Positions 1 to 64,000 of a DNA stretch of 64,000 nt are shown in pieces. The notes under the pieces are model-generated. The model was not told the origin of the DNA. It ran no database searches and saw nothing but the letters and a program-made list of their open reading frames with translations. A program made the translations under genes and the position numbers. Where the stretch lies: the NCBI RefSeq assembly GCF_016863395.1, contig NZ_BOOU01000017.1, forward strand, positions 1 through 64,000, read 5' to 3'. The first letter of the stretch is position 1; every line of letters begins with the position of its first letter. Origin of the DNA: Sphaerisporangium rufum (lineage in GTDB: Bacteria; Actinomycetota; Actinomycetes; Streptosporangiales; Streptosporangiaceae).

Positions 1-24
1 CTCCTGCAGGTCGAGAAGCGCCAT
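1..24 (-). CDS. Class III lanthipeptide precursor (LanA), first 8 codons only, cut by window edge
   Basis: Directly downstream of the LanKC synthetase a second minus-strand frame opens with ATG at 24 and reads M-A-L-L-D-L-Q-E before running off the window. Class III leader peptides characteristically begin with a short segment containing an (I/L)LDLQ-type motif, which the kinase domain of LanKC recognises, so these eight residues fit the expected precursor and its position. A very strong ribosome-binding site, AAGGAGGTGA, lies 5 nt upstream and overlaps the end of the synthetase gene (about 30-45). The core peptide with its Ser/Cys residues lies outside the window, so ring number and product cannot be predicted. 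Confidence rests on motif plus context; eight residues alone would not suffice. Confidence 0.75.
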
Positions 25-29
25 GGGTG

Positions 30-46
30 TCACCTCCTTCCTTGGC
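30..46 (-). promoter_or_regulatory. Strong ribosome-binding site of lanA
   Basis: The minus strand reads AAGGAAGGAGGTGA just before the lanA ATG at 24. It overlaps the stop codon of the synthetase, so precursor translation is strongly driven and tied to the same transcript. This fits the need for far more precursor than enzyme. Confidence 0.75.
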
Positions 47-2744
47 TCGACGGGTCCGCCGGCCCGGCGGGAATGCCGGGCGGGGAGATCATGGGGAGCC
101 GTACCGGCTCGTCGTGCAGCACGGTGCCGAGCGCGAGGAGCACGCCGGCGGTGCCGGTCGCCAGGTCCATCGAGAGCCGGAGCAGCTGGTTGCCGGGGAA
201 GGCCAGCCCGCCGCCGTACGGCATGGCGTGCCAGGCCAGCCGGGACACCTGGGCGGTCACCTCGGGGGAGGAGCGGCCGATCCCGGGGCGCAGCCCGGCG
301 GCCAGGGCGGCGATCATGCCGCTCCGCCCGGCGAACAGTCCCGACTGCACGTAGTAGTCCAGGGTGGCCACCGGGCCGATGCCGGCCAGCGCCTCGGCGA
401 AGCCCTCGTCGTCGCGGTGCTCGATGTGCCGGCGCAGCGCCAGCCCGATGCCCGCCGAGCCCTCGTCCAAGTAGGGGTTGGTCCGCCAGCCCTGCTGAAC
501 CTGGAGCTGGCCGTCGCCGCGACGGGTGCAGCGGCGCAGGTCCTGCCGCAGCGCCACGCCCGCGTGGTCCAGCAGCGAGCGGTCGCCGGTGGCCTCGTAG
601 GCCGACAGGAACAGCAGGGCGGGTCCGGACGACCCGCGCATCAGCCCGGCGTGCGGGTTCCGCCCGCCGCTGATCTCCGGGACGCTGTCGACGCTGCCGA
701 GCCGGTCGGCGACGATGCCGCTCACCTCCAGCGCGGCGTCGCGCAGCGAGCCGTCGCCGGTCAGCCGCCAGAAGTGCAGCAGGTTCAGCCCGATGCCGGC
801 CAGCCCGCCGTGCAGGCTCTGCCCGAGGTCCTGCCACTTCTCCCGCAGGCACAACGCGAGCAGGTCCAGGGCGTCCTCGTCGCGCCCGAGCGCCGCGAGG
901 GCGTAGGCGACGCCGTGCAGGCCGTCGTACAGGCCGAGCCCGGTTCCGGGCTTGGGGGCGAAGGCCCGCTCGCGCAGCCATTCCTCGTGCTCGGGGAACC
1001 GCCCGGCACCGGTGGCGGCCAGCGTGTACAGCACCCCGGCGGCGCCGTTGGCCAGGTTGAGCCCGCCGCCCGGCTGGAACTGCTGGACGTCACCGGGGAA
1101 GAGCCGGTCGTCGCGTTCGAGGGTGGCCGAGGCCAGGATCGCCCGCCGTGCGGCGTCCCGGACCTCGGGCCACGATGCCCGGCCGGGCACCGGCAGCTCC
1201 CGCATCAGCCGCAGCCCGTCCGGCCCGTCGGTGCGCGGCCGGGCCGCTGCCGGGCCGCGCACCGACGGCCCGGTGCCGGCCGCGGGCGCCGCGGAACCGC
1301 CGTCCCCGGTCGCGGCGCCCGGACCGGTGCCCTCGCCAGTGCCGAGGATCGTGCGCACCGCGGCGTCGACGACCTCGCGCGGCACCGGGAAGGTCTCCCG
1401 GACCAGCTCGGCCAGGTGCGTCACCTTGGCCCGGTGCAGCGGGATCAGCACCGTCGACATGGGTGCGAACAGCGCCAGGTGCAGGCAGGCCAGGGCGTAC
1501 CGGTCGGCCGCCACGCCGGTGCGGTCCGGCGGCGGGCCGAACCCCGGATGGGCCAGCGCCGGCCGGGCGTTGGCGTCGGCCAGGGTGGCCACCTCGAAGT
1601 CGATCAGCACCACCCGGTCCCCGTCCACCAGCACGTTGAACGGGTGCAGGTCGCCGAAGACCACCCCCCGCTCGTGCAGCGAGGTGACGGCCCGATCGAC
1701 GCGCTCCAGCATGTCGAGCGCCCACTCGGTGTACTCGGCGGCGTCCTCGGGGGTGATGACCGCCCGGGTGAGCGGGTGGCGGTGGATGGACTCCGCGCTG
1801 AGCGTCCGCCCGTCGATGAACTCCTGCACCATGAAGTGGTGGTCGCCGAGCGTGAAGTAGTCGTGCAGCGCCGGCACCGCGGGCAGGCCGGACAGCCGGC
1901 GCAGGATGTCGGCCTCGTGCGCCAGCCGGGACACCGCGTCGCGGCCCACCGCGTCCAGCCCGGCGTGCGGGCGGGCTTCCTTCAGCACCACCGAGCGCCC
2001 GGTCCGGGTGTCGCGCGCCTGGTAGACGCCGCCGCCGTTGGAGAAGTGCAGCACCCGCTCGATCTCGTACGGCAGGCCGGCCATCGTCACCGCGTTGCGG
2101 GCCGCCAGGTGCGGCTCCAGGAACGCGGGCAGGGTGACCCACGGCGGAGGCGAGAAGGACGGGCCGCGCCGGTCGGGCACCAGGGTGCCGGCGGGGTCCT
2201 CGATGGCGAGCACCCGCTCGCGGCCGGTGGTCAGGCAGTAGCGCTCGGCGAACCCGCCGTACCGCACGAAGAGCGGGCCCTCGCCGATCCGCAGATCGCT
2301 GAGGATGTACGGACCGCGCACGCCGTGCAGCAGCGCGTCGAGCTCCTTGACCACCAGCTCGAACTGGTCCTCGTCGGCGGGGTAGACGGTGACGAGCTTG
2401 CCGCTGCTGCCCCGGTCGGCGTACTTGGAGTTGAGCATGGTGACCACGCGCGGCCCGCGCAGGAACTTGAAGCTGATCCGGTTGGCGGTGCAGTAGTCCC
2501 ACACGATGCGCAGGGTGCGCTCGGCGTCGTCCAGGCAGGCCGAGATGTGGATCTTCCAGCCCTGGGTGGGCAGCGAGCGGTCCGCCGGCCCGTAGTGCAG
2601 CCAGGTGTCGGTGGCACGATGTTCCCACCCGGGGGGAACTTTCTGCTCCGCAGTAGCAAAATCCGGATGCTTGGCGCGCTGGTTGTCAAGGGAGTCGTAA
2701 AACGCCGGATCGGCTAGGCAGTAGATCTCGTACCTGTCGATCAC
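30..2744 (-). CDS. Class III lanthipeptide synthetase (LanKC / RamC-like)
   Basis: Three-domain enzyme of 904 residues, the usual size for the family. It phosphorylates Ser/Thr of a precursor, eliminates phosphate to give dehydro-amino acids, and cyclises Cys onto them. The N-terminal ~210 residues are the lyase-type region, opening with the typical R-Y-E-x-Y-C-L-A-D-P-x-F-Y-D-S. A Ser/Thr-kinase domain follows (~225-450), with FGDLHPFNVLV as catalytic loop and LIDFE as the DFG equivalent. The C-terminal half is LanC-like (LYDGLHGVAYAL, LHGGLAGIG, DEGSAGIGLAL). The Cys-Cys-His zinc ligands of class I, II and IV cyclases are absent, which places it in class III rather than IV. A ~50-residue Gly/Ala/Pro linker separates kinase and cyclase. 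The start is GTG at 2744 behind GGGGAG. The precursor start lies immediately downstream; exporter genes, if any, are beyond the left edge. Confidence 0.95.
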   Translation of the reverse strand: MIDRYEIYCLADPAFYDSLDNQRAKHPDFATAEQKVPPGWEHRATDTWLHYGPADRSLPTQGWKIHISACLDDAERTLRIVWDYCTANRISFKFLRGPRVVTMLNSKYADRGSSGKLVTVYPADEDQFELVVKELDALLHGVRGPYILSDLRIGEGPLFVRYGGFAERYCLTTGRERVLAIEDPAGTLVPDRRGPSFSPPPWVTLPAFLEPHLAARNAVTMAGLPYEIERVLHFSNGGGVYQARDTRTGRSVVLKEARPHAGLDAVGRDAVSRLAHEADILRRLSGLPAVPALHDYFTLGDHHFMVQEFIDGRTLSAESIHRHPLTRAVITPEDAAEYTEWALDMLERVDRAVTSLHERGVVFGDLHPFNVLVDGDRVVLIDFEVATLADANARPALAHPGFGPPPDRTGVAADRYALACLHLALFAPMSTVLIPLHRAKVTHLAELVRETFPVPREVVDAAVRTILGTGEGTGPGAATGDGGSAAPAAGTGPSVRGPAAARPRTDGPDGLRLMRELPVPGRASWPEVRDAARRAILASATLERDDRLFPGDVQQFQPGGGLNLANGAAGVLYTLAATGAGRFPEHEEWLRERAFAPKPGTGLGLYDGLHGVAYALAALGRDEDALDLLALCLREKWQDLGQSLHGGLAGIGLNLLHFWRLTGDGSLRDAALEVSGIVADRLGSVDSVPEISGGRNPHAGLMRGSSGPALLFLSAYEATGDRSLLDHAGVALRQDLRRCTRRGDGQLQVQQGWRTNPYLDEGSAGIGLALRRHIEHRDDEGFAEALAGIGPVATLDYYVQSGLFAGRSGMIAALAAGLRPGIGRSSPEVTAQVSRLAWHAMPYGGGLAFPGNQLLRLSMDLATGTAGVLLALGTVLHDEPVRLPMISPPGIPAGPADPSSQGRR

Positions 2745-3575
2745 TTGCGCTCCCCTCTCGGCCGCCGTCGCTATGAGGAGAATTGCGGATAACCCCCGGC
2801 ATGCCTAGTGACCCCCTCCATTGGTGCGATATGCCGATGTCATTAATGCTTTCGTGATGACTGTCACAGTCGCCCTGCTTGACCAGTGATGTTGTTTTCA
2901 TCGGACTATGTCGGACGCCATTAGGAATCTCCGACTTCGTCGGCATCTCCGAGGATCGCCCTGGTGGACGGGTCCAGATGGCTCCCACCTGCGCGGCCGT
3001 GGCCGGCCGGCCGGGCCCGGCCGGCGCGTGCCGTACAGGTGGCGACGGAGCGCGCGGCGCCGCAGCGCCGAATTTTATTCCAACGCCCCTGGTGTAGCCG
3101 GGATCATCAAGATCGTCACAAAAGGGCGTGCATGATCTCCGGGCGGCGGGGAATGGCTGGCTTTCATGCGCCGGCTCGCGGCATGCCGTCATTCTCCCTA
3201 TAAGGCGCAACGAAGGTTCGGCATGCCTTCGGCAATGTCCGGCGCTATTTGTCAGGAATCGACTATCCTGTCGGAACGGACGTCCTGGAACCGCCCGCCG
3301 AGGAATCCGGCGCGAACGAGCCGGCGACGCCGGGTCCCGTGGGCTCTCCTGGGCACGACGGCCCACCGGGCGGAACGGGACGTCGCCGGGACCTGACGGC
3401 CGCGGCGTGGCCGGGCCCCATCGCCGGGCCGGGAAGGGCGCGGGGCGCCCGACATTCGGTAAAGATTCGGTCAACGGTGACGTAGATCACTCGCTGCGGG
3501 CATAGGTCCTCGATCGGCAGCACCTTCCCGGGCCCGCACCGCGGGTACGCGCCCGGGGCGGACCTGGAGGAACGA
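2745..3575. other. Divergent intergenic region between lanKC and the symporter
   Basis: About 830 bases without a convincing gene. The first 200 bases are clearly less GC-rich than the surroundings and should hold the lanKC promoter on the minus strand. They include the inverted repeat GACTGT-C-ACAGTC (2859-2871). The remainder leads into the symporter on the plus strand. Frames open across it (for example 2686-3474 minus) have Arg/Pro-rich composition and no ribosome-binding site, and I regard them as spurious. Confidence 0.6.
2859..2871. promoter_or_regulatory. Inverted repeat upstream of lanKC, possible operator
   Basis: GACTGT-C-ACAGTC is a perfect 6-bp inverted repeat around one base, about 115 bases upstream of the lanKC start in an AT-richer patch. 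It is a reasonable regulator site, but there is only one copy and no matching regulator gene in view. Confidence 0.3.
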
Positions 3576-5009
3576 GTGACCATGCCCCCCAACCCGCCAT
3601 CGTCCCCGTCCGATCCACCGGCACCGGACCGCGCGCCGGAGGCGTCCCCGGCCCCCCGGCATCGCGATCCCACCCGGTACCTCTACCTCGCGGTGATCGC
3701 CGCCGTGCTGGCCGGCATCGCGGTCGGGCTGATCGCGCCGGACGTGGGCGTGGCGCTCAAACCGCTCGGCACCGCGTTCATCGACCTGATCAAGATGATG
3801 ATCAGCCCGATCATCTTCTGCACCATCGTGCTCGGCGTCGGCTCGGTCGCCCAGGCCGCCAAGGTCGGCAAGGTGGGCGGGCTGGCGATCGGCTACTTCC
3901 TGGCCATGTCGACCGTGGCGCTGGTCATCGGTCTGGTCGTCGGCAACGCCGTGCACCCGGGCGAAGGGCTGCAGCTCACCGAGGAACTGCGCAAGGCGGC
4001 CCAGGACGAGGCGGCCAAGGGCGGCGAGGGCGACACCACCTCGTTCCTGCTCGGCATCATCCCCACCACGTTCGTCTCGGCGTTCACCGAAGGGCAGGTG
4101 CTGCAGACGCTGCTGGTGGCGCTGCTCACCGGCTTCGCCCTCCAGGGGATGGGCGAGCGGGCCCGGCCGATCCTGAACGGCATCGGGCACATCCAGCGGC
4201 TCGTCTTCCGGGTACTCGCGATGATCATGTGGGCCGCGCCGGTGGGCGCCTTCGGCGCGATGGCCGCGGTGGTCGGTGCCGGCGGCTTCGAGGCCCTGCG
4301 CAGCCTGGCCGTCCTGATGATCGCCTTCTACCTCACCTGCGCGCTCTTCGTCGGCGTCGTGCTGGGGGCGCTGCTGTGGCTGATCGCCCGGATCAACCTG
4401 TGGTCGCTGCTGCGGTACCTCGGGCGGGAGTTCCTGCTCATCCTGTCCACCTCCTCCTCGGAGTCGGCGCTGCCGCGGCTGATCGCCAAGATGGAGCATC
4501 TCGGGGTGAGCCGCACGGTGACCGGCATCACCGTGCCGACCGGATACTCCTTCAACCTGGACGGCACGGCCATCTACCTCACGATGGGCACCCTGTTCGT
4601 GGCGACCGCGACCGGTGCCCCGCTGTCGATCGGCGAGCAGATCTCGCTGCTGGTCTTCATGATCATCGCATCCAAGGGGGCCGCCGGGGTGACCGGCGCC
4701 GGGCTCGCCACGCTGGCCGCCGGCCTGCAGTCCCACCGGCCCGCCCTGGTGGACGGGGTCGGCTTGATCGTCGGCATCGACCGGTTCATGTCCGAGGCCC
4801 GCGCGCTCACCAACTTCGCCGGCAACGCGGTGGCCACCGTGCTGATCGGCACCTGGGTGCGCGACTTCGACCGCGGGCGCGCCACGGAGGTCCTGGCCGG
4901 CCGGCTGCCGTTCGACGAGGCCACGTTCGTGGCCGACGCCCACGGCGGCACCCCGCCGGCCGACCGGCCCGACCGGCCCGATCGCGCCGAAGCCGCGGTG
5001 TCCTCCTGA
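3576..5009 (+). CDS. Dicarboxylate/amino acid:cation symporter (DctA-type)
   Basis: Membrane carrier of 477 residues of the DAACS family, importing C4-dicarboxylates (or glutamate) with Na+ or H+. After a ~35-residue Pro-rich cytoplasmic head come about eight hydrophobic segments. The serine-rich re-entrant loop LSTSSSESALP and the substrate/cation motif PTGYSFNLDGTAIY are both intact and diagnostic, as is the late M-S-E-A-R-A-L-T-N-F-A-G-N-A-V segment. GTG at 3576 is preferred over ATG at 3582 because GGAGG ends 5 nt before it. The C-terminal ~40 residues are polar and Asp/Arg/Pro-rich. The gene stands alone, divergent from lanKC. DctA versus GltP substrate choice cannot be decided from sequence. 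Confidence 0.9.
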   Translation: MTMPPNPPSSPSDPPAPDRAPEASPAPRHRDPTRYLYLAVIAAVLAGIAVGLIAPDVGVALKPLGTAFIDLIKMMISPIIFCTIVLGVGSVAQAAKVGKVGGLAIGYFLAMSTVALVIGLVVGNAVHPGEGLQLTEELRKAAQDEAAKGGEGDTTSFLLGIIPTTFVSAFTEGQVLQTLLVALLTGFALQGMGERARPILNGIGHIQRLVFRVLAMIMWAAPVGAFGAMAAVVGAGGFEALRSLAVLMIAFYLTCALFVGVVLGALLWLIARINLWSLLRYLGREFLLILSTSSSESALPRLIAKMEHLGVSRTVTGITVPTGYSFNLDGTAIYLTMGTLFVATATGAPLSIGEQISLLVFMIIASKGAAGVTGAGLATLAAGLQSHRPALVDGVGLIVGIDRFMSEARALTNFAGNAVATVLIGTWVRDFDRGRATEVLAGRLPFDEATFVADAHGGTPPADRPDRPDRAEAAVSS

Positions 5010-5010
5010 C

Positions 5011-5053
5011 GCCGCCCGCCTGGCCGGCCCCATCGGGTCGGCCCGGCGGCGGC
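5011..5053 (+). terminator. Possible terminator after the symporter gene
   Basis: A nested GC-rich inverted repeat (CGCCGCC...GGCGGCG outside, GCCGGCCC/GGGTCGGC inside with one G-T pair) starts right after the stop codon. There is no T tract, which is common in these genomes. Confidence 0.4.
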
Positions 5054-5171
5054 CTCCCGTGACGAGCCCGCGCGCGACGCCATGATCACAAATCCGCCGT
5101 GGCGGTGAACCCGGCCCGCCCGCCGTACGTACCTCCGGGCGTCATCGCTCGACCACGCGGACGTCACCGTC

Positions 5172-7178
5172 ATGGAGGAGGGCCCACCGTTGGCCGGTTC
5201 CGCCGATCTCAGCCTGCTTCGCGCAGAGGCGCACAGCCCGTCGTACTTCTCGCTGCTGCGGGGGGCGTCGGGCCTCCAGGGCGCTCCGGTGGACTTCTGC
5301 ATCCCCTGCAACCCGTACTTCCCCACGCCGGAGATGTTCGACGTGCTGCAGCGGAACATCACCACGATCCTCAAGTACTACCCCAGCGACACCGGGCCGA
5401 TCACCTCCCAGCTCTGCTCGATCCTCGGGCTGAAATCGCAGACCGTCGTCATGGGCAACGGATCCACCGAGCTGATCACCTGGATCGACCACCTGCTGGT
5501 CAAGGAGAGCCTCGCCATCCCCATCCCGACCTTCGGCCGCTGGACCGACCAGCCGCTGGAGACCGGCAAGCGGGTGGACATGTTCCGGTTGCCCGAGGCA
5601 CAGGGCTTCGCGCTGGACGTGGAGTCGTACGTGCGGTTCGTCCGGGCCCGCGGCAGCCGGGTCGCGGTCATCTGCAACCCCAACAACCCCGACGGGGGCT
5701 ACCTGCCCCGCCGGCAGGTGATCCAGCTGCTGGACGAGCTGGCCGGCCTGGACCTGGTGATCGTGGACGAGTCGTTCATCGACTTCGTGGACTGCGAGCC
5801 GGAGCCGAGCGTCGCCGACGAGGCCGCCATCCGGCACAACGTGATCGTGCTCAAGAGCCTCGGCAAGAACTTCGGCCTGCACGGCATCCGCTTCGGCTAC
5901 CTGGTCGCCAATCCCGCACTGGCCGGCACCGTCCGCCGCATGTTGCCCAAGTGGAACCTCAACTCCTTCGCCGAGTCGGTGATCTTCATGCTGGGCGAGC
6001 ACATGCACGACTACCAGCGCAGCCTGCGGCTGCTGGCCGCCGACCGCCGGTCGATGTTCCAGCAGCTGTCCGCGCTGCCGGGGCTCACCGTCTTCCCCTC
6101 CCAGGGCAACTTCATCATGGTCCGGCTGCCGGACGGCAAGGACGGCCGGGCGCTGCGCGACTACCTGTTCAGCGAGCACAACGTCTTCGTGCGCGAGTGC
6201 GGCAACAAGCTGGGGTCCACCAGCGCGTTCCTGCGGCTGGTGGTCCGCCCGCAGCAGGACGTGCAGCGGCTGGTCGACGGCATGCAGGCCTTCCTGCTCG
6301 CCGGCGGTCCGGACGCCGGCGTGCCCGCGCGCCGCGCGGTGAGCGCCTACCAGGCGCCCGCCGGCCCGGCCCCGGCCGCCTACTCGCCGCCGGCCGCCCC
6401 CTACCAGCCTGCCGCTCCGGCCGCGTATTCTCCGCCGCCTGCCGCTCCGGCCGCCTATCCGCCGCCCGCGGCGCCGGCCGCCTACTCGCCGCCGGCCGCC
6501 CCCGCCGCCTACCAGCCTGCCGCTCCGGCCGCCTACTCCCCGCCGCCGGCCGCGCCGGCCGGCTACGAGATGCCGGCGACCGTGGCGGCGCCGTCCTACC
6601 GGACATCCCCCTACCAGGAGGAGTCGTACATCATGCCGGCCACCCGCGACCGGGAGCCGGTCGACCACCTGGACGCCCCGCAAGCCCATCCCGCCGGGCA
6701 GCGGGTCGGCGCCTCGCCTCCGGCCCGCCGCGGCGAGCCCGCCGCGCACCGGACGGGGAGCGCCGGCTCCGCCGGTCACCGTGCCGCATCCGCAGCATCC
6801 GCAGCACCCGCGGCGTCCACGGCGTCCACGGCGAGCGCCCGCCCGGCGGAGAACCGGTCCGGCGCCGGCGGCCGGTCGGCGGGCCGGGCCCAGATCCGGT
6901 CCGATGGCCGGCGGGCGGAGGGCTCCGCGACGGTCGCCTCGGCGGCGTATCTCGGCGAGGCCTCCGGCCGGTCGAGCGGCCGGCGGCCGTCGTACGAGCG
7001 GGCCGAGGCGCCGCCGGCGGCCGACCGGCACGAGGACCCGTTCGTGGTCGGCGGCGACGACCCGCGGCACGGCCGGCTGGACCCGCTGGACACCTCGACG
7101 ATCATCTTCGACAACAACACCGGCCCGTTCAGCGCGGTCTCCGACGCCATCCGCGGCTACCGCGCCGGCAGTTCCTGA
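5172..7178 (+). CDS. PLP-dependent class I/II aminotransferase with a ~270-residue low-complexity C-terminal extension
   Basis: Residues ~1-385 form a fold-type I aminotransferase related to histidinol-phosphate aminotransferase/CobC. It has the [12 protein letters not shown] motif, the VDESFIDF segment with the cofactor Asp, and the Schiff-base lysine in [15 protein letters not shown]. The tail from ~390 is not enzyme: it opens with repeats of A-Y-(S/Q)-P-P-A-A-P-A type (about 6350-6550), continues Ala/Ser/Arg-rich, and ends with a short ordered-looking [21 protein letters not shown] tail of this length is odd for the family and may be an interaction region. The amino-acid substrate is unknown. 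Polyphosphate glucokinase follows after 76 nt on the same strand. Confidence 0.85.
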
Positions 7179-7254
7179 ACCGCCTTGCCAGGGCTGAATC
7201 CGGCGATCCGGGGAACGGGTAGTTCCTGGCGAGCGAAGGAGCACGAGGAGCGGC

Positions 7255-8010
7255 ATGAACGTACTGGGCATCGACATCGGCGGATCCGGCATCAAGGGCG
7301 CTCCGGTGGACACCACCGCCGGGAAGCTGCTCGACGAGCGGCTGCGGGTGCCGACCCCCGACCCCTCCGCCCCCGAGGCGGTGGCCGGGGTGGTGGGCGA
7401 GATAGCGGCGCACTTCTCCTGGTCCGGGCCGGTCGGGGTCACCTTCCCCGGCGTGGTGGTGGACGGGGTGACGCGCACCGCGGCCAACGTCGACCGGCAC
7501 TGGATCGGCACCGACGCCCGGGCGCTGTTCGCCGAGGCGACCGGCGGGCCGGTGACCGTGCTGAACGACGCCGACGCAGCCGGCCTGGCCGAGGCCGCCT
7601 TCGGCGCCGGGCGCGGCCACCGCGGGCTGGTGCTGATGCTCACCTTCGGCACCGGCATCGGCAGCGCGCTGATCATGGACGGCCTGCTCGTGCCGAACAC
7701 CGAGTTCGGTCACCTGGAGATCGACGGCCACGAGGCCGAGCGGCGCGCCTCCGACCGCGCCCGGGAGAAGCACGACCTGGACTGGGAGAAGTGGGCCGGC
7801 CGCGTCCAGGAGTACCTGGAGCACGTCCAGATGCTGCTGTCCCCGTCGCTGATCATCATCGGCGGCGGCGTCAGCAAGAAGGCCGACAAGTTCCTGCACC
7901 ACATCGAGCTGCCCGGCACCACCGTCGTCCCGGCGGCGCTGCGCAACGAGGCGGGCATCATCGGCGCCGCGCTGGCCGCCGCCCAGGCCGCCGGCGCGCC
8001 GGCCGGCTGA
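7255..8010 (+). CDS. ppgK: Polyphosphate glucokinase (ROK family)
   Basis: Phosphorylates glucose to glucose-6-phosphate using polyphosphate (and usually ATP); cytoplasmic. The 251-residue length is typical of actinobacterial PpgK. The N-terminal phosphate loop [12 protein letters not shown], the catalytic [11 protein letters not shown] and [11 protein letters not shown] motifs and EFGHLEI are all present. The ROK zinc-binding cysteine cluster is lacking, as in other polyphosphate glucokinases. ATG at 7255 follows a purine-rich GAGGAG. It probably shares a transcript with the aminotransferase upstream. Confidence 0.93.
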
Positions 8011-8117
8011 ACCACCTCAGGGAGCCGCCTGGAGCGCCAGATGGCGATCACCGGACGTTGCGGGGTTTGTGAGCGCCACCGGGGGCAATTTGCAGGGACG
8101 GGCGGAAGGAGAACGAC

Positions 8118-8555
8118 GTGAAGGTGACCATCGCACTGCGCCTGCCGCGCGATGCCGCGAGCGTGGCGATCACCCGGCAGATCCTCGGTGCCGAGCTGGA
8201 GGTGCTCGGCGTCGAGAAGTCGATCACCGAGGACATCCAGCTCATGCTCAGCGAGGCGTGTTCCAACGTCATCCGGCACGCGCAGGACGTGGATGAGTAC
8301 ACCGTGAGCGCGGAACTGGTGCGGGACAAGTTCGTGATCACCGTGGTCGACACCGGCAACGGGTTCGACCCGGAGACCGCCGGCGCCGGCGCCGACTCCC
8401 CGATGGCCGAGTCCGGCCGGGGGCTGCAGATCATGCGCGCGCTCGCCGACGACGTGCGGTTCATCAACCGCAAGCGCAAGGGCGCGATCGTCTGCCTGGA
8501 GAAGGCGCTCAAGTTCCAGCACGACTCCCCGGGAGAGCTGCTCATCGCGCCGTGA
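8118..8555 (+). CDS. Anti-sigma-factor-like ATP-binding protein (RsbW/SpoIIAB family)
   Basis: A 145-residue stand-alone GHKL ATPase. The N box (EACSNVIRHA), G1 box (VVDTGNGFDP) and G2 box (ESGRGLQIMRALAD) are intact, so it should bind ATP and phosphorylate or hold a partner such as an anti-anti-sigma (STAS) protein or a sigma factor. No partner gene lies next to it. The start is GTG at 8118 behind GGAAGGAG. Actinomycete genomes carry dozens of such paralogues, so the specific pathway cannot be named. Confidence 0.85.
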   Translation: MKVTIALRLPRDAASVAITRQILGAELEVLGVEKSITEDIQLMLSEACSNVIRHAQDVDEYTVSAELVRDKFVITVVDTGNGFDPETAGAGADSPMAESGRGLQIMRALADDVRFINRKRKGAIVCLEKALKFQHDSPGELLIAP

Positions 8556-8661
8556 CGCGCGTCCCGCGCTGCGCCGGCGTTAAACCGCTGGCGTAGGGCG
8601 GGGCCGGGTTGCTTATCCTTGCCGGTGGCGGCCGCCGGACGGGGCGGCCGGGAAAGCGACC

Positions 8662-12556
<3,895 letters not shown>

Positions 12557-12570
<14 letters not shown>

Positions 12571-13405
12571 CCGCCGCGCGCGCCGCGGGCGGCTCCACCA
12601 GGAAGATCGCGGTGTCCAGGTCGAAGTTGATCGGTCCCGGGATGCGCAGCGGCTTGCCCATGACGACGCAGGTGGCCGTCTGGTAGCGGCCGTCCTTAGG
12701 GCTGCTGAGCACGGTGACCGAGGGCGGCGAGTCCAGCGGGTCGATCACCAGCAGCACCGGCACCCCGCCGCGGGCGTAGAGGTCCGGCTTGTCCTCGCGG
12801 TCCTCCCGCACGCTGCCCGGCGAGACCACCTCGGCGACCAGCAGCAGCCCGGTCGACAGCAGCTCCCGGGTGCCCCAGCGCGGGCAGTCGACAGGGGCGA
12901 TCACGAAATCGGGTGTGGCGGCGTCACGAGGCCCGTCGATGCAGACGTCCACGTTGCCGGTGTAGGCCCGCCAGCCGTGGAGCTTGGCGACCGGCGCCAA
13001 GGCGTCGTAGAGGGCCATCGCGGCGTCGGCGTGTTCGGGGGTGCCCATTGGGCTCACGATCATTCTCCCGTTGATGAGCTCGATACGGAGGGACAGCTCC
13101 GGTAGCGCGTCGAGGAGCTCTCTCGGCGAGCCGGGGGGTGGCAGATGTGCCGTCTCGGCGGACGGCACCAGCCGCTGGCGCGTCGCGCGGGCCTCCGTGG
13201 CCGGAGCGGCCGCCGCCGGCCGGACCGCCGGGCCCGCGAGGTCCGACCCCGCGGTGTCCGGGCCGGGGTGGTCCGGGGCGGCCGGGACGGGGACGTCATG
13301 GCCGGCCGGGTGGGCCGGCCGCCGGGCCTCGGGGCCGGGGGCGGCCGGGGGCGAGGGGGGCGTTGCCGAGGTGGGATGCGGCTTCCGTGAGGTCATGACC
13401 ATCAT
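12557..13405 (-). CDS. Uma2-family (PD-(D/E)XK nuclease fold) protein
   Basis: The C-terminal ~185 of 282 residues match the Uma2 family, which is abundant in actinobacteria and cyanobacteria. Visible elements are RIELINGRMIVSP, the acidic TPDFVIAP, and EVVSPGSVREDREDKPDLYARGG with the Glu and Lys of the nuclease-type core. Cellular role is unknown for nearly all members. The first ~90 residues are Pro/Ala-rich and look disordered, which is longer than usual. I chose ATG at 13405 because AAGGAA lies 6-10 nt before it; an in-frame GTG at 13432 has no such signal. It converges with hrpA. Confidence 0.8.
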
Positions 13406-13664
13406 TCTGCTTCCTTGTGTCCGCGCGAACACGCACAGTATTCAAGATCCGGCAAAGACGTGAGTGAAATTCGCTCGCGTGGAGCCCCAGGTGTATGGAC
13501 GCGGCCGGGCCTCCACCCCGTCTCCATCCCGATCTCCACCCGGCGGGGGTGCGCCGCGGCCCCGGCCGGTCCGTACGGTTCCGTGCATGAACGGACGGGA
13601 CAAGGACCGGTTCGACCTCGGCAGGGCGGTCGCGGGCTGGGTTCTCAGTACGAATGGGGGAAGA

Positions 13665-13775
13665 ATGAACGGAAAATCGATGGTCGCCGTGGTGATCGGC
13701 GGGCTGGTCATCCTGGGAGGCTTCATCGCCTACCGGCTGGTCGCCCTGGAACTCATCACCAACCTCCGGCACTGA
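13665..13775 (+). CDS. 36-residue single-pass membrane peptide upstream of a two-component system
   Basis: ATG at 13665 behind GGGGGAAG opens a frame of 36 codons ending at 13775. After the short polar head MNGKS it has one strongly hydrophobic helix (about residues 6-24), then RLVALELITNLRH. The histidine kinase starts 29 nt downstream. Position and composition suggest a small membrane partner of the kinase or a translated leader, but no family is recognised. An upstream in-frame ATG at 13587 would add 26 polar residues and lacks a ribosome-binding site. Confidence 0.5.
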   Translation: MNGKSMVAVVIGGLVILGGFIAYRLVALELITNLRH

Positions 13776-13804
13776 CGAGCATCCGGTCCGGGGAGGGCCA
13801 CCAC

Positions 13805-14974
13805 ATGATCGACCGAGCGCGCCAGGTAGAACGGCGGTCCTGGCGGACCTACCTGTCACCTGGCTGGCGGGTCGAGCGGTCGATCGGCACGATCATGATG
13901 GTGGCCGCGCCGCTGACGGCGCCCCCGGGCATGCTCACCGCCCTCACCTGGACGCTGCTGGGCCTGAGCCTGGCCGGCTGGGCGGCCTTCGTCCTGCTGG
14001 AACGGCGGGCGCCGGCGGGGGCCCTCGTCGTGCTGGGCGCCTCGGCGCTGGCCGCGGCGGCGGCGGCCGGTCCGACCGCCGACGGCACGGCGATGATCAT
14101 GTCATGTGTCGGGCTGGTGGCCTTCTCCATGCACACCCGGCCGAGCCCGCTGGTGATCATCGCGGTCACCGGCGCGGCGGTCACCGTGGTCGTCTCGTCG
14201 TGCGTGTGGTCGGCGCGACCGGCCGGGGACGCGTTCGGCAACGCCGCGGTGATGCTGGTCGTCGTCGTGCTGGGACTGAGCCGGCGGCAGTACCGCGTGC
14301 AGGCCGAGCACGCCCACCTGCTGCTGGAGCAGACCCGGCGTGCCCAGGCCGAGCACGCGCGGGCGGCCGCGCTGGACGAGCGGGCCAGGATCGCCCGCGA
14401 GATCCACGACGTCCTCGCCCAGTCCCTCGGCGCGCTGGGGGTTCAATTGGAACTGGCCGACGCGCTGCTGAGCGAGAAGCACGACCTGGACGGCGGGCTG
14501 GCCCAGGTGCGGCGGGCCCGCCGGCTGGCCGCCGAAGGACTGTCGGAGGCCCGGCAGGCGGTGACCGCGCTGCGCGAGGACACCCCGCCGCCGGCCGAAG
14601 CCCTGGCCCGGCTGGTGGAGGCCCACCGCGCCGACCATTCGGCGGTGGTCGACTTCGAGGTCCGCGGGACGCCGCGCTCGCCGGCGCCGGCCGTCACCGT
14701 GTGCCTGGTGCGCGCCGCGCGCGAAGCCCTCACCAACGCCGCCCGGCACGCCCCGAACGCCGCGATCACGGTCCGGCTGGAGTACCGCGCCGCTACCGTG
14801 AGCCTCGTGATCCGCAACGAATCGGTGACCCGCCCGGCCGGGGACGGCGCCGGCAAGCGCCCGGCCGGGCACGGGCTGACGGGCATGCGCGAGCGGCTCG
14901 CCCTGGTGGGTGGCGTGCTGACCGCGACGGAGGTCCAGGGCGGCTGGCAGGTGGTCGCGGAGGTGCCGGCGTGA
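13805..14974 (+). CDS. NarL-family sensor histidine kinase (HisKA_3)
   Basis: Membrane kinase of 389 residues. The N-terminal ~160 residues have about five hydrophobic helices and essentially no extracellular domain, as in kinases that sense within the membrane. A coiled linker (~165-195) leads to the phosphoacceptor segment ARIAREIHDVLAQSLGAL, with His201. The ATP-binding domain follows, with ALTNAARHAPNA as N box and GHGLTGMRERLALVGG as G2 box. ATG at 13805 follows GGGGAGGG. Its stop overlaps the start of the response regulator (GTGA), so the pair is translationally coupled. Confidence 0.9.
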   Translation: MIDRARQVERRSWRTYLSPGWRVERSIGTIMMVAAPLTAPPGMLTALTWTLLGLSLAGWAAFVLLERRAPAGALVVLGASALAAAAAAGPTADGTAMIMSCVGLVAFSMHTRPSPLVIIAVTGAAVTVVVSSCVWSARPAGDAFGNAAVMLVVVVLGLSRRQYRVQAEHAHLLLEQTRRAQAEHARAAALDERARIAREIHDVLAQSLGALGVQLELADALLSEKHDLDGGLAQVRRARRLAAEGLSEARQAVTALREDTPPPAEALARLVEAHRADHSAVVDFEVRGTPRSPAPAVTVCLVRAAREALTNAARHAPNAAITVRLEYRAATVSLVIRNESVTRPAGDGAGKRPAGHGLTGMRERLALVGGVLTATEVQGGWQVVAEVPA

Positions 14975-15645
14975 CCGGCGCCGCGGCGATCCGCGTGCTG
15001 GTCGTGGACGACCAGCAGATCGTCCGGGAGGGCCTGGTGGCCCTGCTCGGGCTGATGGACGGCGTCGAGGTCGCCGGCGCGGCCGGCGACGGCGAGGGGG
15101 CACTCCGGCTGCTGGCGGAGACCTCCGCCGACGTCGTGCTCATGGACCTGCGGATGCCGGTGATGGACGGGGTGGCGGCCACCCGGCACATCGCCCGGCG
15201 GCACCCGAAGGTGGCGGTGCTGGTCCTGACCACCTACGCCGACGACGACTCGATCGCGGACGCCCTGCGGTCCGGTGCCCGCGGCTATCTGACCAAGGAC
15301 GCCGGCCGGGCCGAGATCGCGGCCGCGCTGCGCGCCACCGCCTCCGGCCAGTCCACCTTCTCCGGCGCCGTCTCCCGGCGCCTGGTGGCGGCCATGCTGA
15401 GGCCGGACCCGCGCCACCCGGTCCCGCCGGAGCGCTGGGGCAACCCCGACGGGCTCACCCCCCGGGAGGCCGAGATCCTGAAGCTCATCGCGGGCGGCAT
15501 GAGCAACCAGCAGATCGCCGGGGCGCTGTTCATCGGCGAGTCGACGGTCAAGACGCACATCAACCACGCCTTCGCCAAGATCGGGGCGCGCGGCCGCAGC
15601 GACGCGACCCGCTACGTCTACCGGCACGGGCTGGCCGAGGCGTGA
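14971..15645 (+). CDS. NarL/LuxR-family response regulator
   Basis: A 224-residue two-domain regulator. The receiver domain (~6-125) has the DD pair in LVVDDQQIV, phosphoacceptor Asp59 in LMDLRMPVMDG and the conserved Lys in YLTKDAG. A LuxR-type helix-turn-helix (~160-220, LTPREAEILKLIAGGMSNQQIA, then STVKTHINHAFAKIGARGR) binds DNA. The GTG start overlaps the kinase stop by 4 nt. Targets are unknown; the next gene downstream is an unrelated HAD phosphatase. Confidence 0.93.
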   Translation: MTGAAAIRVLVVDDQQIVREGLVALLGLMDGVEVAGAAGDGEGALRLLAETSADVVLMDLRMPVMDGVAATRHIARRHPKVAVLVLTTYADDDSIADALRSGARGYLTKDAGRAEIAAALRATASGQSTFSGAVSRRLVAAMLRPDPRHPVPPERWGNPDGLTPREAEILKLIAGGMSNQQIAGALFIGESTVKTHINHAFAKIGARGRSDATRYVYRHGLAEA

Positions 15646-15742
15646 ACCCGCCCGGGCCGGAACGGCGGGGGAGGGGTCGGGAGCGACGGCGGGCGATGGG
15701 TAGGGTCGGCGAGGGCGGACGCGGAGTCTTCTGGAGGGCGCG

Positions 15743-16393
15743 GTGGCGGTACGGGCGGTGGTGTTCGACGTCGGGGAGACGTTGATCGACGAGACGCGGA
15801 TCTGGTCGCGGTGGGCGGACCGGCTGGGAGTGCCGCGCTTCACCCTGCTCGGCGTGCTCGGCGGGATGGCGGCGCTGGACCGCTCGCACCGGGAGGCGTT
15901 CCAGGTGGTGCGCCCAGGGCTGGACGTGGCCGCCGAGATCGAGGCATGGCGGCGGGACGACCCCGCCGGGCTGCGGGAGAACTTCGACGCCGCCGACCTC
16001 TACCCGGACGTGCGGGACGGGCTGGCCGCGCTGCGGGCGGCGGGGTACCAGATCGTGGTGGCCGGCAACCAGCCGCCGCAGGCGTACGACGCGCTGGTGG
16101 CGATGGACCTTCCGGTGGACGCGGTGCACACCTCGGCCGGGTGGGGGGTCAGCAAGCCGCGGGCCGAGTTCTTCGCCAAGGTGGCCGCGGTGACCGGCCG
16201 GCCGCCCGGCGAGATCCTCTACGTGGGCGACCGGCTGGACAACGACGTGCTGCCGGCCCGGGCCGCCGGGATGCGCACCGCGCTGATCCGGCGCGGCCCG
16301 TGGGGCCACCTGCACGCCGGGCGGCCCGAGGCGGCCCTGGCCGACATGGTCGTCAACGACCTCCCGGAGCTGGCCGCGCTGCTGTCGCGCTGA
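15743..16393 (+). CDS. HAD-superfamily hydrolase
   Basis: A 216-residue soluble phosphatase-type protein. Motif I is FDVGETL with the nucleophile Asp but Glu where many family members have the second Asp. Motif II is VVAGNQ, the motif III lysine lies in VSKPRAEFF, and motif IV is YVGDRLDNDVLPA. A helical cap sits between motifs I and II (~20-95). The start is GTG at 15743 behind CTGGAGGG. Substrate cannot be inferred; small sugar- or nucleotide-phosphates are typical. Confidence 0.85.
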   Translation: MAVRAVVFDVGETLIDETRIWSRWADRLGVPRFTLLGVLGGMAALDRSHREAFQVVRPGLDVAAEIEAWRRDDPAGLRENFDAADLYPDVRDGLAALRAAGYQIVVAGNQPPQAYDALVAMDLPVDAVHTSAGWGVSKPRAEFFAKVAAVTGRPPGEILYVGDRLDNDVLPARAAGMRTALIRRGPWGHLHAGRPEAALADMVVNDLPELAALLSR

Positions 16394-16424
16394 CCGCGCT
16401 GACCGCAGGGTCCGGTGAAGGACA

Positions 16425-16460
16425 CCGGCCGCCCGGCCGGGACGCCGGCCGTGCGGCCGG
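16425..16460. terminator. GC-rich hairpins between convergent genes
   Basis: Two adjacent inverted repeats (CCGGCCG...CGGCCGG; the clearest is CCGGCC-GTGC-GGCCGG at 16445-16460) fill the 100-base gap between the convergent HAD and sensor-kinase genes. They could end both transcripts. There is no T tract. Confidence 0.4.
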
Positions 16461-16495
16461 TCGCGGGGCGCGGGCGGGCGGCGTGCCGGGCGTGG

Positions 16496-18556
16496 TCAGG
16501 GACGCCGGGCGGGGTCGGCGGGCCGGGGATCGGAGCGGGCCGGGGACGGGGGCGCGGCGGGCTCGTCCGGGCCGGGCGCGACGAGGCCGTGCGGGAGCAG
16601 GACGACCGCGGTGATCCCGCCGTAGGGGGAGCGGCGCAGCGAGACGGAGATGCCGTGCCGGGTGGCCAGCCGGCTGACCACGAACAGGCCGAGCCGGTCG
16701 CTGTCGGTCAGGTCGAACTCCGGCGGGTTGGCCAGCCGGCGGTTGAGGTCCTCGCGGTCCTCGGCCGACATGCCGAGCCCGCGGTCCTCCACCTCGATGA
16801 CGAAGCCGCGGCCGACCTGCTCGCCGCGGACGTTCACCCGGGTGCTCGGCGGGGAGAAGACGGTGGCGTTCTCGATCAGCTCGGCGAGCAGGTGGATCAC
16901 GTCGGCGACCGCGGTGCCGAGCAGCGAGGCGCCCGTCATGGGGAGCACGGTCACCCGGGTGAAGTCCTCCACCTCGGCGACGGCGCCGCGCACCACGTCG
17001 TGCACCGGCACCGGCTTGCGCCAGGCGCGACCGGCGGGCGCGCCGGACAGGATGATCAGGCCTTCGGCCTGGCGGCGCATGCGGGTGGTCAGGTGGTCGA
17101 GCCGGAACAGGTCCTCCAGGGCGTCGGGCGCGCCGGTCTTGCGCTGCATCGCGTCCAGCTGGGTGAGCTGGCGGTGCAGCAGCGACTGGTTGCGGCGGGC
17201 CAGGTTGCGGAAGACCAGGTTGATGCCCTTACGCAGCTCGGCCTGGCCGACGGCGGCCTCGATCGCGGTGCGCCGGACGGTGGAGAAGGCCTGGGCGACG
17301 TCCTTGACCTCCAGGGTGGTGCTGGTCACCGGGATGGGCGGCGCCTCGCTCTCCACGTCCACGTCCTCGCTCGCGCGCAGCCGGGCCACCACCCGGGGCA
17401 GCCGGACGTCGGCGAGGTCCAGCGCCGCGCTGCGCAGCCCGGCCAGGTCCTCGGCCAGCCGGCGGCCGAGCCGCACCGACAGCACCACGGCGAGCAGGAT
17501 GGCCACCAGGCCGAGCCCGCCGGCGATGACGATCTGCGCGATGATGGCGCCGGCCGCCCCCTCGGTGCGTTCACCGATCTCCGCGGCCCGGTCGGCGACG
17601 AGCCGGTCCACGCGGCCGCCCAGCGACCGGACGAGCGTCGGCCAGCCGCGCGCGTCCTCGACCGGGCCGCTGCCGGCGATGACCTGGTTCTCCATGGCGG
17701 TCAGCCGCTGGTAGTCGGTGGACTCCATCAGGTCGTCGAACGGCGCCCGCAGCTCGGCGTCCAGGGCCTGCAGGCCGCTGCCGAGCAGCAGCCGGCGGCC
17801 GGCCACCGTCTGGGCCATCAGGCGCTGCTCCTCGCTCGTCACCGCCCGCTGCCCGGCGGCCGCGGCCATCACCGCCTCCTCGCGGGACAGCAGCTCCCGG
17901 GCGCGGACCACCCGCTGCAGGCCGGCCGCCCGGCGGTACAGGTCGATGTCCGGCACGGTGACCAGGTCGTCGTACATCCGGAACAGCGCGTCCTGCACGG
18001 CGCTGTAGTCCTGGATCACCCGCATCCGGGTGGTGGCGCGGGCGTCCACCTCCTCGCGGACGGCGTCGAGCCGGCCGAGCGCGGTCTCCAGCGCCTCGCG
18101 GCTCGCCACGACCTCGGGTCCGGTGGCCGACAGCCCTTCCAGCGAGGTGGCCCGCTGGTGGAAGAGCCGGACGGCGGCGTCGGTGCGCTCGCGGGCGCCC
18201 GACAGGGTGGTCCCCTCGGCGGCGGAGCCGGTGGCGACCAGCACGGCCGACAGCCGGCGCTCCTCCTGGACGTGCCCGGCGAGGTCGGCGGCGGGCGCGG
18301 CCACCTGCTCGGCCAGGGTGGTGGCCCGGCGCAGCTCGAACAGCTCACCGACGATGTTCCCGGTCATGAAGGTCCACAGCGCGATCAGCGCCACGATCAG
18401 CAGGCCGAGCAGCGAGTAGAGCTTGAAGCGCAGCGTGCGGCCGGCCGGTGCCTGCCCGGCGCCCGGGCGGGCGGGCAGGCGGTTCCATAAGGCGCGGGCA
18501 TCGCCGGCCGGGCCGGGCGCGGCGCCGGCGGGATCGGATGCCTGGTCAGTAGCCAC
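16496..18556 (-). CDS. NIT-domain sensor histidine kinase (CvnA-like)
   Basis: Membrane kinase of 686 residues. One transmembrane helix (~45-66) leads into an extracellular, all-helical nitrate/nitrite-sensing (NIT) type domain (~75-320). A second helix (~330-355) and a HAMP-like linker follow, then an ATPase domain with ELIENATVFSPP as N box, VEDRGLGMS as G1 and DRLGLFVVSRLA as G2. The dimerisation region (NLVFRNLARRNQSLLHRQL) lacks the usual His-kinase H box, as in actinomycete CvnA proteins. CvnA genes normally head a conservon of roadblock, DUF742 and GTPase genes. Here those are absent and the gene is the last of a five-gene run behind an ECF transporter. The GTG start overlaps the amidohydrolase stop by 11 nt. 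Confidence 0.85.
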   Translation of the reverse strand: MATDQASDPAGAAPGPAGDARALWNRLPARPGAGQAPAGRTLRFKLYSLLGLLIVALIALWTFMTGNIVGELFELRRATTLAEQVAAPAADLAGHVQEERRLSAVLVATGSAAEGTTLSGARERTDAAVRLFHQRATSLEGLSATGPEVVASREALETALGRLDAVREEVDARATTRMRVIQDYSAVQDALFRMYDDLVTVPDIDLYRRAAGLQRVVRARELLSREEAVMAAAAGQRAVTSEEQRLMAQTVAGRRLLLGSGLQALDAELRAPFDDLMESTDYQRLTAMENQVIAGSGPVEDARGWPTLVRSLGGRVDRLVADRAAEIGERTEGAAGAIIAQIVIAGGLGLVAILLAVVLSVRLGRRLAEDLAGLRSAALDLADVRLPRVVARLRASEDVDVESEAPPIPVTSTTLEVKDVAQAFSTVRRTAIEAAVGQAELRKGINLVFRNLARRNQSLLHRQLTQLDAMQRKTGAPDALEDLFRLDHLTTRMRRQAEGLIILSGAPAGRAWRKPVPVHDVVRGAVAEVEDFTRVTVLPMTGASLLGTAVADVIHLLAELIENATVFSPPSTRVNVRGEQVGRGFVIEVEDRGLGMSAEDREDLNRRLANPPEFDLTDSDRLGLFVVSRLATRHGISVSLRRSPYGGITAVVLLPHGLVAPGPDEPAAPPSPARSDPRPADPARRP

Positions 18557-19868
18557 GGTGCGCCTCCGGATCGGAAGTGGTCAGGTGCACGCGCCCGGAG
18601 TCGTGGGCGCCGGTGACCGTGGCGACGCACCGCCCCGGACCGTCCTCGATCAGCGTGCGGTAGGGATCGCGCTCGCCGGGGTCCACGGCGAAGACGGCGA
18701 AGTCGCACCGCGCGCCCGGCTCCAGGCTGCCGACCCGGCCGGGGCCGGTGGCCAGGCCCAGGGCGCGTGCCCCGCCGTCGGTCGCCGCCTCGAACAGCCG
18801 GCGGGCCAGGTCGGGGCGGCGGTAGCCCTGCTCGCGGGCCAGCGCGAGCAGCACCCGTACGTCCTCCAGCACGTCGAGGCTGGGGGAGGAGGCCAGCGAG
18901 TCGGTGCCGACCGCGATCGCGCTGCCCTCCTCCAGCAGGGCGGCGACCGGCGGGCCGTCCAGGCCCAGGGTGCGGTTGGAGCGCGGGCACAGCGCCACGC
19001 TCACCCCCCGCGCGCGCAGCAGCGCGCGCTCGTCGCCGTCCAGGTGGACGCCGTGCGCGACGTGCAGGTCAGGGCTGAGCAGCCCGAGGGTGTCCAGGAA
19101 GGCGACCGGGCCCTGCCCGGTGCCGCCGGCCCGCAGGATCTCGAAGTCGAAACCCAGCTCGCGGACCAGCCGGGCGATCGGGCCGGTGCCCGAGACGGTG
19201 TACTCGCGCTCGTGCACCGACTCCAGCAGGTGGATGTGCTGGCGCAGCCCGAAGCCGCGGGCCAGCACGGCGAGGTCGGCGAGCACGCCGGTGTCCAGCG
19301 TGTAGGGGGCGTGCGGCGAGATGCCGATGGCGCCGGTGCCGCCGGCGCGCACGCCGGCGAACTGGCGGACGGTGGAGGTCAGGTGGTCGCGCCCGGTCTT
19401 CGCCCAGCTGGCGTCGGTGTCGCCGAGCACCTCCAGGTAGGAGACCCCGGCCAGCCCCGCCTGCTGGCGTGCGGGCATGGCCTCGATGTCGGTGACCACG
19501 TCGGCGATCGCGGTGGTGCCGTGGCGTAGCGCCAGCAGCGCGCCCTCCCGGGCGCTGCCCGCCCAGTCGGCGCCGGCCGAGGAGAAGTACACCGAGTCGA
19601 AGGTCGTCGACCAGTCCTCGAAGGAGTCGTAGTACTGGCGGCCCACCTCGGCCATCCGGGTGAACTGCAGGTGGGTGTGCGCGTTGACCAGACCGGGCGT
19701 CATGACGCCGGGCCAGCGCAGTTCCTCGCCGCCCGGGAACCGGGCGAGCACCTCCCGCCGGGGCCCGGCCGCGACCACCCGGCCGTGGCGGACCGCGATC
19801 GCGCCGTCCGGTATCGGCGGGCGGGTGACCGGGAGGACCAGCGGCGCGGAGTGGATCACGGGACCCAT
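18546..19868 (-). CDS. Amidohydrolase, possible 6-aminodeoxyfutalosine or nucleobase deaminase
   Basis: A 440-residue metal-dependent hydrolase of the amidohydrolase superfamily with the complete metal site: NAHTHLQ (H-x-H), HIHLLES, VAHGVHLD and the Asp in GTDSLASSPSLD. The N- and C-terminal beta-sandwich strands are present. The NAHTHLQFTRMAEVG and YDSFEDWS segments resemble the actinomycete aminodeoxyfutalosine-deaminase-like group of the futalosine menaquinone pathway, but close relatives deaminate other purines or pterins. The gene overlaps both neighbours in an ECF-transporter operon (13 nt with the T component), so its substrate may instead be the transported compound. The family is secure; the reaction is not. 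Confidence 0.8.
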   Translation of the reverse strand: MGPVIHSAPLVLPVTRPPIPDGAIAVRHGRVVAAGPRREVLARFPGGEELRWPGVMTPGLVNAHTHLQFTRMAEVGRQYYDSFEDWSTTFDSVYFSSAGADWAGSAREGALLALRHGTTAIADVVTDIEAMPARQQAGLAGVSYLEVLGDTDASWAKTGRDHLTSTVRQFAGVRAGGTGAIGISPHAPYTLDTGVLADLAVLARGFGLRQHIHLLESVHEREYTVSGTGPIARLVRELGFDFEILRAGGTGQGPVAFLDTLGLLSPDLHVAHGVHLDGDERALLRARGVSVALCPRSNRTLGLDGPPVAALLEEGSAIAVGTDSLASSPSLDVLEDVRVLLALAREQGYRRPDLARRLFEAATDGGARALGLATGPGRVGSLEPGARCDFAVFAVDPGERDPYRTLIEDGPGRCVATVTGAHDSGRVHLTTSDPEAHRGY

Positions 19869-20677
19869 ACCGCCCCCGTGAGTCCGAGGAACTTCGCGAC
19901 GACCATCGCTGCGGCCACTACGGCGAAACCTCCAAGTGTCAGAAGATCGGTGCGGTCGAAGGAGAGTTCTCGCATCCAGGTCCGGTGGCGGCCGCCGAAC
20001 CCGCGCAGGTCCATCGCGTTGACGGTGTCCTCGGCGTCGATGAGCGCGTTCACCGTGAGCGGGACGACGACCGGTCGCAGGCGCAGCAGGCGCTTGACCG
20101 GGTTGCGGCTGCGGCCGTGCTCGTAGCCGCGCACCCGCTGGGCGTCCAGCGTCTCGTGCAGGCTCGCCCAGGTGGAGGGCAGGAACCGGAAGGTGAGGTC
20201 CACCCCGTAGGCGAGCCGCTGGGACAGTCCGAGCCGGGCGAACGCCACCCCGAGGTCGGAGGGCGCGATGTTGAAGGCCACCGGAAAGCCGATCATCGCC
20301 AGGGTGACGTACCGGACGAAGAGCGTCGCCGAGTAGGAGAGCGTGGCCCAGGTGATCGGCGAAGCGGTGACCGGGACGGTGAACAGCACCTCGGCGGACG
20401 GGTCGGAGCGGCTGTCCGCCGAGGTGATGATGCTGTTCACCACCACCAGGATCGTGGTGAAGGCGAGCATGAAGGCCCAGTTGGCCCGGACGTCGCGCCA
20501 GGGGATCCCCGCGGCGCGGTAGTAGGCGACGGCGAGGACGGCGCAGGCGAGCATCGCGCGCAGGTCCTCCACCCCCGCCACCGCCACGAGGTAGAGCACG
20601 GGAACGAGCAGGAGCACCCGCGGATCGCGGCGGCTCAGCGCGGACCCGGCCCCCAGGTAGCGCGGCGTGACGTCCAC
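19856..20677 (-). CDS. ECF transporter transmembrane (T) component
   Basis: A 273-residue membrane protein of the CbiQ/EcfT family with about five or six helices. The two coupling-helix signatures that contact the ATPases are visible: AQRVRGYEHG and AMDLRGFGGR, both carrying the A-x-x-x-R-G type core. It transmits ATP-driven movement to the substrate-binding S component encoded 4 nt upstream. All three parts of the transporter are adjacent: S, fused A-A, T. Confidence 0.9.
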   Translation of the reverse strand: MDVTPRYLGAGSALSRRDPRVLLLVPVLYLVAVAGVEDLRAMLACAVLAVAYYRAAGIPWRDVRANWAFMLAFTTILVVVNSIITSADSRSDPSAEVLFTVPVTASPITWATLSYSATLFVRYVTLAMIGFPVAFNIAPSDLGVAFARLGLSQRLAYGVDLTFRFLPSTWASLHETLDAQRVRGYEHGRSRNPVKRLLRLRPVVVPLTVNALIDAEDTVNAMDLRGFGGRHRTWMRELSFDRTDLLTLGGFAVVAAAMVVAKFLGLTGAVWVP

Positions 20678-20681
20678 CTGG

Positions 20682-21245
20682 TTACCGCCCGGTCCGCTTG
20701 GCCAGGGGCTCCCAGATGGCCTCCAGGGCCGGGGTGAGGATGACGACCGCGATGCCGTTGGCGACCAGCGCGGGCAGGTAGTTGATGGTCAGGAAGGTGT
20801 TGAAGTCGATGCCCTGCACCCAGATGTCGGTGATGACGAACAGCATGCCGAGGGCGGTGGCGACCAGCGAGCCGATCGCGACGGCGACCAGGCGCACCGC
20901 CTCGTTGGCGATCGGCGGCAGGTAGGCGAAGATCAGTCCGGCCAGCGCGCCGACCAGCCCGTTGGCGACGCTCCAGTTCCAGTAGGTCAGGCCGCTGCCC
21001 TGCAGCAGGTCGATGACCATGTTGCCGACCAGGCCGGTGAAGAAGCCGGCGATCACGCCGAACTGCTTGCCGAAGAACGGCACCAGCGCGAACGCGGGCC
21101 GCACGGCCACACTCTGGGTGCCGGGGATGAGGAAGCTGAACAGGCCGAGCACGGCGTACAGCGCCGCGCCCACGGCGCCGAACACGACGGTGCGGGTGGA
21201 GATGGCGAAGACCGGCTCGCGGGAGACCGGAGCGTCTGCTGTCAT
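20682..21245 (-). CDS. ECF transporter substrate-binding (S) component, UPF0397-like
   Basis: A 187-residue integral membrane protein with about six helices. It opens with the FAISTRTVVFGAVGAALYAVLG segment seen in the UPF0397/HtsT-like S components that pair with a fused double ATPase. The conserved polar loop around LTYWNWSVANGLVGA probably lines the ligand site. The vitamin-like ligand of this family is not established. ATG at 21245 overlaps the ATPase stop (ATGA). Co-location with a deaminase-type amidohydrolase suggests a nitrogen-heterocycle, which is inference only. Confidence 0.85.
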   Translation of the reverse strand: MTADAPVSREPVFAISTRTVVFGAVGAALYAVLGLFSFLIPGTQSVAVRPAFALVPFFGKQFGVIAGFFTGLVGNMVIDLLQGSGLTYWNWSVANGLVGALAGLIFAYLPPIANEAVRLVAVAIGSLVATALGMLFVITDIWVQGIDFNTFLTINYLPALVANGIAVVILTPALEAIWEPLAKRTGR

Positions 21246-22909
21246 TGCGAGGTGGTTCCTTCCTGGGGGGATGGGCTGGAACGTGCGCTGAGGGCGATCC
21301 GCCGGGCCAGCTCGAAGGCGTGCGGCACCGGCCCGGACGGCGGCAGGTGGTCGCGGGCCGCCCGCACCAGCCCGGTGGCGCGCATGCCGGGGCGCGACCA
21401 CACCGCGGCGTCGCGGGCGAGCGCGGCGGGGGTGGCGTCGGCGACGACCCGCCCGCCGTCGATCACGATGACCCGGTCGGCGCGGGTCAGCGCGAGGTCG
21501 ACGTCGTGGGTGATGAAGTAGACGCTCTCCACTCCGTCGGCGGCCAGGGCGTGCCCGATCAGCTCGGTGGTGGTGCCCAGGTCCTGCCCGGCGGTCGGTT
21601 CGTCGAGGATCAGGGTGCGCGGGCGCATGGCCAGCGCGAGGGCCACGGTCAGCCGCCGCTGCTGGCCGAACGACAGGGTGCGCGGCAGGCGGTCCATGAT
21701 CTCCGGCTCCTGGTCCAGCAGCGTCGCGCGCAGCGCCGCCGCCGAGTCCTCGGCGATCTTGGCCGGCTCGCGGCCGAGGTTGTGCGGGCCGAAGGCCAGT
21801 TCCTGGCGGACGGTGGCGCTGAACAGCGCCTGGCCGGGGTTCTGGAAGACGTAGCCGAAGGTGGTGGCGAGCGCGGCCACCGTCTGGCCGGCGACCGGGA
21901 CGCCGTCGGCGAGCACTTCGCCGCGGGTGGCGGTGACCAGTGCCATGGCGGCGCGCAGCAGGGTCGACTTGCCGGCGCCGTTCGGGCCGAGGACCGCGAC
22001 CCGCTCGTGCGGGCCGAGCGCGAGGTCGACGCCGGCGAGCACGGTGCGGCCCGGATACCCCAGGGCGGCCTGCCGGTAGGCCAGCCGCGGGGCCGGGGCC
22101 GGTTCGGGCGGCACGCCGGACACCGGCGGAGCGGGCATGGCGGGCAGCTCGGCGGCCCGGTCCAGCAGCGCGGCGAACGGCAGCCTGACGTGGGCGACCG
22201 GCGCGGCGCGCAGGAACCCCGCCACCGGGCCGCGGTAGGCGGTGCGGCCGGCCTCCAGGTAGAGCACCTCGTCCGGGGCGAACTCCAGGATGTCGTCGAC
22301 GCGGTGCTCGACCACCACGGCGGCGCCGCCCTCGTCGACGAACCGGCGCAGCTCGCCGAGCAGCCGCAGGCCGGCGGCCGGGTCGAGGTTGGCCAGCGGC
22401 TCGTCCACCACCACGACCCGCGGGCGCATCGCCAGTACCCCGGCGAAGGCGACCATCTGCAGCTCGCCGCCGCTGAGCCCGGCGGTGGCGCGGTCCAACA
22501 GGTGTGTCAGGCCGAGCCGCCCGGCGACCTCGGTGATGCGGCGGCGGATCTCCTCGCGCGGCAGCCCGAGGTTCTCCGGGCCGAAGGCGATCTCGGCGGC
22601 CACGGTGGTGCCGACGACCTGCCGGCGCGGGTCCTGGAGCATCGTGCCGACCACGGTGGACAGGTCGCGCAGCGTGCGCCCGGCGACCGGCCGGCCGTCG
22701 ACGTTCACCTCGCCGGTGATCTCGGCGCGGTAGGCGTGCGGGACCAGGCCGTTCAGCAGGCGCAGCAGCGTGCTCTTGCCGCAGCCGGAGGGCCCGGCGA
22801 CCAGCAGCAGGCGGCCGGGGTCGACGGTCAGGTCCACCGGGCCGAGGGCGGTCCGCCCGGTGGAGAGGTAGCGGACGCTCGCGTCACGGACCTCGATCAG
22901 CGCGGTCAT
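21242..22909 (-). CDS. ECF transporter ATPase, two fused ABC domains
   Basis: A 555-residue protein made of two ABC ATPases in tandem, replacing the usual EcfA1/EcfA2 pair. Domain 1 (~5-235) has Walker A GPSGCGKSTLLRLL, signature LSGGELQ and Walker B VVVDEPLANLD. Domain 2 (~270-500) has GPNGAGKSTLLRAA, a variant signature LSFGQQRR and LILDEPTAGQD. It is the first gene of the operon. The ATG at 22909 is preceded by a purine-poor leader with possible RNA structure rather than a clear ribosome-binding site. Confidence 0.93.
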   Translation of the reverse strand: MTALIEVRDASVRYLSTGRTALGPVDLTVDPGRLLLVAGPSGCGKSTLLRLLNGLVPHAYRAEITGEVNVDGRPVAGRTLRDLSTVVGTMLQDPRRQVVGTTVAAEIAFGPENLGLPREEIRRRITEVAGRLGLTHLLDRATAGLSGGELQMVAFAGVLAMRPRVVVVDEPLANLDPAAGLRLLGELRRFVDEGGAAVVVEHRVDDILEFAPDEVLYLEAGRTAYRGPVAGFLRAAPVAHVRLPFAALLDRAAELPAMPAPPVSGVPPEPAPAPRLAYRQAALGYPGRTVLAGVDLALGPHERVAVLGPNGAGKSTLLRAAMALVTATRGEVLADGVPVAGQTVAALATTFGYVFQNPGQALFSATVRQELAFGPHNLGREPAKIAEDSAAALRATLLDQEPEIMDRLPRTLSFGQQRRLTVALALAMRPRTLILDEPTAGQDLGTTTELIGHALAADGVESVYFITHDVDLALTRADRVIVIDGGRVVADATPAALARDAAVWSRPGMRATGLVRAARDHLPPSGPVPHAFELARRIALSARSSPSPQEGTTSQ

Positions 22910-23369
22910 GACGGAGTGCCTACCCTCTCTCGACTCTCGACGTGCCGCGAGCGTTGCGGCCCTTCACACCTGGTCTACGTCCAGAGGAGATTAAAGAGTA
23001 GATCGTGCACACAGCGCAATTCCTGATTAACGTTCAACTTTTTACCGGCCACCCGATAAGCAAATCTTTCGGGCATCAACCCACCCGGTGCTACGCGGCG
23101 ATGAACTTTGTGTTACGCCGTTTTATTCGGACATCTTGCTGATTAAACCCCCAAAAGGTATGGCATAGTCGATTTCCGGCTAGCCGCTACCGGGGTAACG
23201 GCTGGCCGCACCCTCGGCGGGACTCGGCCGCCAAGGCCGCCGGGGCCGCCCGGGCCGGGCGGCCGGCGGGCCGGTGCCGCGCCGCGCGGGTGGCCGGACG
23301 GCCACATTTGCCGCGCCGGTCGTACCCCATTCTTCGATTGGACATTTGGCCCATATAGGCTGGGATGTG
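22910..23369. other. Divergent intergenic region upstream of the ECF operon
   Basis: About 460 bases. On the minus strand the first ~100 bases upstream of the ATPase gene can fold into successive hairpins: CTGG-ACGTAGA-CCAG (around 22969-22983), then GCCGC-AACGCTC-GCGGC (around 22942-22958). 23000-23170 is AT-richer than anything nearby and should hold the promoters for both directions. A long imperfect hairpin (CCGGCTAGCCGCTACC facing GGTAACGGCTGGCCGC, 23176-23209) lies on the phosphatase side. I did not recognise a TPP, cobalamin or other known riboswitch core. Confidence 0.5.
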
Positions 23370-24188
23370 ATGAACGAGCTGACGAGGTGGATAGCGCTGG
23401 ACGGCGCCGTGAACGTGCGGGACCTCGGGGGCCTGCCCACGGCCGGCGGCGGGACGACGAGGTTCGGGCAGATCATGCGCTCGGACAACCTGCAGGGGCT
23501 GAGCGAGACCGACGTGCGGCGGCTGGTGGACGAGCTGAAGCTGCGCGACGTGGTGGACCTGCGCTCGAACGCCGAGGTGCACCTGGAGGGCCCCGGCCCG
23601 CTCACCCGGGTGCCGGAGGTGAGCGTCCATCACCTCACCCTGTTCGCCGAGGGCGGGCGGCACACCGACGTGGAGGCCGACACCGCCGGGGCCCGCGACG
23701 TGCGCATCGACGCCGCCCGGGTCCTGCCCTGGCAGGGACGGCGTGAGGAGGACGAGGCCGAGATCCGGGTGCTCGGCTTCTACTACGCCTACCTTCGCGA
23801 CCGGCCCGACTCGGTGCTCGCCGCGCTGCGGGTGCTCGCGCACGGCGAGGGCGCCGCGCTGGTGCACTGCGCGGCCGGCAAGGACCGCACCGGCGTGGTC
23901 TGCGCGCTCGCCCTGTCGGTCGCCGGGGTGACCCGCGAGGCGATCGTGGCCGACTACACCGCCACCGGCGAGCGGATGGAGCCGCTGCTGAGCCGGCTGC
24001 GCGCGAGCGACACCTACCGCGACGACCTCGACTCGCGGCCCGCCGACAGCCACCTGCCCCGCGCGGAGTACATGGAGAACTTCCTGGGTGTGCTGGACGA
24101 GCGGCACCAGGGCCCGCTCGGCTGGCTCGGCGAGCACGGCTGGACCGGCGAGGACACCACCGCGCTGCGCTGCCGCCTGCTCGGCTGA
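23370..24188 (+). CDS. Tyrosine-protein phosphatase (PtpB / Y_phosphatase3 family)
   Basis: A 272-residue soluble phosphatase with the P-loop VHCAAGKDRTGVV (Cys167, Arg in DRTG), the signature of the lipid/tyrosine dual-specificity PtpB-like family. The N-terminal NVRDLGGLP and FGQIMRSDNLQGLS segments and VVDLRS are also typical. Such enzymes remove phosphate from phosphotyrosine, sometimes phosphoinositides. ATG at 23370 is chosen by homology of the first residues. No good ribosome-binding site precedes it, and the longer frame from 23274 adds unlikely sequence. Confidence 0.85.
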   Translation: MNELTRWIALDGAVNVRDLGGLPTAGGGTTRFGQIMRSDNLQGLSETDVRRLVDELKLRDVVDLRSNAEVHLEGPGPLTRVPEVSVHHLTLFAEGGRHTDVEADTAGARDVRIDAARVLPWQGRREEDEAEIRVLGFYYAYLRDRPDSVLAALRVLAHGEGAALVHCAAGKDRTGVVCALALSVAGVTREAIVADYTATGERMEPLLSRLRASDTYRDDLDSRPADSHLPRAEYMENFLGVLDERHQGPLGWLGEHGWTGEDTTALRCRLLG

Positions 24189-24204
24189 CCCGGCCGCGAG
24201 TGGC

Positions 24205-25245
24205 TCACGTCGCCGGCGGCTCCAGGGAGACCACCCGCCGCTCGGCGGCCGAGGTGCGGGCGGCGTGCAGCACGGCCGCCGTCTCGGCCGCCTCGGCCGG
24301 ATCCACCGGCGGCGGCGCGCCCGTGGTGAGGCACGCCACCACGCCGGACCAGAACTCCGGGTAGGCGCCCGGCTCGGTCGGCACCGGACGGGTGCCGCCG
24401 TCCACACCGAGCGAGCCCCAGTGCTCCGGCGACTCGGCGCCCCAGCCGGGCCCGCCCGGCCGCTCACCGGCCCGCAGCCGCTCCTCCTGCGGGTCCAGGC
24501 CCCACTTGACGTACGCCGCCCGCGAGCCGAGCACCCGGAACCGCGGCCCGAGCCGGCCGGTGACCGCGCTCATCCACAGATGGGACCGGGCGCCGCCGGC
24601 GTGGGTGAGCGCCACGAAGGTGTCGTCGTCGGCGCCCACCCCGTCCCGGCGCACGTCGCATTCGGCGTAGACGCCGGTCACCGGGCCGAGATAGCGCAGC
24701 GCCTGGTCGACCAGATGGCTGCCCAGGTCGTACAGCAGCCCGCCCATCTCCTCCGGCCCGCCGTTCTCCCGCCAGCCGCCCTTGGGCACCGGGCGATACC
24801 GCTCGAAGCGCGACTCGAAGCGGTGCACCTCGCCGAGATCCAGCCCGCGCAGCGTGCGGAAGTCGCCGTCCCAGCGGCGGTTCTGGTAGACGGTGAACAT
24901 CACGCCGCGCTCGCCGGCCAGCCGGGCGAGCTCCAGCACCTCCGCGGCGGTGGCGGCGGCCGGCTTGTCCACCACCACCGGAAGCCCGGCCGCGAGCGCC
25001 TCGGTGGCCAGCGGCACGTGGGTGCGGTTGGGCGTGGCCACCACCACCAGGTCCGGCCGGCGGGCGAGCAGCTCGGCCGCCGACGCCACCACCTCGGCGC
25101 CGGGGTGGTCCCGCCTGATCCGCGCGGCGCGCCCGGCGTCCCGGGTCACCACCGCGGCCAGCCGCAGCCCGGGCGTGGCGGCGATCAGCGGCGCGTGGAA
25201 GAACTCGCCCGCCGTGCCGTACCCGACCAGGCCGACGCCGATCAC
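24205..25245 (-). CDS. Gfo/Idh/MocA-family oxidoreductase
   Basis: A 346-residue NAD(P)-dependent dehydrogenase. The Rossmann fingerprint GLVGYGTAGEFFHAP lies at the N terminus. The EKP-type motif appears as VVDKPAA, with Asp replacing Glu. The catalytic region reads LYDLGSHLVDQALRYLG, with the conserved His. The C-terminal beta-sheet domain is complete. The GTG start at 25245 overlaps the stop of the PAC2 gene (GTGA), so the two are coupled. Substrate is unknown, probably a sugar or polyol derivative. Confidence 0.87.
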   Translation of the reverse strand: MIGVGLVGYGTAGEFFHAPLIAATPGLRLAAVVTRDAGRAARIRRDHPGAEVVASAAELLARRPDLVVVATPNRTHVPLATEALAAGLPVVVDKPAAATAAEVLELARLAGERGVMFTVYQNRRWDGDFRTLRGLDLGEVHRFESRFERYRPVPKGGWRENGGPEEMGGLLYDLGSHLVDQALRYLGPVTGVYAECDVRRDGVGADDDTFVALTHAGGARSHLWMSAVTGRLGPRFRVLGSRAAYVKWGLDPQEERLRAGERPGGPGWGAESPEHWGSLGVDGGTRPVPTEPGAYPEFWSGVVACLTTGAPPPVDPAEAAETAAVLHAARTSAAERRVVSLEPPAT

Positions 25246-26147
25246 GACTCGCGCTCGTCCCGCTCGGCCAGGAACCGCTCGAACTGCGCGGCCAGCTCGT
25301 CGCCGGTCGGCATCGGCGCGTTCTCGGCCATCAGGTTCTCCCGCTCGGCTCCCGCGGTGAACGCGTCGTACTGCTGCTCCAGGCCCTTGATCGCGGTGGA
25401 CAGCTCGGCCGAGGCGACGATCTGCTCCTCGATCTCGGCCGTGGTCTTCTCCGCGGCCTCGCGCAGCCCGTCCAGCGGGAACAGCAGGCCGGTGCTGAGC
25501 GCGATCGCCTCCAGCGCGGTCACCGCGGCCCGCGGGTACTCCGCCTGCGCCAGGTAGTGCGGCACGTGCACCGCGTAGCCGCGCGCGTCGTGCCCGCGCG
25601 CGCCGAGCCGCAGCTCGACCAGCGCGGCGGCGCTGCCGGGCACCTGGATCCGGCCGAACGGGCCGCGGTCGCCGGGCAGCAGCTCCGGGCGGGTGCCGTG
25701 CGCCGTCACGCCGAGCGGCCGGGTGTGCGGCGCCGCCATGGGGATGCCGTGCGTGGTGACCAGCCGGGTCACCCCCAGCCGGGTGACCAGCGAGCCGACG
25801 GCCTCGGTGAACAACTCCCACTCCCGGTCCGGTTCCGGCCCGCTCATCAGCAGGAACGGGGTTCCGGCCAGGTCGTGGACCAGATGCACGGCCAGCTCGG
25901 GTGCCGCGCACTCGACCCAGTGGTCGGTGTCGAAGGTCATCACGGGGCGCCGCGAGCGGTAGTCCAGCAGGCGGTCCACGTCGAACGTCGCCACGACCCG
26001 GTGCTCCAGCTCCGCGAGGAGGTGGGCCAGGGCGAGCCTGCCCGCGCCACCGGCGTCCACGAAGCCGTCGAAATGGTAGAGCAGCACCGGATCGGACAGC
26101 TCGGGCACATCGCCGCCGAGCCGGTAGAGATCCGTCGGGTCGAACAC
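25242..26147 (-). CDS. PAC2-family protein (proteasome assembly chaperone-like)
   Basis: A 301-residue protein of the actinobacterial PAC2 group. It has the opening LLYHFDGFVDAGGAG, the central LLMSGPEPDREW and TTHGIPMAAPHTRP, and the HVPHYLAQAEYPRAAV segment. A C-terminal ~75-residue helical tail (AEIEEQIVASAELSTAIKGL) is probably coiled coil. The family resembles eukaryotic proteasome assembly chaperones, but its bacterial function is not settled. The start is GTG at 26147 behind AAAGGCGG. It is cotranscribed with the oxidoreductase. Confidence 0.88.
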   Translation of the reverse strand: MFDPTDLYRLGGDVPELSDPVLLYHFDGFVDAGGAGRLALAHLLAELEHRVVATFDVDRLLDYRSRRPVMTFDTDHWVECAAPELAVHLVHDLAGTPFLLMSGPEPDREWELFTEAVGSLVTRLGVTRLVTTHGIPMAAPHTRPLGVTAHGTRPELLPGDRGPFGRIQVPGSAAALVELRLGARGHDARGYAVHVPHYLAQAEYPRAAVTALEAIALSTGLLFPLDGLREAAEKTTAEIEEQIVASAELSTAIKGLEQQYDAFTAGAERENLMAENAPMPTGDELAAQFERFLAERDERES

Positions 26148-26351
26148 CTCGAGTCCGCCTTTCTAGTCGTCTCTCATGAGTGAACCTACGGGATGCGCCG
26201 GGGATTCCGCTGGGCGGGTCGTCTACCCGCGGCCGGCCGCGGTGCACCTCACCGGGCACATCGGACGGGCGTGAACATCACGCGGGAAGCGACCGGGCGG
26301 CCGCCGGCGGTCGCGGTAGTTGTTATGGACGTTTGTTGCAATGATGGGCAG

Positions 26352-27335
26352 ATGGCTGATTTAGCGGCGCCGAAATTACTCCTCCCGCCCCTGTCGTCTC
26401 CGTTTCCCTCCTTGATCAGCCCGTACGCCGACCAGATCGACACGGAGACCTTCGCCTGGCTGTCCGCCACCGGAATGATCACGGAAGCGGCCGAGCTGGA
26501 GCGCTACCGCGAGGCCCACTACGGCATGCTGGGCGCGCGCACCTACCCCTACGCCGGGCCCGGCCCGCTGCGGCTGGTGACCGACTGGTGCGTCTGGCTC
26601 TTCGCCTTCGACGACGCCTTCTGCGAATCCGACCGCCGGGCCGCCGAGATCGCCCGCGCCCTCCCGCAGCTGCTCACCGTGCTGGACGACCTGGAACCCG
26701 GCGCCGCGGCCGGGGACCCGTTCGCCGTCGCCCTGCTCGACATCAAGGGGCGGGTGGCCGCCGCCGGTGACGCCGACCAGCTCGACCGCTGGCGCGCCGT
26801 CACCAAGGACTACCTGTTCGCCCAGGTCTGGGAGGCGGCCAACCGGGAGGACGCGGTGGTGCCCACCTACGGCGACTACATCTTCATGCGCCGCCGGACC
26901 GGCGCGATGCTGACGGTGTTCGCCCTCATCGATGTGGCCACCGGCCGGCCGCTGACCGGTGACCAGTGGCGCGATCCGGCGGTGCGGGCGATCACCGAGC
27001 ACGCCAACGACGTGGTCGTCTGGGACAACGACCTGCTGTCCTACGCCAAGGAACGCGGCGGGGTGAACCACCGCAACAACCTGGTCAGCGTGCTGGCCCG
27101 GCACCGGCACCGGTCCATCCAGCACGCGATGAACCAGATCGGCCGGATGCGCGACGAGGCCATCGCCCGGATGGTGGAACTGGGCGCCGGGCTGAAGGAG
27201 CTGGGCTCGCCGGCGGTCGACGCCTACGTGCGGGGGCTGGAGCACTGGGTCAGCGGCAGCGTCGCCTACTCGCTGACCAGCAGCCGCTACACCCAGGCCT
27301 GGCACGAGGTGCGGGTGCCGGTCGCCGGGCGCTGA
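26352..27335 (+). CDS. Class I terpene synthase (sesquiterpene cyclase type)
   Basis: A 327-residue single-domain terpene synthase, cyclising farnesyl or geranyl diphosphate after Mg2+-assisted ionisation. Both metal-binding motifs are intact: the acidic motif DDAFCE (Asp87, Asp88, Glu92) and the NSE triad NDLLSYAKE (Asn226, Ser230, Glu234). A C-terminal Arg-Tyr pair (SSRYTQ) is also present. The product cannot be read from sequence. No prenyltransferase, P450 or methyltransferase lies next to it, so it looks like an orphan cyclase. I chose ATG at 26352; a possible ATG at 26325 would add nine residues (MDVCCNDGQ). Ribosome-binding signals are weak for both. Confidence 0.9.
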   Translation: MADLAAPKLLLPPLSSPFPSLISPYADQIDTETFAWLSATGMITEAAELERYREAHYGMLGARTYPYAGPGPLRLVTDWCVWLFAFDDAFCESDRRAAEIARALPQLLTVLDDLEPGAAAGDPFAVALLDIKGRVAAAGDADQLDRWRAVTKDYLFAQVWEAANREDAVVPTYGDYIFMRRRTGAMLTVFALIDVATGRPLTGDQWRDPAVRAITEHANDVVVWDNDLLSYAKERGGVNHRNNLVSVLARHRHRSIQHAMNQIGRMRDEAIARMVELGAGLKELGSPAVDAYVRGLEHWVSGSVAYSLTSSRYTQAWHEVRVPVAGR

Positions 27336-27346
27336 CCGGCCGCCGG

Positions 27347-27430
27347 GACACCGTTCACGGCAGCGGGCACGGCAGCGGGCACGGCAGCGGGCACGGCAGC
27401 TGGCACGGCGGCGGGCACGACACCGTTCAC
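27347..27430. repeat. Seven-unit 12-bp tandem array between convergent genes
   Basis: Seven 12-base units abut without gaps. GACACCGTTCAC (27347-27358) is followed by five copies of GGCAGCGGGCAC with single-base variants in units 4 and 5 (27359-27418), then GACACCGTTCAC again (27419-27430). It lies between the terpene synthase stop and the stop of the convergent ATPase gene. It is not in a coding frame I believe. Confidence 0.9.
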
Positions 27431-27444
27431 GACACCGGCAGCGG

Positions 27445-29577
27445 CTAGGACACCGGCTCGGTCCCCTCGGGGGGATCGCCGCCGGTGTCCAGCTCGCCCA
27501 TGGCGTAGCTGACCGCCTCCTCGAAGTCCATCATCGAGCCCTGCTGGTAGGCGGACAGGTACGCCTCTTCGCCGAGCAGCCGCTTGCACTCCTTGACGCA
27601 GTTCTCGTGCTCGGTGCCGAAGAACGGCGAGCCGAGCTGCGGCAGGCCGAACAGCTGCCAGTTGGCCTGCGCCCCGCCGAGGATGCGCGCGGCGCGCCCG
27701 GGGTCGCCGAGGTCCAGCGCCAGGTTCGACAGCGTCTCCATCGCCAGCACCGCGCCGAGCACGTCGTGGAAGTGCCGCTTGATCCGCAGCGACTCCTGCG
27801 CGCTGAGCACCGCGGCGTCCGTGCGGCCGGTCATCCGCTCGATGACCGAGGTGGCCCACACCGCGTACGAGCGCAGCCACAGCTCGCCGCGCTCGGTGCA
27901 CAGCTGCCGGCAGTCGCGCAGCAGCGACTCGGCCTCGGTGAGCTCGTTCTGCTGGGTGAGCGCCACCGCCAGCTCGACGATCGCCGGCAGCAGCCCCGGG
28001 TTGAGCTCGCGCCCGCTGCGGTGGAACTCGATGGCCACGCCGAGCAGCGCGACCGCCTTCTGCAGGTCGCCCTGCAGGAACGCGGCGGTGCCCTGCATCT
28101 TGGTGGCCAGGATGACCGCGATGGAGTCGCCGACCCGCACCGCGTCGGTGGCGCACTGCTCGGCCGCGTCCAGCGCGCCGGCGGTGTCGCCCTGCGCGCT
28201 GCGCACGTAGGACAGCACCCACAGCGCCTTGCAGCGTTCCTTGCTGGGCTGCGGCGAGGCGTGCAGGGTGCGCTCCAGGTAGAGCCGGCCCTCGCGGGCG
28301 AAGCCGCAGGCCACCCACATGTACCAGAGCGAGGAGAGCAGTTCCAGGCCGGTGCGCGCCTCGGCCGGGTCGTGCAGGCAGTAGTCGAGCGCGGCCCGGA
28401 TGTTGTCGTGCTCCTGGCGCATCCGCCCGAACCAGTACACCTGGCGCGGCCCGGACCACGAGTGCTCGCCGCGCTCGGCCAGCTGGAGGTAGTAGTCGCG
28501 GTGCCGCCGGCGCACCCAGTCGGTCTCGCCCAGCTTGTCCAGCCATTCCTTGCCGTAGTGGCGCAGCGTGTCGATGAGCCGGTAGCGGACGCCGGAGCGG
28601 TCGTCACCGCGCAGCAGGATCGACTTCTCCACCAGGCCGGCCACCAGGTCCATGACGCTCTCGGCGGGCAGGTTCTCCCCGGCGCACACGTACCGGGCGG
28701 CCTCCAGCTCGAAGTCGCCGGAGAAGATCGACAGCCGGGCCCACAGCAGCCGCTCGGCCGGCTCGCACAGCTCGTGGCTCCAGCCGATCGCCGCGCGCAG
28801 CGTCTGGTGGCGTGGCAGCGCGGTGCGGCTGGCCCCGGCCAGCAGGCTGAACCGGTCGGTGAGCAGCGCGAGGATCTGCTCCACCGACAGGGCGCGCAGC
28901 CGGACCGAGGCGAGCTCGATGGCCAGCGGGATGCCGTCGAGCCGCCGGCACAGCTCCGAGACGGCCGTGATGTTGTCCTCGTCCACCACGAAGCCGGGCA
29001 CGACGGCCGAGGCGCGCTCGGCGAACAGCTGCACCGACTCGTTGAGGAACGGGCTGCCCGCGTCGTCCTCGCCGGGCAGCAGCAGCGGCGGCACCGGTAC
29101 GGTGCGCTCGCCGGGCACCGACAGCGACTGCCTGCTGGTGGCCAGCACGCGCACCTGCGGCGCGTTGCTCAGCAGCCGCTCGGCCAGCTCCGCCGCGGCG
29201 GCCAGCACATGCTCGCAGGAGTCGAGGACCAGCAGGATGCGGCGCGGGGCGAGCCAGTCGGTGAGCGTCTCGATCTCCGAGCGCGCCGACTGGTCGGCGA
29301 TGCCGAGCGCCCCGTTGACGGTGTGCGCCACCATGGTGGGGTCCTGCAACCGGGACAGGTCGGCGTACCAGACGCCGTCGGGGAACTGGCCGGCGATCTG
29401 GTGCGCGATGCGCAGCGCGGTGCGCGACTTGCCGACGCCGCCGATGCCGGTCAGCGTGACGTGCCGGGCCTCTTTGAGCCGCTGCCCGATCGCGGCCAGC
29501 AGCCGCGTGCGCCCGACGAAGCTGGTCAGCTCCGCGGGCAGGTTTCCCTCGCGCCGCCATTTCGCCGGCGTTGCCAT
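27445..29577 (-). CDS. STAND-type ATPase with TPR-like region, AfsR/LuxR-like but without a DNA-binding domain
   Basis: A 710-residue protein. It begins with the LPAELTSFVGR signature of the actinomycete LuxR/SARP-associated STAND ATPases, then Walker A TGIGGVGKSRTAL, Walker B LLVLDSCEHV and sensor LATSRQSL. A winged-helix-like segment and a long helical TPR-like half (~380-690) follow. In most relatives the protein carries a SARP domain in front or a LuxR helix-turn-helix behind; neither is present. It may act by protein contact, or be a shortened regulator. ATG at 29577 (behind GAGGCGG) is preferred to the in-frame GTG at 29589. It converges with the terpene synthase gene. Confidence 0.85.
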   Translation of the reverse strand: MATPAKWRREGNLPAELTSFVGRTRLLAAIGQRLKEARHVTLTGIGGVGKSRTALRIAHQIAGQFPDGVWYADLSRLQDPTMVAHTVNGALGIADQSARSEIETLTDWLAPRRILLVLDSCEHVLAAAAELAERLLSNAPQVRVLATSRQSLSVPGERTVPVPPLLLPGEDDAGSPFLNESVQLFAERASAVVPGFVVDEDNITAVSELCRRLDGIPLAIELASVRLRALSVEQILALLTDRFSLLAGASRTALPRHQTLRAAIGWSHELCEPAERLLWARLSIFSGDFELEAARYVCAGENLPAESVMDLVAGLVEKSILLRGDDRSGVRYRLIDTLRHYGKEWLDKLGETDWVRRRHRDYYLQLAERGEHSWSGPRQVYWFGRMRQEHDNIRAALDYCLHDPAEARTGLELLSSLWYMWVACGFAREGRLYLERTLHASPQPSKERCKALWVLSYVRSAQGDTAGALDAAEQCATDAVRVGDSIAVILATKMQGTAAFLQGDLQKAVALLGVAIEFHRSGRELNPGLLPAIVELAVALTQQNELTEAESLLRDCRQLCTERGELWLRSYAVWATSVIERMTGRTDAAVLSAQESLRIKRHFHDVLGAVLAMETLSNLALDLGDPGRAARILGGAQANWQLFGLPQLGSPFFGTEHENCVKECKRLLGEEAYLSAYQQGSMMDFEEAVSYAMGELDTGGDPPEGTEPVS

Positions 29578-29798
29578 AAGCCGCCTCACGGGGGGTCGGT
29601 CCGGCGTGCTGCCTGCTCCCGCATCGTACCCATCTCACCGATGCCTGTCCGGCCGCTTGTCCGCTCTGCGTCATATGCGGAATATGTGGGGAATGCGGAA
29701 TGTGTCGAAGATGATGGTAGACCGCAGCCTGCATTACATCTGGGAGGAAAACGGGAGAGTCTTGGCCGGGCCGGCGGCCGGGCCTCCGGCGGACCGCG

Positions 29799-29810
29799 TA
29801 ACATTGAGCC
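29799..29810 (+). promoter_or_regulatory. Possible -10 element for a leaderless transcript
   Basis: TAACAT (29799-29804) ends 6 nt before the GTG of the 55-residue protein, and no ribosome-binding site precedes that GTG. This spacing would put transcription start at the start codon. I see no good -35. Confidence 0.35.
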
Positions 29811-29978
29811 GTGACTGTGCACGAGCCGGATGACCTGCGTCCGGTGGACCTCTTCGACGAGGGACTGCCGGTGCTGCCCGATCAGACCAGCGACGACACC
29901 GACTCCGGTTGGGGCGAGTGGCGCGCGCCCGACGACGTGTCGCACCTGCTGGAGGAACGCCCCCCGCACTGGGACTGA
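29811..29978 (+). CDS. Small acidic conserved actinobacterial protein (55 residues)
   Basis: GTG at 29811 opens a 56-codon frame with strong high-GC codon bias. The product is rich in Asp/Glu, with GLPVLPDQTSDDTDSGWGE in the middle and the ending LLEERPPHWD. I recall similar small acidic proteins with the LP-LPDQT-DDTD-GWG and RPPHWD blocks in many actinomycetes; no function is known to me. It is soluble with no Cys and one likely amphipathic end. An in-frame GTG two codons later (29817) is an alternative start. It is divergent from the STAND ATPase and faces the membrane-protein gene. Confidence 0.75.
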   Translation: MTVHEPDDLRPVDLFDEGLPVLPDQTSDDTDSGWGEWRAPDDVSHLLEERPPHWD

Positions 29979-30081
29979 CCGGCGCCGGCCGGGGCGGGCG
30001 CCCCGGCCGCCGGCACGGCCCGGAGGATCGCCTCCGGGCCGTCCGCGCGCCGGGCCGGCCCCCCGGTCCGGCCGCCGCGCC

Positions 30082-31410
30082 TCAGACGCCCGCCGGCGTG
30101 CCCGGCCGGACGCCGTTCACGCTCAGCGCCGGCTCCGCCCGCCCGGCCCGCGGCGCCTTCTCCTGTTCCGGCTCCGGCTCGGCGCCGTCCGGCACGACGA
30201 TCGCCGGGAAGGTGCCGGTGTCCACGATGCCGTGCTCGTTGTAGGCGGCCTCGATCAGGGCGTGCGCCCGGGGCTCCAGCTTCCACAGCGCGCGGTACTC
30301 CCGAGCCGCGGCCAGCGAGACGCCGGTCTCCCGGGCGATGTCGGCCGCGCGCGGCACGAACCGGCGCTCGATCTGCTTGTCCCAGTACTGCCGGGCGGCG
30401 CGCATCAGCGCGGCGCGCTGGGCGGTGTCGACGACCGGCGGCACCGGTTCCACCATCTCCGCCTCCTCGTCCTCGTCGTCGTCCAGGTGGGCGGCGGCGC
30501 GGCCCTTGGCGTCGGCGACCGGCAGGGCCTGCGGGGCGGGCGGCTCCTCCGGCTCCCAGGGCACCGGCGGCCGCAGGTCGATCAGCGCGCTGGTGTTGTA
30601 CAGCGCGCCGATCTGCGACAGCAGGGCCTCCTGCCGGGCCTGGTCGACGGCCAGGCCGGTGTGCTCCACCGCCTGGTCCATCACCCGGTCCAGCCTGGCG
30701 AGCGCGGCCCGCATCTTGCGGTCGGAGGCGCCGGCCTCGCGCAGCGCGCGGGCCCGCTTGGCGGCCAGCGCCACCCGGGTGAGCCGGCGGTGCGCGTCCA
30801 CCTCGCTCGCCGTGCGGTCGCTGACCTCGGCCAGACCGAGCCGGACCATCGCCCGCTCGGGGGTGAACCGCCACTTGATGCGGGAGCGGCCGGTGATGCG
30901 GTGCCGCTCGATCGCCATGCCGCGCTCCCACAGCCAGGCCGCCACCAGCGGGGCGGCCAGCCGGAAGATCGCCTCGGCCATGCTGCGGGCGTCCAGGCTG
31001 GACAGCACCGCCGACAGGCCGGTCAGCACCCACACGGCGATGCCGTCGATGCCGGCCGAGAAGTTCTCCCGCATGTTGCGGCGGGCGCGCACCGCGCTGG
31101 TGATCACCGCGACCTCGATGAACGCGAACAGCAGCAGCCGCAGCGGGCCGTCGAAGCCGAGGACGTCACCGGAGAAGCGCCACATGCCCTGGGCGGACAC
31201 CCCGGTGGCGATGCAGGCGGCGACGATGGTGAGCAGATCCTCCGCCGGGCGGTTCTCGGCGAACCGGCGGAAGCCGCGGGCGGCGGCCCGCTGGACGGCG
31301 CGCAGCAGGAAGAAGGCGAGGACCAGGACGACCAGGGCGGACACGCAGATGATGGCTGCTCCGCCCGGATTCTCCGCGGCGAACGTGGTCAAGTTGTCGA
31401 TGGGGGGCAT
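30082..31410 (-). CDS. Four-helix membrane protein with a cytoplasmic helix-turn-helix-like tail (DUF2637-like)
   Basis: A 442-residue protein. Residues ~15-170 hold four hydrophobic helices (around 18-38, 58-78, 88-108 and 120-160). A long charged cytoplasmic region follows, with an acidic stretch HLDDDEDEEAEM near 310. Near 350-400 lies a segment resembling a winged or Spo0J-type helix-turn-helix (AADIARETGVSLAAAREYRAL). The layout recalls the DUF2637/SpdB-type membrane proteins common on actinomycete plasmids and integrating elements, but no other mobile genes are nearby. ATG at 31410 has no clear ribosome-binding site. Function is unknown. Confidence 0.7.
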   Translation of the reverse strand: MPPIDNLTTFAAENPGGAAIICVSALVVLVLAFFLLRAVQRAAARGFRRFAENRPAEDLLTIVAACIATGVSAQGMWRFSGDVLGFDGPLRLLLFAFIEVAVITSAVRARRNMRENFSAGIDGIAVWVLTGLSAVLSSLDARSMAEAIFRLAAPLVAAWLWERGMAIERHRITGRSRIKWRFTPERAMVRLGLAEVSDRTASEVDAHRRLTRVALAAKRARALREAGASDRKMRAALARLDRVMDQAVEHTGLAVDQARQEALLSQIGALYNTSALIDLRPPVPWEPEEPPAPQALPVADAKGRAAAHLDDDEDEEAEMVEPVPPVVDTAQRAALMRAARQYWDKQIERRFVPRAADIARETGVSLAAAREYRALWKLEPRAHALIEAAYNEHGIVDTGTFPAIVVPDGAEPEPEQEKAPRAGRAEPALSVNGVRPGTPAGV

Positions 31411-31475
31411 CAGTCACTGTCCGTCATTCTCGATGTCCGACAGGTATTACCGAGAGGATCATTCCAGAATATGAG

Positions 31476-31487
31476 CGAACATGTTCG
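31476..31487. promoter_or_regulatory. Perfect palindrome CGAACATGTTCG upstream of the four-helix membrane protein gene
   Basis: A 12-base perfect palindrome 66 bases upstream of the ATG at 31410, in a small AT-richer intergenic patch. It resembles the two halves of the actinobacterial SOS box (CGAAC...GTTCG), but the halves are separated by 2 bases rather than 4. LexA binding is therefore doubtful and another dimeric regulator is possible. Confidence 0.4.
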
Positions 31488-31598
31488 GGGAAACGGACAT
31501 TCATCTCCCGGAACGTCACCTTGCTCGCTGATCCCAGCAGTAAATCAACTGATGCGTTATTTATGGCATTTGTCGGCATTTCAGAGGGTGGGCGCCGT

Positions 31599-32444
31599 TC
31601 AGGACACGACGTCCTTGCCGCGGAAGCGGCGGAACGCCACCGCCACCAGGATCACCGCGTAGGTCACCGACAGCGACGCCCCCTTGATCATGCCGCTCCA
31701 GTCGAGCTCCGGGGCCAGTGCGTCCAGCCAGGCGGTGCTCCAGAACGTCGGCAGGAACTCGCGCGCCGCGCCGAGCGCCTCCACCGCCTGCACGATGTTG
31801 CTCACGATGACCAGCCCGACGGCGCCGCCGACCGCGCCGAGCGGCGAATCGGTGCTCACCGACAGCAGGAAGGCCAGCGCCGCCACCACCAGCTGGCTGA
31901 TCATCACGTATCCGATCACGATGGCGAACCGGGGCAGCACGGTGGCCGCGTCCACGCCCTCGCCGGTGCCCGGCAGCCGGATGTCGTTCCACCCGAACGC
32001 CAGGGTGCCGGCCAGCAACGCCATCACCGGCACCATGATCACCGAGGCCGCCGAGCAGGCCAGCGCCACGATCAGCTTCTGCCGCAGCAGCCGGGCGCGC
32101 GGCACCGGCGCGGCCAGCAGGTAGCGCAGCGACGACCAGTTCGCCTCGCCGGCGACGGTGTCCCCGCAGAACAACGCCACGGCCACCACCATGAGCAGCG
32201 TCGCCGACACCGACAGCGTGAACGCCGCGAAGTTCAGCCCGCCCTGGGTCGCCAGGTCGGAGATGCGCAGCGAGCCGGCCTGCGAGGGCGACCGGCCGAC
32301 CAGGAAGGCCACCACCAGCACCCACGGCAGCGCCAGCAGCACGCCGAACATCACCATGGTGCGGCGCCGGCGGAGCTGGCGCGCGAACTCCACCCGCAGC
32401 GGCAGCGTGCGCCCGGGGGAGTAGGACTGGGTCGCGGCCGTCAC
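31599..32444 (-). CDS. ABC transporter permease (ABC-2 type)
   Basis: A 281-residue membrane protein with six hydrophobic helices. It has the typical ABC-2 export-permease layout: a short cytoplasmic head with RRRRTM, a large first loop, and the GDTVAGEANWSSLRYLLAAPVPR segment between helices 2 and 3, which is the hallmark of this permease family. The GTG start overlaps the stop of the hydrolase-ATPase gene (GTGA). The partner ATPase is therefore the C-terminal domain of that fusion. Substrate is unknown. Confidence 0.88.
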   Translation of the reverse strand: MTAATQSYSPGRTLPLRVEFARQLRRRRTMVMFGVLLALPWVLVVAFLVGRSPSQAGSLRISDLATQGGLNFAAFTLSVSATLLMVVAVALFCGDTVAGEANWSSLRYLLAAPVPRARLLRQKLIVALACSAASVIMVPVMALLAGTLAFGWNDIRLPGTGEGVDAATVLPRFAIVIGYVMISQLVVAALAFLLSVSTDSPLGAVGGAVGLVIVSNIVQAVEALGAAREFLPTFWSTAWLDALAPELDWSGMIKGASLSVTYAVILVAVAFRRFRGKDVVS

Positions 32445-35020
32445 GCCTTGTCTCCGATCAGTTCCAGGAAGACGTCCTCCAGACGCCCCGACGATCCGTT
32501 GCCCCGCGTCGCCCGGCCGAGCAGGTCGCCGACCGGGCCGGCCGCCACCAGGCGCCCCCGGTTCATCACGACGACGTGGCCGCAGGTCTGCTCGACCTCG
32601 GCGAGCAGGTGGCTGGACACGATCACCGTGCGCCCGCGGGCGGCGTACCGGATCAGCACCCGGCGCATCTCGGCGATCTGCGGCGGATCCAGGCCGTTGG
32701 TGGGCTCGTCCAGCACCAGCAGGTCGGGCAGCCCCAGCATGGCCTGCGCGATGGCCAGCCGCTGGCGCATGCCCTGCGAATAGGTGCGCACCGCGCGCTC
32801 CAGCGCCGCACCGAGCCCGGCGATCTCCAGCGCCTCGGCCAGGTGCGACTCCTCCGCCGGGCGGCCGGTGGCCCGCCAGTACAGCTCCAGGTTCTCCCGG
32901 CCGGACAGGTGCGGCAGGAAGCCGGGCCCCTCGACGAACGAGCCGAGCCGCGCCAGCACCGGCGCCCCCGGCGTCACCCGGTGGCCGAAGATCCGGATCT
33001 CCCCGGCGTCCGGGTGGATCAGGCCCATCATCATGCGCATCGTGGTGGTCTTGCCCGCGCCGTTCGGCCCGAGCAGGCCCAGCACCTGGCCCTGCTCGAC
33101 CCGGAACGACAGGTCGTCCACCGCCTTCTCCCCGTCGCGGTAGCGCTTGGTCAGCCCGGTGATCTGCAATGGCACTTCGGCCAGCTCCGGATCCGGCTCC
33201 TCCTCCCGGCGGGTGCGCCCGGCCAGCAGCAGCCCGGCGGCCACCGCCAGCGCCGCCAGCGGCAGCGCCCACGTCCACCAGGCCGGCCCGGCCGCGGCGG
33301 CCCGCAGCGACGGCACGACCGGCACCGAAAGCGCCGGCGCCGCCAGCCCGATCCGGTGCACCGCGCCCGCCACCGGCAGGGCGTACCCGAGGTCGGAGGT
33401 GGTGAGCACCACGCGCAGCCGGTGTCCCGCCTCGAACCGGTGGTCGATCGCGGGCAGCGCCACCGTGACCGGGGTGCCGGCCGCGGTGGCGGTGACCCGC
33501 AGCGGGGCCACCAGCCCCTGCGGCAGCGCCGGCCGGGCGCCGGCCACGTCGTACAGCTTGGCGAACAGCGTGACCTCGCCCTCGCCGTACACCTTCACCT
33601 GCACCGACGAGGCACCGGTCACCTCCAGCGGCGCGCCGAGCGGCGGCGACTGGAAGGCCGCGCTCTGGCCTGGCATGTCCAGCGCCAGGCCGGCGTCGCC
33701 GAGGTTGCCGAGCAGGCTCCCCACCCCCGGTACCGAGGAGATCCCCGCGGGCGCGCCGCCCGGCGGGGTGGCCACCTGCTGCTCGGGGCCGGCCAGCGGC
33801 ACCGTACGTCGCTCGGTCCCGGCGAGCCCGGCGTAGCGCGCGGTGGTCGCGTGCAGCTGGATCGGCCGCCGGGTGCCCGGATCGCGGCCGCCGTCCCGGG
33901 TGACGGTGAAGGCGTCCCCGGCCGGTGAGCCGTCCTTCTTCAGCCACCGGTCGAACCAGCGGGTGGTGCGCTCGGCGACCCAGTCCGGCTCGCCGCCGCC
34001 GTCATGGCCGCCGGCGAACCAGGCCACCTCCACCGGCGCGCCGGTGGCCGCGATGGCCCGGGCGTTGGCGTCGGCGTGCCCGAGCGGGAACAGCGAGTCG
34101 CGCTGGCCCTGGATCAGCAGGGTCGGCACCCGGATCCGGCCGGGAACCGAGACCGGGCTGGATCGGCGCAGCGTCTCCACCGCGCCCGCGCTCGCCCGGC
34201 CGCTCTCGGCGACCTCCTCGTACATCCGGCAGATCTCCGGCAGGAACCGGCCGCACCGCACGTCACCGGCCGCCGCGCCGGCACCGGCCCCGGGTGCCCC
34301 GGCTCCGGCTTCTCCTTCTTCCCCGCCGGCTCCCGCGGCGTCGTCGCCGCCCGGCGCGCCGAGACCGGCACCGGCCAGCGGCGACCCCGACCCCATGCCG
34401 AAGAACAGCCCGGCCCACATGCGCTTGAACACGCCCTGCTCCGGCCCCCGGCCGGTGGCGTCAGGGAACAGCGCGTCCGCCAGGTCATGCCAGGTGATCT
34501 GCGGCACGATCGCGTCGATCCGGCGGTCGTAGGCCGCCGCCATCAGGCTGATCGCGCCGCCGTAGGACCCGCCGGCCATGCCCAGCCGCGGGTCGCCGGG
34601 GCCGTCCAGCAACACCTCCGGCCGGCCGGCCACCCAGTCGATCAGCTGCCGGACGTCCTTGACCTCGTAGTCGGGGGAGTTCAGCGCGATCTGCCCGGTG
34701 GAGGCGCCGAAGCCGCGGGCCGACCAGGTCAGCACCGCGTACCCCTGGCCGGCCAGCCGTTCGGCCTCGGCGCGCACGCTGCGCTTGCTGCCGCCGAACC
34801 CGTGGGCCAGCAGCACCACCGGGGCCCGGCCGCCGCCCTCCGGCGGGAAGAAGGTGGCGTCCAGGGTGACCCGCTGGTCGTCGCGCGGCCCGTCCACCAC
34901 GGTGATCTTCCGGTCCAGCGCCCGGACGGGGGCCGAGGGCCACAGCACCCACGCCGCGACCCCGGCGACCAGCAACGCCACCATGGCGAACGCGACCGGC
35001 CGCCTCCCCGCGAATCTCAT
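32441..35020 (-). CDS. Fusion of a CocE/NonD-type alpha/beta hydrolase and an ABC transporter ATPase
   Basis: An 859-residue protein joining two usually separate activities. An N-terminal signal/anchor helix (~9-29) precedes an alpha/beta hydrolase of the X-Pro-dipeptidyl-peptidase/CocE (S15) group. The hydrolase has the nucleophile elbow GGSYGG (Ser near 150), an Asp in QGQRDSLFP, a His in AGGHDGG, and a Gly/Ala-rich insert (~225-250). The jelly-roll domain follows (~420-570). A second hydrophobic helix (~583-603) then leads to a complete ABC ATPase (~615-859: GPNGAGKTTTM, TYSQGMRQRLAIAQ, LLVLDEPTNGLD). The topology puts the hydrolase outside and the ATPase inside. No stop codon or frameshift separates the halves. 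The permease follows with overlap. Confidence 0.88.
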   Translation of the reverse strand: MRFAGRRPVAFAMVALLVAGVAAWVLWPSAPVRALDRKITVVDGPRDDQRVTLDATFFPPEGGGRAPVVLLAHGFGGSKRSVRAEAERLAGQGYAVLTWSARGFGASTGQIALNSPDYEVKDVRQLIDWVAGRPEVLLDGPGDPRLGMAGGSYGGAISLMAAAYDRRIDAIVPQITWHDLADALFPDATGRGPEQGVFKRMWAGLFFGMGSGSPLAGAGLGAPGGDDAAGAGGEEGEAGAGAPGAGAGAAAGDVRCGRFLPEICRMYEEVAESGRASAGAVETLRRSSPVSVPGRIRVPTLLIQGQRDSLFPLGHADANARAIAATGAPVEVAWFAGGHDGGGEPDWVAERTTRWFDRWLKKDGSPAGDAFTVTRDGGRDPGTRRPIQLHATTARYAGLAGTERRTVPLAGPEQQVATPPGGAPAGISSVPGVGSLLGNLGDAGLALDMPGQSAAFQSPPLGAPLEVTGASSVQVKVYGEGEVTLFAKLYDVAGARPALPQGLVAPLRVTATAAGTPVTVALPAIDHRFEAGHRLRVVLTTSDLGYALPVAGAVHRIGLAAPALSVPVVPSLRAAAAGPAWWTWALPLAALAVAAGLLLAGRTRREEEPDPELAEVPLQITGLTKRYRDGEKAVDDLSFRVEQGQVLGLLGPNGAGKTTTMRMMMGLIHPDAGEIRIFGHRVTPGAPVLARLGSFVEGPGFLPHLSGRENLELYWRATGRPAEESHLAEALEIAGLGAALERAVRTYSQGMRQRLAIAQAMLGLPDLLVLDEPTNGLDPPQIAEMRRVLIRYAARGRTVIVSSHLLAEVEQTCGHVVVMNRGRLVAAGPVGDLLGRATRGNGSSGRLEDVFLELIGDKA

Positions 35021-35140
35021 GACGTGAGCCTACTTGCGTGACCCTGTGAGTTGGCTGAGGCGAACTCGCCCTGATGGGTGACCGAATATCAGGGATGACC
35101 CCGATTGCAGAGCATCTCGGGGGCGGGCATCATTCTTCGG

Positions 35141-36307
35141 GTGAATCCCGCCACCGTGCTCCGCGGCAAGGCCGCCCGTGCCGCCGCGTGGGCCCTGCCC
35201 TACTGGACGAGAGGGCCCGCCGGCCGGGCCACGCCGCCGGACCTGGTCCGCGTGCTCTACCTGGGATGGATCTCGGCCTTCGCGCTGAAGGTGCTCGGCG
35301 CGTCGTGGGACGTCTCCTGGCATTTCAAGTGGCTGCGCGACGACCTGGCGCCCCCGCACCTGCTCAACAGCGCGGGCACCGCGATCGTCGTCGCCCTCAC
35401 CATCGTGCACGCCTACACCGGGTACGGCGTGGACCGCACCGCGCAGCGCCTCATCCAGTGGGGCACCGGAGTCTTCCTGATCGCCGTGCCGATCGACCTG
35501 GTCAACCACCGGGTCAACGGCCTGGACATCACCTCCTGGAGCCCGTCGCACGCGCTGCTGTACATCGGCACCGCGTTCATGCTCGCCGGGGTGATCCGCG
35601 GCTGGCTGGGCTGCGCCCCGCCCGGACGGCTGCGCACGCTCGGCCTCGGCGCGCTGTTCGCCTTCTTCCTGGAGAACCTGCTGTTCCCGAGCGAGCACCA
35701 GGAGTACGGCGTGGTGTCGCTGACCGCCTGGGACCACGGCGTCCGCTACGCCGAGCCGAGCCTGCTGCAGTTCGCCGCCGACCAGATGGGCCGGCCGGTC
35801 GACCGGACCATGGTGGCCAAGTTCACCCTGCCGGTGTCGGACTGGGTGTACCCGCTGTGGTTCGGCATCGCCGCGGTCCTCGTGCTCGTCGTCGCCCGGC
35901 TGGTCGTCGGCCGCCGGTGGACGGCCACCGCGGTCGCCGGGGCGTACGTCGGGTTCCGCGCGGTGATCTGGCCGCTGCTGGTCGCCGGCGGGTTCCCGCC
36001 CTCGGCGGTGCCGTTCTTCCTGCTCGCCGCGGCCGTCTGCGTGGACCTGGCCTTCCTGGTCAAGATGCCCGCCGTCCGCGCGGTGGCCGGCGCGGTGCTG
36101 GCCACCGCGGGCGGATTCCTGGCGCTGGCCGCCCAGCAGCAGGTGCTCGCCGCGCCGCCGTTCCCGGTCGCCGCCGCGCCGGTCGCCGCGGCGGGGCTCG
36201 CCGTGGCCTGGCTGGCCGTCGAGTGGTACGCCCGCCGCCGGGCACGCGCCGCCGCCGCGCCGCCGGTGCCCGCTCCGGCGCCACCCCTGCCCGCTCCGAC
36301 CGGCTGA
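35141..36307 (+). CDS. Conserved polytopic membrane protein of unknown function
   Basis: A 388-residue protein with about nine or ten hydrophobic helices. It has recurrent conserved-looking polar motifs facing the membrane: SWDVSWHFKWLRDD, LVNHRVNGLDITSWSPSH and FFLENLLFPSEHQEYG. The His/Trp/Asp-rich motifs could bind metal or haem. The tail is Pro/Ala-rich. The start is uncertain: GTG at 35141 is used, and a TTG at 35105 would add 12 residues. It faces the CopC/CopD genes across a 206-base gap and may belong to the same metal-related function, but I do not recognise the family. Confidence 0.65.
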   Translation: MNPATVLRGKAARAAAWALPYWTRGPAGRATPPDLVRVLYLGWISAFALKVLGASWDVSWHFKWLRDDLAPPHLLNSAGTAIVVALTIVHAYTGYGVDRTAQRLIQWGTGVFLIAVPIDLVNHRVNGLDITSWSPSHALLYIGTAFMLAGVIRGWLGCAPPGRLRTLGLGALFAFFLENLLFPSEHQEYGVVSLTAWDHGVRYAEPSLLQFAADQMGRPVDRTMVAKFTLPVSDWVYPLWFGIAAVLVLVVARLVVGRRWTATAVAGAYVGFRAVIWPLLVAGGFPPSAVPFFLLAAAVCVDLAFLVKMPAVRAVAGAVLATAGGFLALAAQQQVLAAPPFPVAAAPVAAAGLAVAWLAVEWYARRRARAAAAPPVPAPAPPLPAPTG

Positions 36308-36513
36308 CCGCCGGCACCCCCCGCGCGGCCGGCGGACCCGCCGGCCGCGCCCCGCGTTCCCGGGTGGCCGCGCCGCGGTCTCCGCCGCCGTGCCGTGGTG
36401 CCGTCGCCTTCCGGCCCCGGTCGTGCCGCGTTCCCCGATGTCCCCGATGTCCCCGATTCGCGCCGGGATCCGTCGCGATCCGGGCCGCCGCCGGACCCGG
36501 GCCGGGGCGTCCC

Positions 36514-37653
36514 TCAGGCGACCGGGGCGCGGGTGAGGACCACCGCGACGCCGTAGGCCAGCCCCATCACGCCGGCCTCCAGCGCGGCCCACCCGGCGAA
36601 CGCCGTCGCCCGGCCGCGGACCACCCCGGGCAGCAGGCGCCAGCGGATGTTCGCGCCCAGCACCGCCACCACGCCGGCGAACACCGTCTTGGCCACCACC
36701 AGCTGTCCGTACCGGGTGGTGAGCAGCGACCCCGGCAGCGAGGTGCCCGGGGACAGCGCCAGCTCCACCAGCCCGTTGAACAGGCCCGAGGCGGCGACCA
36801 CCAGCAGCGCGACCGTGGCCAGCCGGGAGAACCGGGGCAGTGCCCTGGCCAGCAGCGTTCGGTCGCGGGCGAGCAGCAGCCCGAGCGCCACCAGCCCGCC
36901 GGTCCACACCGCCGCGCCGATCACGTGCAGCTCCATGGTGACCATGCTCATGTCGTGCCAGTACCAGTTGGCGGCGTGCCCGCTGACCGGCAGCGGGAGC
37001 AGGCCGAACAGGGCGACCACGACGCGCAGCTCGGCCGGGACCTTCTCGCCGAACCGCACGGCCAGCGAGCCGAAGAAGGTGAAGACCAGCGCGCAGGAGG
37101 CGCTGACGACCAGCCCCTGGCCGCCGCCGATCGCCGCGACGTAGGCCGCCGGGTCGGGTGAGCGGCCCGGCGCCACCTCGGCCGCGCCGAGCACCATGGT
37201 CACCAGGGCGGCGGTCGCCCAGCCGAACCCGGCGACCACCGCCCAGGCGCGGGCCCGGGCCAGCACCGGTTCGGTGCGCCCGGGGTCGTCGAAGCCGACC
37301 AGGCGGGGCAGCAGGCACAGCCCGGCGGCCAGCACCGCGCACACGTTCAGCGCCAGCCGCGCGACCGGCAGGCCGTAGTCGACGAGCGGGGCCACCGGCA
37401 CGATGCCCGGCACCGCCGGCGGCGACGTCCACCAGGTGGCGACCCCCGCGGCCAGCACCGCGGACCCGGCCAGCCCCGCGACCCCCGACCACCGCCCGCG
37501 CACCACGCCCGCCGCGCCGCCGGTCAGGTGCGCGCCGGCCGCCAGGTGCGTGCCGCCGCCCGTGGCTCTGTCGCCGTCCAGGCCATCCGGCGTGCGCCGG
37601 GCGCGCTCGGGGCCGGCGCCGGGGACGCCGGCGTCCTCCTCGCGGGCGGTCAC
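36514..37653 (-). CDS. copD: CopD-family copper import membrane protein
   Basis: A 379-residue protein with eight or nine hydrophobic helices after a ~55-residue Gly/Ala-rich N terminus. The CopD signature lies in PLPVSGHAANWYWHDM and MELHVIGAAVWTGGLVALG, with the paired His residues expected for copper or haem, and LFNGLVELALSPG is typical. The GTG start overlaps the CopC stop by 4 nt. CopC and CopD act together, the former binding periplasmic/extracellular Cu(II) and the latter passing it through the membrane. Confidence 0.88.
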   Translation of the reverse strand: MTAREEDAGVPGAGPERARRTPDGLDGDRATGGGTHLAAGAHLTGGAAGVVRGRWSGVAGLAGSAVLAAGVATWWTSPPAVPGIVPVAPLVDYGLPVARLALNVCAVLAAGLCLLPRLVGFDDPGRTEPVLARARAWAVVAGFGWATAALVTMVLGAAEVAPGRSPDPAAYVAAIGGGQGLVVSASCALVFTFFGSLAVRFGEKVPAELRVVVALFGLLPLPVSGHAANWYWHDMSMVTMELHVIGAAVWTGGLVALGLLLARDRTLLARALPRFSRLATVALLVVAASGLFNGLVELALSPGTSLPGSLLTTRYGQLVVAKTVFAGVVAVLGANIRWRLLPGVVRGRATAFAGWAALEAGVMGLAYGVAVVLTRAPVA

Positions 37654-38324
37654 GCGCCGGCCCTCCCGCCCGCGCGGTCGTGCCGGACGACGGCGCGGAC
37701 GCCGAGCCCGGACAGCAGCAGCGAGGCGACCAGCAGCCCCCACACCCAGCCGCCGCCCCCGCCCTGCGGCGGTACCTGGGCGACCAGGGTGTCCCGTGCC
37801 GGTCCGGCCGTCGTGGCCGGGCCGGACGCCGGCGCCCCGGCGGACGCGCCGGGAGACGGGACGGCGGAGGCGGCCGGGGAGGGGACCGCGGCCGTCGTGC
37901 CGGCAGGGGAGGGGGACGCGCCGGCGGCCGGGGCGGCGGCCGAGAAGCCGATCCGGCCGGTGACCGGGTGGCCGTCGTTGGAGACGATCCGGTAGCCCAC
38001 GGCGTAGCCGCCGGCGGGCAGGGCGCCGGGCAGCGCCGCCCGCACCTTGGCCCCGGTGACCCGTACCCGCAGCGGCCGGGCCACCCCGTCCGGGCCGGTC
38101 AGCGCCAGCTGGGTGAACTCGGCGCGCACCGGCTGGTCGAAGGTGAGCGTCACCTCGGCGGGCGGGGACGCCAGCCGGGCGCCGTCCGCCGGATCGCTGC
38201 CGGTCAGTACGTTGTGCGCCCGCGCGGGCCCGGCCAGCACCACCAGCGCCGCGCAGACCGGCAGGAGCACCGTGAAGAGTCGCCACACCGGAGGATGACC
38301 TTTCCTTCGCCTCGACCTGACCAT
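37650..38324 (-). CDS. copC: CopC-type copper-binding protein with C-terminal membrane anchor
   Basis: A 224-residue secreted protein. The signal peptide ends at PARA, placing the Cu(II)-binding histidine at the mature N terminus (HNVLTGSDPADGARL). The second His comes in VSNDGHPVTGRIGF, with LTFDQPV of the beta-sandwich between. A Ser/Pro/Ala linker (~130-180) and a C-terminal helix (~190-210) anchor it to the membrane, as in other actinobacteria. ATG at 38324 is used; GTG near 38288 behind AGGAAAGG would give a shorter signal peptide. Overlapping copD completes the pair. Confidence 0.9.
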   Translation of the reverse strand: MVRSRRRKGHPPVWRLFTVLLPVCAALVVLAGPARAHNVLTGSDPADGARLASPPAEVTLTFDQPVRAEFTQLALTGPDGVARPLRVRVTGAKVRAALPGALPAGGYAVGYRIVSNDGHPVTGRIGFSAAAPAAGASPSPAGTTAAVPSPAASAVPSPGASAGAPASGPATTAGPARDTLVAQVPPQGGGGGWVWGLLVASLLLSGLGVRAVVRHDRAGGRAGA

Positions 38325-38464
38325 CCCATCGTCCCACCCCGCCGCGCGCGATGGCTCCGGTCGGCGGACCCGTTCCGGCGGGACACGAAGCGATCACAGG
38401 GGATGTGCGGCGGGAGGCCGGGCGCGTACGATTCCGGCACGCCACGTCACCAAGGAGTCACGCC

Positions 38465-39913
38465 GTGAGCACCCTCCCCCCGGGCCCGCCGCCGCACGAC
38501 CTCCCGCCGGGGCCGACCGGCCGGCCGGGGGCCGATCCGGCCGGGTCCGGGTGGCCGGCGGCCGAGTCCGGCGGGTCCGCCCGGCCGGGGAGCGAGCCGG
38601 ACGGGACCGAGGGCCGGGCGGCGGACCGGGGCGCGGCGGCCCCGCCGGATGGGCCCGGCGGGGTGCCGGCGGCGCTCGCCGAGCCGGTGGCTCGCGTCCG
38701 GCCGCGCTGGATCGCGCTCATCTCGCTGGCGAACCTCGCCCTGTGGATGGGCTACTTCGGCCCGCTGCAGGTGCTGCTGCCGCAGCAGGTCGCCGCGATC
38801 GACCCGGCGGGCAAGTCGGCGGCGCTGGCCTGGGTGACCGGGGCCGGCGCCGCGGTGGCCCTGGTGTTCAACCCGATCGCGGGCGCGCTGTCGGACCGGA
38901 CGGCCGGGCGCTTCGGCCGGCGGCACCCCTGGACGCTGGGCGGTGCCGTCGCGGGCGGTCTCGGCCTGGCCGTGCTGGCCACGCAGAGCTCGATCATCGG
39001 GGTGCTGGCCGGCTGGTGCCTGGCCCAGGCCGGCCTCAACGCGATGCAGGCCGCGCTGACCGCCGGGGTGCCCGACCACGTGCCGGTGCGCCAGCGGGGC
39101 GAGGTCTCCGGCTGGATCGGCGTGCCGCAGTCGCTCGGCGTGGTGGCCGCGGTGGTGCTGGTGACGGCGGTGGTCACCGGGAACGCGGCCGGCTACCTGC
39201 TGATCGGCGCGCTGGTGCCGCTGCTGGCGCTGCCCTTCGTGCTGGCCACCGCCGACCCGCCGCTGCCCGCCGCGCACCGCCCGCCGTTCGCCCGCCGGGC
39301 GTTCCTGCGCGGCTTCTGGATCAGCCCGCGTGCCCACCCCGACTTCGCCTGGGCCTGGCTGACCCGCTTCCTCATGCAGCTCGGCAACGCCATCGCGCTG
39401 CTGTACCTGCTGTACTTCCTCACCGACGCGGTGCGCTACGAGCAGGTGTTCCCCGGGGAGAAGGCCGAGGCCGGCCTGCTCACGCTGATCCTCATCTACA
39501 CGGCCACGGTGGTGGTCACCGCGGTGGTGGCGGGCGTGGTGTCCGACCGGCTCGGCCGGCGCCGCGCGCTGGTCACCTTCTCCGGAGTGGTCGCCGCGGT
39601 GCCCGCCGTCATGCTCGCCTTCTGGCCGAGCTGGCCGGTGGTGGTGGCCGCCGCGGTGATCATGGGGCTCGGCTTCGGGGTGTACCTGGCGGTGGACAAC
39701 GCCCTGGTGACCCAGGTGCTGCCCGCGGCGGCCGGCCGGGCCAAGGACCTGGGCGTGATCAACATCGCCAACTCCGGGCCCCAGGTGCTCGGCCCGGTGA
39801 TCGCCGGGCCGATCGTGACCGGGCTCGGCGGCTACCCGGTGCTGTATCTGACCGCCGCCGCGCTGTCCGTGCTGGGCGCCGTGCTGGTGCGCCGGATCCG
39901 CTCGGTGCCCTGA
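38465..39913 (+). CDS. Major facilitator superfamily transporter
   Basis: A 482-residue transporter with twelve hydrophobic helices after a ~75-residue Pro/Gly-rich cytoplasmic head. The loop 2-3 motif ALSDRTAGRFGRRHPW and its repeat VVSDRLGRRRALV are intact. The pattern NPIAGALSDRT and DFAWAWLTRFLMQLG resembles the sugar-cation symporter (SLC45/GPH-like) branch rather than drug exporters. GTG at 38465 follows AAGGAG. It lies convergent to the cupin-DUF6807-oxidoreductase operon of the xylan locus, so a sugar or sugar-acid substrate is plausible. Confidence 0.85.
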   Translation: MSTLPPGPPPHDLPPGPTGRPGADPAGSGWPAAESGGSARPGSEPDGTEGRAADRGAAAPPDGPGGVPAALAEPVARVRPRWIALISLANLALWMGYFGPLQVLLPQQVAAIDPAGKSAALAWVTGAGAAVALVFNPIAGALSDRTAGRFGRRHPWTLGGAVAGGLGLAVLATQSSIIGVLAGWCLAQAGLNAMQAALTAGVPDHVPVRQRGEVSGWIGVPQSLGVVAAVVLVTAVVTGNAAGYLLIGALVPLLALPFVLATADPPLPAAHRPPFARRAFLRGFWISPRAHPDFAWAWLTRFLMQLGNAIALLYLLYFLTDAVRYEQVFPGEKAEAGLLTLILIYTATVVVTAVVAGVVSDRLGRRRALVTFSGVVAAVPAVMLAFWPSWPVVVAAAVIMGLGFGVYLAVDNALVTQVLPAAAGRAKDLGVINIANSGPQVLGPVIAGPIVTGLGGYPVLYLTAAALSVLGAVLVRRIRSVP

Positions 39914-40022
39914 CCCGCCCCGCCCTGCCGGCCCCGCCCTCGCCTGCTGACCCCGCCCCGGCCTGCCGCCCCGCGCGGGCGGGCGCGAACGCGGGCCGGC
40001 CGGCCCGGAAGGCGCGAAGAAG

Positions 40023-40045
40023 GCCGGCGGATAGCCTCCGCCGGC
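40023..40045. terminator. Hairpin between convergent MFS and cupin genes
   Basis: GCCGGCGGA-TAGCC-TCCGCCGGC is a perfect 9-bp stem with a 5-base loop that reaches the stop codon of the cupin gene. It can serve both converging transcripts. No T tract. Confidence 0.6.
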
Positions 40046-40824
40046 TACTCCGCCGGGCCGGGCCGGAAGAGCGGATAGGTGTCCAACCGGCCGCACATGC
40101 CAAGGCGCGGGCCCGGCTCGGCCGACCGCACCCGCGCCTGGCGCAGGTGGCCGAGTTCGCCCGCCCGCAGCGCGCCCAGCTGCTCGCCGGTCGCCTCGGC
40201 GGCGCGCAGCGCGCCGGCGCGCCAGCGGTCCTCGAAGGCGCCGAGCCGCGGGGCGACGATCGCCGCGGCCCGCCGGTGGAAGTCCGCCAGCGCCTCCCGG
40301 CCCTGCTCGCGCAGCGCGAGGAATCCGGCGAGGGCGAGGTCGCGGCGGCGGCGGGCCCCCTCCTCGTCCGCCGCCGCCGCGGCCGCCCGGTAGCCGGCCG
40401 GGTCGTCGAGCACGTCCGGCGGGAAGGTGAAGACCGCGTCGCCCGCCTCGGGCAGGCCGCTGTTCTGCATCACCACCACGATCCGCAGCCGGCCGTCCTC
40501 GTTGACCAGCCGGTGGATGGTGCCCGGGGTGAACCACACCACCGCGCCGGGCGTGAGCGGCGTCTCGGCGAAGCCCTCCCAGGTGAGCGTCTGCACCGCG
40601 CCGGCGCCCGCCACCACCACGTACGCCTCGGCGCACAGCAGGTGCATGTGCGGGGACCCGCCGCACCGCCCGTCGGCCGACTCCCAGTCGTACACGCTCA
40701 GCCCGGACACGCCGACCCCGCCGGGGAAGCCGGCGCCGTCGGGTTCCAGTTCGGTCTCGGTGCCGGTCTCGGTGCCGGCCTTGGCTCCAGTCGCCGGTCC
40801 GGTGGCACCCGGCGCCGCGGTCAC
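40045..40824 (-). CDS. Cupin-domain protein
   Basis: A 259-residue protein. A single cupin barrel (~45-140) has metal-ligand candidates in PHMHLLCAEAYVV (H-x-H and Glu) and PGTIHRLVNEDGRL (His). The Thr/Glu-rich first 30 residues are likely disordered. The C-terminal ~110 residues are helical and Ala/Arg-rich. It overlaps the DUF6807 stop by 4 nt, so it is the last gene of the minus-strand sugar operon. It could be a sugar isomerase/epimerase-like or sensing cupin; the reaction is not evident. Confidence 0.8.
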   Translation of the reverse strand: MTAAPGATGPATGAKAGTETGTETELEPDGAGFPGGVGVSGLSVYDWESADGRCGGSPHMHLLCAEAYVVVAGAGAVQTLTWEGFAETPLTPGAVVWFTPGTIHRLVNEDGRLRIVVVMQNSGLPEAGDAVFTFPPDVLDDPAGYRAAAAAADEEGARRRRDLALAGFLALREQGREALADFHRRAAAIVAPRLGAFEDRWRAGALRAAEATGEQLGALRAGELGHLRQARVRSAEPGPRLGMCGRLDTYPLFRPGPAE

Positions 40825-41717
40825 GCGCGCACCTGGCCGGGTTCGGCCTGCCAGGGGTGGTCGCGGACGTAGGCTTCCAGCCGGTCGCGGTCCCACGCGC
40901 CGTCGGCGACCACGACCCGGTAGGCCAGCCGCCAGGTGTCGCCGGGCGCCAGCTCTACCTCGGAGAAGAAGGCCAGCGACGGGTTCACCGCGGGGAACGG
41001 GGTGGTCCGCACGAACCAGGTGGTGCCCGGCGCGGCGAGGAACAGCAGCGTCGAGGCGCGGTCCACCTCGTCGTGGGTGCCGGTGTAGGCGAGCCAGCCG
41101 GCGGTGCGTCCCATCATCTCCGGGCCGCCCTGCCCGCCCTCGGCGGTCACCACGCCGTCGGTGAACGCGCGGGGGCCGCGCCAGAACAGCCCGGTGTACC
41201 CGGCCATCGGTCGGCCGGCGGTGGTCGGGCTGCCGAAGCGCAGCGGCTCCCCGCGCACGTTGGTCAGCGCGGTGGAGAAGTCCAGCACCCAGGAGTCGTC
41301 CTCGACGTCGCGGACGGCGAGCCCGCGCTCCTCGTCCACCCAGTGCTCCCCGGCCTGGGTGTGCCAGGTCAGCCGCTCGCGCCCGGGGGCGGTGAACTCC
41401 TCGTGCCGCATGGTGCCGAGGTTCGGCAGGTCGACGTAGCCCTGCTCGGGGTCCACGAAGCTGCCGCCGCCCCAGAAGTTCTGCCCCGAGACGTGCGAGG
41501 CGGTCATCTGCAGGCCCTTGTGCCAGCGGTGGTCGTTCGGGCGGTACCCGGTGACCACGTCGCCCGCCGTGCTGCGCAGCGGATGGAAGTACGGCTTGCG
41601 CCCCTCGAACTCCGCCATGTCCGGCTGGTAGACGTAGCGCAGCAGCTCCACACCGCCGGCCTCGGCGACCAGCTCGGTGCCGGTGTCGCGCAACTTGGCC
41701 GTCCGGTCCGCGGTCAT
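40821..41717 (-). CDS. DUF6807 (PmoA-like) family protein
   Basis: A 298-residue soluble protein with the family features: RPYFHPL-type core (GRKPYFHPLRSTAGD), NDHRWHKGLQMT, FWGGGSFVDPEQGYV and YTGLFWRGPRAF. The conserved His/Trp/Asp residues look like a sugar-binding beta-sandwich site. Members are found in carbohydrate-degradation gene clusters next to Gfo/Idh oxidoreductases, as here; no reaction is established that I know of. It overlaps both neighbours by 4 nt (ATGA and GTGA), so it is tightly coupled to them. Confidence 0.82.
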   Translation of the reverse strand: MTADRTAKLRDTGTELVAEAGGVELLRYVYQPDMAEFEGRKPYFHPLRSTAGDVVTGYRPNDHRWHKGLQMTASHVSGQNFWGGGSFVDPEQGYVDLPNLGTMRHEEFTAPGRERLTWHTQAGEHWVDEERGLAVRDVEDDSWVLDFSTALTNVRGEPLRFGSPTTAGRPMAGYTGLFWRGPRAFTDGVVTAEGGQGGPEMMGRTAGWLAYTGTHDEVDRASTLLFLAAPGTTWFVRTTPFPAVNPSLAFFSEVELAPGDTWRLAYRVVVADGAWDRDRLEAYVRDHPWQAEPGQVRA

Positions 41718-42754
41718 GACGCCACCTCTCCGTTGAGCCGATGGTAGAAGGGGTTGTCGGGGGTCAGCTCGGCGCGGCGCACCGGCCGGCCGGTGAACGC
41801 CGAGGCGTACAGCCCGGTGGCCAGCTCCAGCGCCTGCCGGCCGTCGGCGCCGCTCATCGGCGGCCGCTCGCCGCGCTCGAAGGAGTCCAGCAGCGCGGCG
41901 AGCTGGGGGGCGTGGCCGCTCGGCACGGCGTCCGGCGGCCGCCACAGCTCCTCCGGCGCGCAGGTCCAGTTCTCGTTGTCGTATCCGTACAGGTGGCGCA
42001 GCTCGACGGTGGCCCGTTCGAAGTCGAACCGCAGGTAGCTCTCCTCGCGGGGGGAGAGCACGCTGTTGAGCACGGTGGCGACCGCGCCGTTCTCGAACAG
42101 CACCGAGGCGGCCGACACGTCCTCGGTCTCCACCGGCCGGTCCACCCGCCGGGCCATCGCGCGGATCTCGGTCCAGTCGCCGAGCACCGACAGCATGAGG
42201 TCCATCTGGTGGATGCCGTGCCCCATGGTGGGCCCGCCGCCCTCGGTCTCCCAGGTGCCGCGCCAGGGCACCGCGTAGTACTCGTGGTCGCGGTGCCAGG
42301 CGGTCACGCACAGCGCCACCATCGCCCGGCCGAGCGCGCCCTCGGCGGCCAGCCGGCGCAGGTGCCGGGCGCCGGAGCCGAAGCGCTGCTGGAAGACCAC
42401 GGCGGCGAAGGTGCCGCGCTCCGCCGCCGTGATCCGATCATGTTCCGCCAGTGACAGGCACGGCGGCTTCTCCACCCACACCCACGCGCCGGCCGACAGG
42501 CAGGCGACGGCCTGGTCGGCGTGCGCGTGCGGCGGGGTGCAGATGTGCACCAGGTCCGGCCGTTCGGCCGCGAGCATCTCCTCGAGGTCGGTGTAGGCGG
42601 CCGGGACGCCGTACTCCGCGCAGAACGCCTTCACCCGGGCCGCGTCCACGTCCACCGCGGCCACCACCTTGGCCCGGTGCGCCTCGCCGGCCAGCGAGGG
42701 CATGTGCGAGTAGCGGGCGATGCCCCCGGTGCCGACGACGGCGACCCGGATCAT
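41714..42754 (-). CDS. Gfo/Idh/MocA-family sugar oxidoreductase
   Basis: A 346-residue NAD(P)-dependent dehydrogenase with Rossmann motif VVGTGGIARYSHMPS. The classical EKP motif is intact (VWVEKPPCLS, Lys catalytic), and the catalytic-domain His lies in GHGIHQMDLMLSVLG. ATG at 42754 follows GGGAGGGGG. It is the first gene of the operon with DUF6807 and the cupin. Its promoter carries two candidate LacI-family operators, so it should be induced together with the xylan-import genes. It may oxidise or reduce a side-chain sugar or sugar acid released from xylan; the substrate is inference. Confidence 0.88.
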   Translation of the reverse strand: MIRVAVVGTGGIARYSHMPSLAGEAHRAKVVAAVDVDAARVKAFCAEYGVPAAYTDLEEMLAAERPDLVHICTPPHAHADQAVACLSAGAWVWVEKPPCLSLAEHDRITAAERGTFAAVVFQQRFGSGARHLRRLAAEGALGRAMVALCVTAWHRDHEYYAVPWRGTWETEGGGPTMGHGIHQMDLMLSVLGDWTEIRAMARRVDRPVETEDVSAASVLFENGAVATVLNSVLSPREESYLRFDFERATVELRHLYGYDNENWTCAPEELWRPPDAVPSGHAPQLAALLDSFERGERPPMSGADGRQALELATGLYASAFTGRPVRRAELTPDNPFYHRLNGEVAS

Positions 42755-42806
42755 CGACCCCCTCCCGGCTGGCGCCGGGCGCCGGCATCGACCAGAATGG
42801 CCCGGT

Positions 42807-42814
42807 AAGCGCTT
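42807..42814. promoter_or_regulatory. Palindrome AAGCGCTT in the oxidoreductase leader
   Basis: GGTAAGCGCTTTCC (42804-42817) contains the 8-base palindrome AAGCGCTT, a core shared by many LacI-family operators. It lies ~53 bases upstream of the oxidoreductase ATG, downstream of the predicted promoter. Confidence 0.4.
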
Positions 42815-42894
42815 TCCCAACGCTCGTGAGACATCGGGAACGGTACGGGGAAGGCGGGGCGGGCGGCGGGGGGTCCGGGCACCGGAGGTCCTTT

Positions 42895-42926
42895 CGAAAT
42901 TTTCGGAATTGATCCGAGAACTTTCG
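42895..42926. promoter_or_regulatory. Two candidate LacI-family operators downstream of the oxidoreductase promoter
   Basis: CGAAATTTTCG (42895-42905) fits CGAA-N3-TTCG. CGAGAACTTTCG (42915-42926) is a looser relative. Both lie from the predicted transcription start into the first 30 transcribed bases of the minus-strand operon, a position suited to repression. The spacing family matches sites next to the lacI-type gene and the binding-protein gene. Confidence 0.6.
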
Positions 42927-42932
42927 TCACCC

Positions 42933-42961
42933 AACCTAAGTGGGCCACCGGCACCCGTCAA
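42933..42961 (-). promoter_or_regulatory. Predicted promoter of the oxidoreductase operon
   Basis: On the minus strand, TTGACG (42956-42961) and TAGGTT (42933-42938) are separated by 17 bases, close to the major-sigma consensus. Transcription would start near 42926, inside the operator pair. Confidence 0.6.
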
Positions 42962-42997
42962 GACCGCCCGTGCCGCGCCGGCCGGTGTCCCCGCGGC

Positions 42998-44014
42998 TCA
43001 GCGCGGCCGCGGCGCGGCGGTGCTGTCGCGCACCCGCAGCTCGGTGGCGAGTTCGACCCGGCGTGGTTCGGAGGCGTCGCCGCGCGAGATGTCGAGGATC
43101 ATGCGGGTGGCCAGCGCCGCCATCTCCTCCAGCGGCTGGCGGACCGTGGTGAGCGGCGGCCAGGCCGAGCGCGCCAGCGGCAGGTCGTCGAAGCCCACGA
43201 TGCTCAGGTCCTCCGGCACGCGCAGCCCGGCCCGGCGGGCCGCCTCCAGCACGCCGAAGGCCTGCATGTCGCTGCCGGCGAAGATCGCGGTCGGCCGGTC
43301 GGCCAGCTCCAGCAGCGCGGCGCCCTGCCGGTGGCCGGAGTCGACCAGGAAGTCGCCGTAGCGGATGTAACTCGGGTCGACCGGCACGCCGGCGGTCTCC
43401 AGCGCCGCGCGGTAACCGTCTATCCGCGCCCGGCTGCACAGCATCTCCGGCGGGCCGCCGATCATGCCGATCCGGTGGTGGCCGAGCTCCAGCAGGTGCC
43501 GGGTCGCCGCCAGGCCGCCGTGCCAGTTGGTGGCGCCGACCGAGGAGACCTCGGGGGCCGGCTCGCCCTCGGGGTCCACGATGACGAAGGGGATCGACCG
43601 CGCCACCAGCTGGCCGTGCTGCCGCCGGGTCAGCTTGGAGGCGACCAGCACCACCCCGTCGGTGCGGCGGGCCGCGATGCGGTCCAGCCAGTCGCGCCCC
43701 GGACCGGAGTGGGTGTGCAGCACCGAGACCACCACCCCGGCCTCGGCCTCGCGGGCGGCGGTCTCCACCCCGCGGATGATCTCGATGGCCCAGGGGCTCT
43801 CGATCTCGGCGAAGACCAGGTCGACCAGCCCCACCGGGCCGTCACCGTGGCCGGTGCGCCGGCGGTATCCGTGCTCGTGCAGCAGCCGCTCGACCCGGCG
43901 CCGCGTCTCGGGGGCGACCTCCGGGCGGCCGTTGACGACCTTGGACACCGTCGGGACCGACACCCCGGCCTGCTCGGCGATGAGGGCGATGGTGACCCGT
44001 CTCTTGCCTGACAT
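42998..44014 (-). CDS. LacI-family transcriptional regulator of the xylan locus
   Basis: A 338-residue repressor. The helix-turn-helix (TIALIAEQAGVSVPTVSKVVNGRPEV) lies at residues ~8-33, followed by the hinge. The periplasmic-binding-protein-like sensor domain has VGLVDLVFAEIESPW, GMIGGPPEM and VGFDDLPLARSAWPPLTTVRQP. It sits between the ABC importer operon and the oxidoreductase operon. It resembles the actinomycete BxlR/XlnR group that controls xylo-oligosaccharide uptake, which is inference from gene context and the sequence. The ATG at 44014 has no ribosome-binding site and lies 7 nt after a -10-like TACACT, so its mRNA may be leaderless. Confidence 0.9.
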   Translation of the reverse strand: MSGKRRVTIALIAEQAGVSVPTVSKVVNGRPEVAPETRRRVERLLHEHGYRRRTGHGDGPVGLVDLVFAEIESPWAIEIIRGVETAAREAEAGVVVSVLHTHSGPGRDWLDRIAARRTDGVVLVASKLTRRQHGQLVARSIPFVIVDPEGEPAPEVSSVGATNWHGGLAATRHLLELGHHRIGMIGGPPEMLCSRARIDGYRAALETAGVPVDPSYIRYGDFLVDSGHRQGAALLELADRPTAIFAGSDMQAFGVLEAARRAGLRVPEDLSIVGFDDLPLARSAWPPLTTVRQPLEEMAALATRMILDISRGDASEPRRVELATELRVRDSTAAPRPR

Positions 44015-44021
44015 GTGCAGG

Positions 44022-44042
44022 AGTGTAGCCGAAAGCTTTCGG
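44022..44042 (-). promoter_or_regulatory. lacI-type gene promoter with embedded operator
   Basis: On the minus strand, TACACT (44022-44027) lies 7 nt before the ATG, and the perfect 14-base palindrome CCGAAAGCTTTCGG (44029-44042) occupies the -10/-35 spacer. This is a typical autorepression arrangement. I see no good -35 beyond it. Confidence 0.65.
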
Positions 44043-44119
44043 GGGAGCGCCCCCCGGTCGCCGATACCGCATCGAACGGGTACCGAGCGGAGTCATCGGC
44101 GTGCTTTCCCGGACGGCTA

Positions 44120-44149
44120 TTGACGCGATACACGCCCGAAACGTACTCT
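44120..44149 (+). promoter_or_regulatory. Predicted promoter of the ABC importer/xylanase operon
   Basis: TTGACG (44120-44125) and TACTCT (44144-44149) are spaced by 18 bases. Transcription should start near 44156, giving a ~100-base leader before the binding-protein ATG. Confidence 0.6.
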
Positions 44150-44157
44150 CCGGGTCA

Positions 44158-44188
44158 CGAAATATTCGGGGGTGTAAAAGAAACTTTC
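44158..44188. promoter_or_regulatory. Candidate operators at the importer promoter
   Basis: CGAAATATTCG (44158-44168; CGAA-N3-TTCG) starts at the predicted +3. GAAACTTTC (44180-44188) follows 11 bases later. Both resemble the palindrome next to the lacI-type gene and the pair at the oxidoreductase promoter. Confidence 0.6.
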
Positions 44189-44254
44189 AGGCTCACTTGC
44201 GTGGGTCGCGGGTCCTTCGCCGGCGGCCTCGTAGATCAGGAAGGAACAACTGCG

Positions 44255-45550
44255 ATGTCGTTGAGCCGGCGAAGTGCGATGATACTGGCCGCCGCCACGC
44301 TGGCCCTGGCGGGCTGCAGCGGAGGCCAGGGAGACAAGGGTGAGGCGGCGGGAGGCGCGTCGTCGGGCGGGGGCAAGGTGACGGTCGAGTGGTGGAACAT
44401 CTCCACCGCCGAGCCGCTCAAGTCCTTCTGGGCGAAGAAGGTCAAGGAGTACCAGGCCGCGCACCCGAACGTCACAATCAAAAACGTACCCATCGAGAAC
44501 GAGGCGTTCAAGGCCAAGCTCACCACGGTCACCCAGTCCGGCAAGACCCCCGACATCTTCACCACCTGGGGTGGCGGCGTGCTGAAGCAGCAGGTCGACG
44601 CGGGTCTGGTCAAGGACCTGTCCTCCGAGGCGGCCACCTGGCTGGCCGACTTCACCCCCGCCGCGCTGTCGGCCTACCAGTTCTCCGGCAAGACCTACGG
44701 CATCCCGCACGACATCGGCATGGTCGGCTTCTGGTACAACAAGGCCCACTTCGCCAAGGCGGGCATCACCGACACGCCGAAGACCTGGACCGAGTTCCTC
44801 GACGCGGTGAAGAAGCTGAAGGCGGCCGGCATCACCCCGATCGCCCTGGGCGGCAAGGAGAAGTGGCCCGGCCACTACTACTGGGCCTACCTCGCCATGC
44901 GCATCGCCGGCCTGGACGCCCTCAAGCAGGCCGCGGTCGACGACGACTTCACCAAGCCCGACTTCGTCACGGCCGGCGCCAAGCTCAAGGAGCTCGTCGA
45001 CCTCCAGCCGTTCCAGAAGGGCTTCCTCGGCGCCGCGTACGGCACCAACAACGGCCAGGGCGCCATCATGGGCAACGGCAAGGCCGCCATGGAGCTGATG
45101 GGCCAGTGGGCACCGATCACCCAGAAGGACAACGGCAAGGGCCTCGGCGACGACCTCGGCTTCTTCCCGTTCCCGAGCGTCGAGGGCGGCAAGGGACAGC
45201 CCAATGACGCGTTCGGCGGCGGCGGCGGCTACGCCGTGGGCGCGAACGCGCCGGCCGAGGCCGTGGACTTCCTGCGCTTCATCTCCAACAAGGACTCGCT
45301 CAGCGAGGCGGTGAAGATGGGCGCCGTGCTGCCGGTGCTCAAGGGCGGCGAGAGCGACGTCAAGGACCCGAACCTCTCGGTCGTCGCCCAGACGCTCGCG
45401 AGCGCCTCGGGCTTCCAGCTCTACCTCGACCAGGCCTACCCGCCCGCGGTGGGCCAGGAGGTCAACGACAGCGTGGCCGCGCTGATCGCGGGGTCCAAGA
45501 CCCCCGAGCAGGTGGCCCAGGCCATCACCGAGACCGCCAAGTCGGAGTGA
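44255..45550 (+). CDS. Sugar ABC transporter substrate-binding lipoprotein
   Basis: A 431-residue extracellular binding protein (family 1). The lipoprotein signal is clear: MSLSRRSAMILAAATLALAGC, with the lipobox LALAGC and Cys21 as the lipidated residue. A Gly/Ser/Lys spacer precedes the mature domain. Typical fold elements include EWWNISTAEP, DIFTTWGGG, YGIPHDIGMVGFWYNK and MELMGQWAP. ATG at 44255 follows GGAAGGAAC. By context it captures xylo-oligosaccharides produced by the xylanase encoded downstream. The permease genes follow after a strong hairpin. No dedicated ATPase is present, so a shared MsiK-type ATPase elsewhere is expected. Confidence 0.92.
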   Translation: MSLSRRSAMILAAATLALAGCSGGQGDKGEAAGGASSGGGKVTVEWWNISTAEPLKSFWAKKVKEYQAAHPNVTIKNVPIENEAFKAKLTTVTQSGKTPDIFTTWGGGVLKQQVDAGLVKDLSSEAATWLADFTPAALSAYQFSGKTYGIPHDIGMVGFWYNKAHFAKAGITDTPKTWTEFLDAVKKLKAAGITPIALGGKEKWPGHYYWAYLAMRIAGLDALKQAAVDDDFTKPDFVTAGAKLKELVDLQPFQKGFLGAAYGTNNGQGAIMGNGKAAMELMGQWAPITQKDNGKGLGDDLGFFPFPSVEGGKGQPNDAFGGGGGYAVGANAPAEAVDFLRFISNKDSLSEAVKMGAVLPVLKGGESDVKDPNLSVVAQTLASASGFQLYLDQAYPPAVGQEVNDSVAALIAGSKTPEQVAQAITETAKSE

Positions 45551-45556
45551 CCCGGA

Positions 45557-45592
45557 CCGGGCGGGCCGGACCTTCAGGTCCGGCCCGCCCGG
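45557..45592 (+). terminator. Strong hairpin after the binding-protein gene (partial terminator or mRNA stabiliser)
   Basis: CCGGGCGGGCCGGACC-TTCA-GGTCCGGCCCGCCCGG is a perfect 16-bp stem with a 4-base loop, 7 nt after the binding-protein stop. No T tract follows and the permease gene starts 17 nt later. It probably sets a high binding-protein to permease ratio by protecting the upstream mRNA or causing partial termination. Confidence 0.85.
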
Positions 45593-45608
45593 GCGTGGAT
45601 GGAGCGAC

Positions 45609-46604
45609 ATGACTTCTCAGCTCGCGGCCGCGCGTCCCGGAGTGGACGCGGACCCGCCGCTACGGGCCGGGCCGGGCGGCGATCCCCGAAGGGCGCGACG
45701 CCGGCTCAAGGCCTTCGCCGTCATCGCCGGGTACCTGACCCCCGCCCTGGTGCTGTTCGGCCTGCTGGTGCTGGCCCCGATCGGGGTGGCCATCTACCTC
45801 AGCACCTACAAGTGGAACGGCCTCGGCCCGCCCACCAACTTCATCGGGCTGGACAACTACACCCGGATGCTCGGCGACGAGGTCTTCCTCGGCGACCTGC
45901 GCCGCGGCGGGCTGCTCATCCTGCTGTCGCTGGTGATCCAGCTGCCGCTGTCGCTGTTCATCGCGGTGCTGCTCAACCGCCGGATGCGCGGCCGGGCGTT
46001 CTACCGGTTGCTGTTCTTCGCCCCGTACATGCTGTCGGAGGTCATCACCGGCGTGCTGTTCAGCCTGATCCTCGCGCCGGAGGACGGGCTGGCCAACCAG
46101 ATCCTCGCCGCGGTCGGGCTGGAGGCGCTGCAGTCCAGCTGGCTGTCGGAGCCCTCGACGGTCATGATGTCGCTGTTCATGGTCATGTGCTGGAAGTACT
46201 TCGGCTTCCACATGATCATCTACTTGGCCGGCCTGCAGGGCATCCCCAAGGAACTGCACGAGGCGGCCGAGATCGACGGCGCCACCCGGTGGCGCGCCTT
46301 CTGGCACATCACGCTGCCGCTGCTCGGGCCGACGATCCGGATCAGCGTCTTCCTGTCGGTCATCGGGGCGATCCAGCTGTTCGACCTGGTCTGGGTGCTC
46401 ACCTCCGGCGGGCCGATCCACTCCTCCGAGACCATGGCCGTCACCATGTTCCAGTTCGGCTTCAAGCGCGCCAACATCGGCTACGGCGCCGCCATCAGCG
46501 TCGTCATGTTCCTGCTCAGCCTGATCTTCGCGCTGGCCTACCAGCGGTTCGTGCTGCGGCGCGACACCGAAGGAGCGATCACCACCATGCGAGACCAGCG
46601 ATGA
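45609..46604 (+). CDS. Sugar ABC transporter permease 1 (MalF-like)
   Basis: A 331-residue membrane protein with six hydrophobic helices after a ~35-residue Arg-rich head. The ATPase-coupling EAA loop is AAEIDGATRWRAFWHITLPLL, and GLDNYTRML is typical of family 1 sugar importers. It pairs with the next gene. Its stop overlaps that gene's start (ATGA). Confidence 0.93.
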   Translation: MTSQLAAARPGVDADPPLRAGPGGDPRRARRRLKAFAVIAGYLTPALVLFGLLVLAPIGVAIYLSTYKWNGLGPPTNFIGLDNYTRMLGDEVFLGDLRRGGLLILLSLVIQLPLSLFIAVLLNRRMRGRAFYRLLFFAPYMLSEVITGVLFSLILAPEDGLANQILAAVGLEALQSSWLSEPSTVMMSLFMVMCWKYFGFHMIIYLAGLQGIPKELHEAAEIDGATRWRAFWHITLPLLGPTIRISVFLSVIGAIQLFDLVWVLTSGGPIHSSETMAVTMFQFGFKRANIGYGAAISVVMFLLSLIFALAYQRFVLRRDTEGAITTMRDQR

Positions 46605-47452
46605 CCGTCACCTCCGAAGCGGCGCTGCGCCGCAGCCGGACCCGCTCGGTCCTGCTCCAGCTCCTGGTGGCGGTACTCGCCGCGATCGTCGTGGTCCCGC
46701 TGCTGTTCGCGGCCATCGGCGGCTTCAAGAACACCAGCCAGCTGTCGTACAACGCCTTCGGCCTGCCCGACCCGTGGGTGCCGTCGAACTACATCGACAT
46801 CATCCTCTCCTTCTCGTTCTGGCGGCAGCTGGCCAACAGCGTCGTCATCGCGCTGGCGACCACGGTGATCGTCGTCGGGCTGGCCGCCATGGCCGCCTTC
46901 GTCTTCGCCCGCTTCGCCTTCCGCGGCCGGGAGGTGATCTTTACGCTGTTCGCCGTCGGGCTGATGTTCCCGTTCGCGGTGGCGATCCTGCCGCTGTTCG
47001 TGCTGCTGCGCAGCCTCGGGCTGCTGGACAACCCGCTCGGGGTGATCCTGCCCCAGGCCGCGTTCGGCCTGCCGGTGACGATCATCATCCTCCGGCAGTT
47101 CTTCCGGACCATTCCCCGGGAGATCGAGGAGGCGGCGACCATCGACGGCTGCGGCACCTTCGGCTTCTTCTGGCGCATCCTGCTGCCGATGGCCCGGCCG
47201 GCCCTGGCCACCGTCTCGGTGCTCGCCATCGTGGCCAGCTGGAACAATTTCTTCCTGCCGCTGGTCATCCTGAACGACCCCGGCTGGTGGACCATCCCGC
47301 TCGGCGTCCAGCAGTTCTACGGCGAGTACTCCTCCGACACCGGGCGCATCCTCGCCTACATCATGCTCGCGATGGTGCCCGCCCTGGCGTTCTACGGTGT
47401 CGCCGAGCGGCAGCTCATCGGCGGGCTCACCGCGGGGGCGTCCAAGGGATGA
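46601..47452 (+). CDS. Sugar ABC transporter permease 2 (MalG-like)
   Basis: A 283-residue membrane protein with six helices. The EAA loop is EEAATIDGCGTFGFFWRILLPM. Other MalG-type signatures are VVPLLFAAIGGFKNTSQL and NNFFLPLVILND. The ATG start at 46601 overlaps the stop of permease 1, so the two are made in equal amounts. It forms the membrane channel for the sugar captured by the lipoprotein. Confidence 0.93.
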   Translation: MTVTSEAALRRSRTRSVLLQLLVAVLAAIVVVPLLFAAIGGFKNTSQLSYNAFGLPDPWVPSNYIDIILSFSFWRQLANSVVIALATTVIVVGLAAMAAFVFARFAFRGREVIFTLFAVGLMFPFAVAILPLFVLLRSLGLLDNPLGVILPQAAFGLPVTIIILRQFFRTIPREIEEAATIDGCGTFGFFWRILLPMARPALATVSVLAIVASWNNFFLPLVILNDPGWWTIPLGVQQFYGEYSSDTGRILAYIMLAMVPALAFYGVAERQLIGGLTAGASKG

Positions 47453-47516
47453 CCCGCCGCCGCACCCCGGGCACCCGCCCCGCACTCCTGTCCAACGGCT
47501 TTCACGGCCGGCCGGG

Positions 47517-47543
47517 CCCCCGGTCCGGCCGGCTTCCCACCAA
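47517..47543 (+). terminator. Intra-operon hairpin before the GH5 gene
   Basis: GCCGGCCGGGCC-CCC-GGTCCGGCCGGC forms a 12-bp stem with one G-T pair and a 3-base loop, 10 nt before the GH5 start codon. It may reduce read-through or act on mRNA stability. Confidence 0.5.
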
Positions 47544-47552
47544 GGAGATTCG

Positions 47553-48926
47553 ATGACCCTTCGTGTGTCCGGATCCCGCCTCGTCGCGGCCGACGGCACC
47601 CATGTGCGTCTGCGCGGGGTGGGCCTCGGGGGCTGGATGAACATGGAGAACTTCATCACCGGCTATCCGGCCAACGAGTCGGCCATGCGCGACGCCGTGC
47701 GCCGGGTGCTGGGCGACGACCGGCAGGAGATGTTCTTCGACCGGTTGCTCACCTCCTTCTTCGGCCCCGCCGACGCCGAACTGCTCGCCGGGATGGGCGT
47801 CAACTGCGTGCGCATCCCGGTGAACTACCGGCACTTCGAGTCCGACGACCGGCCGATGGAGCTGATCGAGGACGGCTTCCGCCACCTGGACCGGGTGGTG
47901 CGTCTGCTCGGCGAGCACCGCATCTACAGCGTGATCGACCTGCACGCGCTGCCCGGCGCGCAGAACCAGCACTGGCACTCCGACAACCCCACCCACATCG
48001 CCTCGTTCTGGCGGCACCGCCACTTCCAGGACCGGGTGGTCCACCTGTGGGAGGCGATGGCCGACCGGTACAAGGACGACCCGTGGGTGGCCGGCTACAA
48101 CCCGATCAACGAGCCGGGCGACGTGGACGGCCGGGTCGTCGGCCCGTTCTACGACCGGCTGGTCAAGGCGCTGCGCGCGGTCGACCCCGGGCACGTGCTC
48201 TTCCTGGACGGCAACACCTACTCCACCGACTTCTCGATCTTCCGGGAGGTCTACGAGAACACGGTGTTCGTCTGCCACGACTACGCCCTGGCCGGCTTCG
48301 CGCACGGCGGCCCCTACCCCGGGTACACCCGCGGGGAATGGGTGGACCGCGGCCACCTGGAGCGGGCCTTCGAGAAGCGCACCGCCTTCCAGCGCGAGAC
48401 CGGCACCCCGCTGTGGGTCGGCGAGTTCGGCCCGGTGTACACCGGCGACCCGGCGGTGGACGACCAGCGCTACCAGATCCTGGCCGACCAGCTGGAGATC
48501 TACGACCAGCACGAGGCCGGCTGGTCGCTGTGGACCTACAAGGACGTCGGCCTGCAGGGCCTGGTGTACGCCGACCCCGATGGCCCGTACATGCGCCGCT
48601 TCGGCGACTTCATCGCCAAGAAGAAGCGGCTCGGCGCGGACCGCTGGGGCTCCACCATGGAGGAGACCCAGGAGGAGCTGGCGCCGCTGCACCGGCTCAT
48701 GGAGACCGAGGCCCCCGAGTGGGACCCCTACCCGTGGGGCGCCCGCTACCAGACCGACGACCTCATCCGGCACATCCTCATCGCCCAGGCACTGCTGCCC
48801 GAGTACGCCGCGGGGTTCGCCGGCCGGTCCGACGAGGAACTGCTCGCGCTGGCCGACTCCTTCGCCCTCGGCGCCTGCACCCGGCGCGACCGGCTGATCG
48901 AACTGCTGGCCGGCAACCTCACCTGA
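47553..48926 (+). CDS. Glycoside hydrolase family 5 enzyme, cytoplasmic
   Basis: A 457-residue retaining beta-glycosidase of clan A. Family features are LRGVGLGGWMNMENFITGYP, NCVRIPVNYRHF, VIDLHALPGAQNQHWH, acid/base Glu187 in YNPINEPG and nucleophile Glu291 in WVGEFGPVY. There is no signal peptide, so it works on imported oligosaccharides, unlike most GH5 endoglucanases. The ~110-residue C-terminal region after the barrel is helical and charged. ATG at 47553 follows AAGGAGA. It is cotranscribed with the importer and the xylanase. The linkage specificity (beta-glucoside, mannoside or xyloside) is uncertain. Confidence 0.88.
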   Translation: MTLRVSGSRLVAADGTHVRLRGVGLGGWMNMENFITGYPANESAMRDAVRRVLGDDRQEMFFDRLLTSFFGPADAELLAGMGVNCVRIPVNYRHFESDDRPMELIEDGFRHLDRVVRLLGEHRIYSVIDLHALPGAQNQHWHSDNPTHIASFWRHRHFQDRVVHLWEAMADRYKDDPWVAGYNPINEPGDVDGRVVGPFYDRLVKALRAVDPGHVLFLDGNTYSTDFSIFREVYENTVFVCHDYALAGFAHGGPYPGYTRGEWVDRGHLERAFEKRTAFQRETGTPLWVGEFGPVYTGDPAVDDQRYQILADQLEIYDQHEAGWSLWTYKDVGLQGLVYADPDGPYMRRFGDFIAKKKRLGADRWGSTMEETQEELAPLHRLMETEAPEWDPYPWGARYQTDDLIRHILIAQALLPEYAAGFAGRSDEELLALADSFALGACTRRDRLIELLAGNLT

Positions 48927-48993
48927 CCGGCCGCGCAGCGCCGGAGCCGCCGGCGGGCCGCGCCGTCCCCGACCTGACCTCGAGGAGACCACC

Positions 48994-51990
48994 ATGCGGT
49001 TCGCCCGACTGCGGGCGGCGGCCGCGCTGCTCTGCCTGGCGCTGCCCGCCGTCCACCTCCCCGCCGCCGCCGCCGCCCGCGCGGCGGCGGTGACGGTGGC
49101 CGAGTACGACTTCGAGGACGGCGCCGGGCAGGGCTGGCAGCCGCGCGGATCCGGGGTGGCGGTCACCGCGACCACCGACGCCGCGCACGGTGGCACCGGC
49201 GCGCTGCGCGTCGCCGGCCGCACCGAGACCTGGCACGGCGCCGCCGTCCGCCCGCCGCTGGAAAAGGGCGTCACCTACCAGATCACCGCGTACGCGCGGC
49301 TCGCTCCCGGCACGCCGGCCGGCACGATCGCCCTCACCGTCGAGCGCACCCCGGCCGGCGGCGACACCACCTGGGAGCGGGTCGGCGCCGGCACCGCCAC
49401 CGACGACGGCTGGGTGGAGATCTCCGGTGGCTACACCTACACCGCCGACTCCGAGCTGCTGCTGTACGCCGAAAGCTCCGACGCGACCGCCGGGTACTAC
49501 CTGGACGACGTCACCATCACCGCCGACACCGACCCCGGCACCACCGGCCTGTCCACCGACTTCGAGAGCGGCACCGCCCAGGGCTGGTCGCCGCGCGCCT
49601 CGGCCACCCTCACCGTCGACACCGCCCAGGCGCACGGCGGGTCGGCGAGCCTGCTGGCCACCGGCCGGGCGGCGTCCTGGGACGGCCCCGCGCTCAGCCT
49701 GCTCGGCAAGATGACCAAGGGGTCGAAGTACACGCTGTCGGTCTGGGTGCGGCTCGGCCCGGACGTCACCGCGGGCGAGCTCGGCCTGTCGGTGGAGCGC
49801 CGCAGCGGCGGCACGCCGAGCTACGACCGGGTGGTCGCCCCCACCGCCGTCCCCGCCGGGCAGTGGACACGGCTGTCGGGTTCCTACACCCTCGCCCACG
49901 ACGCCGACTTCCTCAGCGTCTACCTGGAGTCCGCGAGCGGCGACTTCCCGTTCGCCATCGACGACTTCGTCCTCGCCTACCTGCCGGCCAAACCCATCCA
50001 GACCGACATCCCGCCGCTCAAGGACACCGTGCCGTTCACCCTGGGCGCCGCCGTCGAGCGCGCGCAGACCCTCGGCGAGCACGCACGGCTGCTCACCCGG
50101 CACTACGGGAGCATCACCACCGGCAACTCCCTCAAGTGGGACGCCACCGAACCCCGGGAAGGCGAGTTCACCTTCACCGAGGCCGACCATCTGGTCGGCT
50201 ACGCCACCGAGCACGGACTCAAGGTCCGCGGCCACACGCTGGCCTGGCACAGCCAGACCCCGGACTGGGTGTTCAAGGACGGCGACCGCGACCTGAGCGC
50301 GTCCGCCGCCGACAAGGCGCTGCTGCTGCGCCGGCTGGAGGACCACGTCCGCACCCTGGTCACCCGCTACCGCGGGAAGATCGACAGCTGGGACGTGGTC
50401 AACGAGGTCGTCGACGAGAACCGGCCGGACGGCATGCGGCGCAGTCCGTGGTTCCTCATCACCGGCCACGACTTCATCCGCACCGCCTTCCGCGCCGCCC
50501 GGGCCGCCGACCCCGGAGCCACCCTGGTGCTCAACGACTACAACACCGAGTTCCCGCGCAAGCGCAAGGCCGTGTACGACCTGGTGAAGAAGCTGCGCGC
50601 CGAAGGCGTGCCGGTGGACGCGGTCGGCCACCAGCTGCACGTGAACATCGAGCAGCCGCCCGCCGCGGAGATCGAGAAGACCATCGAGACCTTCGCCCGG
50701 CTCGGGGTGCGCCAGCAGGTCACCGAGCTGGACGTCAGCGTCTACCCCGACTTCGTGTCCTCCTATGACACCGTGCCGGCCGAGGTGCTGCTGCGGCAGG
50801 GGTACCGGTACAAGGAGATCTTCGACGTGTTCCGCCGGCAGGCCGCCGGCCTGTCGTCGGTCACCCTGTGGGGGCTGGCCGACGACGACACCTGGCTGTC
50901 GTCCTTCCCGATCACCCGGCTCAACCCGCCGCTGCCGTTCGACGACGAGCTGCAGGCCAAACCCGCGTACTGGGGGATCGCCGACCCGGCGAGGCTGGCC
51001 CCGCTGACCCGCCGGCTGGACGCGCCGCGCGGCGAGGTACGGATCGACGCGGCCCGCGAGCGGCAGTGGGACCTGCTGCCCGACACGCCGATCGCCCGGG
51101 TGGACGACCTGGCCGCCGGCTTCCAGGCCCGCTGGACGCCCGGCGGGATCGCCGTGCTCGCCGAGGTCCAAGACCCCACCGCGCGGCCCGCCGACACCCT
51201 CACCCTGCGGCTGGCCGGCACCGCGCGCACCGCCGGCCGCACCGGGCACGCCGGCTGGTACCGCACCCGCCCGCTGCCCGGCGGATACCGCGTCGAGGCG
51301 CTGCTGCCCGCCGCCGCCGCGCTCGGCGACCGGGTACCGCTGGAGCTGTCCGCCCGGGACACGACGCGCGGTAGCACCGTCACCTGGACCGGCGAGCTGA
51401 CCCTGACCGCGCCGGTGAAGCTCGCCACCGCCGTCCGCGGCACCCCGGTGGTCGACGGGACCGCGGAGGCCGCCTGGGCGCGGGCCCCGCGAATCCGCAC
51501 CGCCACCTGGATCCAGGGCACCGCCGGCGCCACCGCCACCGTGCGGGCCATGTGGGACGCCGGCCACCTGTACGTGCTGGCCGAGGTGGCCGACCCCGAG
51601 CTCAGCGAGCAGTCGCCGGACGCCTGGCAGCAGGACTCGGTGGAGATCTTCGTCGACCCGGGGAACGGCAAGACCAGCGGCTACGAGGACGACGACGGCC
51701 AGTACCGGGTCTCCTTCTCCGGCCGGCAGACCGTCGGCGGCCCGTTCGACGCCGCCGGGGTGAAGGACAACCTGGCGAGCGCGGTGAGCCTCGTGCCCGG
51801 CGGCTACCAGGTGGAGGCGGCCATCGCGCTGCCGACGATCACTCCGGAGCCGGGCCGGCTGCTCGGCTTCGACGTGCAGGTCAACGACGCGACCGGCGCC
51901 GCCCGCACCACCGCGGTGACCTGGCACGACCCCACCGGCCGCTCGTACGTGAGCACCGCCGGGTGGGGCGTGCTGGAATTGGCCCGATAG
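48994..51990 (+). CDS. Secreted multi-module GH10 endo-xylanase (CBM22-CBM22-GH10-CBM9-like-CBM9)
   Basis: A 998-residue extracellular enzyme. The signal peptide is ~32 residues. Two CBM22-like modules follow (~38-178 and ~186-330, each with a D-F-E-x-G-x-x-x-G-W opening). The GH10 barrel (~340-655) has acid/base Glu471 in SWDVVNEVVDE and nucleophile Glu578 in VTELDVSV. A degenerate CBM9-like segment (~690-810) and a complete CBM9 (~815-998, QQDSVEIFVDPGN) complete it. It cleaves internal beta-1,4 bonds of xylan. Two CBM22 plus CBM9 is the architecture of large, often thermostable xylanases. ATG at 48994 follows GAGGAGACC. The 3' end is partly duplicated downstream. Confidence 0.93.
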   Translation: MRFARLRAAAALLCLALPAVHLPAAAAARAAAVTVAEYDFEDGAGQGWQPRGSGVAVTATTDAAHGGTGALRVAGRTETWHGAAVRPPLEKGVTYQITAYARLAPGTPAGTIALTVERTPAGGDTTWERVGAGTATDDGWVEISGGYTYTADSELLLYAESSDATAGYYLDDVTITADTDPGTTGLSTDFESGTAQGWSPRASATLTVDTAQAHGGSASLLATGRAASWDGPALSLLGKMTKGSKYTLSVWVRLGPDVTAGELGLSVERRSGGTPSYDRVVAPTAVPAGQWTRLSGSYTLAHDADFLSVYLESASGDFPFAIDDFVLAYLPAKPIQTDIPPLKDTVPFTLGAAVERAQTLGEHARLLTRHYGSITTGNSLKWDATEPREGEFTFTEADHLVGYATEHGLKVRGHTLAWHSQTPDWVFKDGDRDLSASAADKALLLRRLEDHVRTLVTRYRGKIDSWDVVNEVVDENRPDGMRRSPWFLITGHDFIRTAFRAARAADPGATLVLNDYNTEFPRKRKAVYDLVKKLRAEGVPVDAVGHQLHVNIEQPPAAEIEKTIETFARLGVRQQVTELDVSVYPDFVSSYDTVPAEVLLRQGYRYKEIFDVFRRQAAGLSSVTLWGLADDDTWLSSFPITRLNPPLPFDDELQAKPAYWGIADPARLAPLTRRLDAPRGEVRIDAARERQWDLLPDTPIARVDDLAAGFQARWTPGGIAVLAEVQDPTARPADTLTLRLAGTARTAGRTGHAGWYRTRPLPGGYRVEALLPAAAALGDRVPLELSARDTTRGSTVTWTGELTLTAPVKLATAVRGTPVVDGTAEAAWARAPRIRTATWIQGTAGATATVRAMWDAGHLYVLAEVADPELSEQSPDAWQQDSVEIFVDPGNGKTSGYEDDDGQYRVSFSGRQTVGGPFDAAGVKDNLASAVSLVPGGYQVEAAIALPTITPEPGRLLGFDVQVNDATGAARTTAVTWHDPTGRSYVSTAGWGVLELAR

Positions 51991-52100
51991 CATCGGCCAC
52001 CGCGACCGGCGAAAGGCGCCTCCGTTCGTCCATGAGCACCGCCGGACGGGGTGTGCTGGAACCGGCGCGATGACATCGGCGATCGTCACCGACGAAAGGC
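51949..52100 (+). repeat. 83-bp-period imperfect tandem duplication of the xylanase 3' end
   Basis: 51949-52017 (last codons of the xylanase, its stop and the following bases) and 52032-52100 align without gaps at an offset of 83 bases, with about 55 of 69 positions identical. The first copy encodes V-S-T-A-G-W-G-V-L-E-L-A-R-stop. The second encodes M-S-T-A-G-R-G-V-L-E-P-A-R-stop (52032-52073), too short to be a gene. Both copies end in GAAAGGC, which in the second copy serves as ribosome-binding site for the GH43 gene. It looks like a duplication or a remnant of a second, similar carbohydrate-binding module gene. Confidence 0.85.
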
Positions 52101-52103
52101 ATC

Positions 52104-53639
52104 ATGCGCTTCCGTAACCCGATCCTGCCTGGGTTCCACCCCGACCCGTCGATCTGCCGGGTCGGCGACGACTACTACCTGGTCACCTCGACGTTCGAGT
52201 GGTTCCCCGGCGTGCCGATCTTCCACAGCCGCGATCTGGTGCACTGGCGGCCGATCGGGCACGTGCTGGACCGGCCAGGCCAGCTGAACCTGGACGGCAT
52301 CCGGCCGAGCGGCGGCATCTACGCGCCCACCCTGCGCCACCACGACGGCGTCTTCTACCTGATCACCACGCTGGTGAACGGCCCGGCCCAGGACGGCAAC
52401 TTCATCGTCACCGCCACCGACCCGGCCGGGCCGTGGAGCGACCCGCACTGGCTGCCGGAGACCGACGGGTTCGACCCCTCGCTGCTGTTCGACGCCGGCG
52501 GCCGGGCCTGGCTGCACGGCGCCCGCTCGGCCCGCCCGTCCCGCTACGACGGGCACCTGGAGGTGTGGCTGCGGGAGCTGGACCTCGCCACCATGCAGCC
52601 CACCGGCCCGGAACACGCCCTGTGGGAAGGCGCGCTGCGCGACAACGTCTGGACCGAAGGCCCGCACCTGTACCAGGTGGACGGGAAGTTCTACCTGCTG
52701 GTCTCCGAGGGCGGCACCGGGCACGACCACGCGCTCAGCGTCGCCCGCGCCGACACCGTCACCGGCCCGTACACCGGCAACCCGCGCAACCCCGTCCTCA
52801 CCCACCGCAACCTCGGCCTGGACCACCCGATCGTCGGCACCGGGCACGGCGACCTGGTGCAGACCCCCGGCGGCGACTGGTGGATGGTGCTGCTCGCCAT
52901 GCGCCCGTACGGCGGCTACCACTACAACCTGGGCCGGGAGACCTTCCTGACCCCGGTGCGCTGGGAGGACGGCTGGCCGGTGCCCGCCCAGGTGGAGTCC
53001 TCCATGCCCGCCCCGGCGCCGGCGCCGCACCCGTGGCCGCCCGTCCCGGCCTGCGACCAGTTCGACGCGCCCGAGCTGGACCCGGCGTGGAACCACCTGC
53101 GCACGCCGCGCGAGCGGTACTGGGACCTGGCCGCCCGGCCCGGCCACCTGCGACTGCGCTGCCGGCCGGAGTCCCTCACCGAGCGGGCCAACCCCAGCAT
53201 GGTGGCCCGGCGGCAGCAGCACCGGAACTTCGCCGCCTACACCGTCATGGAGTTCGCGCCGCGCGGCGGCGAGCGCGCCGGGCTGGCCCTGGTACAGAAC
53301 GACGACTTCCACATCCTGCTGGTTCGCACCGCCGGCCGGCTGGCCGTGGTCCGCCGCGAGGCCGGCCGGGACCGCGTCCTGGCCCGCGCCGAGGTGCCGG
53401 CCGGCGGCCGGCTGTGGCTCGGCGTCGCCGCCCGCGGGCAGGACTACCAGATGTCGTACGCCACCGAGCCGGGGGAGTGGCGCCCGCTCGGCGACCCGGT
53501 GGACGGCCGCGTCCTCAGCACCCCGGTGGCGGGCGGCTTCATCGGCGCCTACATCGGCCTGTACGCCTCGTCCGAAGGCGGCCCGGCCGGCAACACCGCC
53601 GACTTCGACTGGTTCGAATACCAACCCCTTCCCGACTGA
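52104..53639 (+). CDS. Glycoside hydrolase family 43 beta-xylosidase (possibly arabinofuranosidase)
   Basis: A 511-residue inverting exo-enzyme. The five-bladed propeller (~1-315) has all catalytic acids: general base Asp14 in GFHPDPSIC, pKa-modulating Asp124 in DGFDPSLLFD, general acid Glu185 in WTEGPHLY. The C-terminal beta-sandwich (~330-511) is that of the xylosidase (GH43_11-type) subfamily. There is no signal peptide, so it trims imported xylo-oligosaccharides to xylose inside the cell. ATG at 52104 follows GAAAGGC, which is part of the duplicated segment. It is the last sugar gene of the operon. Confidence 0.92.
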   Translation: MRFRNPILPGFHPDPSICRVGDDYYLVTSTFEWFPGVPIFHSRDLVHWRPIGHVLDRPGQLNLDGIRPSGGIYAPTLRHHDGVFYLITTLVNGPAQDGNFIVTATDPAGPWSDPHWLPETDGFDPSLLFDAGGRAWLHGARSARPSRYDGHLEVWLRELDLATMQPTGPEHALWEGALRDNVWTEGPHLYQVDGKFYLLVSEGGTGHDHALSVARADTVTGPYTGNPRNPVLTHRNLGLDHPIVGTGHGDLVQTPGGDWWMVLLAMRPYGGYHYNLGRETFLTPVRWEDGWPVPAQVESSMPAPAPAPHPWPPVPACDQFDAPELDPAWNHLRTPRERYWDLAARPGHLRLRCRPESLTERANPSMVARRQQHRNFAAYTVMEFAPRGGERAGLALVQNDDFHILLVRTAGRLAVVRREAGRDRVLARAEVPAGGRLWLGVAARGQDYQMSYATEPGEWRPLGDPVDGRVLSTPVAGGFIGAYIGLYASSEGGPAGNTADFDWFEYQPLPD

Positions 53640-53734
53640 CCGCCTCCGGCCCACGGCCCGTGCGGAAGAAACCGGGGTCCAGTGCTGTTGAGCGCGCCGG
53701 AAGGTTGTGCGGAACTCGGGAGGAGGCGATGGGG

Positions 53735-54085
53735 ATGTACGGGGAGTACCGGCGCGGGGTGATGTTCTTCGAGGCCAGGGACTATCCGGAGGCGGCGCGG
53801 ATCCTCGCCCCCGTGGTGGCCGCCGAGCCGGGCAACCGGGCGGCCGTCGAGCTGCTTGGCCGGGCGTACTTCCACAGCGCCCAGCTCGGCCGGGCCGAGG
53901 AGACCTTCCGGCGGCTGGTCGAGCTGGACCCGGCCAACGGCTGGGCCTACGAGGCGCTGGCCCGCACCCTGGAGCGCCGCAGCCGGGCCGGCGAGGCCGA
54001 GCGGTACCGGCGGATCGCCCAGGCGATGGGCGCCGAGCAGGTCACCCAGGTCGACCTGTCCGTGCACGCCGCCGACCTGGCCTGA
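53735..54085 (+). CDS. Small tetratricopeptide-repeat protein
   Basis: A 116-residue all-helical protein with about three TPR units: FFEARDYPEAARILAPVVAAEPGN, LLGRAYFHSAQLGRAEETFRRLVELDPAN and ALARTLERRSRAGEAERYRRIAQ. TPR stacks bind peptides or partner proteins. ATG at 53735 is 8 nt from AGGAGG; an ATG two codons earlier (53729) is too close to that site. It is on the same strand as the xylan operon, 95 nt behind, but unrelated in kind and probably separately expressed. Confidence 0.8.
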   Translation: MYGEYRRGVMFFEARDYPEAARILAPVVAAEPGNRAAVELLGRAYFHSAQLGRAEETFRRLVELDPANGWAYEALARTLERRSRAGEAERYRRIAQAMGAEQVTQVDLSVHAADLA

Positions 54086-54209
54086 CCGGACCGGCCGGCC
54101 GCCGGACCTGCGACGGGCCGTTCGTCCTGACGCGACGGTCCCCGGGTACGGCGGCCCACCGGGGACGGAGGGTCGGCGCCGGGACGAGCGCGGCTGACGC
54201 CGTCCCCGG

Positions 54210-54491
54210 TCAGTGCGGCGCGGTGACCGGCAGGCGTGGCCAGACCCGCCGATCGGTTCGCGGTGGGGTGGCCGTCCGGTCTCCGGCCGGTGCTGCCCGT
54301 CGCAAGCGCTCGGCCAGTTCATCCGGGTCCGCCGCCTCGATCAGACCCGGAGGCCCGCCGTGGCCGGCGGGCGGCATCGCCCACCATCGCCCGGTGGCGG
54401 CGCCGTACCAGCACCGCCAGCCGTGGAGCCTGCCGGCCAGCGCCGCCACGACCCGCCGCCGGGCGAAGTCGGCGTCGGCGTCCGATCTCAT
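54210..54491 (-). CDS. Small actinobacterial protein paired with the anti-sigma-like ATPase
   Basis: A 93-residue protein with a FARRRVVAALAGRLHGWRCWYGAATGRWWAMPP segment, rich in Trp and Arg, followed by LIEAADPDELAERLRRA. From memory, short proteins of this W-x-C-W-Y-G-x-A-T-x-x-W-W-A pattern recur next to ATPase genes of this kind in actinomycetes; no function is known to me. Its ATG overlaps the ATPase stop (ATGA), so the two are coupled. Confidence 0.7.
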   Translation of the reverse strand: MRSDADADFARRRVVAALAGRLHGWRCWYGAATGRWWAMPPAGHGGPPGLIEAADPDELAERLRRAAPAGDRTATPPRTDRRVWPRLPVTAPH

Positions 54492-55033
54492 TCGTGATCG
54501 GGGGTGAGTTCGGCCCAGGTGGTGGTCTCCCGTCGGCCGGCGGTGAACCCCCAGCAGGCCGCCACCGCGGTCACCAGTCGCAGGCCGCGGCCGCCGACGT
54601 CCAGCTCATCCAGGCTGCCGGCCGGCTCGGGTACCGCCGGCCATCCGGCCGGTCGTACCGAGGGGACGCCGTCCGCGCCGTCGTCCCGTACCTCGACGCG
54701 CACCCGGGTGCCCACGTGCAGCAGGTAGAGGGTGATCGTGCCGCCCGGCCGGCCGGAGCCGGAGTGCTCGACGCTGTTGGTGACCAGCTCGGAGACCACC
54801 AGTAGCACCGGCTCCAGCAGCGGATTCCCGTCGAGCAGCCGGCGGGCGAACGCCCTGGCCGCCCCGACCTCCTCCACCCGACCGGCGAGCGTGAGGCACC
54901 CGGCCACGGTCCACGCTTTCTCGCTTGCAGTCTCCCCGATCAGCCCGTGGACATGTGCTACCTGCCGATCAAGCACCTGCAGCACTTGTCCTCCGACTGC
55001 CAGCAACGCTGATCGCCCACCGTCAGTCCTCAC
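54488..55033 (-). CDS. Anti-sigma-factor-like ATP-binding protein (whiJ/abaA-locus type)
   Basis: A GHKL ATPase domain of ~130 residues at the C-terminal end: N box VSELVTNSVEHSG, G1 VRDDGADG, G2 GGRGLRLVTAVAACWG. Such proteins accompany XRE-type regulators and DUF397 genes in actinomycete developmental loci. The start is uncertain. GTG at 55033 (behind GGGAGG) is my choice; the frame opens back to GTG at 55108 without a good signal. It diverges from the helix-turn-helix regulator across a ~190-base AT-richer promoter region. Confidence 0.75.
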   Translation of the reverse strand: MRTDGGRSALLAVGGQVLQVLDRQVAHVHGLIGETASEKAWTVAGCLTLAGRVEEVGAARAFARRLLDGNPLLEPVLLVVSELVTNSVEHSGSGRPGGTITLYLLHVGTRVRVEVRDDGADGVPSVRPAGWPAVPEPAGSLDELDVGGRGLRLVTAVAACWGFTAGRRETTTWAELTPDHE

Positions 55034-55219
55034 AAACCCTCCCAGGCCCACTCGTTGTGGTCGCTTCTTCGACGGGACGCCCCAGTTGTGTCGTAACCAA
55101 ATGATCACATTCAGTCACGGACTCAATTTGCACCTGCAGTGGGCGAATGTGCAACCGGTTCCCCGAAACTCTTCACATTGGGTAGTGTCTTGAGTGCTCA
55201 GAGGTAGGAGGAGTGGTGA

Positions 55220-56083
55220 ATGTCTAGGTTCTCCCCGACTGTCCGTCATAGGCGTCTGCTCCAGGAACTTCGGCGTCTCCGGTCCAACGCAGAGCTCAAA
55301 CAAGAGGACGTCGCTGAGCATCTCGGCTGGTCTCCTTCCAGAATGACCAAGGTCGAAGGAGGTTCGCTCCGGATCTCGGTCAGTGATGTCCGCGCCATGT
55401 TGCAGCTCTACGGGGTGGAGCAAGCGACGGAGGAACACGATGTGCTGGTGCAATTGGCCCGCCAGTCCCGGGAGAAGGGCTGGTGGCACACATACAGCGA
55501 CGTCATCCCGCACTGGTTCCAGGTGTATGTCGGCTTGGAGGCCGAAGCGCTGTCGCTTCGCAATTACGAGTCGGAGCTGATACACGGCCTTTTGCAGACG
55601 GAGGACTACGCGCGGACCGTGTATCGGGCGGCGCAAGTGACCGACAGCCCTGACGAGATCGAACGCTATGTGGCGCTTCGCATGGCTCGTCAGGAGATCG
55701 TGACGAAGAACGAGGATCCTCTACGCTTCTGGACCGTTCTCAATGAGGCGGCTCTGCGCCGGCCGGTCGGTGGTGAGGATGTCATGCGAGCGCAGCTTCA
55801 CCGACTTGCTGATATGGCCTCTCTCGCGAATGTGACGTTGCAGGTCCTGCCCTACTCCGCCGGTGCCCATGCCGCGATGCTGGGTCCGTTTGCGCTTCTG
55901 GCATTTAGCGATCAGGGCGGCGATGACGTGGCCTACCTGGAGCACGCGACAGGGAGCTTTTATCTAGAGAAGCCCGAAGACGTGCGGCGCTATAAGTCGA
56001 TCTTTGATCATCTGAGTAGATCGGCACTCGATCCGGATGATTCGCTTGTGTTGATAAACCGCATGGTTCACGCGATCCTGTAA
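55220..56083 (+). CDS. Helix-turn-helix regulator of the XRE/DUF5753 (WhiJ/Scr1-like) family
   Basis: A 287-residue protein. The XRE helix-turn-helix (~10-65: LRSNAELKQEDVAEHLGWSP, SRMTKVEGG) is followed by the DUF5753 domain (~90-280: FQVYVGLEAEALSLRNYESE, IHGLLQTEDYARTVY, FLEHATGSFYLE-type motif AYLEHATGSFYLEKP). This is one of the most expanded regulator families in streptomycete-like genomes and works with the adjacent DUF397 products. ATG at 55220 follows AGGAGGAGTGGTGA. Codon use here is less GC-biased than in the flanking genes, as usual for these cassettes. Confidence 0.92.
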   Translation: MSRFSPTVRHRRLLQELRRLRSNAELKQEDVAEHLGWSPSRMTKVEGGSLRISVSDVRAMLQLYGVEQATEEHDVLVQLARQSREKGWWHTYSDVIPHWFQVYVGLEAEALSLRNYESELIHGLLQTEDYARTVYRAAQVTDSPDEIERYVALRMARQEIVTKNEDPLRFWTVLNEAALRRPVGGEDVMRAQLHRLADMASLANVTLQVLPYSAGAHAAMLGPFALLAFSDQGGDDVAYLEHATGSFYLEKPEDVRRYKSIFDHLSRSALDPDDSLVLINRMVHAIL

Positions 56084-56106
56084 GCAACCTGAAGAAGGTA
56101 GGTGAT

Positions 56107-56310
56107 ATGCCCAGTACAGCACCGCTGCCGGCACGGTGGCGTAAGAGCAGCTACAGCGGAGGTAACGGTGGCAGCTGTGTCGAGGTCGCTCGACTCGGTG
56201 ACGGCCGCATCGCGATACGCGACAGTAAGAACATTGGTCCGCTGTTGATCCTGAACCGGATCGATTGGTGCACCTTCCTCGATGGCCTGGGTGCCTCGGG
56301 CTCGGCGTAG
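56107..56310 (+). CDS. DUF397 protein (single domain)
   Basis: A 67-residue protein with the full DUF397 pattern: ARWRKSSYSGGNGGSCVEVA, then IAIRDSKNIGPLLIL and W-C-T-F-L. It starts 23 nt after the regulator gene, behind GAAGGTAGGTG. DUF397 proteins are small partners or antagonists of the adjacent XRE regulators. Confidence 0.92.
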   Translation: MPSTAPLPARWRKSSYSGGNGGSCVEVARLGDGRIAIRDSKNIGPLLILNRIDWCTFLDGLGASGSA

Positions 56311-56333
56311 CCGATCGACAGAGTTGCGCAGGG

Positions 56334-56744
56334 ATGATCGTGGACGTTCCCGACCGTGAACTGGTCTGGCGCAAATCCACCTACAGCGGGAGCGGTGACC
56401 AATGTGTGGAAGTCGCTGTGGTGGGAGATGCCGCAGGTGCAGAGTCACCACTTTGGAGGATCATGCTATGCGACAGTAACTACCCATCAGGGTCAGCCAT
56501 CGGATGTACGTCGACCCAGTGGCAAACTTTCGTTCGGGAACTCAAGCACGGCGCGGGCGGACTGACCGGTGTATGGCGCAAGAGCAGCCGGAGTGCCAAC
56601 TCTGAGTGTGTCGAAGTGGCGGAGTTCGGCGGTGCGCGGGTCGCGGTGCGGGACAGCAAGACGTCCGGGCCGATGCTGGTGGTGCCGGATGCGGGCTGGC
56701 GGTCGTTCCTGGCCGGGGTGAAGGCCGGCGGGTTCGGTGGCTGA
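56334..56744 (+). CDS. Tandem DUF397 protein (two domains in one chain)
   Basis: A 136-residue protein containing two DUF397 units. The first (~8-72) has LVWRKSTYSGSGDQCVEVAV, but its core IAIRDSK block is degenerate (MLCDSNYPSGSAIG). The second (~77-136) is complete (GVWRKSSRSANSECVEVAEF, VAVRDSKTSGPMLVV). It begins 23 nt after the single-domain gene. ATG at 56334 has only a weak ribosome-binding site. The first half looks like a decaying copy and the second like the functional one. Confidence 0.85.
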   Translation: MIVDVPDRELVWRKSTYSGSGDQCVEVAVVGDAAGAESPLWRIMLCDSNYPSGSAIGCTSTQWQTFVRELKHGAGGLTGVWRKSSRSANSECVEVAEFGGARVAVRDSKTSGPMLVVPDAGWRSFLAGVKAGGFGG

Positions 56745-56761
56745 CGGCCGGGCCGGACGGG

Positions 56762-56796
56762 GGAGCCCTTCCGCCGGGGACGGGCGGAAGGGCTCC
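56762..56796. terminator. Bidirectional terminator hairpin
   Basis: GGAGCCCTTCCGCC and GGCGGAAGGGCTCC form a perfect 14-bp stem with a 7-base loop, between the convergent DUF397 and repeat-protein genes. Confidence 0.85.
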
Positions 56797-56814
56797 AGTA
56801 GGGCGGCAGGGTGA

Positions 56815-57714
56815 TCAGTCGGGCGGCTGGTTGCCGTTCTTGGCGACCGGCAGGGCCAGCTGGGCGGCGCCGGAGAGCACGGCCTGCTCGACCGGGAGAC
56901 CGGCCAGCACCGGGTTGATGTGCCGCAGGGTCAGCGAGACCGAGGGCAGCACCGGGGTGGCGATGTCGTACTTCACAACGTCGATCCACCGGATGAGGTT
57001 CAGTGCCGCGGCGGGGACGGCGTCACCGGCCTTCTGCACCGGGACGCACAGCTGGCGGGGGTAGAGGATCTGCGCGCTGTGGGTGGGGATCACCGGAGTC
57101 AGCACCGGGTTGAGCTGGCGCAGGGACACCTGCAGGTTGAGCGGGTTGTTGGGGGTGATCGCGTAGCACTTGAGGTCGATGTGCCGGACCAGGGCCAGCA
57201 CGTCGGCCGGCGGCACCGCGTTGTTCTTGACGACCGGTACGCACAGTTGCTGCGGGGCGGCCATGAGGATCTGCGTGCGCGGCAAGGTCTGGAACAGCGG
57301 ATTGAGGTGGTTGAGGACCAGTTGGGCGTTGACCGCGATGCCGGAGATCCGGTAGCAGGACAGATCGACGTACCGGAGGAAGTCGAGCGCGGGCGATGGC
57401 GGCGCCTGGTTGTTCTTGGCGACCGGGACGCACAGCTGTTCCCGCGGGCCGAGGGTGACGGTCTCGATCGGCAGGTTGGCGAGCACCGGGTTGAGGTGCC
57501 GCACGGTGAGCGCGACGGCCGGTGGCTGGTACGGGCTGGTCCGGAAGCATTCGAGGTCGAAGAAGGCGGTCAGCCCTTTCGGGGTCGGCAGCGCGACGGC
57601 GGCGGCGGGCGGCACGCAGAAGAACGCGAAGGTGAGTACCCCGACGGTGGCCGCGGACAGCCGCCGGAAGATCGATTTTGCGGGTCCGCGAATGTCTACT
57701 GACGGTCTGCGCAC
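56815..57714 (-). CDS. Secreted protein of four ~65-residue repeats, function unknown
   Basis: A 299-residue protein. The signal peptide has a helix around residues 15-35 ending at PPAAAVA. Four tandem repeats of ~60-65 residues follow, each with D-L-x-C-(F/Y)-x-I, a (L/V)xLxxLNP(V/L) block and (E/P/R)QLCVPVxKN. Repeats 1-3 each keep two cysteines; in repeat 4 both are lost (DVVKYDI, AQLALPV). Conserved N-P-V-L and C-V-P-V-x-K blocks suggest a small beta-rich module, perhaps one disulphide each. I chose GTG at 57714 because GGAGG lies 5 nt before it; the frame upstream to 57768 lacks a signal. No neighbour explains the role. It is probably surface-exposed or released. Confidence 0.75.
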   Translation of the reverse strand: MRRPSVDIRGPAKSIFRRLSAATVGVLTFAFFCVPPAAAVALPTPKGLTAFFDLECFRTSPYQPPAVALTVRHLNPVLANLPIETVTLGPREQLCVPVAKNNQAPPSPALDFLRYVDLSCYRISGIAVNAQLVLNHLNPLFQTLPRTQILMAAPQQLCVPVVKNNAVPPADVLALVRHIDLKCYAITPNNPLNLQVSLRQLNPVLTPVIPTHSAQILYPRQLCVPVQKAGDAVPAAALNLIRWIDVVKYDIATPVLPSVSLTLRHINPVLAGLPVEQAVLSGAAQLALPVAKNGNQPPD

Positions 57715-58260
57715 AATTACCTCCGTCGGTACGGGTGGGCTGTTCACCCGAGTGTGTGCGGCCGTCACCGTGCTGGCAATATTCGGTCACCGATGTTTCC
57801 GCAACCGGTCATTAAGTCGAACGTACCGGTGAATTGCGGCATTTCCCGCGAAGGGCCGGAAATGGGCTGGCGGCCACCCGCCGGCGGATTGCTGGTCGTC
57901 CCCGACGGCCGCGCGGATCGGCGACGGTGGGGAGAACGTTCGTGCCAGGTCACCGGTGCGAACGGCGGCCGGCCGTGGACGGCCGGGGTCGCCGGCGCGG
58001 CGGCGGCCGGTGCGGCGGGGTCGTCGAGCCGAGAATTCGGGTGGCCCGGCCGGGATTTATGGTCCTGCGTGAAGGAATTTCCGGGATGCGGTCCATCGTA
58101 ATACGGTCCGGAATCGTTCGCGCGTGACCGTGATACGTAATCCTGAAATATGAATGACTCTCAAATTGTGCGGGCCGAATAGCGGGTTCTCCGGGTCTCC
58201 GGCGGTGACGCGCGCCGCCGGACGTGGCGGGTGGCCGGCTCACCCGCCACCTGGAGCACC
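57715..58260. other. Intergenic region without a convincing gene
   Basis: About 545 bases between the repeat-protein start and the YciI-like stop, both minus strand. The first ~130 bases are AT-richer and should carry the repeat-protein promoter. 57860-58040 is GC-rich without coding character. 58060-58185 is again AT-richer. Open frames here (e.g. plus 57754-58101) have poor codon bias. Confidence 0.5.
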
Positions 58261-58599
58261 TCATCCGGGAATGGCGTCTCCGGGGAAGCCATGGCACGGG
58301 TGAACCTCGCAGCGCATCATTCCGGCTCGCACGCAGGGGTCCGCGGCCATGATCTCCGCGGCCTCTCCGGCCGGCACGGTCATGACGGCGACGCCGGCCA
58401 CGGTGTCGGAGACGACCGGGCACAGGATCGCGATCACCCCGTCGGCGCGCAGCGACACCATGCGTCGCTGGTGTTCTAGTTCGATCGCGCCGGCGCCGTC
58501 CATGGTCCGCTCCGGCCCCCAGTGCAGGAGGGCCAGGCTGTAGGGCTTCGCCGTCGCGGCCAGCGCCTGAATCTGCTCGTCGGTCACGGTGGTGCTCAC
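58261..58599 (-). CDS. YciI-like (YCII-related domain) protein
   Basis: A 112-residue protein of the ferredoxin-like YCII fold: KPYSLALLHWGPERT, HQRRMVSLRADGVIAILCPV and MAADPCVRAGMMRCEVHPC, with the His and Asp positions typical of the family. These small enzymes or binding proteins often accompany aromatic-compound or stress genes. GTG at 58599 follows AAGGAGC. It starts 8 nt after the VOC gene, so the two form an operon. Confidence 0.82.
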   Translation of the reverse strand: MSTTVTDEQIQALAATAKPYSLALLHWGPERTMDGAGAIELEHQRRMVSLRADGVIAILCPVVSDTVAGVAVMTVPAGEAAEIMAADPCVRAGMMRCEVHPCHGFPGDAIPG

Positions 58600-58607
58600 G
58601 ATGCTCC

Positions 58608-59051
58608 TTACTTGTCGATGCGCTCGGCCAGCGAGACGATGATTCCTTCGGGTCCGCGGACGTAGGCCATCCGCCACATGCCTTCGTATTCACCGATGCC
58701 GCCCACCAGGCCGTAACCGCCGGCCGCGGCCTGGTCGACCGCGGCCTGCAGGTCGCGCACCTCGAAGGCGACGTTGCGCAGGCCCAGCTCGTTGGCCGGC
58801 GCGGCCGGCGAACCCGGGAGGGGGGCCGGCCGGGTGAAGCTCGATAGCTCCAGCATGGTGTCTCCGCCGGGCGCGCGCAGCATGACGATCTCGGTGCCGG
58901 CGCCGGTCATGCCGATCACCGTGTCCAGGAACTCGCCCTCGATGGCCATCTTCTGATCGGCCTCCAGACCGAGGGCGACGAAGAACGCCATCACGGCATC
59001 GAGGTCGGCGACGGTGATGCCGACGTGGTCGAAGCGCTTTATGAATGTCAT
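58608..59051 (-). CDS. VOC-family protein (glyoxalase/dioxygenase-like)
   Basis: A 147-residue protein with two beta-alpha-beta-beta-beta units. Metal-ligand candidates are His in FDHVGITVADL, Glu in TMLELSSFT and a Glu in VRGPEGIIVSLAERI. Homologues include lactoylglutathione lyases and small-molecule resistance or ring-cleavage enzymes. It diverges from the HxlR regulator across an exact inverted repeat, so it is probably induced by a reactive or aromatic compound sensed by that regulator. Confidence 0.85.
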   Translation of the reverse strand: MTFIKRFDHVGITVADLDAVMAFFVALGLEADQKMAIEGEFLDTVIGMTGAGTEIVMLRAPGGDTMLELSSFTRPAPLPGSPAAPANELGLRNVAFEVRDLQAAVDQAAAGGYGLVGGIGEYEGMWRMAYVRGPEGIIVSLAERIDK

Positions 59052-59092
59052 CGGATCCCTTTCGGAGTTTCTTGAGGAGACCCTGAGGAGCG

Positions 59093-59129
59093 TAGCAAGC
59101 GGGGTTCCGTAAGGGAACCCCGCTTGCTA
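59093..59129. promoter_or_regulatory. Perfect 16-bp inverted repeat between VOC operon and HxlR gene (operator)
   Basis: TAGCAAGCGGGGTTCC (59093-59108) and its exact reverse complement GGAACCCCGCTTGCTA (59114-59129) flank 5 bases. The element lies between the divergent starts at 59051 and 59140, ending 10 bases before the HxlR ATG. Size, symmetry and location suit an HxlR-type dimer site controlling both directions. Confidence 0.8.
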
Positions 59130-59139
59130 GATTGTCGTC

Positions 59140-59589
59140 ATGCAGCGAACGCGGTTCGGGGAGATGGCCTGTTCCATCGCGCGCACCTTGGACGTGATCG
59201 GCGAGCCCTGGTCGCCGCTGATCCTGCGCGACGTGTGGGCCGGGGTGCGCCGCTTCGACCACATCCAGGCCGACCTGGGGATCTCCCGCAAGGTGCTCAC
59301 CGAGCGGCTCAACCACCTGGTCGACCAGGGGGTGATCGAGCGGCTGCCCTACGACGCCCGCCCCCGCTACGAGTACCACCTCACCGCCAAGGGCGCCGAA
59401 CTCGTCGAGATGCTCATGGTGATGGCCCGGTGGGGTGACCGCTGGCTCGCCGGCGAGGCCGGGCCGCCCGTGCTGTACCGGCACCATGCCTGCGGCCAGA
59501 TCGCCCACCTCGACCTGCGCTGCGGCCACTGCGGAGAGCCGATGCACGCCGGCTCCGTCGACCTCCTCCCCGGCCCGGGTTCGGCCTGA
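59140..59589 (+). CDS. HxlR-family transcriptional regulator
   Basis: A 149-residue winged-helix regulator with family motifs CSIARTLDVIGEPWSPLILRD, GVRRFDHIQADLGISRKVLT and RYEYHLTAKG, including the N-terminal Cys often used to sense electrophiles or oxidants. The C-terminal extension has CGQIAHLDLRCGHCGEPM, four cysteine/histidine positions that could bind zinc. It probably controls the divergent VOC/YciI pair and itself through the inverted repeat upstream. The ATG at 59140 is within or just after the operator, with no clear ribosome-binding site. Confidence 0.9.
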   Translation: MQRTRFGEMACSIARTLDVIGEPWSPLILRDVWAGVRRFDHIQADLGISRKVLTERLNHLVDQGVIERLPYDARPRYEYHLTAKGAELVEMLMVMARWGDRWLAGEAGPPVLYRHHACGQIAHLDLRCGHCGEPMHAGSVDLLPGPGSA

Positions 59590-59648
59590 CGGCCGAGGTC
59601 GCGGCGCCGGTCGGCACCTCGTGATCTTCGACCGGGGCCCGTACACGC

Positions 59649-59685
59649 CGTCGTGCCGGCCGCCTGGTGGGCGACCGGCACGACG
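59649..59685. terminator. Bidirectional terminator hairpin between HxlR and mannanase genes
   Basis: CGTCGTGCCGG and CCGGCACGACG form a perfect 11-bp stem, extended after one mismatch by 4 more pairs around a 5-base loop. It lies between convergent genes. Confidence 0.85.
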
Positions 59686-59706
59686 CGGGTCATGGCGCGG
59701 GCGGGG

Positions 59707-61488
59707 TCACCACCTGGTCATGTCGGGGAGCTGGTCGATGGAAATGGTCTTCGGATCGGCCATCGCGGTCCGCCACAGTCCGGCGACGTCCTTGCCGCTG
59801 CCGTTCCAGTCCCGGGACGCCCAGACCACGAAGTAGGGCCAGGGCGCGTCGGAGGCCGGGTTGAGCGGGGAGAACGTCTCGGCGACGCCGACCGTCCGGT
59901 TGTTCCCCACCGCCTTGGTGGTGTTGTAGTCGCTCCAGCTCTGGAAGTAGTCGGAGGTGACCAGGTCGGCGTAGGCGTCGCCCGGGTACCAGGAGCCCAG
60001 CGAGGTGCCCTGACCGCTGGCCATGCCGTTGAACACCCACAGCAGGTTGTGCGCGCCGGCCAGCTGGGCCCGCTGGTAGATCAGCCGCCAGAGCTGCTTG
60101 TAGGCGTCGGCGCCCTTCTTGGTCCACCACATGTAGTTGTTGTTCGCCTCGTGCAGCGGCCGGAACAGCACCGGAATGCCGGCGTCGCCCATCTTCTTCA
60201 GCTCGCGGACCACCAGGTCGATGTCCTGGTACAGCTTGGACGAGGGGTTGGACAGATCGGGCACGAAGTCGCAGGGCGCCGAGTAGTTCCCGCCGCGCGG
60301 GCAGTACCAGTGCCACTGGAAGGCGACGATGCCGTGGTGGGAGTTGTACCAGTCGATGACCTGCTGGGTGCCGATGGCGCCCCGGGTGTACTCCATGAAA
60401 TCGAAGGCGACGATGGCGGGGTAGCGCCCGGTCAGTGACTTCACCCGGTCGGCGTCCGGCAGGTCGGTCTGGCCGCTGACGTAGCTGTGCGTCTTGAGGT
60501 AGCACAGCAGGTTGCGGGCCTTGGAGTTCGCGCCCGGGTCGGCCGATGTCTGCCCGCAGGCCGGACCGGTCGGCGTGGGGGAGGGGCTGGGCGCGATGCC
60601 GTACACCTCGAACTCGTACAGCGAGTACCCCCAGCTCGTGCCGCGGGCGGTGGCCGACACCCGGACGTAGCGCCCGCGGCCGGAGACGGCCAGCTCGTCG
60701 GTGCCGCCGTCGCCGGCGCCGGTACTGTACACCTGCGTCCAGGTGGCGGCGTCGTCGGAGACCTGGACCTGGTACCCCTTGCCGAAGGCCGCCTCCCAGC
60801 GCAGGGTCACCTGGCTGATCGGCCGGCTCACCCCGAGGTCCACCTGGATCCACTGCGGGTCGCTGTACACGCTGCTCCAACGGGTGGCGAGGTCGCCGTC
60901 CACCGCCAGGGCCGGCTCCAGCCCAATGCCCTCGGTGGAGGAGGCGGTGACCGGGCGGCGCAGCGCGAGGTTGCCGGGCGGCACCGTGTCGGTCGGGGTG
61001 ACGGTCGGCGTCGGGGTCGGCGTGCCCGGGTCGCCGGTGGGCGTGGGCGAGGGCGTGCCCGCTGGATCGCCGCAGGGGGTGCCGTTCAGGGTGAACGACG
61101 CGGGGACGGCCGCCGGGGCGGCGGAATTCACGTTGAAGCCGAACGCGGTGGATCCACCCGCCGGGATGCCGGCGTTGTAGGAGACGTTGGTCGCCGTGAC
61201 GGCGGCGCCGGACTGGGTGTAGGCGCCGCTCCACATGTCGGCGATCTTCTGGTCGCCGGGGAAGGTCCAGGCCAGCGTCCAGCCGTTGACGGGGGCGGTC
61301 CCGTTGTTGCCGATGGTCACGTTGACGGTGGCACCGCCGGCCCACTGGCTGGTGATCTGGTAGCCGACCCGGCAGGGCGCGGCGGCGGCGCCGGCGCCGG
61401 GCAGCGAGATGAGGGTGGCCGACAGCACGGCCACGGCCGCCGCCAGGGCGGCCAGGCCCGCCCGGACGGTTCTTCCACGGTGTCGCAT
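59707..61488 (-). CDS. Secreted GH26 beta-mannanase with CBM2 and F5/8-type C module
   Basis: A 593-residue extracellular enzyme. The signal peptide ends near PGAGAAAA. A CBM2-type cellulose-binding module (~38-140) with paired Cys and surface Trp follows, then a Pro/Thr/Ser linker, an F5/8-type C (discoidin, CBM32-like) module (~172-298), a second linker and the GH26 catalytic domain (~310-590). The acid/base is Glu447 in RPLHEANNNYMWW and the nucleophile Glu537 in VGVAETFSP. Overall reaction: endo-cleavage of beta-1,4-mannan. ATG at 61488 follows CAGGAGCG. It is separate from the xylan operon and has its own 385-base leader region. Confidence 0.93.
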   Translation of the reverse strand: MRHRGRTVRAGLAALAAAVAVLSATLISLPGAGAAAAPCRVGYQITSQWAGGATVNVTIGNNGTAPVNGWTLAWTFPGDQKIADMWSGAYTQSGAAVTATNVSYNAGIPAGGSTAFGFNVNSAAPAAVPASFTLNGTPCGDPAGTPSPTPTGDPGTPTPTPTVTPTDTVPPGNLALRRPVTASSTEGIGLEPALAVDGDLATRWSSVYSDPQWIQVDLGVSRPISQVTLRWEAAFGKGYQVQVSDDAATWTQVYSTGAGDGGTDELAVSGRGRYVRVSATARGTSWGYSLYEFEVYGIAPSPSPTPTGPACGQTSADPGANSKARNLLCYLKTHSYVSGQTDLPDADRVKSLTGRYPAIVAFDFMEYTRGAIGTQQVIDWYNSHHGIVAFQWHWYCPRGGNYSAPCDFVPDLSNPSSKLYQDIDLVVRELKKMGDAGIPVLFRPLHEANNNYMWWTKKGADAYKQLWRLIYQRAQLAGAHNLLWVFNGMASGQGTSLGSWYPGDAYADLVTSDYFQSWSDYNTTKAVGNNRTVGVAETFSPLNPASDAPWPYFVVWASRDWNGSGKDVAGLWRTAMADPKTISIDQLPDMTRW

Positions 61489-61873
61489 AGATCGCTCCTG
61501 AAGCGTCGGGGGGTCACTTCGGTGCTCCCGCGGGACGTGCGTCCCTCGCGAACGGGAGCCCGCGGCCGCGGCGATGCCGCGCCGGGCCGCATGAGGTGCC
61601 GGCGACCGGGACGGCGCGCCTGGGATGTGCCGCCCCGGCCGGATCGGTCCGGCTCATTGGATCATTGGAGAAGAAGCATGGGCCCGATGGTGGAACTGAA
61701 TCGGTTCACTTGTCAATGGTCGATCGGTGGAGGCGAGGTCGGTCGATGAATGCTTTCATGAAACGCTGTTCTACCTTATGAAACAGCGGGCGCCCACGTC
61801 TACGATCACGTCCAGCGGAGATCGGGGGTTGCGGTATCCGGCGGGATGAGGTCTTATCGCTTTACCGGTTCGG
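61489..61873. other. Upstream region of the mannanase gene
   Basis: About 385 bases with no gene. The part near the kinase stop (61750-61870) is AT-richer and holds TTTCATGAAA inside GCTTTCATGAAACGC. A minus-strand TTGACA (61711-61716) lies within the region, but I find no matching -10. Nothing else convincing. Confidence 0.5.
61752..61766. promoter_or_regulatory. Palindrome upstream of the mannanase, candidate LacI-family operator
   Basis: GCTTTCATGAAACGC contains TTTCATGAAA (61754-61763), a perfect 10-base palindrome, and a second TGAAAC follows 20 bases on. The TGAAA core is common in actinomycete LacI-type sites, but it differs from the CGAA/TTCG sites of the xylan locus. Confidence 0.4.
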
Positions 61874-63274
61874 TTAGTCGGACGGTGGAACGGTGGCCGG
61901 GCCGCCGGCGGGCCGCTGCGGGAGGAGTATCGGCATGCGCAGCACGAAACGGGCGCCGCCCGGGGAGTCCTCGATCGTCAGGGTGCCGCCGTGCTGCTCG
62001 GCGATGTCCCGGGCGATGGCCAGCCCCAGGCCGGTACCGAGCTTGTCGCGCTCGCGGCCGGCGGCCAGCCGGGTGAAGCGCTGGAACACCACCTCGCGCT
62101 GCTCCGGCGCGATGCCCGCGCCGTCGTCGACCACCTCCAGACGTGCCAGGTCGTCCTGGCGGCACACCAGCACGGTGACCGTCGACAGTGCGTGCCGCTC
62201 GGCGTTGTCCAGCAGGTTGGTCAGCAATCGGACCAGCTGCAACCGGTCGCCGCTGACCACCACGCCCGGCTGCAGGTCGAGCGCCACCCGTTTGCCGCGG
62301 AACCGCCGGCCGACCTCGGTGCGCACCAGCTCGGCCAGGTTGATGTAGTCGCGGGACACCTTCTCGCCCGACTCCAGCCGGGTGAGCACCAGCAGATCGG
62401 TCACGATGGCCTGCAACCGGTCCAGGCTCAGCACCAGCGCCTCGGCCGTCATGGGCCAGTCGGTGTCCGCCGGATGCAGCAGCGCGTCCTCCAGCTGGGC
62501 CCGCATCGCGGTGATCGGGCTGCGCAGGTCGTGCGAGGCGTCGGAGGCGAACCGGCCCTGCCGCTGCACCGCCTCCTGCACCCGGTCCAGCATCTGGTTC
62601 ATGCTTTCGGCCAGGTCGCGCAGCTCGTCGCGGTGCGGGGACAGCGGCACCCGCAGGCTCGGATCGGACGCGGTGATCTCGGCGAGCCTGCGGCACAGGT
62701 CGCGCACCGGGGCGAGGGTCCAGCGCACGATGCCGTACGCGCCGAGCGCGGTCGCGCCGACGAGTATCAGCGAGCCACCGCCCAGCAGCGCGGCCATGCC
62801 CGGGCTGACGTACCAGGGCACCGCCCGGTCGGCGCCGTAGATGAGCCAATTCCCGCCAGGCCGGTAGAAACGCATCGCGACCAGCAGCAGGCAGGAATCG
62901 GGAAAGGCCGGCAGCCGGCAGACGGTGCGCTCGGCGGTGCCCGCATCGTCCGGCGGCACCAGGTCGCCGACCGGGGGCCGGCCGGCCAGCCGCGGTGACG
63001 CGGAGACCACCCGCCGCCGCTCGTCCAGCACCTGCAGGAGCGGCGGCTCGGGGGTGGCGAGCACCGCGGGCAGCCGGTCCCGGGCGATCAGCCGGGCCAG
63101 CCGGAGCTCGGCCGCGGTGACGCGCTCGCGGACCGCGACGGTGGCGAGTTCGCGTTCGTGCACCAGGATGAGCGCGCTCACGCCCGCGCACGCCAGGGCC
63201 GTCATGGTGCCGATGACCCATGCCAGCCGGGCCCGCGCGGACCAGTCGCGCCAGAGCCTCACCGCGCCCCCCAC
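61874..63274 (-). CDS. Sensor histidine kinase (HAMP-HisKA), no adjacent regulator
   Basis: A 466-residue membrane kinase. Two transmembrane helices (~17-38 and ~155-180) enclose a ~115-residue extracellular domain with a Cys pair (VCRLPAFPDSCLL). HAMP, the HisKA segment FASDASHDLRSPITAMRAQLE, and the ATPase domain (NLLDNAERHA, VVDDGAGIAPEQ, KLGTGLGLAIARDIAEQHGG) follow. The start is GTG at 63274; GTG at 63262 behind GGGGGG is equally plausible. The response regulator expected upstream is missing; the neighbour on that side is a divergent acyl-CoA synthetase. Confidence 0.88.
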   Translation of the reverse strand: MGGAVRLWRDWSARARLAWVIGTMTALACAGVSALILVHERELATVAVRERVTAAELRLARLIARDRLPAVLATPEPPLLQVLDERRRVVSASPRLAGRPPVGDLVPPDDAGTAERTVCRLPAFPDSCLLLVAMRFYRPGGNWLIYGADRAVPWYVSPGMAALLGGGSLILVGATALGAYGIVRWTLAPVRDLCRRLAEITASDPSLRVPLSPHRDELRDLAESMNQMLDRVQEAVQRQGRFASDASHDLRSPITAMRAQLEDALLHPADTDWPMTAEALVLSLDRLQAIVTDLLVLTRLESGEKVSRDYINLAELVRTEVGRRFRGKRVALDLQPGVVVSGDRLQLVRLLTNLLDNAERHALSTVTVLVCRQDDLARLEVVDDGAGIAPEQREVVFQRFTRLAAGRERDKLGTGLGLAIARDIAEQHGGTLTIEDSPGGARFVLRMPILLPQRPAGGPATVPPSD

Positions 63275-63491
63275 TCCATTTCCCGATCACCCTAGATCCG
63301 CGTCGTCCCTGGTCAGCCTGGGAGAGCGGCAAGGTGGGGGAAACTATCGGCCAAGGACAGGGCGGCCACCGGGCATGGAGATCAGCGACCTGTACAAGCC
63401 GTGGATCACTGGTTAGCGTGAGTTGGCCGCCAGGTGGCACGGTGGGCCGGTGCGGACTTCATGTAATGGTTCAGGCGATCAAGGAGAGCGC

Positions 63492-64000
63492 ATGGACATC
63501 AGCGGGCTGACCGGTTTCTACCAGATCGCCGCTGCCGACCCCGGCCGCCGGGCGCTGGTGGACACCGACGGCTCGGTCACCACCTACGGGGAGCTGCTGG
63601 CCCGGGTGAACCAGGTCTCGCACGGCCTGCGCGCCCGCGGCCTGTCTCGCGGCGACGTGGTCGCCGGCGTGCTGCCCAACGGTATCGACGCGGTGATCAT
63701 GCTGCTGGCCACCGGGCAGATCGGCCTGTATCACGTGCCGGTCAACTGGCATCTGACCGCCGCGGAGATCGCCTACATCCTCGGCGACTGCGATGCGCGC
63801 GTGGTCGTGCACCGCGAGCCCGGCGGCGCCCCGGCCGCGACCGTCCGCGAGGCGTGCGAGGCGGCCGGGATCGGGCCGGAAGCTCTGTACGACGGGTACG
63901 CCGGCCTGGCCGCCGGTCAGCCCGCCACCGCCCCGCCGGACCGCTCGGCCGGCGCGGTCATGTGGTACACCTCCGGCACCACCGGATTCCCCAAGGGCGT
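63492..64000 (+). CDS. Acyl-CoA synthetase / AMP-binding enzyme, N-terminal part, cut by window edge
   Basis: ATG at 63492 behind AAGGAGAGCGC opens a frame that runs to the window end, about 170 residues of a usual ~500. The opening LVDTDGSVTTYGELLARVNQVSHGL, GDVVAGVLPNG and the nucleotide-binding loop MWYTSGTTGFPKG identify an AMP-forming ligase of the FadD type. It activates a carboxylic acid to its CoA ester through an acyl-adenylate. The chain length or substrate cannot be seen. It is divergent from the sensor kinase. Confidence 0.9.
   Translation, partial: MDISGLTGFYQIAAADPGRRALVDTDGSVTTYGELLARVNQVSHGLRARGLSRGDVVAGVLPNGIDAVIMLLATGQIGLYHVPVNWHLTAAEIAYILGDCDARVVVHREPGGAPAATVREACEAAGIGPEALYDGYAGLAAGQPATAPPDRSAGAVMWYTSGTTGFPKG

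What the first reader, a model, noticed from the sequence alone, without database searches (positions are those of the whole stretch)
1..2744. Edge of a class III lanthipeptide system with the precursor leader just visible
The frame at 24 reads MALLDLQE with a strong ribosome-binding site overlapping the end of a LanKC lacking zinc ligands. Gene order synthetase then precursor, and the LDLQ leader motif, match RamC/RamS-type systems whose products act as surfactant morphogens or have other activities. The core peptide lies outside the window, so a new product is possible.
Basis: partly seen in the sequence, partly recalled or inferred. Interest (0 to 1): 0.7.

Follow-up and report, generated by a model that had tools for sequence, protein, structure and literature searches.

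The report
SapB-type lanthipeptide locus at contig edge
The window begins inside an ordinary gene set for making a small ring-bearing peptide of the SapB/AmfS kind, which in related soil bacteria helps hyphae grow into the air; the peptide gene itself falls in an assembly gap, and close relatives show what it probably looks like.

Summary
Window 30-2744 (-) encodes a 904-aa class III synthetase LanKC (NCBIfam NF038151, 1102 bits). A Shine-Dalgarno inside its last codons precedes an ATG at 24 reading MALLDLQE. Window base 1 is the end of contig C17, so the core peptide cannot be read.

The 9 other genomes of the genus with a strong synthetase match (of 11 held, own included) have 2-3 tandem precursors at that spot: MALLDLQ, a Gly-rich spacer (usually with His), a Ser/Cys core. 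All 36 precursors tested match Pfam RamS and NCBIfam SapB/AmfS at E 1e-5 or better. The own genome's contig C16 ends with a conserved hairpin followed by two ABC transporter genes. The order is therefore lanKC - lanA - lanT1 - lanT2, as in ramCSAB. Near-identical tandem copies (83-100% DNA identity) probably explain the assembly break.

This is a new member of a known, large family (more than 4,000 sequences according to PMC13380574). Most likely product: an exported amphipathic morphogen for aerial growth. The core of this strain remains unread. Interest is low.

The parts
30..2744 (-). class III lanthipeptide synthetase LanKC (RamC-like), 904 aa, GTG start, TGA stop at 32-30
   Evidence: relatives 43-77% identical, 72-81% in the genus
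1..24 (-). first 8 codons (MALLDLQE) of the first precursor gene lanA; the rest lies beyond the contig end
   Evidence: only copy of this 24-mer in the assembly with up to 3 mismatches
33..39 (-). Shine-Dalgarno AAGGAGG for lanA, inside the last codons of lanKC
   Evidence: read directly; similar purine-rich sites before the first precursor in genus-mates

Best explanation
This is the left end of a SapB/AmfS-family class III lanthipeptide locus, lanKC - lanA1 (-lanA2, perhaps more) - lanT1 - lanT2. LanKC binds the LLDLQ helix of the leader, phosphorylates and eliminates Ser/Thr in the core, and closes two thioether rings per peptide without zinc (lanthionine or labionin, at Ser-x2-Ser/Thr-x2-3-Cys motifs). 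Two ABC transporter proteins carry the product out, proteases encoded elsewhere trim the leader, and the amphipathic two-ring peptide acts as a surface-active morphogen for aerial hyphae. Shown here: synthetase, leader start, ribosome-binding site, transporter genes on the neighbouring contig, precursor family in close relatives. Inferred from the families: chemistry, export, trimming, morphogen role (about 0.6 for the morphogen role itself).
For: LanKC equivalog; leader MALLDLQE with Shine-Dalgarno. 9 of 9 other genomes of the genus with a strong synthetase match carry 2-3 precursors immediately downstream, core S[NSQ]LSL[LV]GCTPHENSSLS[IL][LI]CG; one second copy is cut by a contig end. 23 of 29 loci have at least one M[AVTI]LLDLQ precursor there and 18 of 29 have two or three. 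36 of 36 precursors match PF19402 RamS and NF033212 SapB/AmfS at E 1e-5 or better. Contig C16 of the same genome ends with a hairpin that relatives have after their last precursor, then two ABC transporter genes, the first 75% identical to that of a relative. Known ram order ramC-ramS-two transporters-ramR (PMC4255298, passages).
Against: The core of this strain is not assembled: the precursor profile finds only a chance-level hit in the own genome, E 0.9. No RamR-like LuxR gene is adjacent: no GerE domain on C16, one on C17 at 15451-15615 (150 of 160 candidates scored); a review found ramR only in streptomycetes (PMC4255298, passages). ThurKC's proposed base Asp771 and its Asp667 align with Ala805 and Arg703 (sequence alignment only). 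6 of the 29 loci gave no such precursor. The second transporter shows only the ATPase domain in Pfam. The morphogen role outside Streptomyces was not tested.
Confidence: 0.88

Rival explanations
1. The same locus type, but the product is not mainly a morphogen: an antimicrobial, antiviral or signalling class III peptide (recalled: labyrinthopeptin- or NAI-112-like activities).
For: Synthetases grouped with RamC/AmfT make Lan-only, Lab-only and mixed products (PMC13380574, passages). A SAM methyltransferase gene (Methyltransf_19) lies on C16 at 843-1733, about 3.7 kb beyond the second transporter gene; whether it belongs to the locus is unknown.
Against: Precursors fit the RamS and SapB/AmfS models in 36 of 36 cases and the ram gene order is kept. 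Apart from that methyltransferase, no tailoring or resistance gene was recognised among the gene products scanned nearby (5 on C16 and 5 in the window; not every gene model was scanned).
Confidence: 0.25
2. In this strain the precursor is defective, or the contig end is a misjoined or degenerate remnant, so no product is made.
For: No complete precursor is found in the assembly.
Against: Intact synthetase, clear Shine-Dalgarno, conserved leader start, open transporter genes and the hairpin on C16. The break is explained by tandem near-identical copies: copies within a genome are 83-100% identical, and genus-mate G010 also breaks at this spot.
Confidence: 0.04
3. The Thr-Pro-His stretch between the two ring motifs is cross-linked (histidinobutyrine, as in noursin), making a metal-binding tricyclic peptide.
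For: TPHENSS is kept in the genus precursors and in most Microbispora-type precursors; one of 36 precursors touches the noursin model, weakly (E 0.025).
Against: In noursin the cross-linked Thr8 and His11 lie within the labionin ring span (residues 3-15), and LanKC-Hbt enzymes form a separate cluster (PMC10206099, passages). Sphaerimonospora mesophila has Val for Thr, and the Streptosporangium-type precursors replace the whole stretch.
Confidence: 0.02

Closest known systems
ramCSAB (SapB, Streptomyces coelicolor) and amfTSAB (AmfS, S. griseus)
   Same: Gene order synthetase - precursor - two ABC transporters; RamS-family precursor in relatives; class III synthetase.
   Different: Two or three tandem precursor genes in most relatives instead of one; a Gly-rich, often His-bearing spacer between leader and core; no adjacent ramR found; core S[NSQ]LSL[LV]GCTPHENSSLS[IL][LI]CG in genus-mates.
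durhapeptin locus (Streptomyces durhamensis, PMC13380574, passages)
   Same: SapB/AmfS-family precursor with a RamC/AmfT-grouped synthetase and transporter genes.
   Different: A response-regulator gene lies in the cluster; from Streptomyces; its core was not compared here.
ThurKC (Bacillus thuringiensis class III synthetase, PDB 8sao/8sap/8sam; PMC10604976, passages)
   Same: Lyase-kinase-cyclase architecture, metal-free cyclase, Phe at the NisC Cys330 position.
   Different: Asp771 (proposed base) is Ala805 and Ser726 is Asp760 in the window protein.

Membership tests
class III lanthipeptide synthetase (LanKC) | lyase + Ser/Thr kinase + LanC-like domains, class III model above cut-off | tested here: met
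   NF038151 1102 bits against 575; RamC_N, Pkinase; LANC_like 23.6 against 23.2
class III lanthipeptide synthetase (LanKC) | no zinc ligands in the cyclase domain | tested here: met
   Asp760/Phe804/Ala805 at the ligand positions, by sequence alignment
SapB/AmfS-family precursor | leader with an LxLQ-type motif directly beside the synthetase | tested here: met
   MALLDLQE at 24-1 (-) with Shine-Dalgarno
SapB/AmfS-family precursor | core with two Ser-x2-Ser/Thr-x2-3-Cys motifs | tested here: inconclusive
   Not readable in this genome; present in 9 of 9 genus-mates with a strong synthetase match, one second copy cut by a contig end; 36 of 36 relatives match PF19402 and NF033212
ram/amf-type gene cluster | two ABC transporter genes after the precursor | tested here: met
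   G000:C16:7165-8982 and 5411-7168 (-), both ABC_tran; only the first also matches ABC_membrane. On a separate contig, joined by inference.
ram/amf-type gene cluster | adjacent ramR response regulator | tested here: not met
   no GerE domain on C16; on C17 one at 15451-15615; a review reports ramR only in streptomycetes, so this marks the Streptomyces cluster rather than the peptide family
morphogenetic peptide (SapB-like function) | lanthionine/labionin product that induces aerial hyphae | not testable with these tools
   needs MS and a bald-mutant assay

The most novel reading that the evidence does not exclude
The Gly/His-rich spacer is functional in the product. Cleavage after the leader Pro (which precedes GGH in 29 of 68 distinct precursors) would leave an amino-terminal Gly-Gly-His, a copper/nickel-binding tripeptide (recalled chemistry), so that these tandem peptides would be metal-binding morphogens. 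Against it: in the other 39 of 68 the His stands elsewhere or is missing, both precursors of G007 lack the Pro, cleavage after the Pro is not shown, and the core of this strain is unread.
Probability: 0.03. Interest if true: 0.55.

Novelty: new member of a known kind. Interest (0 to 1): 0.17.

Why it matters
It supports the view that the SapB-type system is common outside Streptomyces: a precursor match at E 0.001 or better was found in 155 of 345 genomes searched, some of them only weak. It also shows a practical trap: tandem near-identical precursor genes can break short-read assemblies exactly at the product gene, so genome mining misses the peptide while keeping its enzyme. Clade-specific cores and Gly/His spacers are cheap targets for heterologous expression.

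Tried and rejected
Long non-lanthipeptide gene from 24: rejected, because genus-mates have 39-44 codon precursors there. Precursor elsewhere in the own genome: the 110-base and 24-mer searches found only C17's own start, and the profile found one chance-level hit at E 0.9. Double-glycine cleavage by a peptidase-bearing exporter: no peptidase domain was found in the two transporter proteins, so it is not supported. Histidinobutyrine cross-link: see rivals. Concerted evolution of the tandem copies: within-genome identity exceeds the nearest same-copy relative in some genomes and not in others, so no claim is made.

Literature: searches returned 3, 1, 3, 0, 0 and 2 papers of the held library. Passages were read in PMC12187853, PMC4709908, PMC6165096, PMC9290621 and PMC4255298; none of these passages describes a class III peptide of Sphaerisporangium or Microbispora. 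PMC3992017, PMC9962454, PMC8120280 and PMC3178909 were seen only in the listings. So absence from print is not shown, and subscription journals are mostly not held.

Rows dropped: alignment A1 holds 36 peptides from 21 of the 29 loci; L030-L036 and L038 were left out as divergent or unclear, and further copies found later were not added. One search used 67 loci (L012-L038, L061-L100); 62 gave at least one precursor; some genomes appear twice, so only distinct sequences (68) are counted, divergent ones included. In the motif tally, at least one of my two patterns failed in 15 of 36 rows; the L033 synthetase was not recovered, and L025 only as a short piece of doubtful frame. One search aligned the C16 end with 14 loci that I chose; near-duplicates (L064, L065) were kept.

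Full report
What was checked. The reverse strand from base 24 reads ATG GCG CTT CTC GAC CTG CAG GAG (MALLDLQE) and leaves the window at base 1. AAGGAGG (39-33) lies eight bases upstream, inside the last codons of the preceding ORF, whose TGA is at 32-30. That ORF, 2744-30, is a 904-aa LanKC: NF038151 1102 bits against a cut-off of 575, RamC_N, kinase, and LANC_like just over its cut-off. The window is G000:C17:1-64000, so base 1 is a contig end. No other copy of the first 110 bases (E 0.001) or 24 bases (3 mismatches) was found in the 7.8-Mb, 173-contig assembly.

Zinc ligands. Aligned with ThurKC, and with the residue correspondence given in PMC10604976 (passages; a shift of three between paper numbers and chain index inferred by me), the three NisC zinc ligands correspond to Asp760, Phe804 and Ala805. 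The zinc-less reading is confirmed at this level. ThurKC's Asp771, proposed there as a base, is Ala here, and Asp667 aligns with Arg703; Ser608 is kept. These are sequence alignments only.

What lies beyond the edge. Twenty-nine loci in named genomes encode relatives 43-77% identical. Just downstream of the synthetase, 23 of the 29 have at least one small ORF starting M[AVTI]LLDLQ, and 18 of the 29 have two or three; the other 6 do not have that leader start there. In the genus of the window, 10 of 11 genomes (the own one included) have the synthetase at E 1e-150 or better. G009 has no match at that threshold and no precursor match at E 0.001. The 9 others with the synthetase have two or three precursors right after it, for example MALLDLQEMELPGGHGGGGSNLSLVGCTPHENSSLSILCG; one second copy, in G010, is cut by that genome's own contig end. 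The 36 peptides of alignment A1 all match PF19402 RamS and NF033212 SapB/AmfS at E 1e-5 or better, and 25 of 36 also match the class III model NF038159 at that E-value. In the order-level search, 155 of 345 genomes had a precursor match at E 0.001 or better, some only weakly (E 1e-6 to 1e-3), with up to four matches per genome; the own genome had none. The genomes listed there were all of the same genus or family.

The missing half. A relative's first transporter protein finds its 75% identical counterpart at G000:C16:7204-8949. C16 is 9,120 bases long. Its right end carries, in the direction of transcription, a 13-bp-stem hairpin at about 9054-9022 and then two ABC transporter genes, 8982-7165 and 7168-5411; only the first also matches the ABC membrane domain in Pfam. 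A like hairpin follows the last precursor in the 14 relatives aligned; transporter-like ORFs beyond it were looked at only in L010. Across the 15 sequences, 13 pairs are predicted, four of them with changes on both sides that keep the pair, and two with two sequences each that break it; near-duplicate rows (L064, L065) are included. So C16 end - gap - C17 start is inferred to be one locus read leftwards, with the precursor gene or genes in the gap. Tandem copies within a genome are 83-100% identical in DNA, which is the likely cause of the break. G010 breaks at the same spot, and in G304 and G307 precursor copies lie within about 220 bases of a contig start.

How it most likely works. By the class III scheme (PMC10604976, passages), LanKC binds the leader helix, phosphorylates and eliminates core Ser/Thr, and closes thioether rings without metal. 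The core in relatives has two Ser-x2-Ser/Thr-x2-3-Cys motifs, so two rings (lanthionine or labionin) are expected; ring type is hard to predict from the synthetase (PMC13380574, passages). The two ABC proteins are taken to export the peptide. No leader protease is seen among the gene products scanned nearby (not every gene), and PMC7268733 notes that actinobacterial class III clusters usually lack one (passages). By analogy with SapB, AmfS and durhapeptin, the peptide probably aids the rise of aerial hyphae. The Gly/His-rich spacer is probably a flexible tether; this is inference.

Comparison. PMC4255298 (passages) describes ramC, ramS, two transporter genes and ramR in S. coelicolor, with similar clusters sporadically in other complex genera and ramR only in streptomycetes. 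The window's locus matches that order without ramR: the only GerE domain found on C17 is at 15451-15615, and none is on C16. PMC13380574 gives more than 4,000 SapB/AmfS-family sequences (passages). The finding is therefore right, and ordinary: a new member of a known kind, with clade-level variations (tandem precursors, Gly/His spacer, TPHENSS inter-ring stretch).

The family matches were repeated at E 1e-5 (the first runs had allowed E 1), tandem copies were recounted, and three more papers were looked into.

Noticed in passing
G000:C16 about 9054-9022 (-) (L061): Conserved, covarying hairpin after the last precursor and before the first transporter gene in this genome, with a like hairpin in the 14 relatives aligned; possibly an attenuator that keeps precursor mRNA above transporter mRNA.
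   Followed up: partly
window 330-335 and 465-467 (-), LanKC residues 804-805 and 760: ThurKC's proposed base Asp771 is Ala805 here, while the Ser726 position holds Asp760; the Ala plus Asp combination was found in 19 of 36 synthetases, window included, with at least one pattern failing in 15 of 36.
   Followed up: partly
precursors in L012-L038 and L061-L100: Spacer between leader Pro and core is mostly Gly-rich with His at a varying place: GGH directly after Pro in 29 of 68 distinct precursors, no His scored in 17 of 68.
   Followed up: partly
G010:C1 end and C23:1-114; G304:C36 and C55; G307:C185: Other assemblies also have precursor copies at or near contig ends, so the product gene of this family may often be missing from short-read genomes.
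   Followed up: no
G000:C16:843-1733 (-) (L061): SAM methyltransferase gene (Methyltransf_19) about 3.7 kb beyond the second transporter gene; unclear whether it has to do with the peptide.
   Followed up: no
window 15451-15615 (+): A LuxR-type (GerE) DNA-binding domain, the only one found on this contig, 12.7 kb upstream of lanKC.
   Followed up: no
window 32441-35020 (-): One 859-aa frame carries an X-Pro dipeptidyl-peptidase (S15, PepX_C) part and an ABC ATPase part; it may be a fusion worth a look.
   Followed up: no
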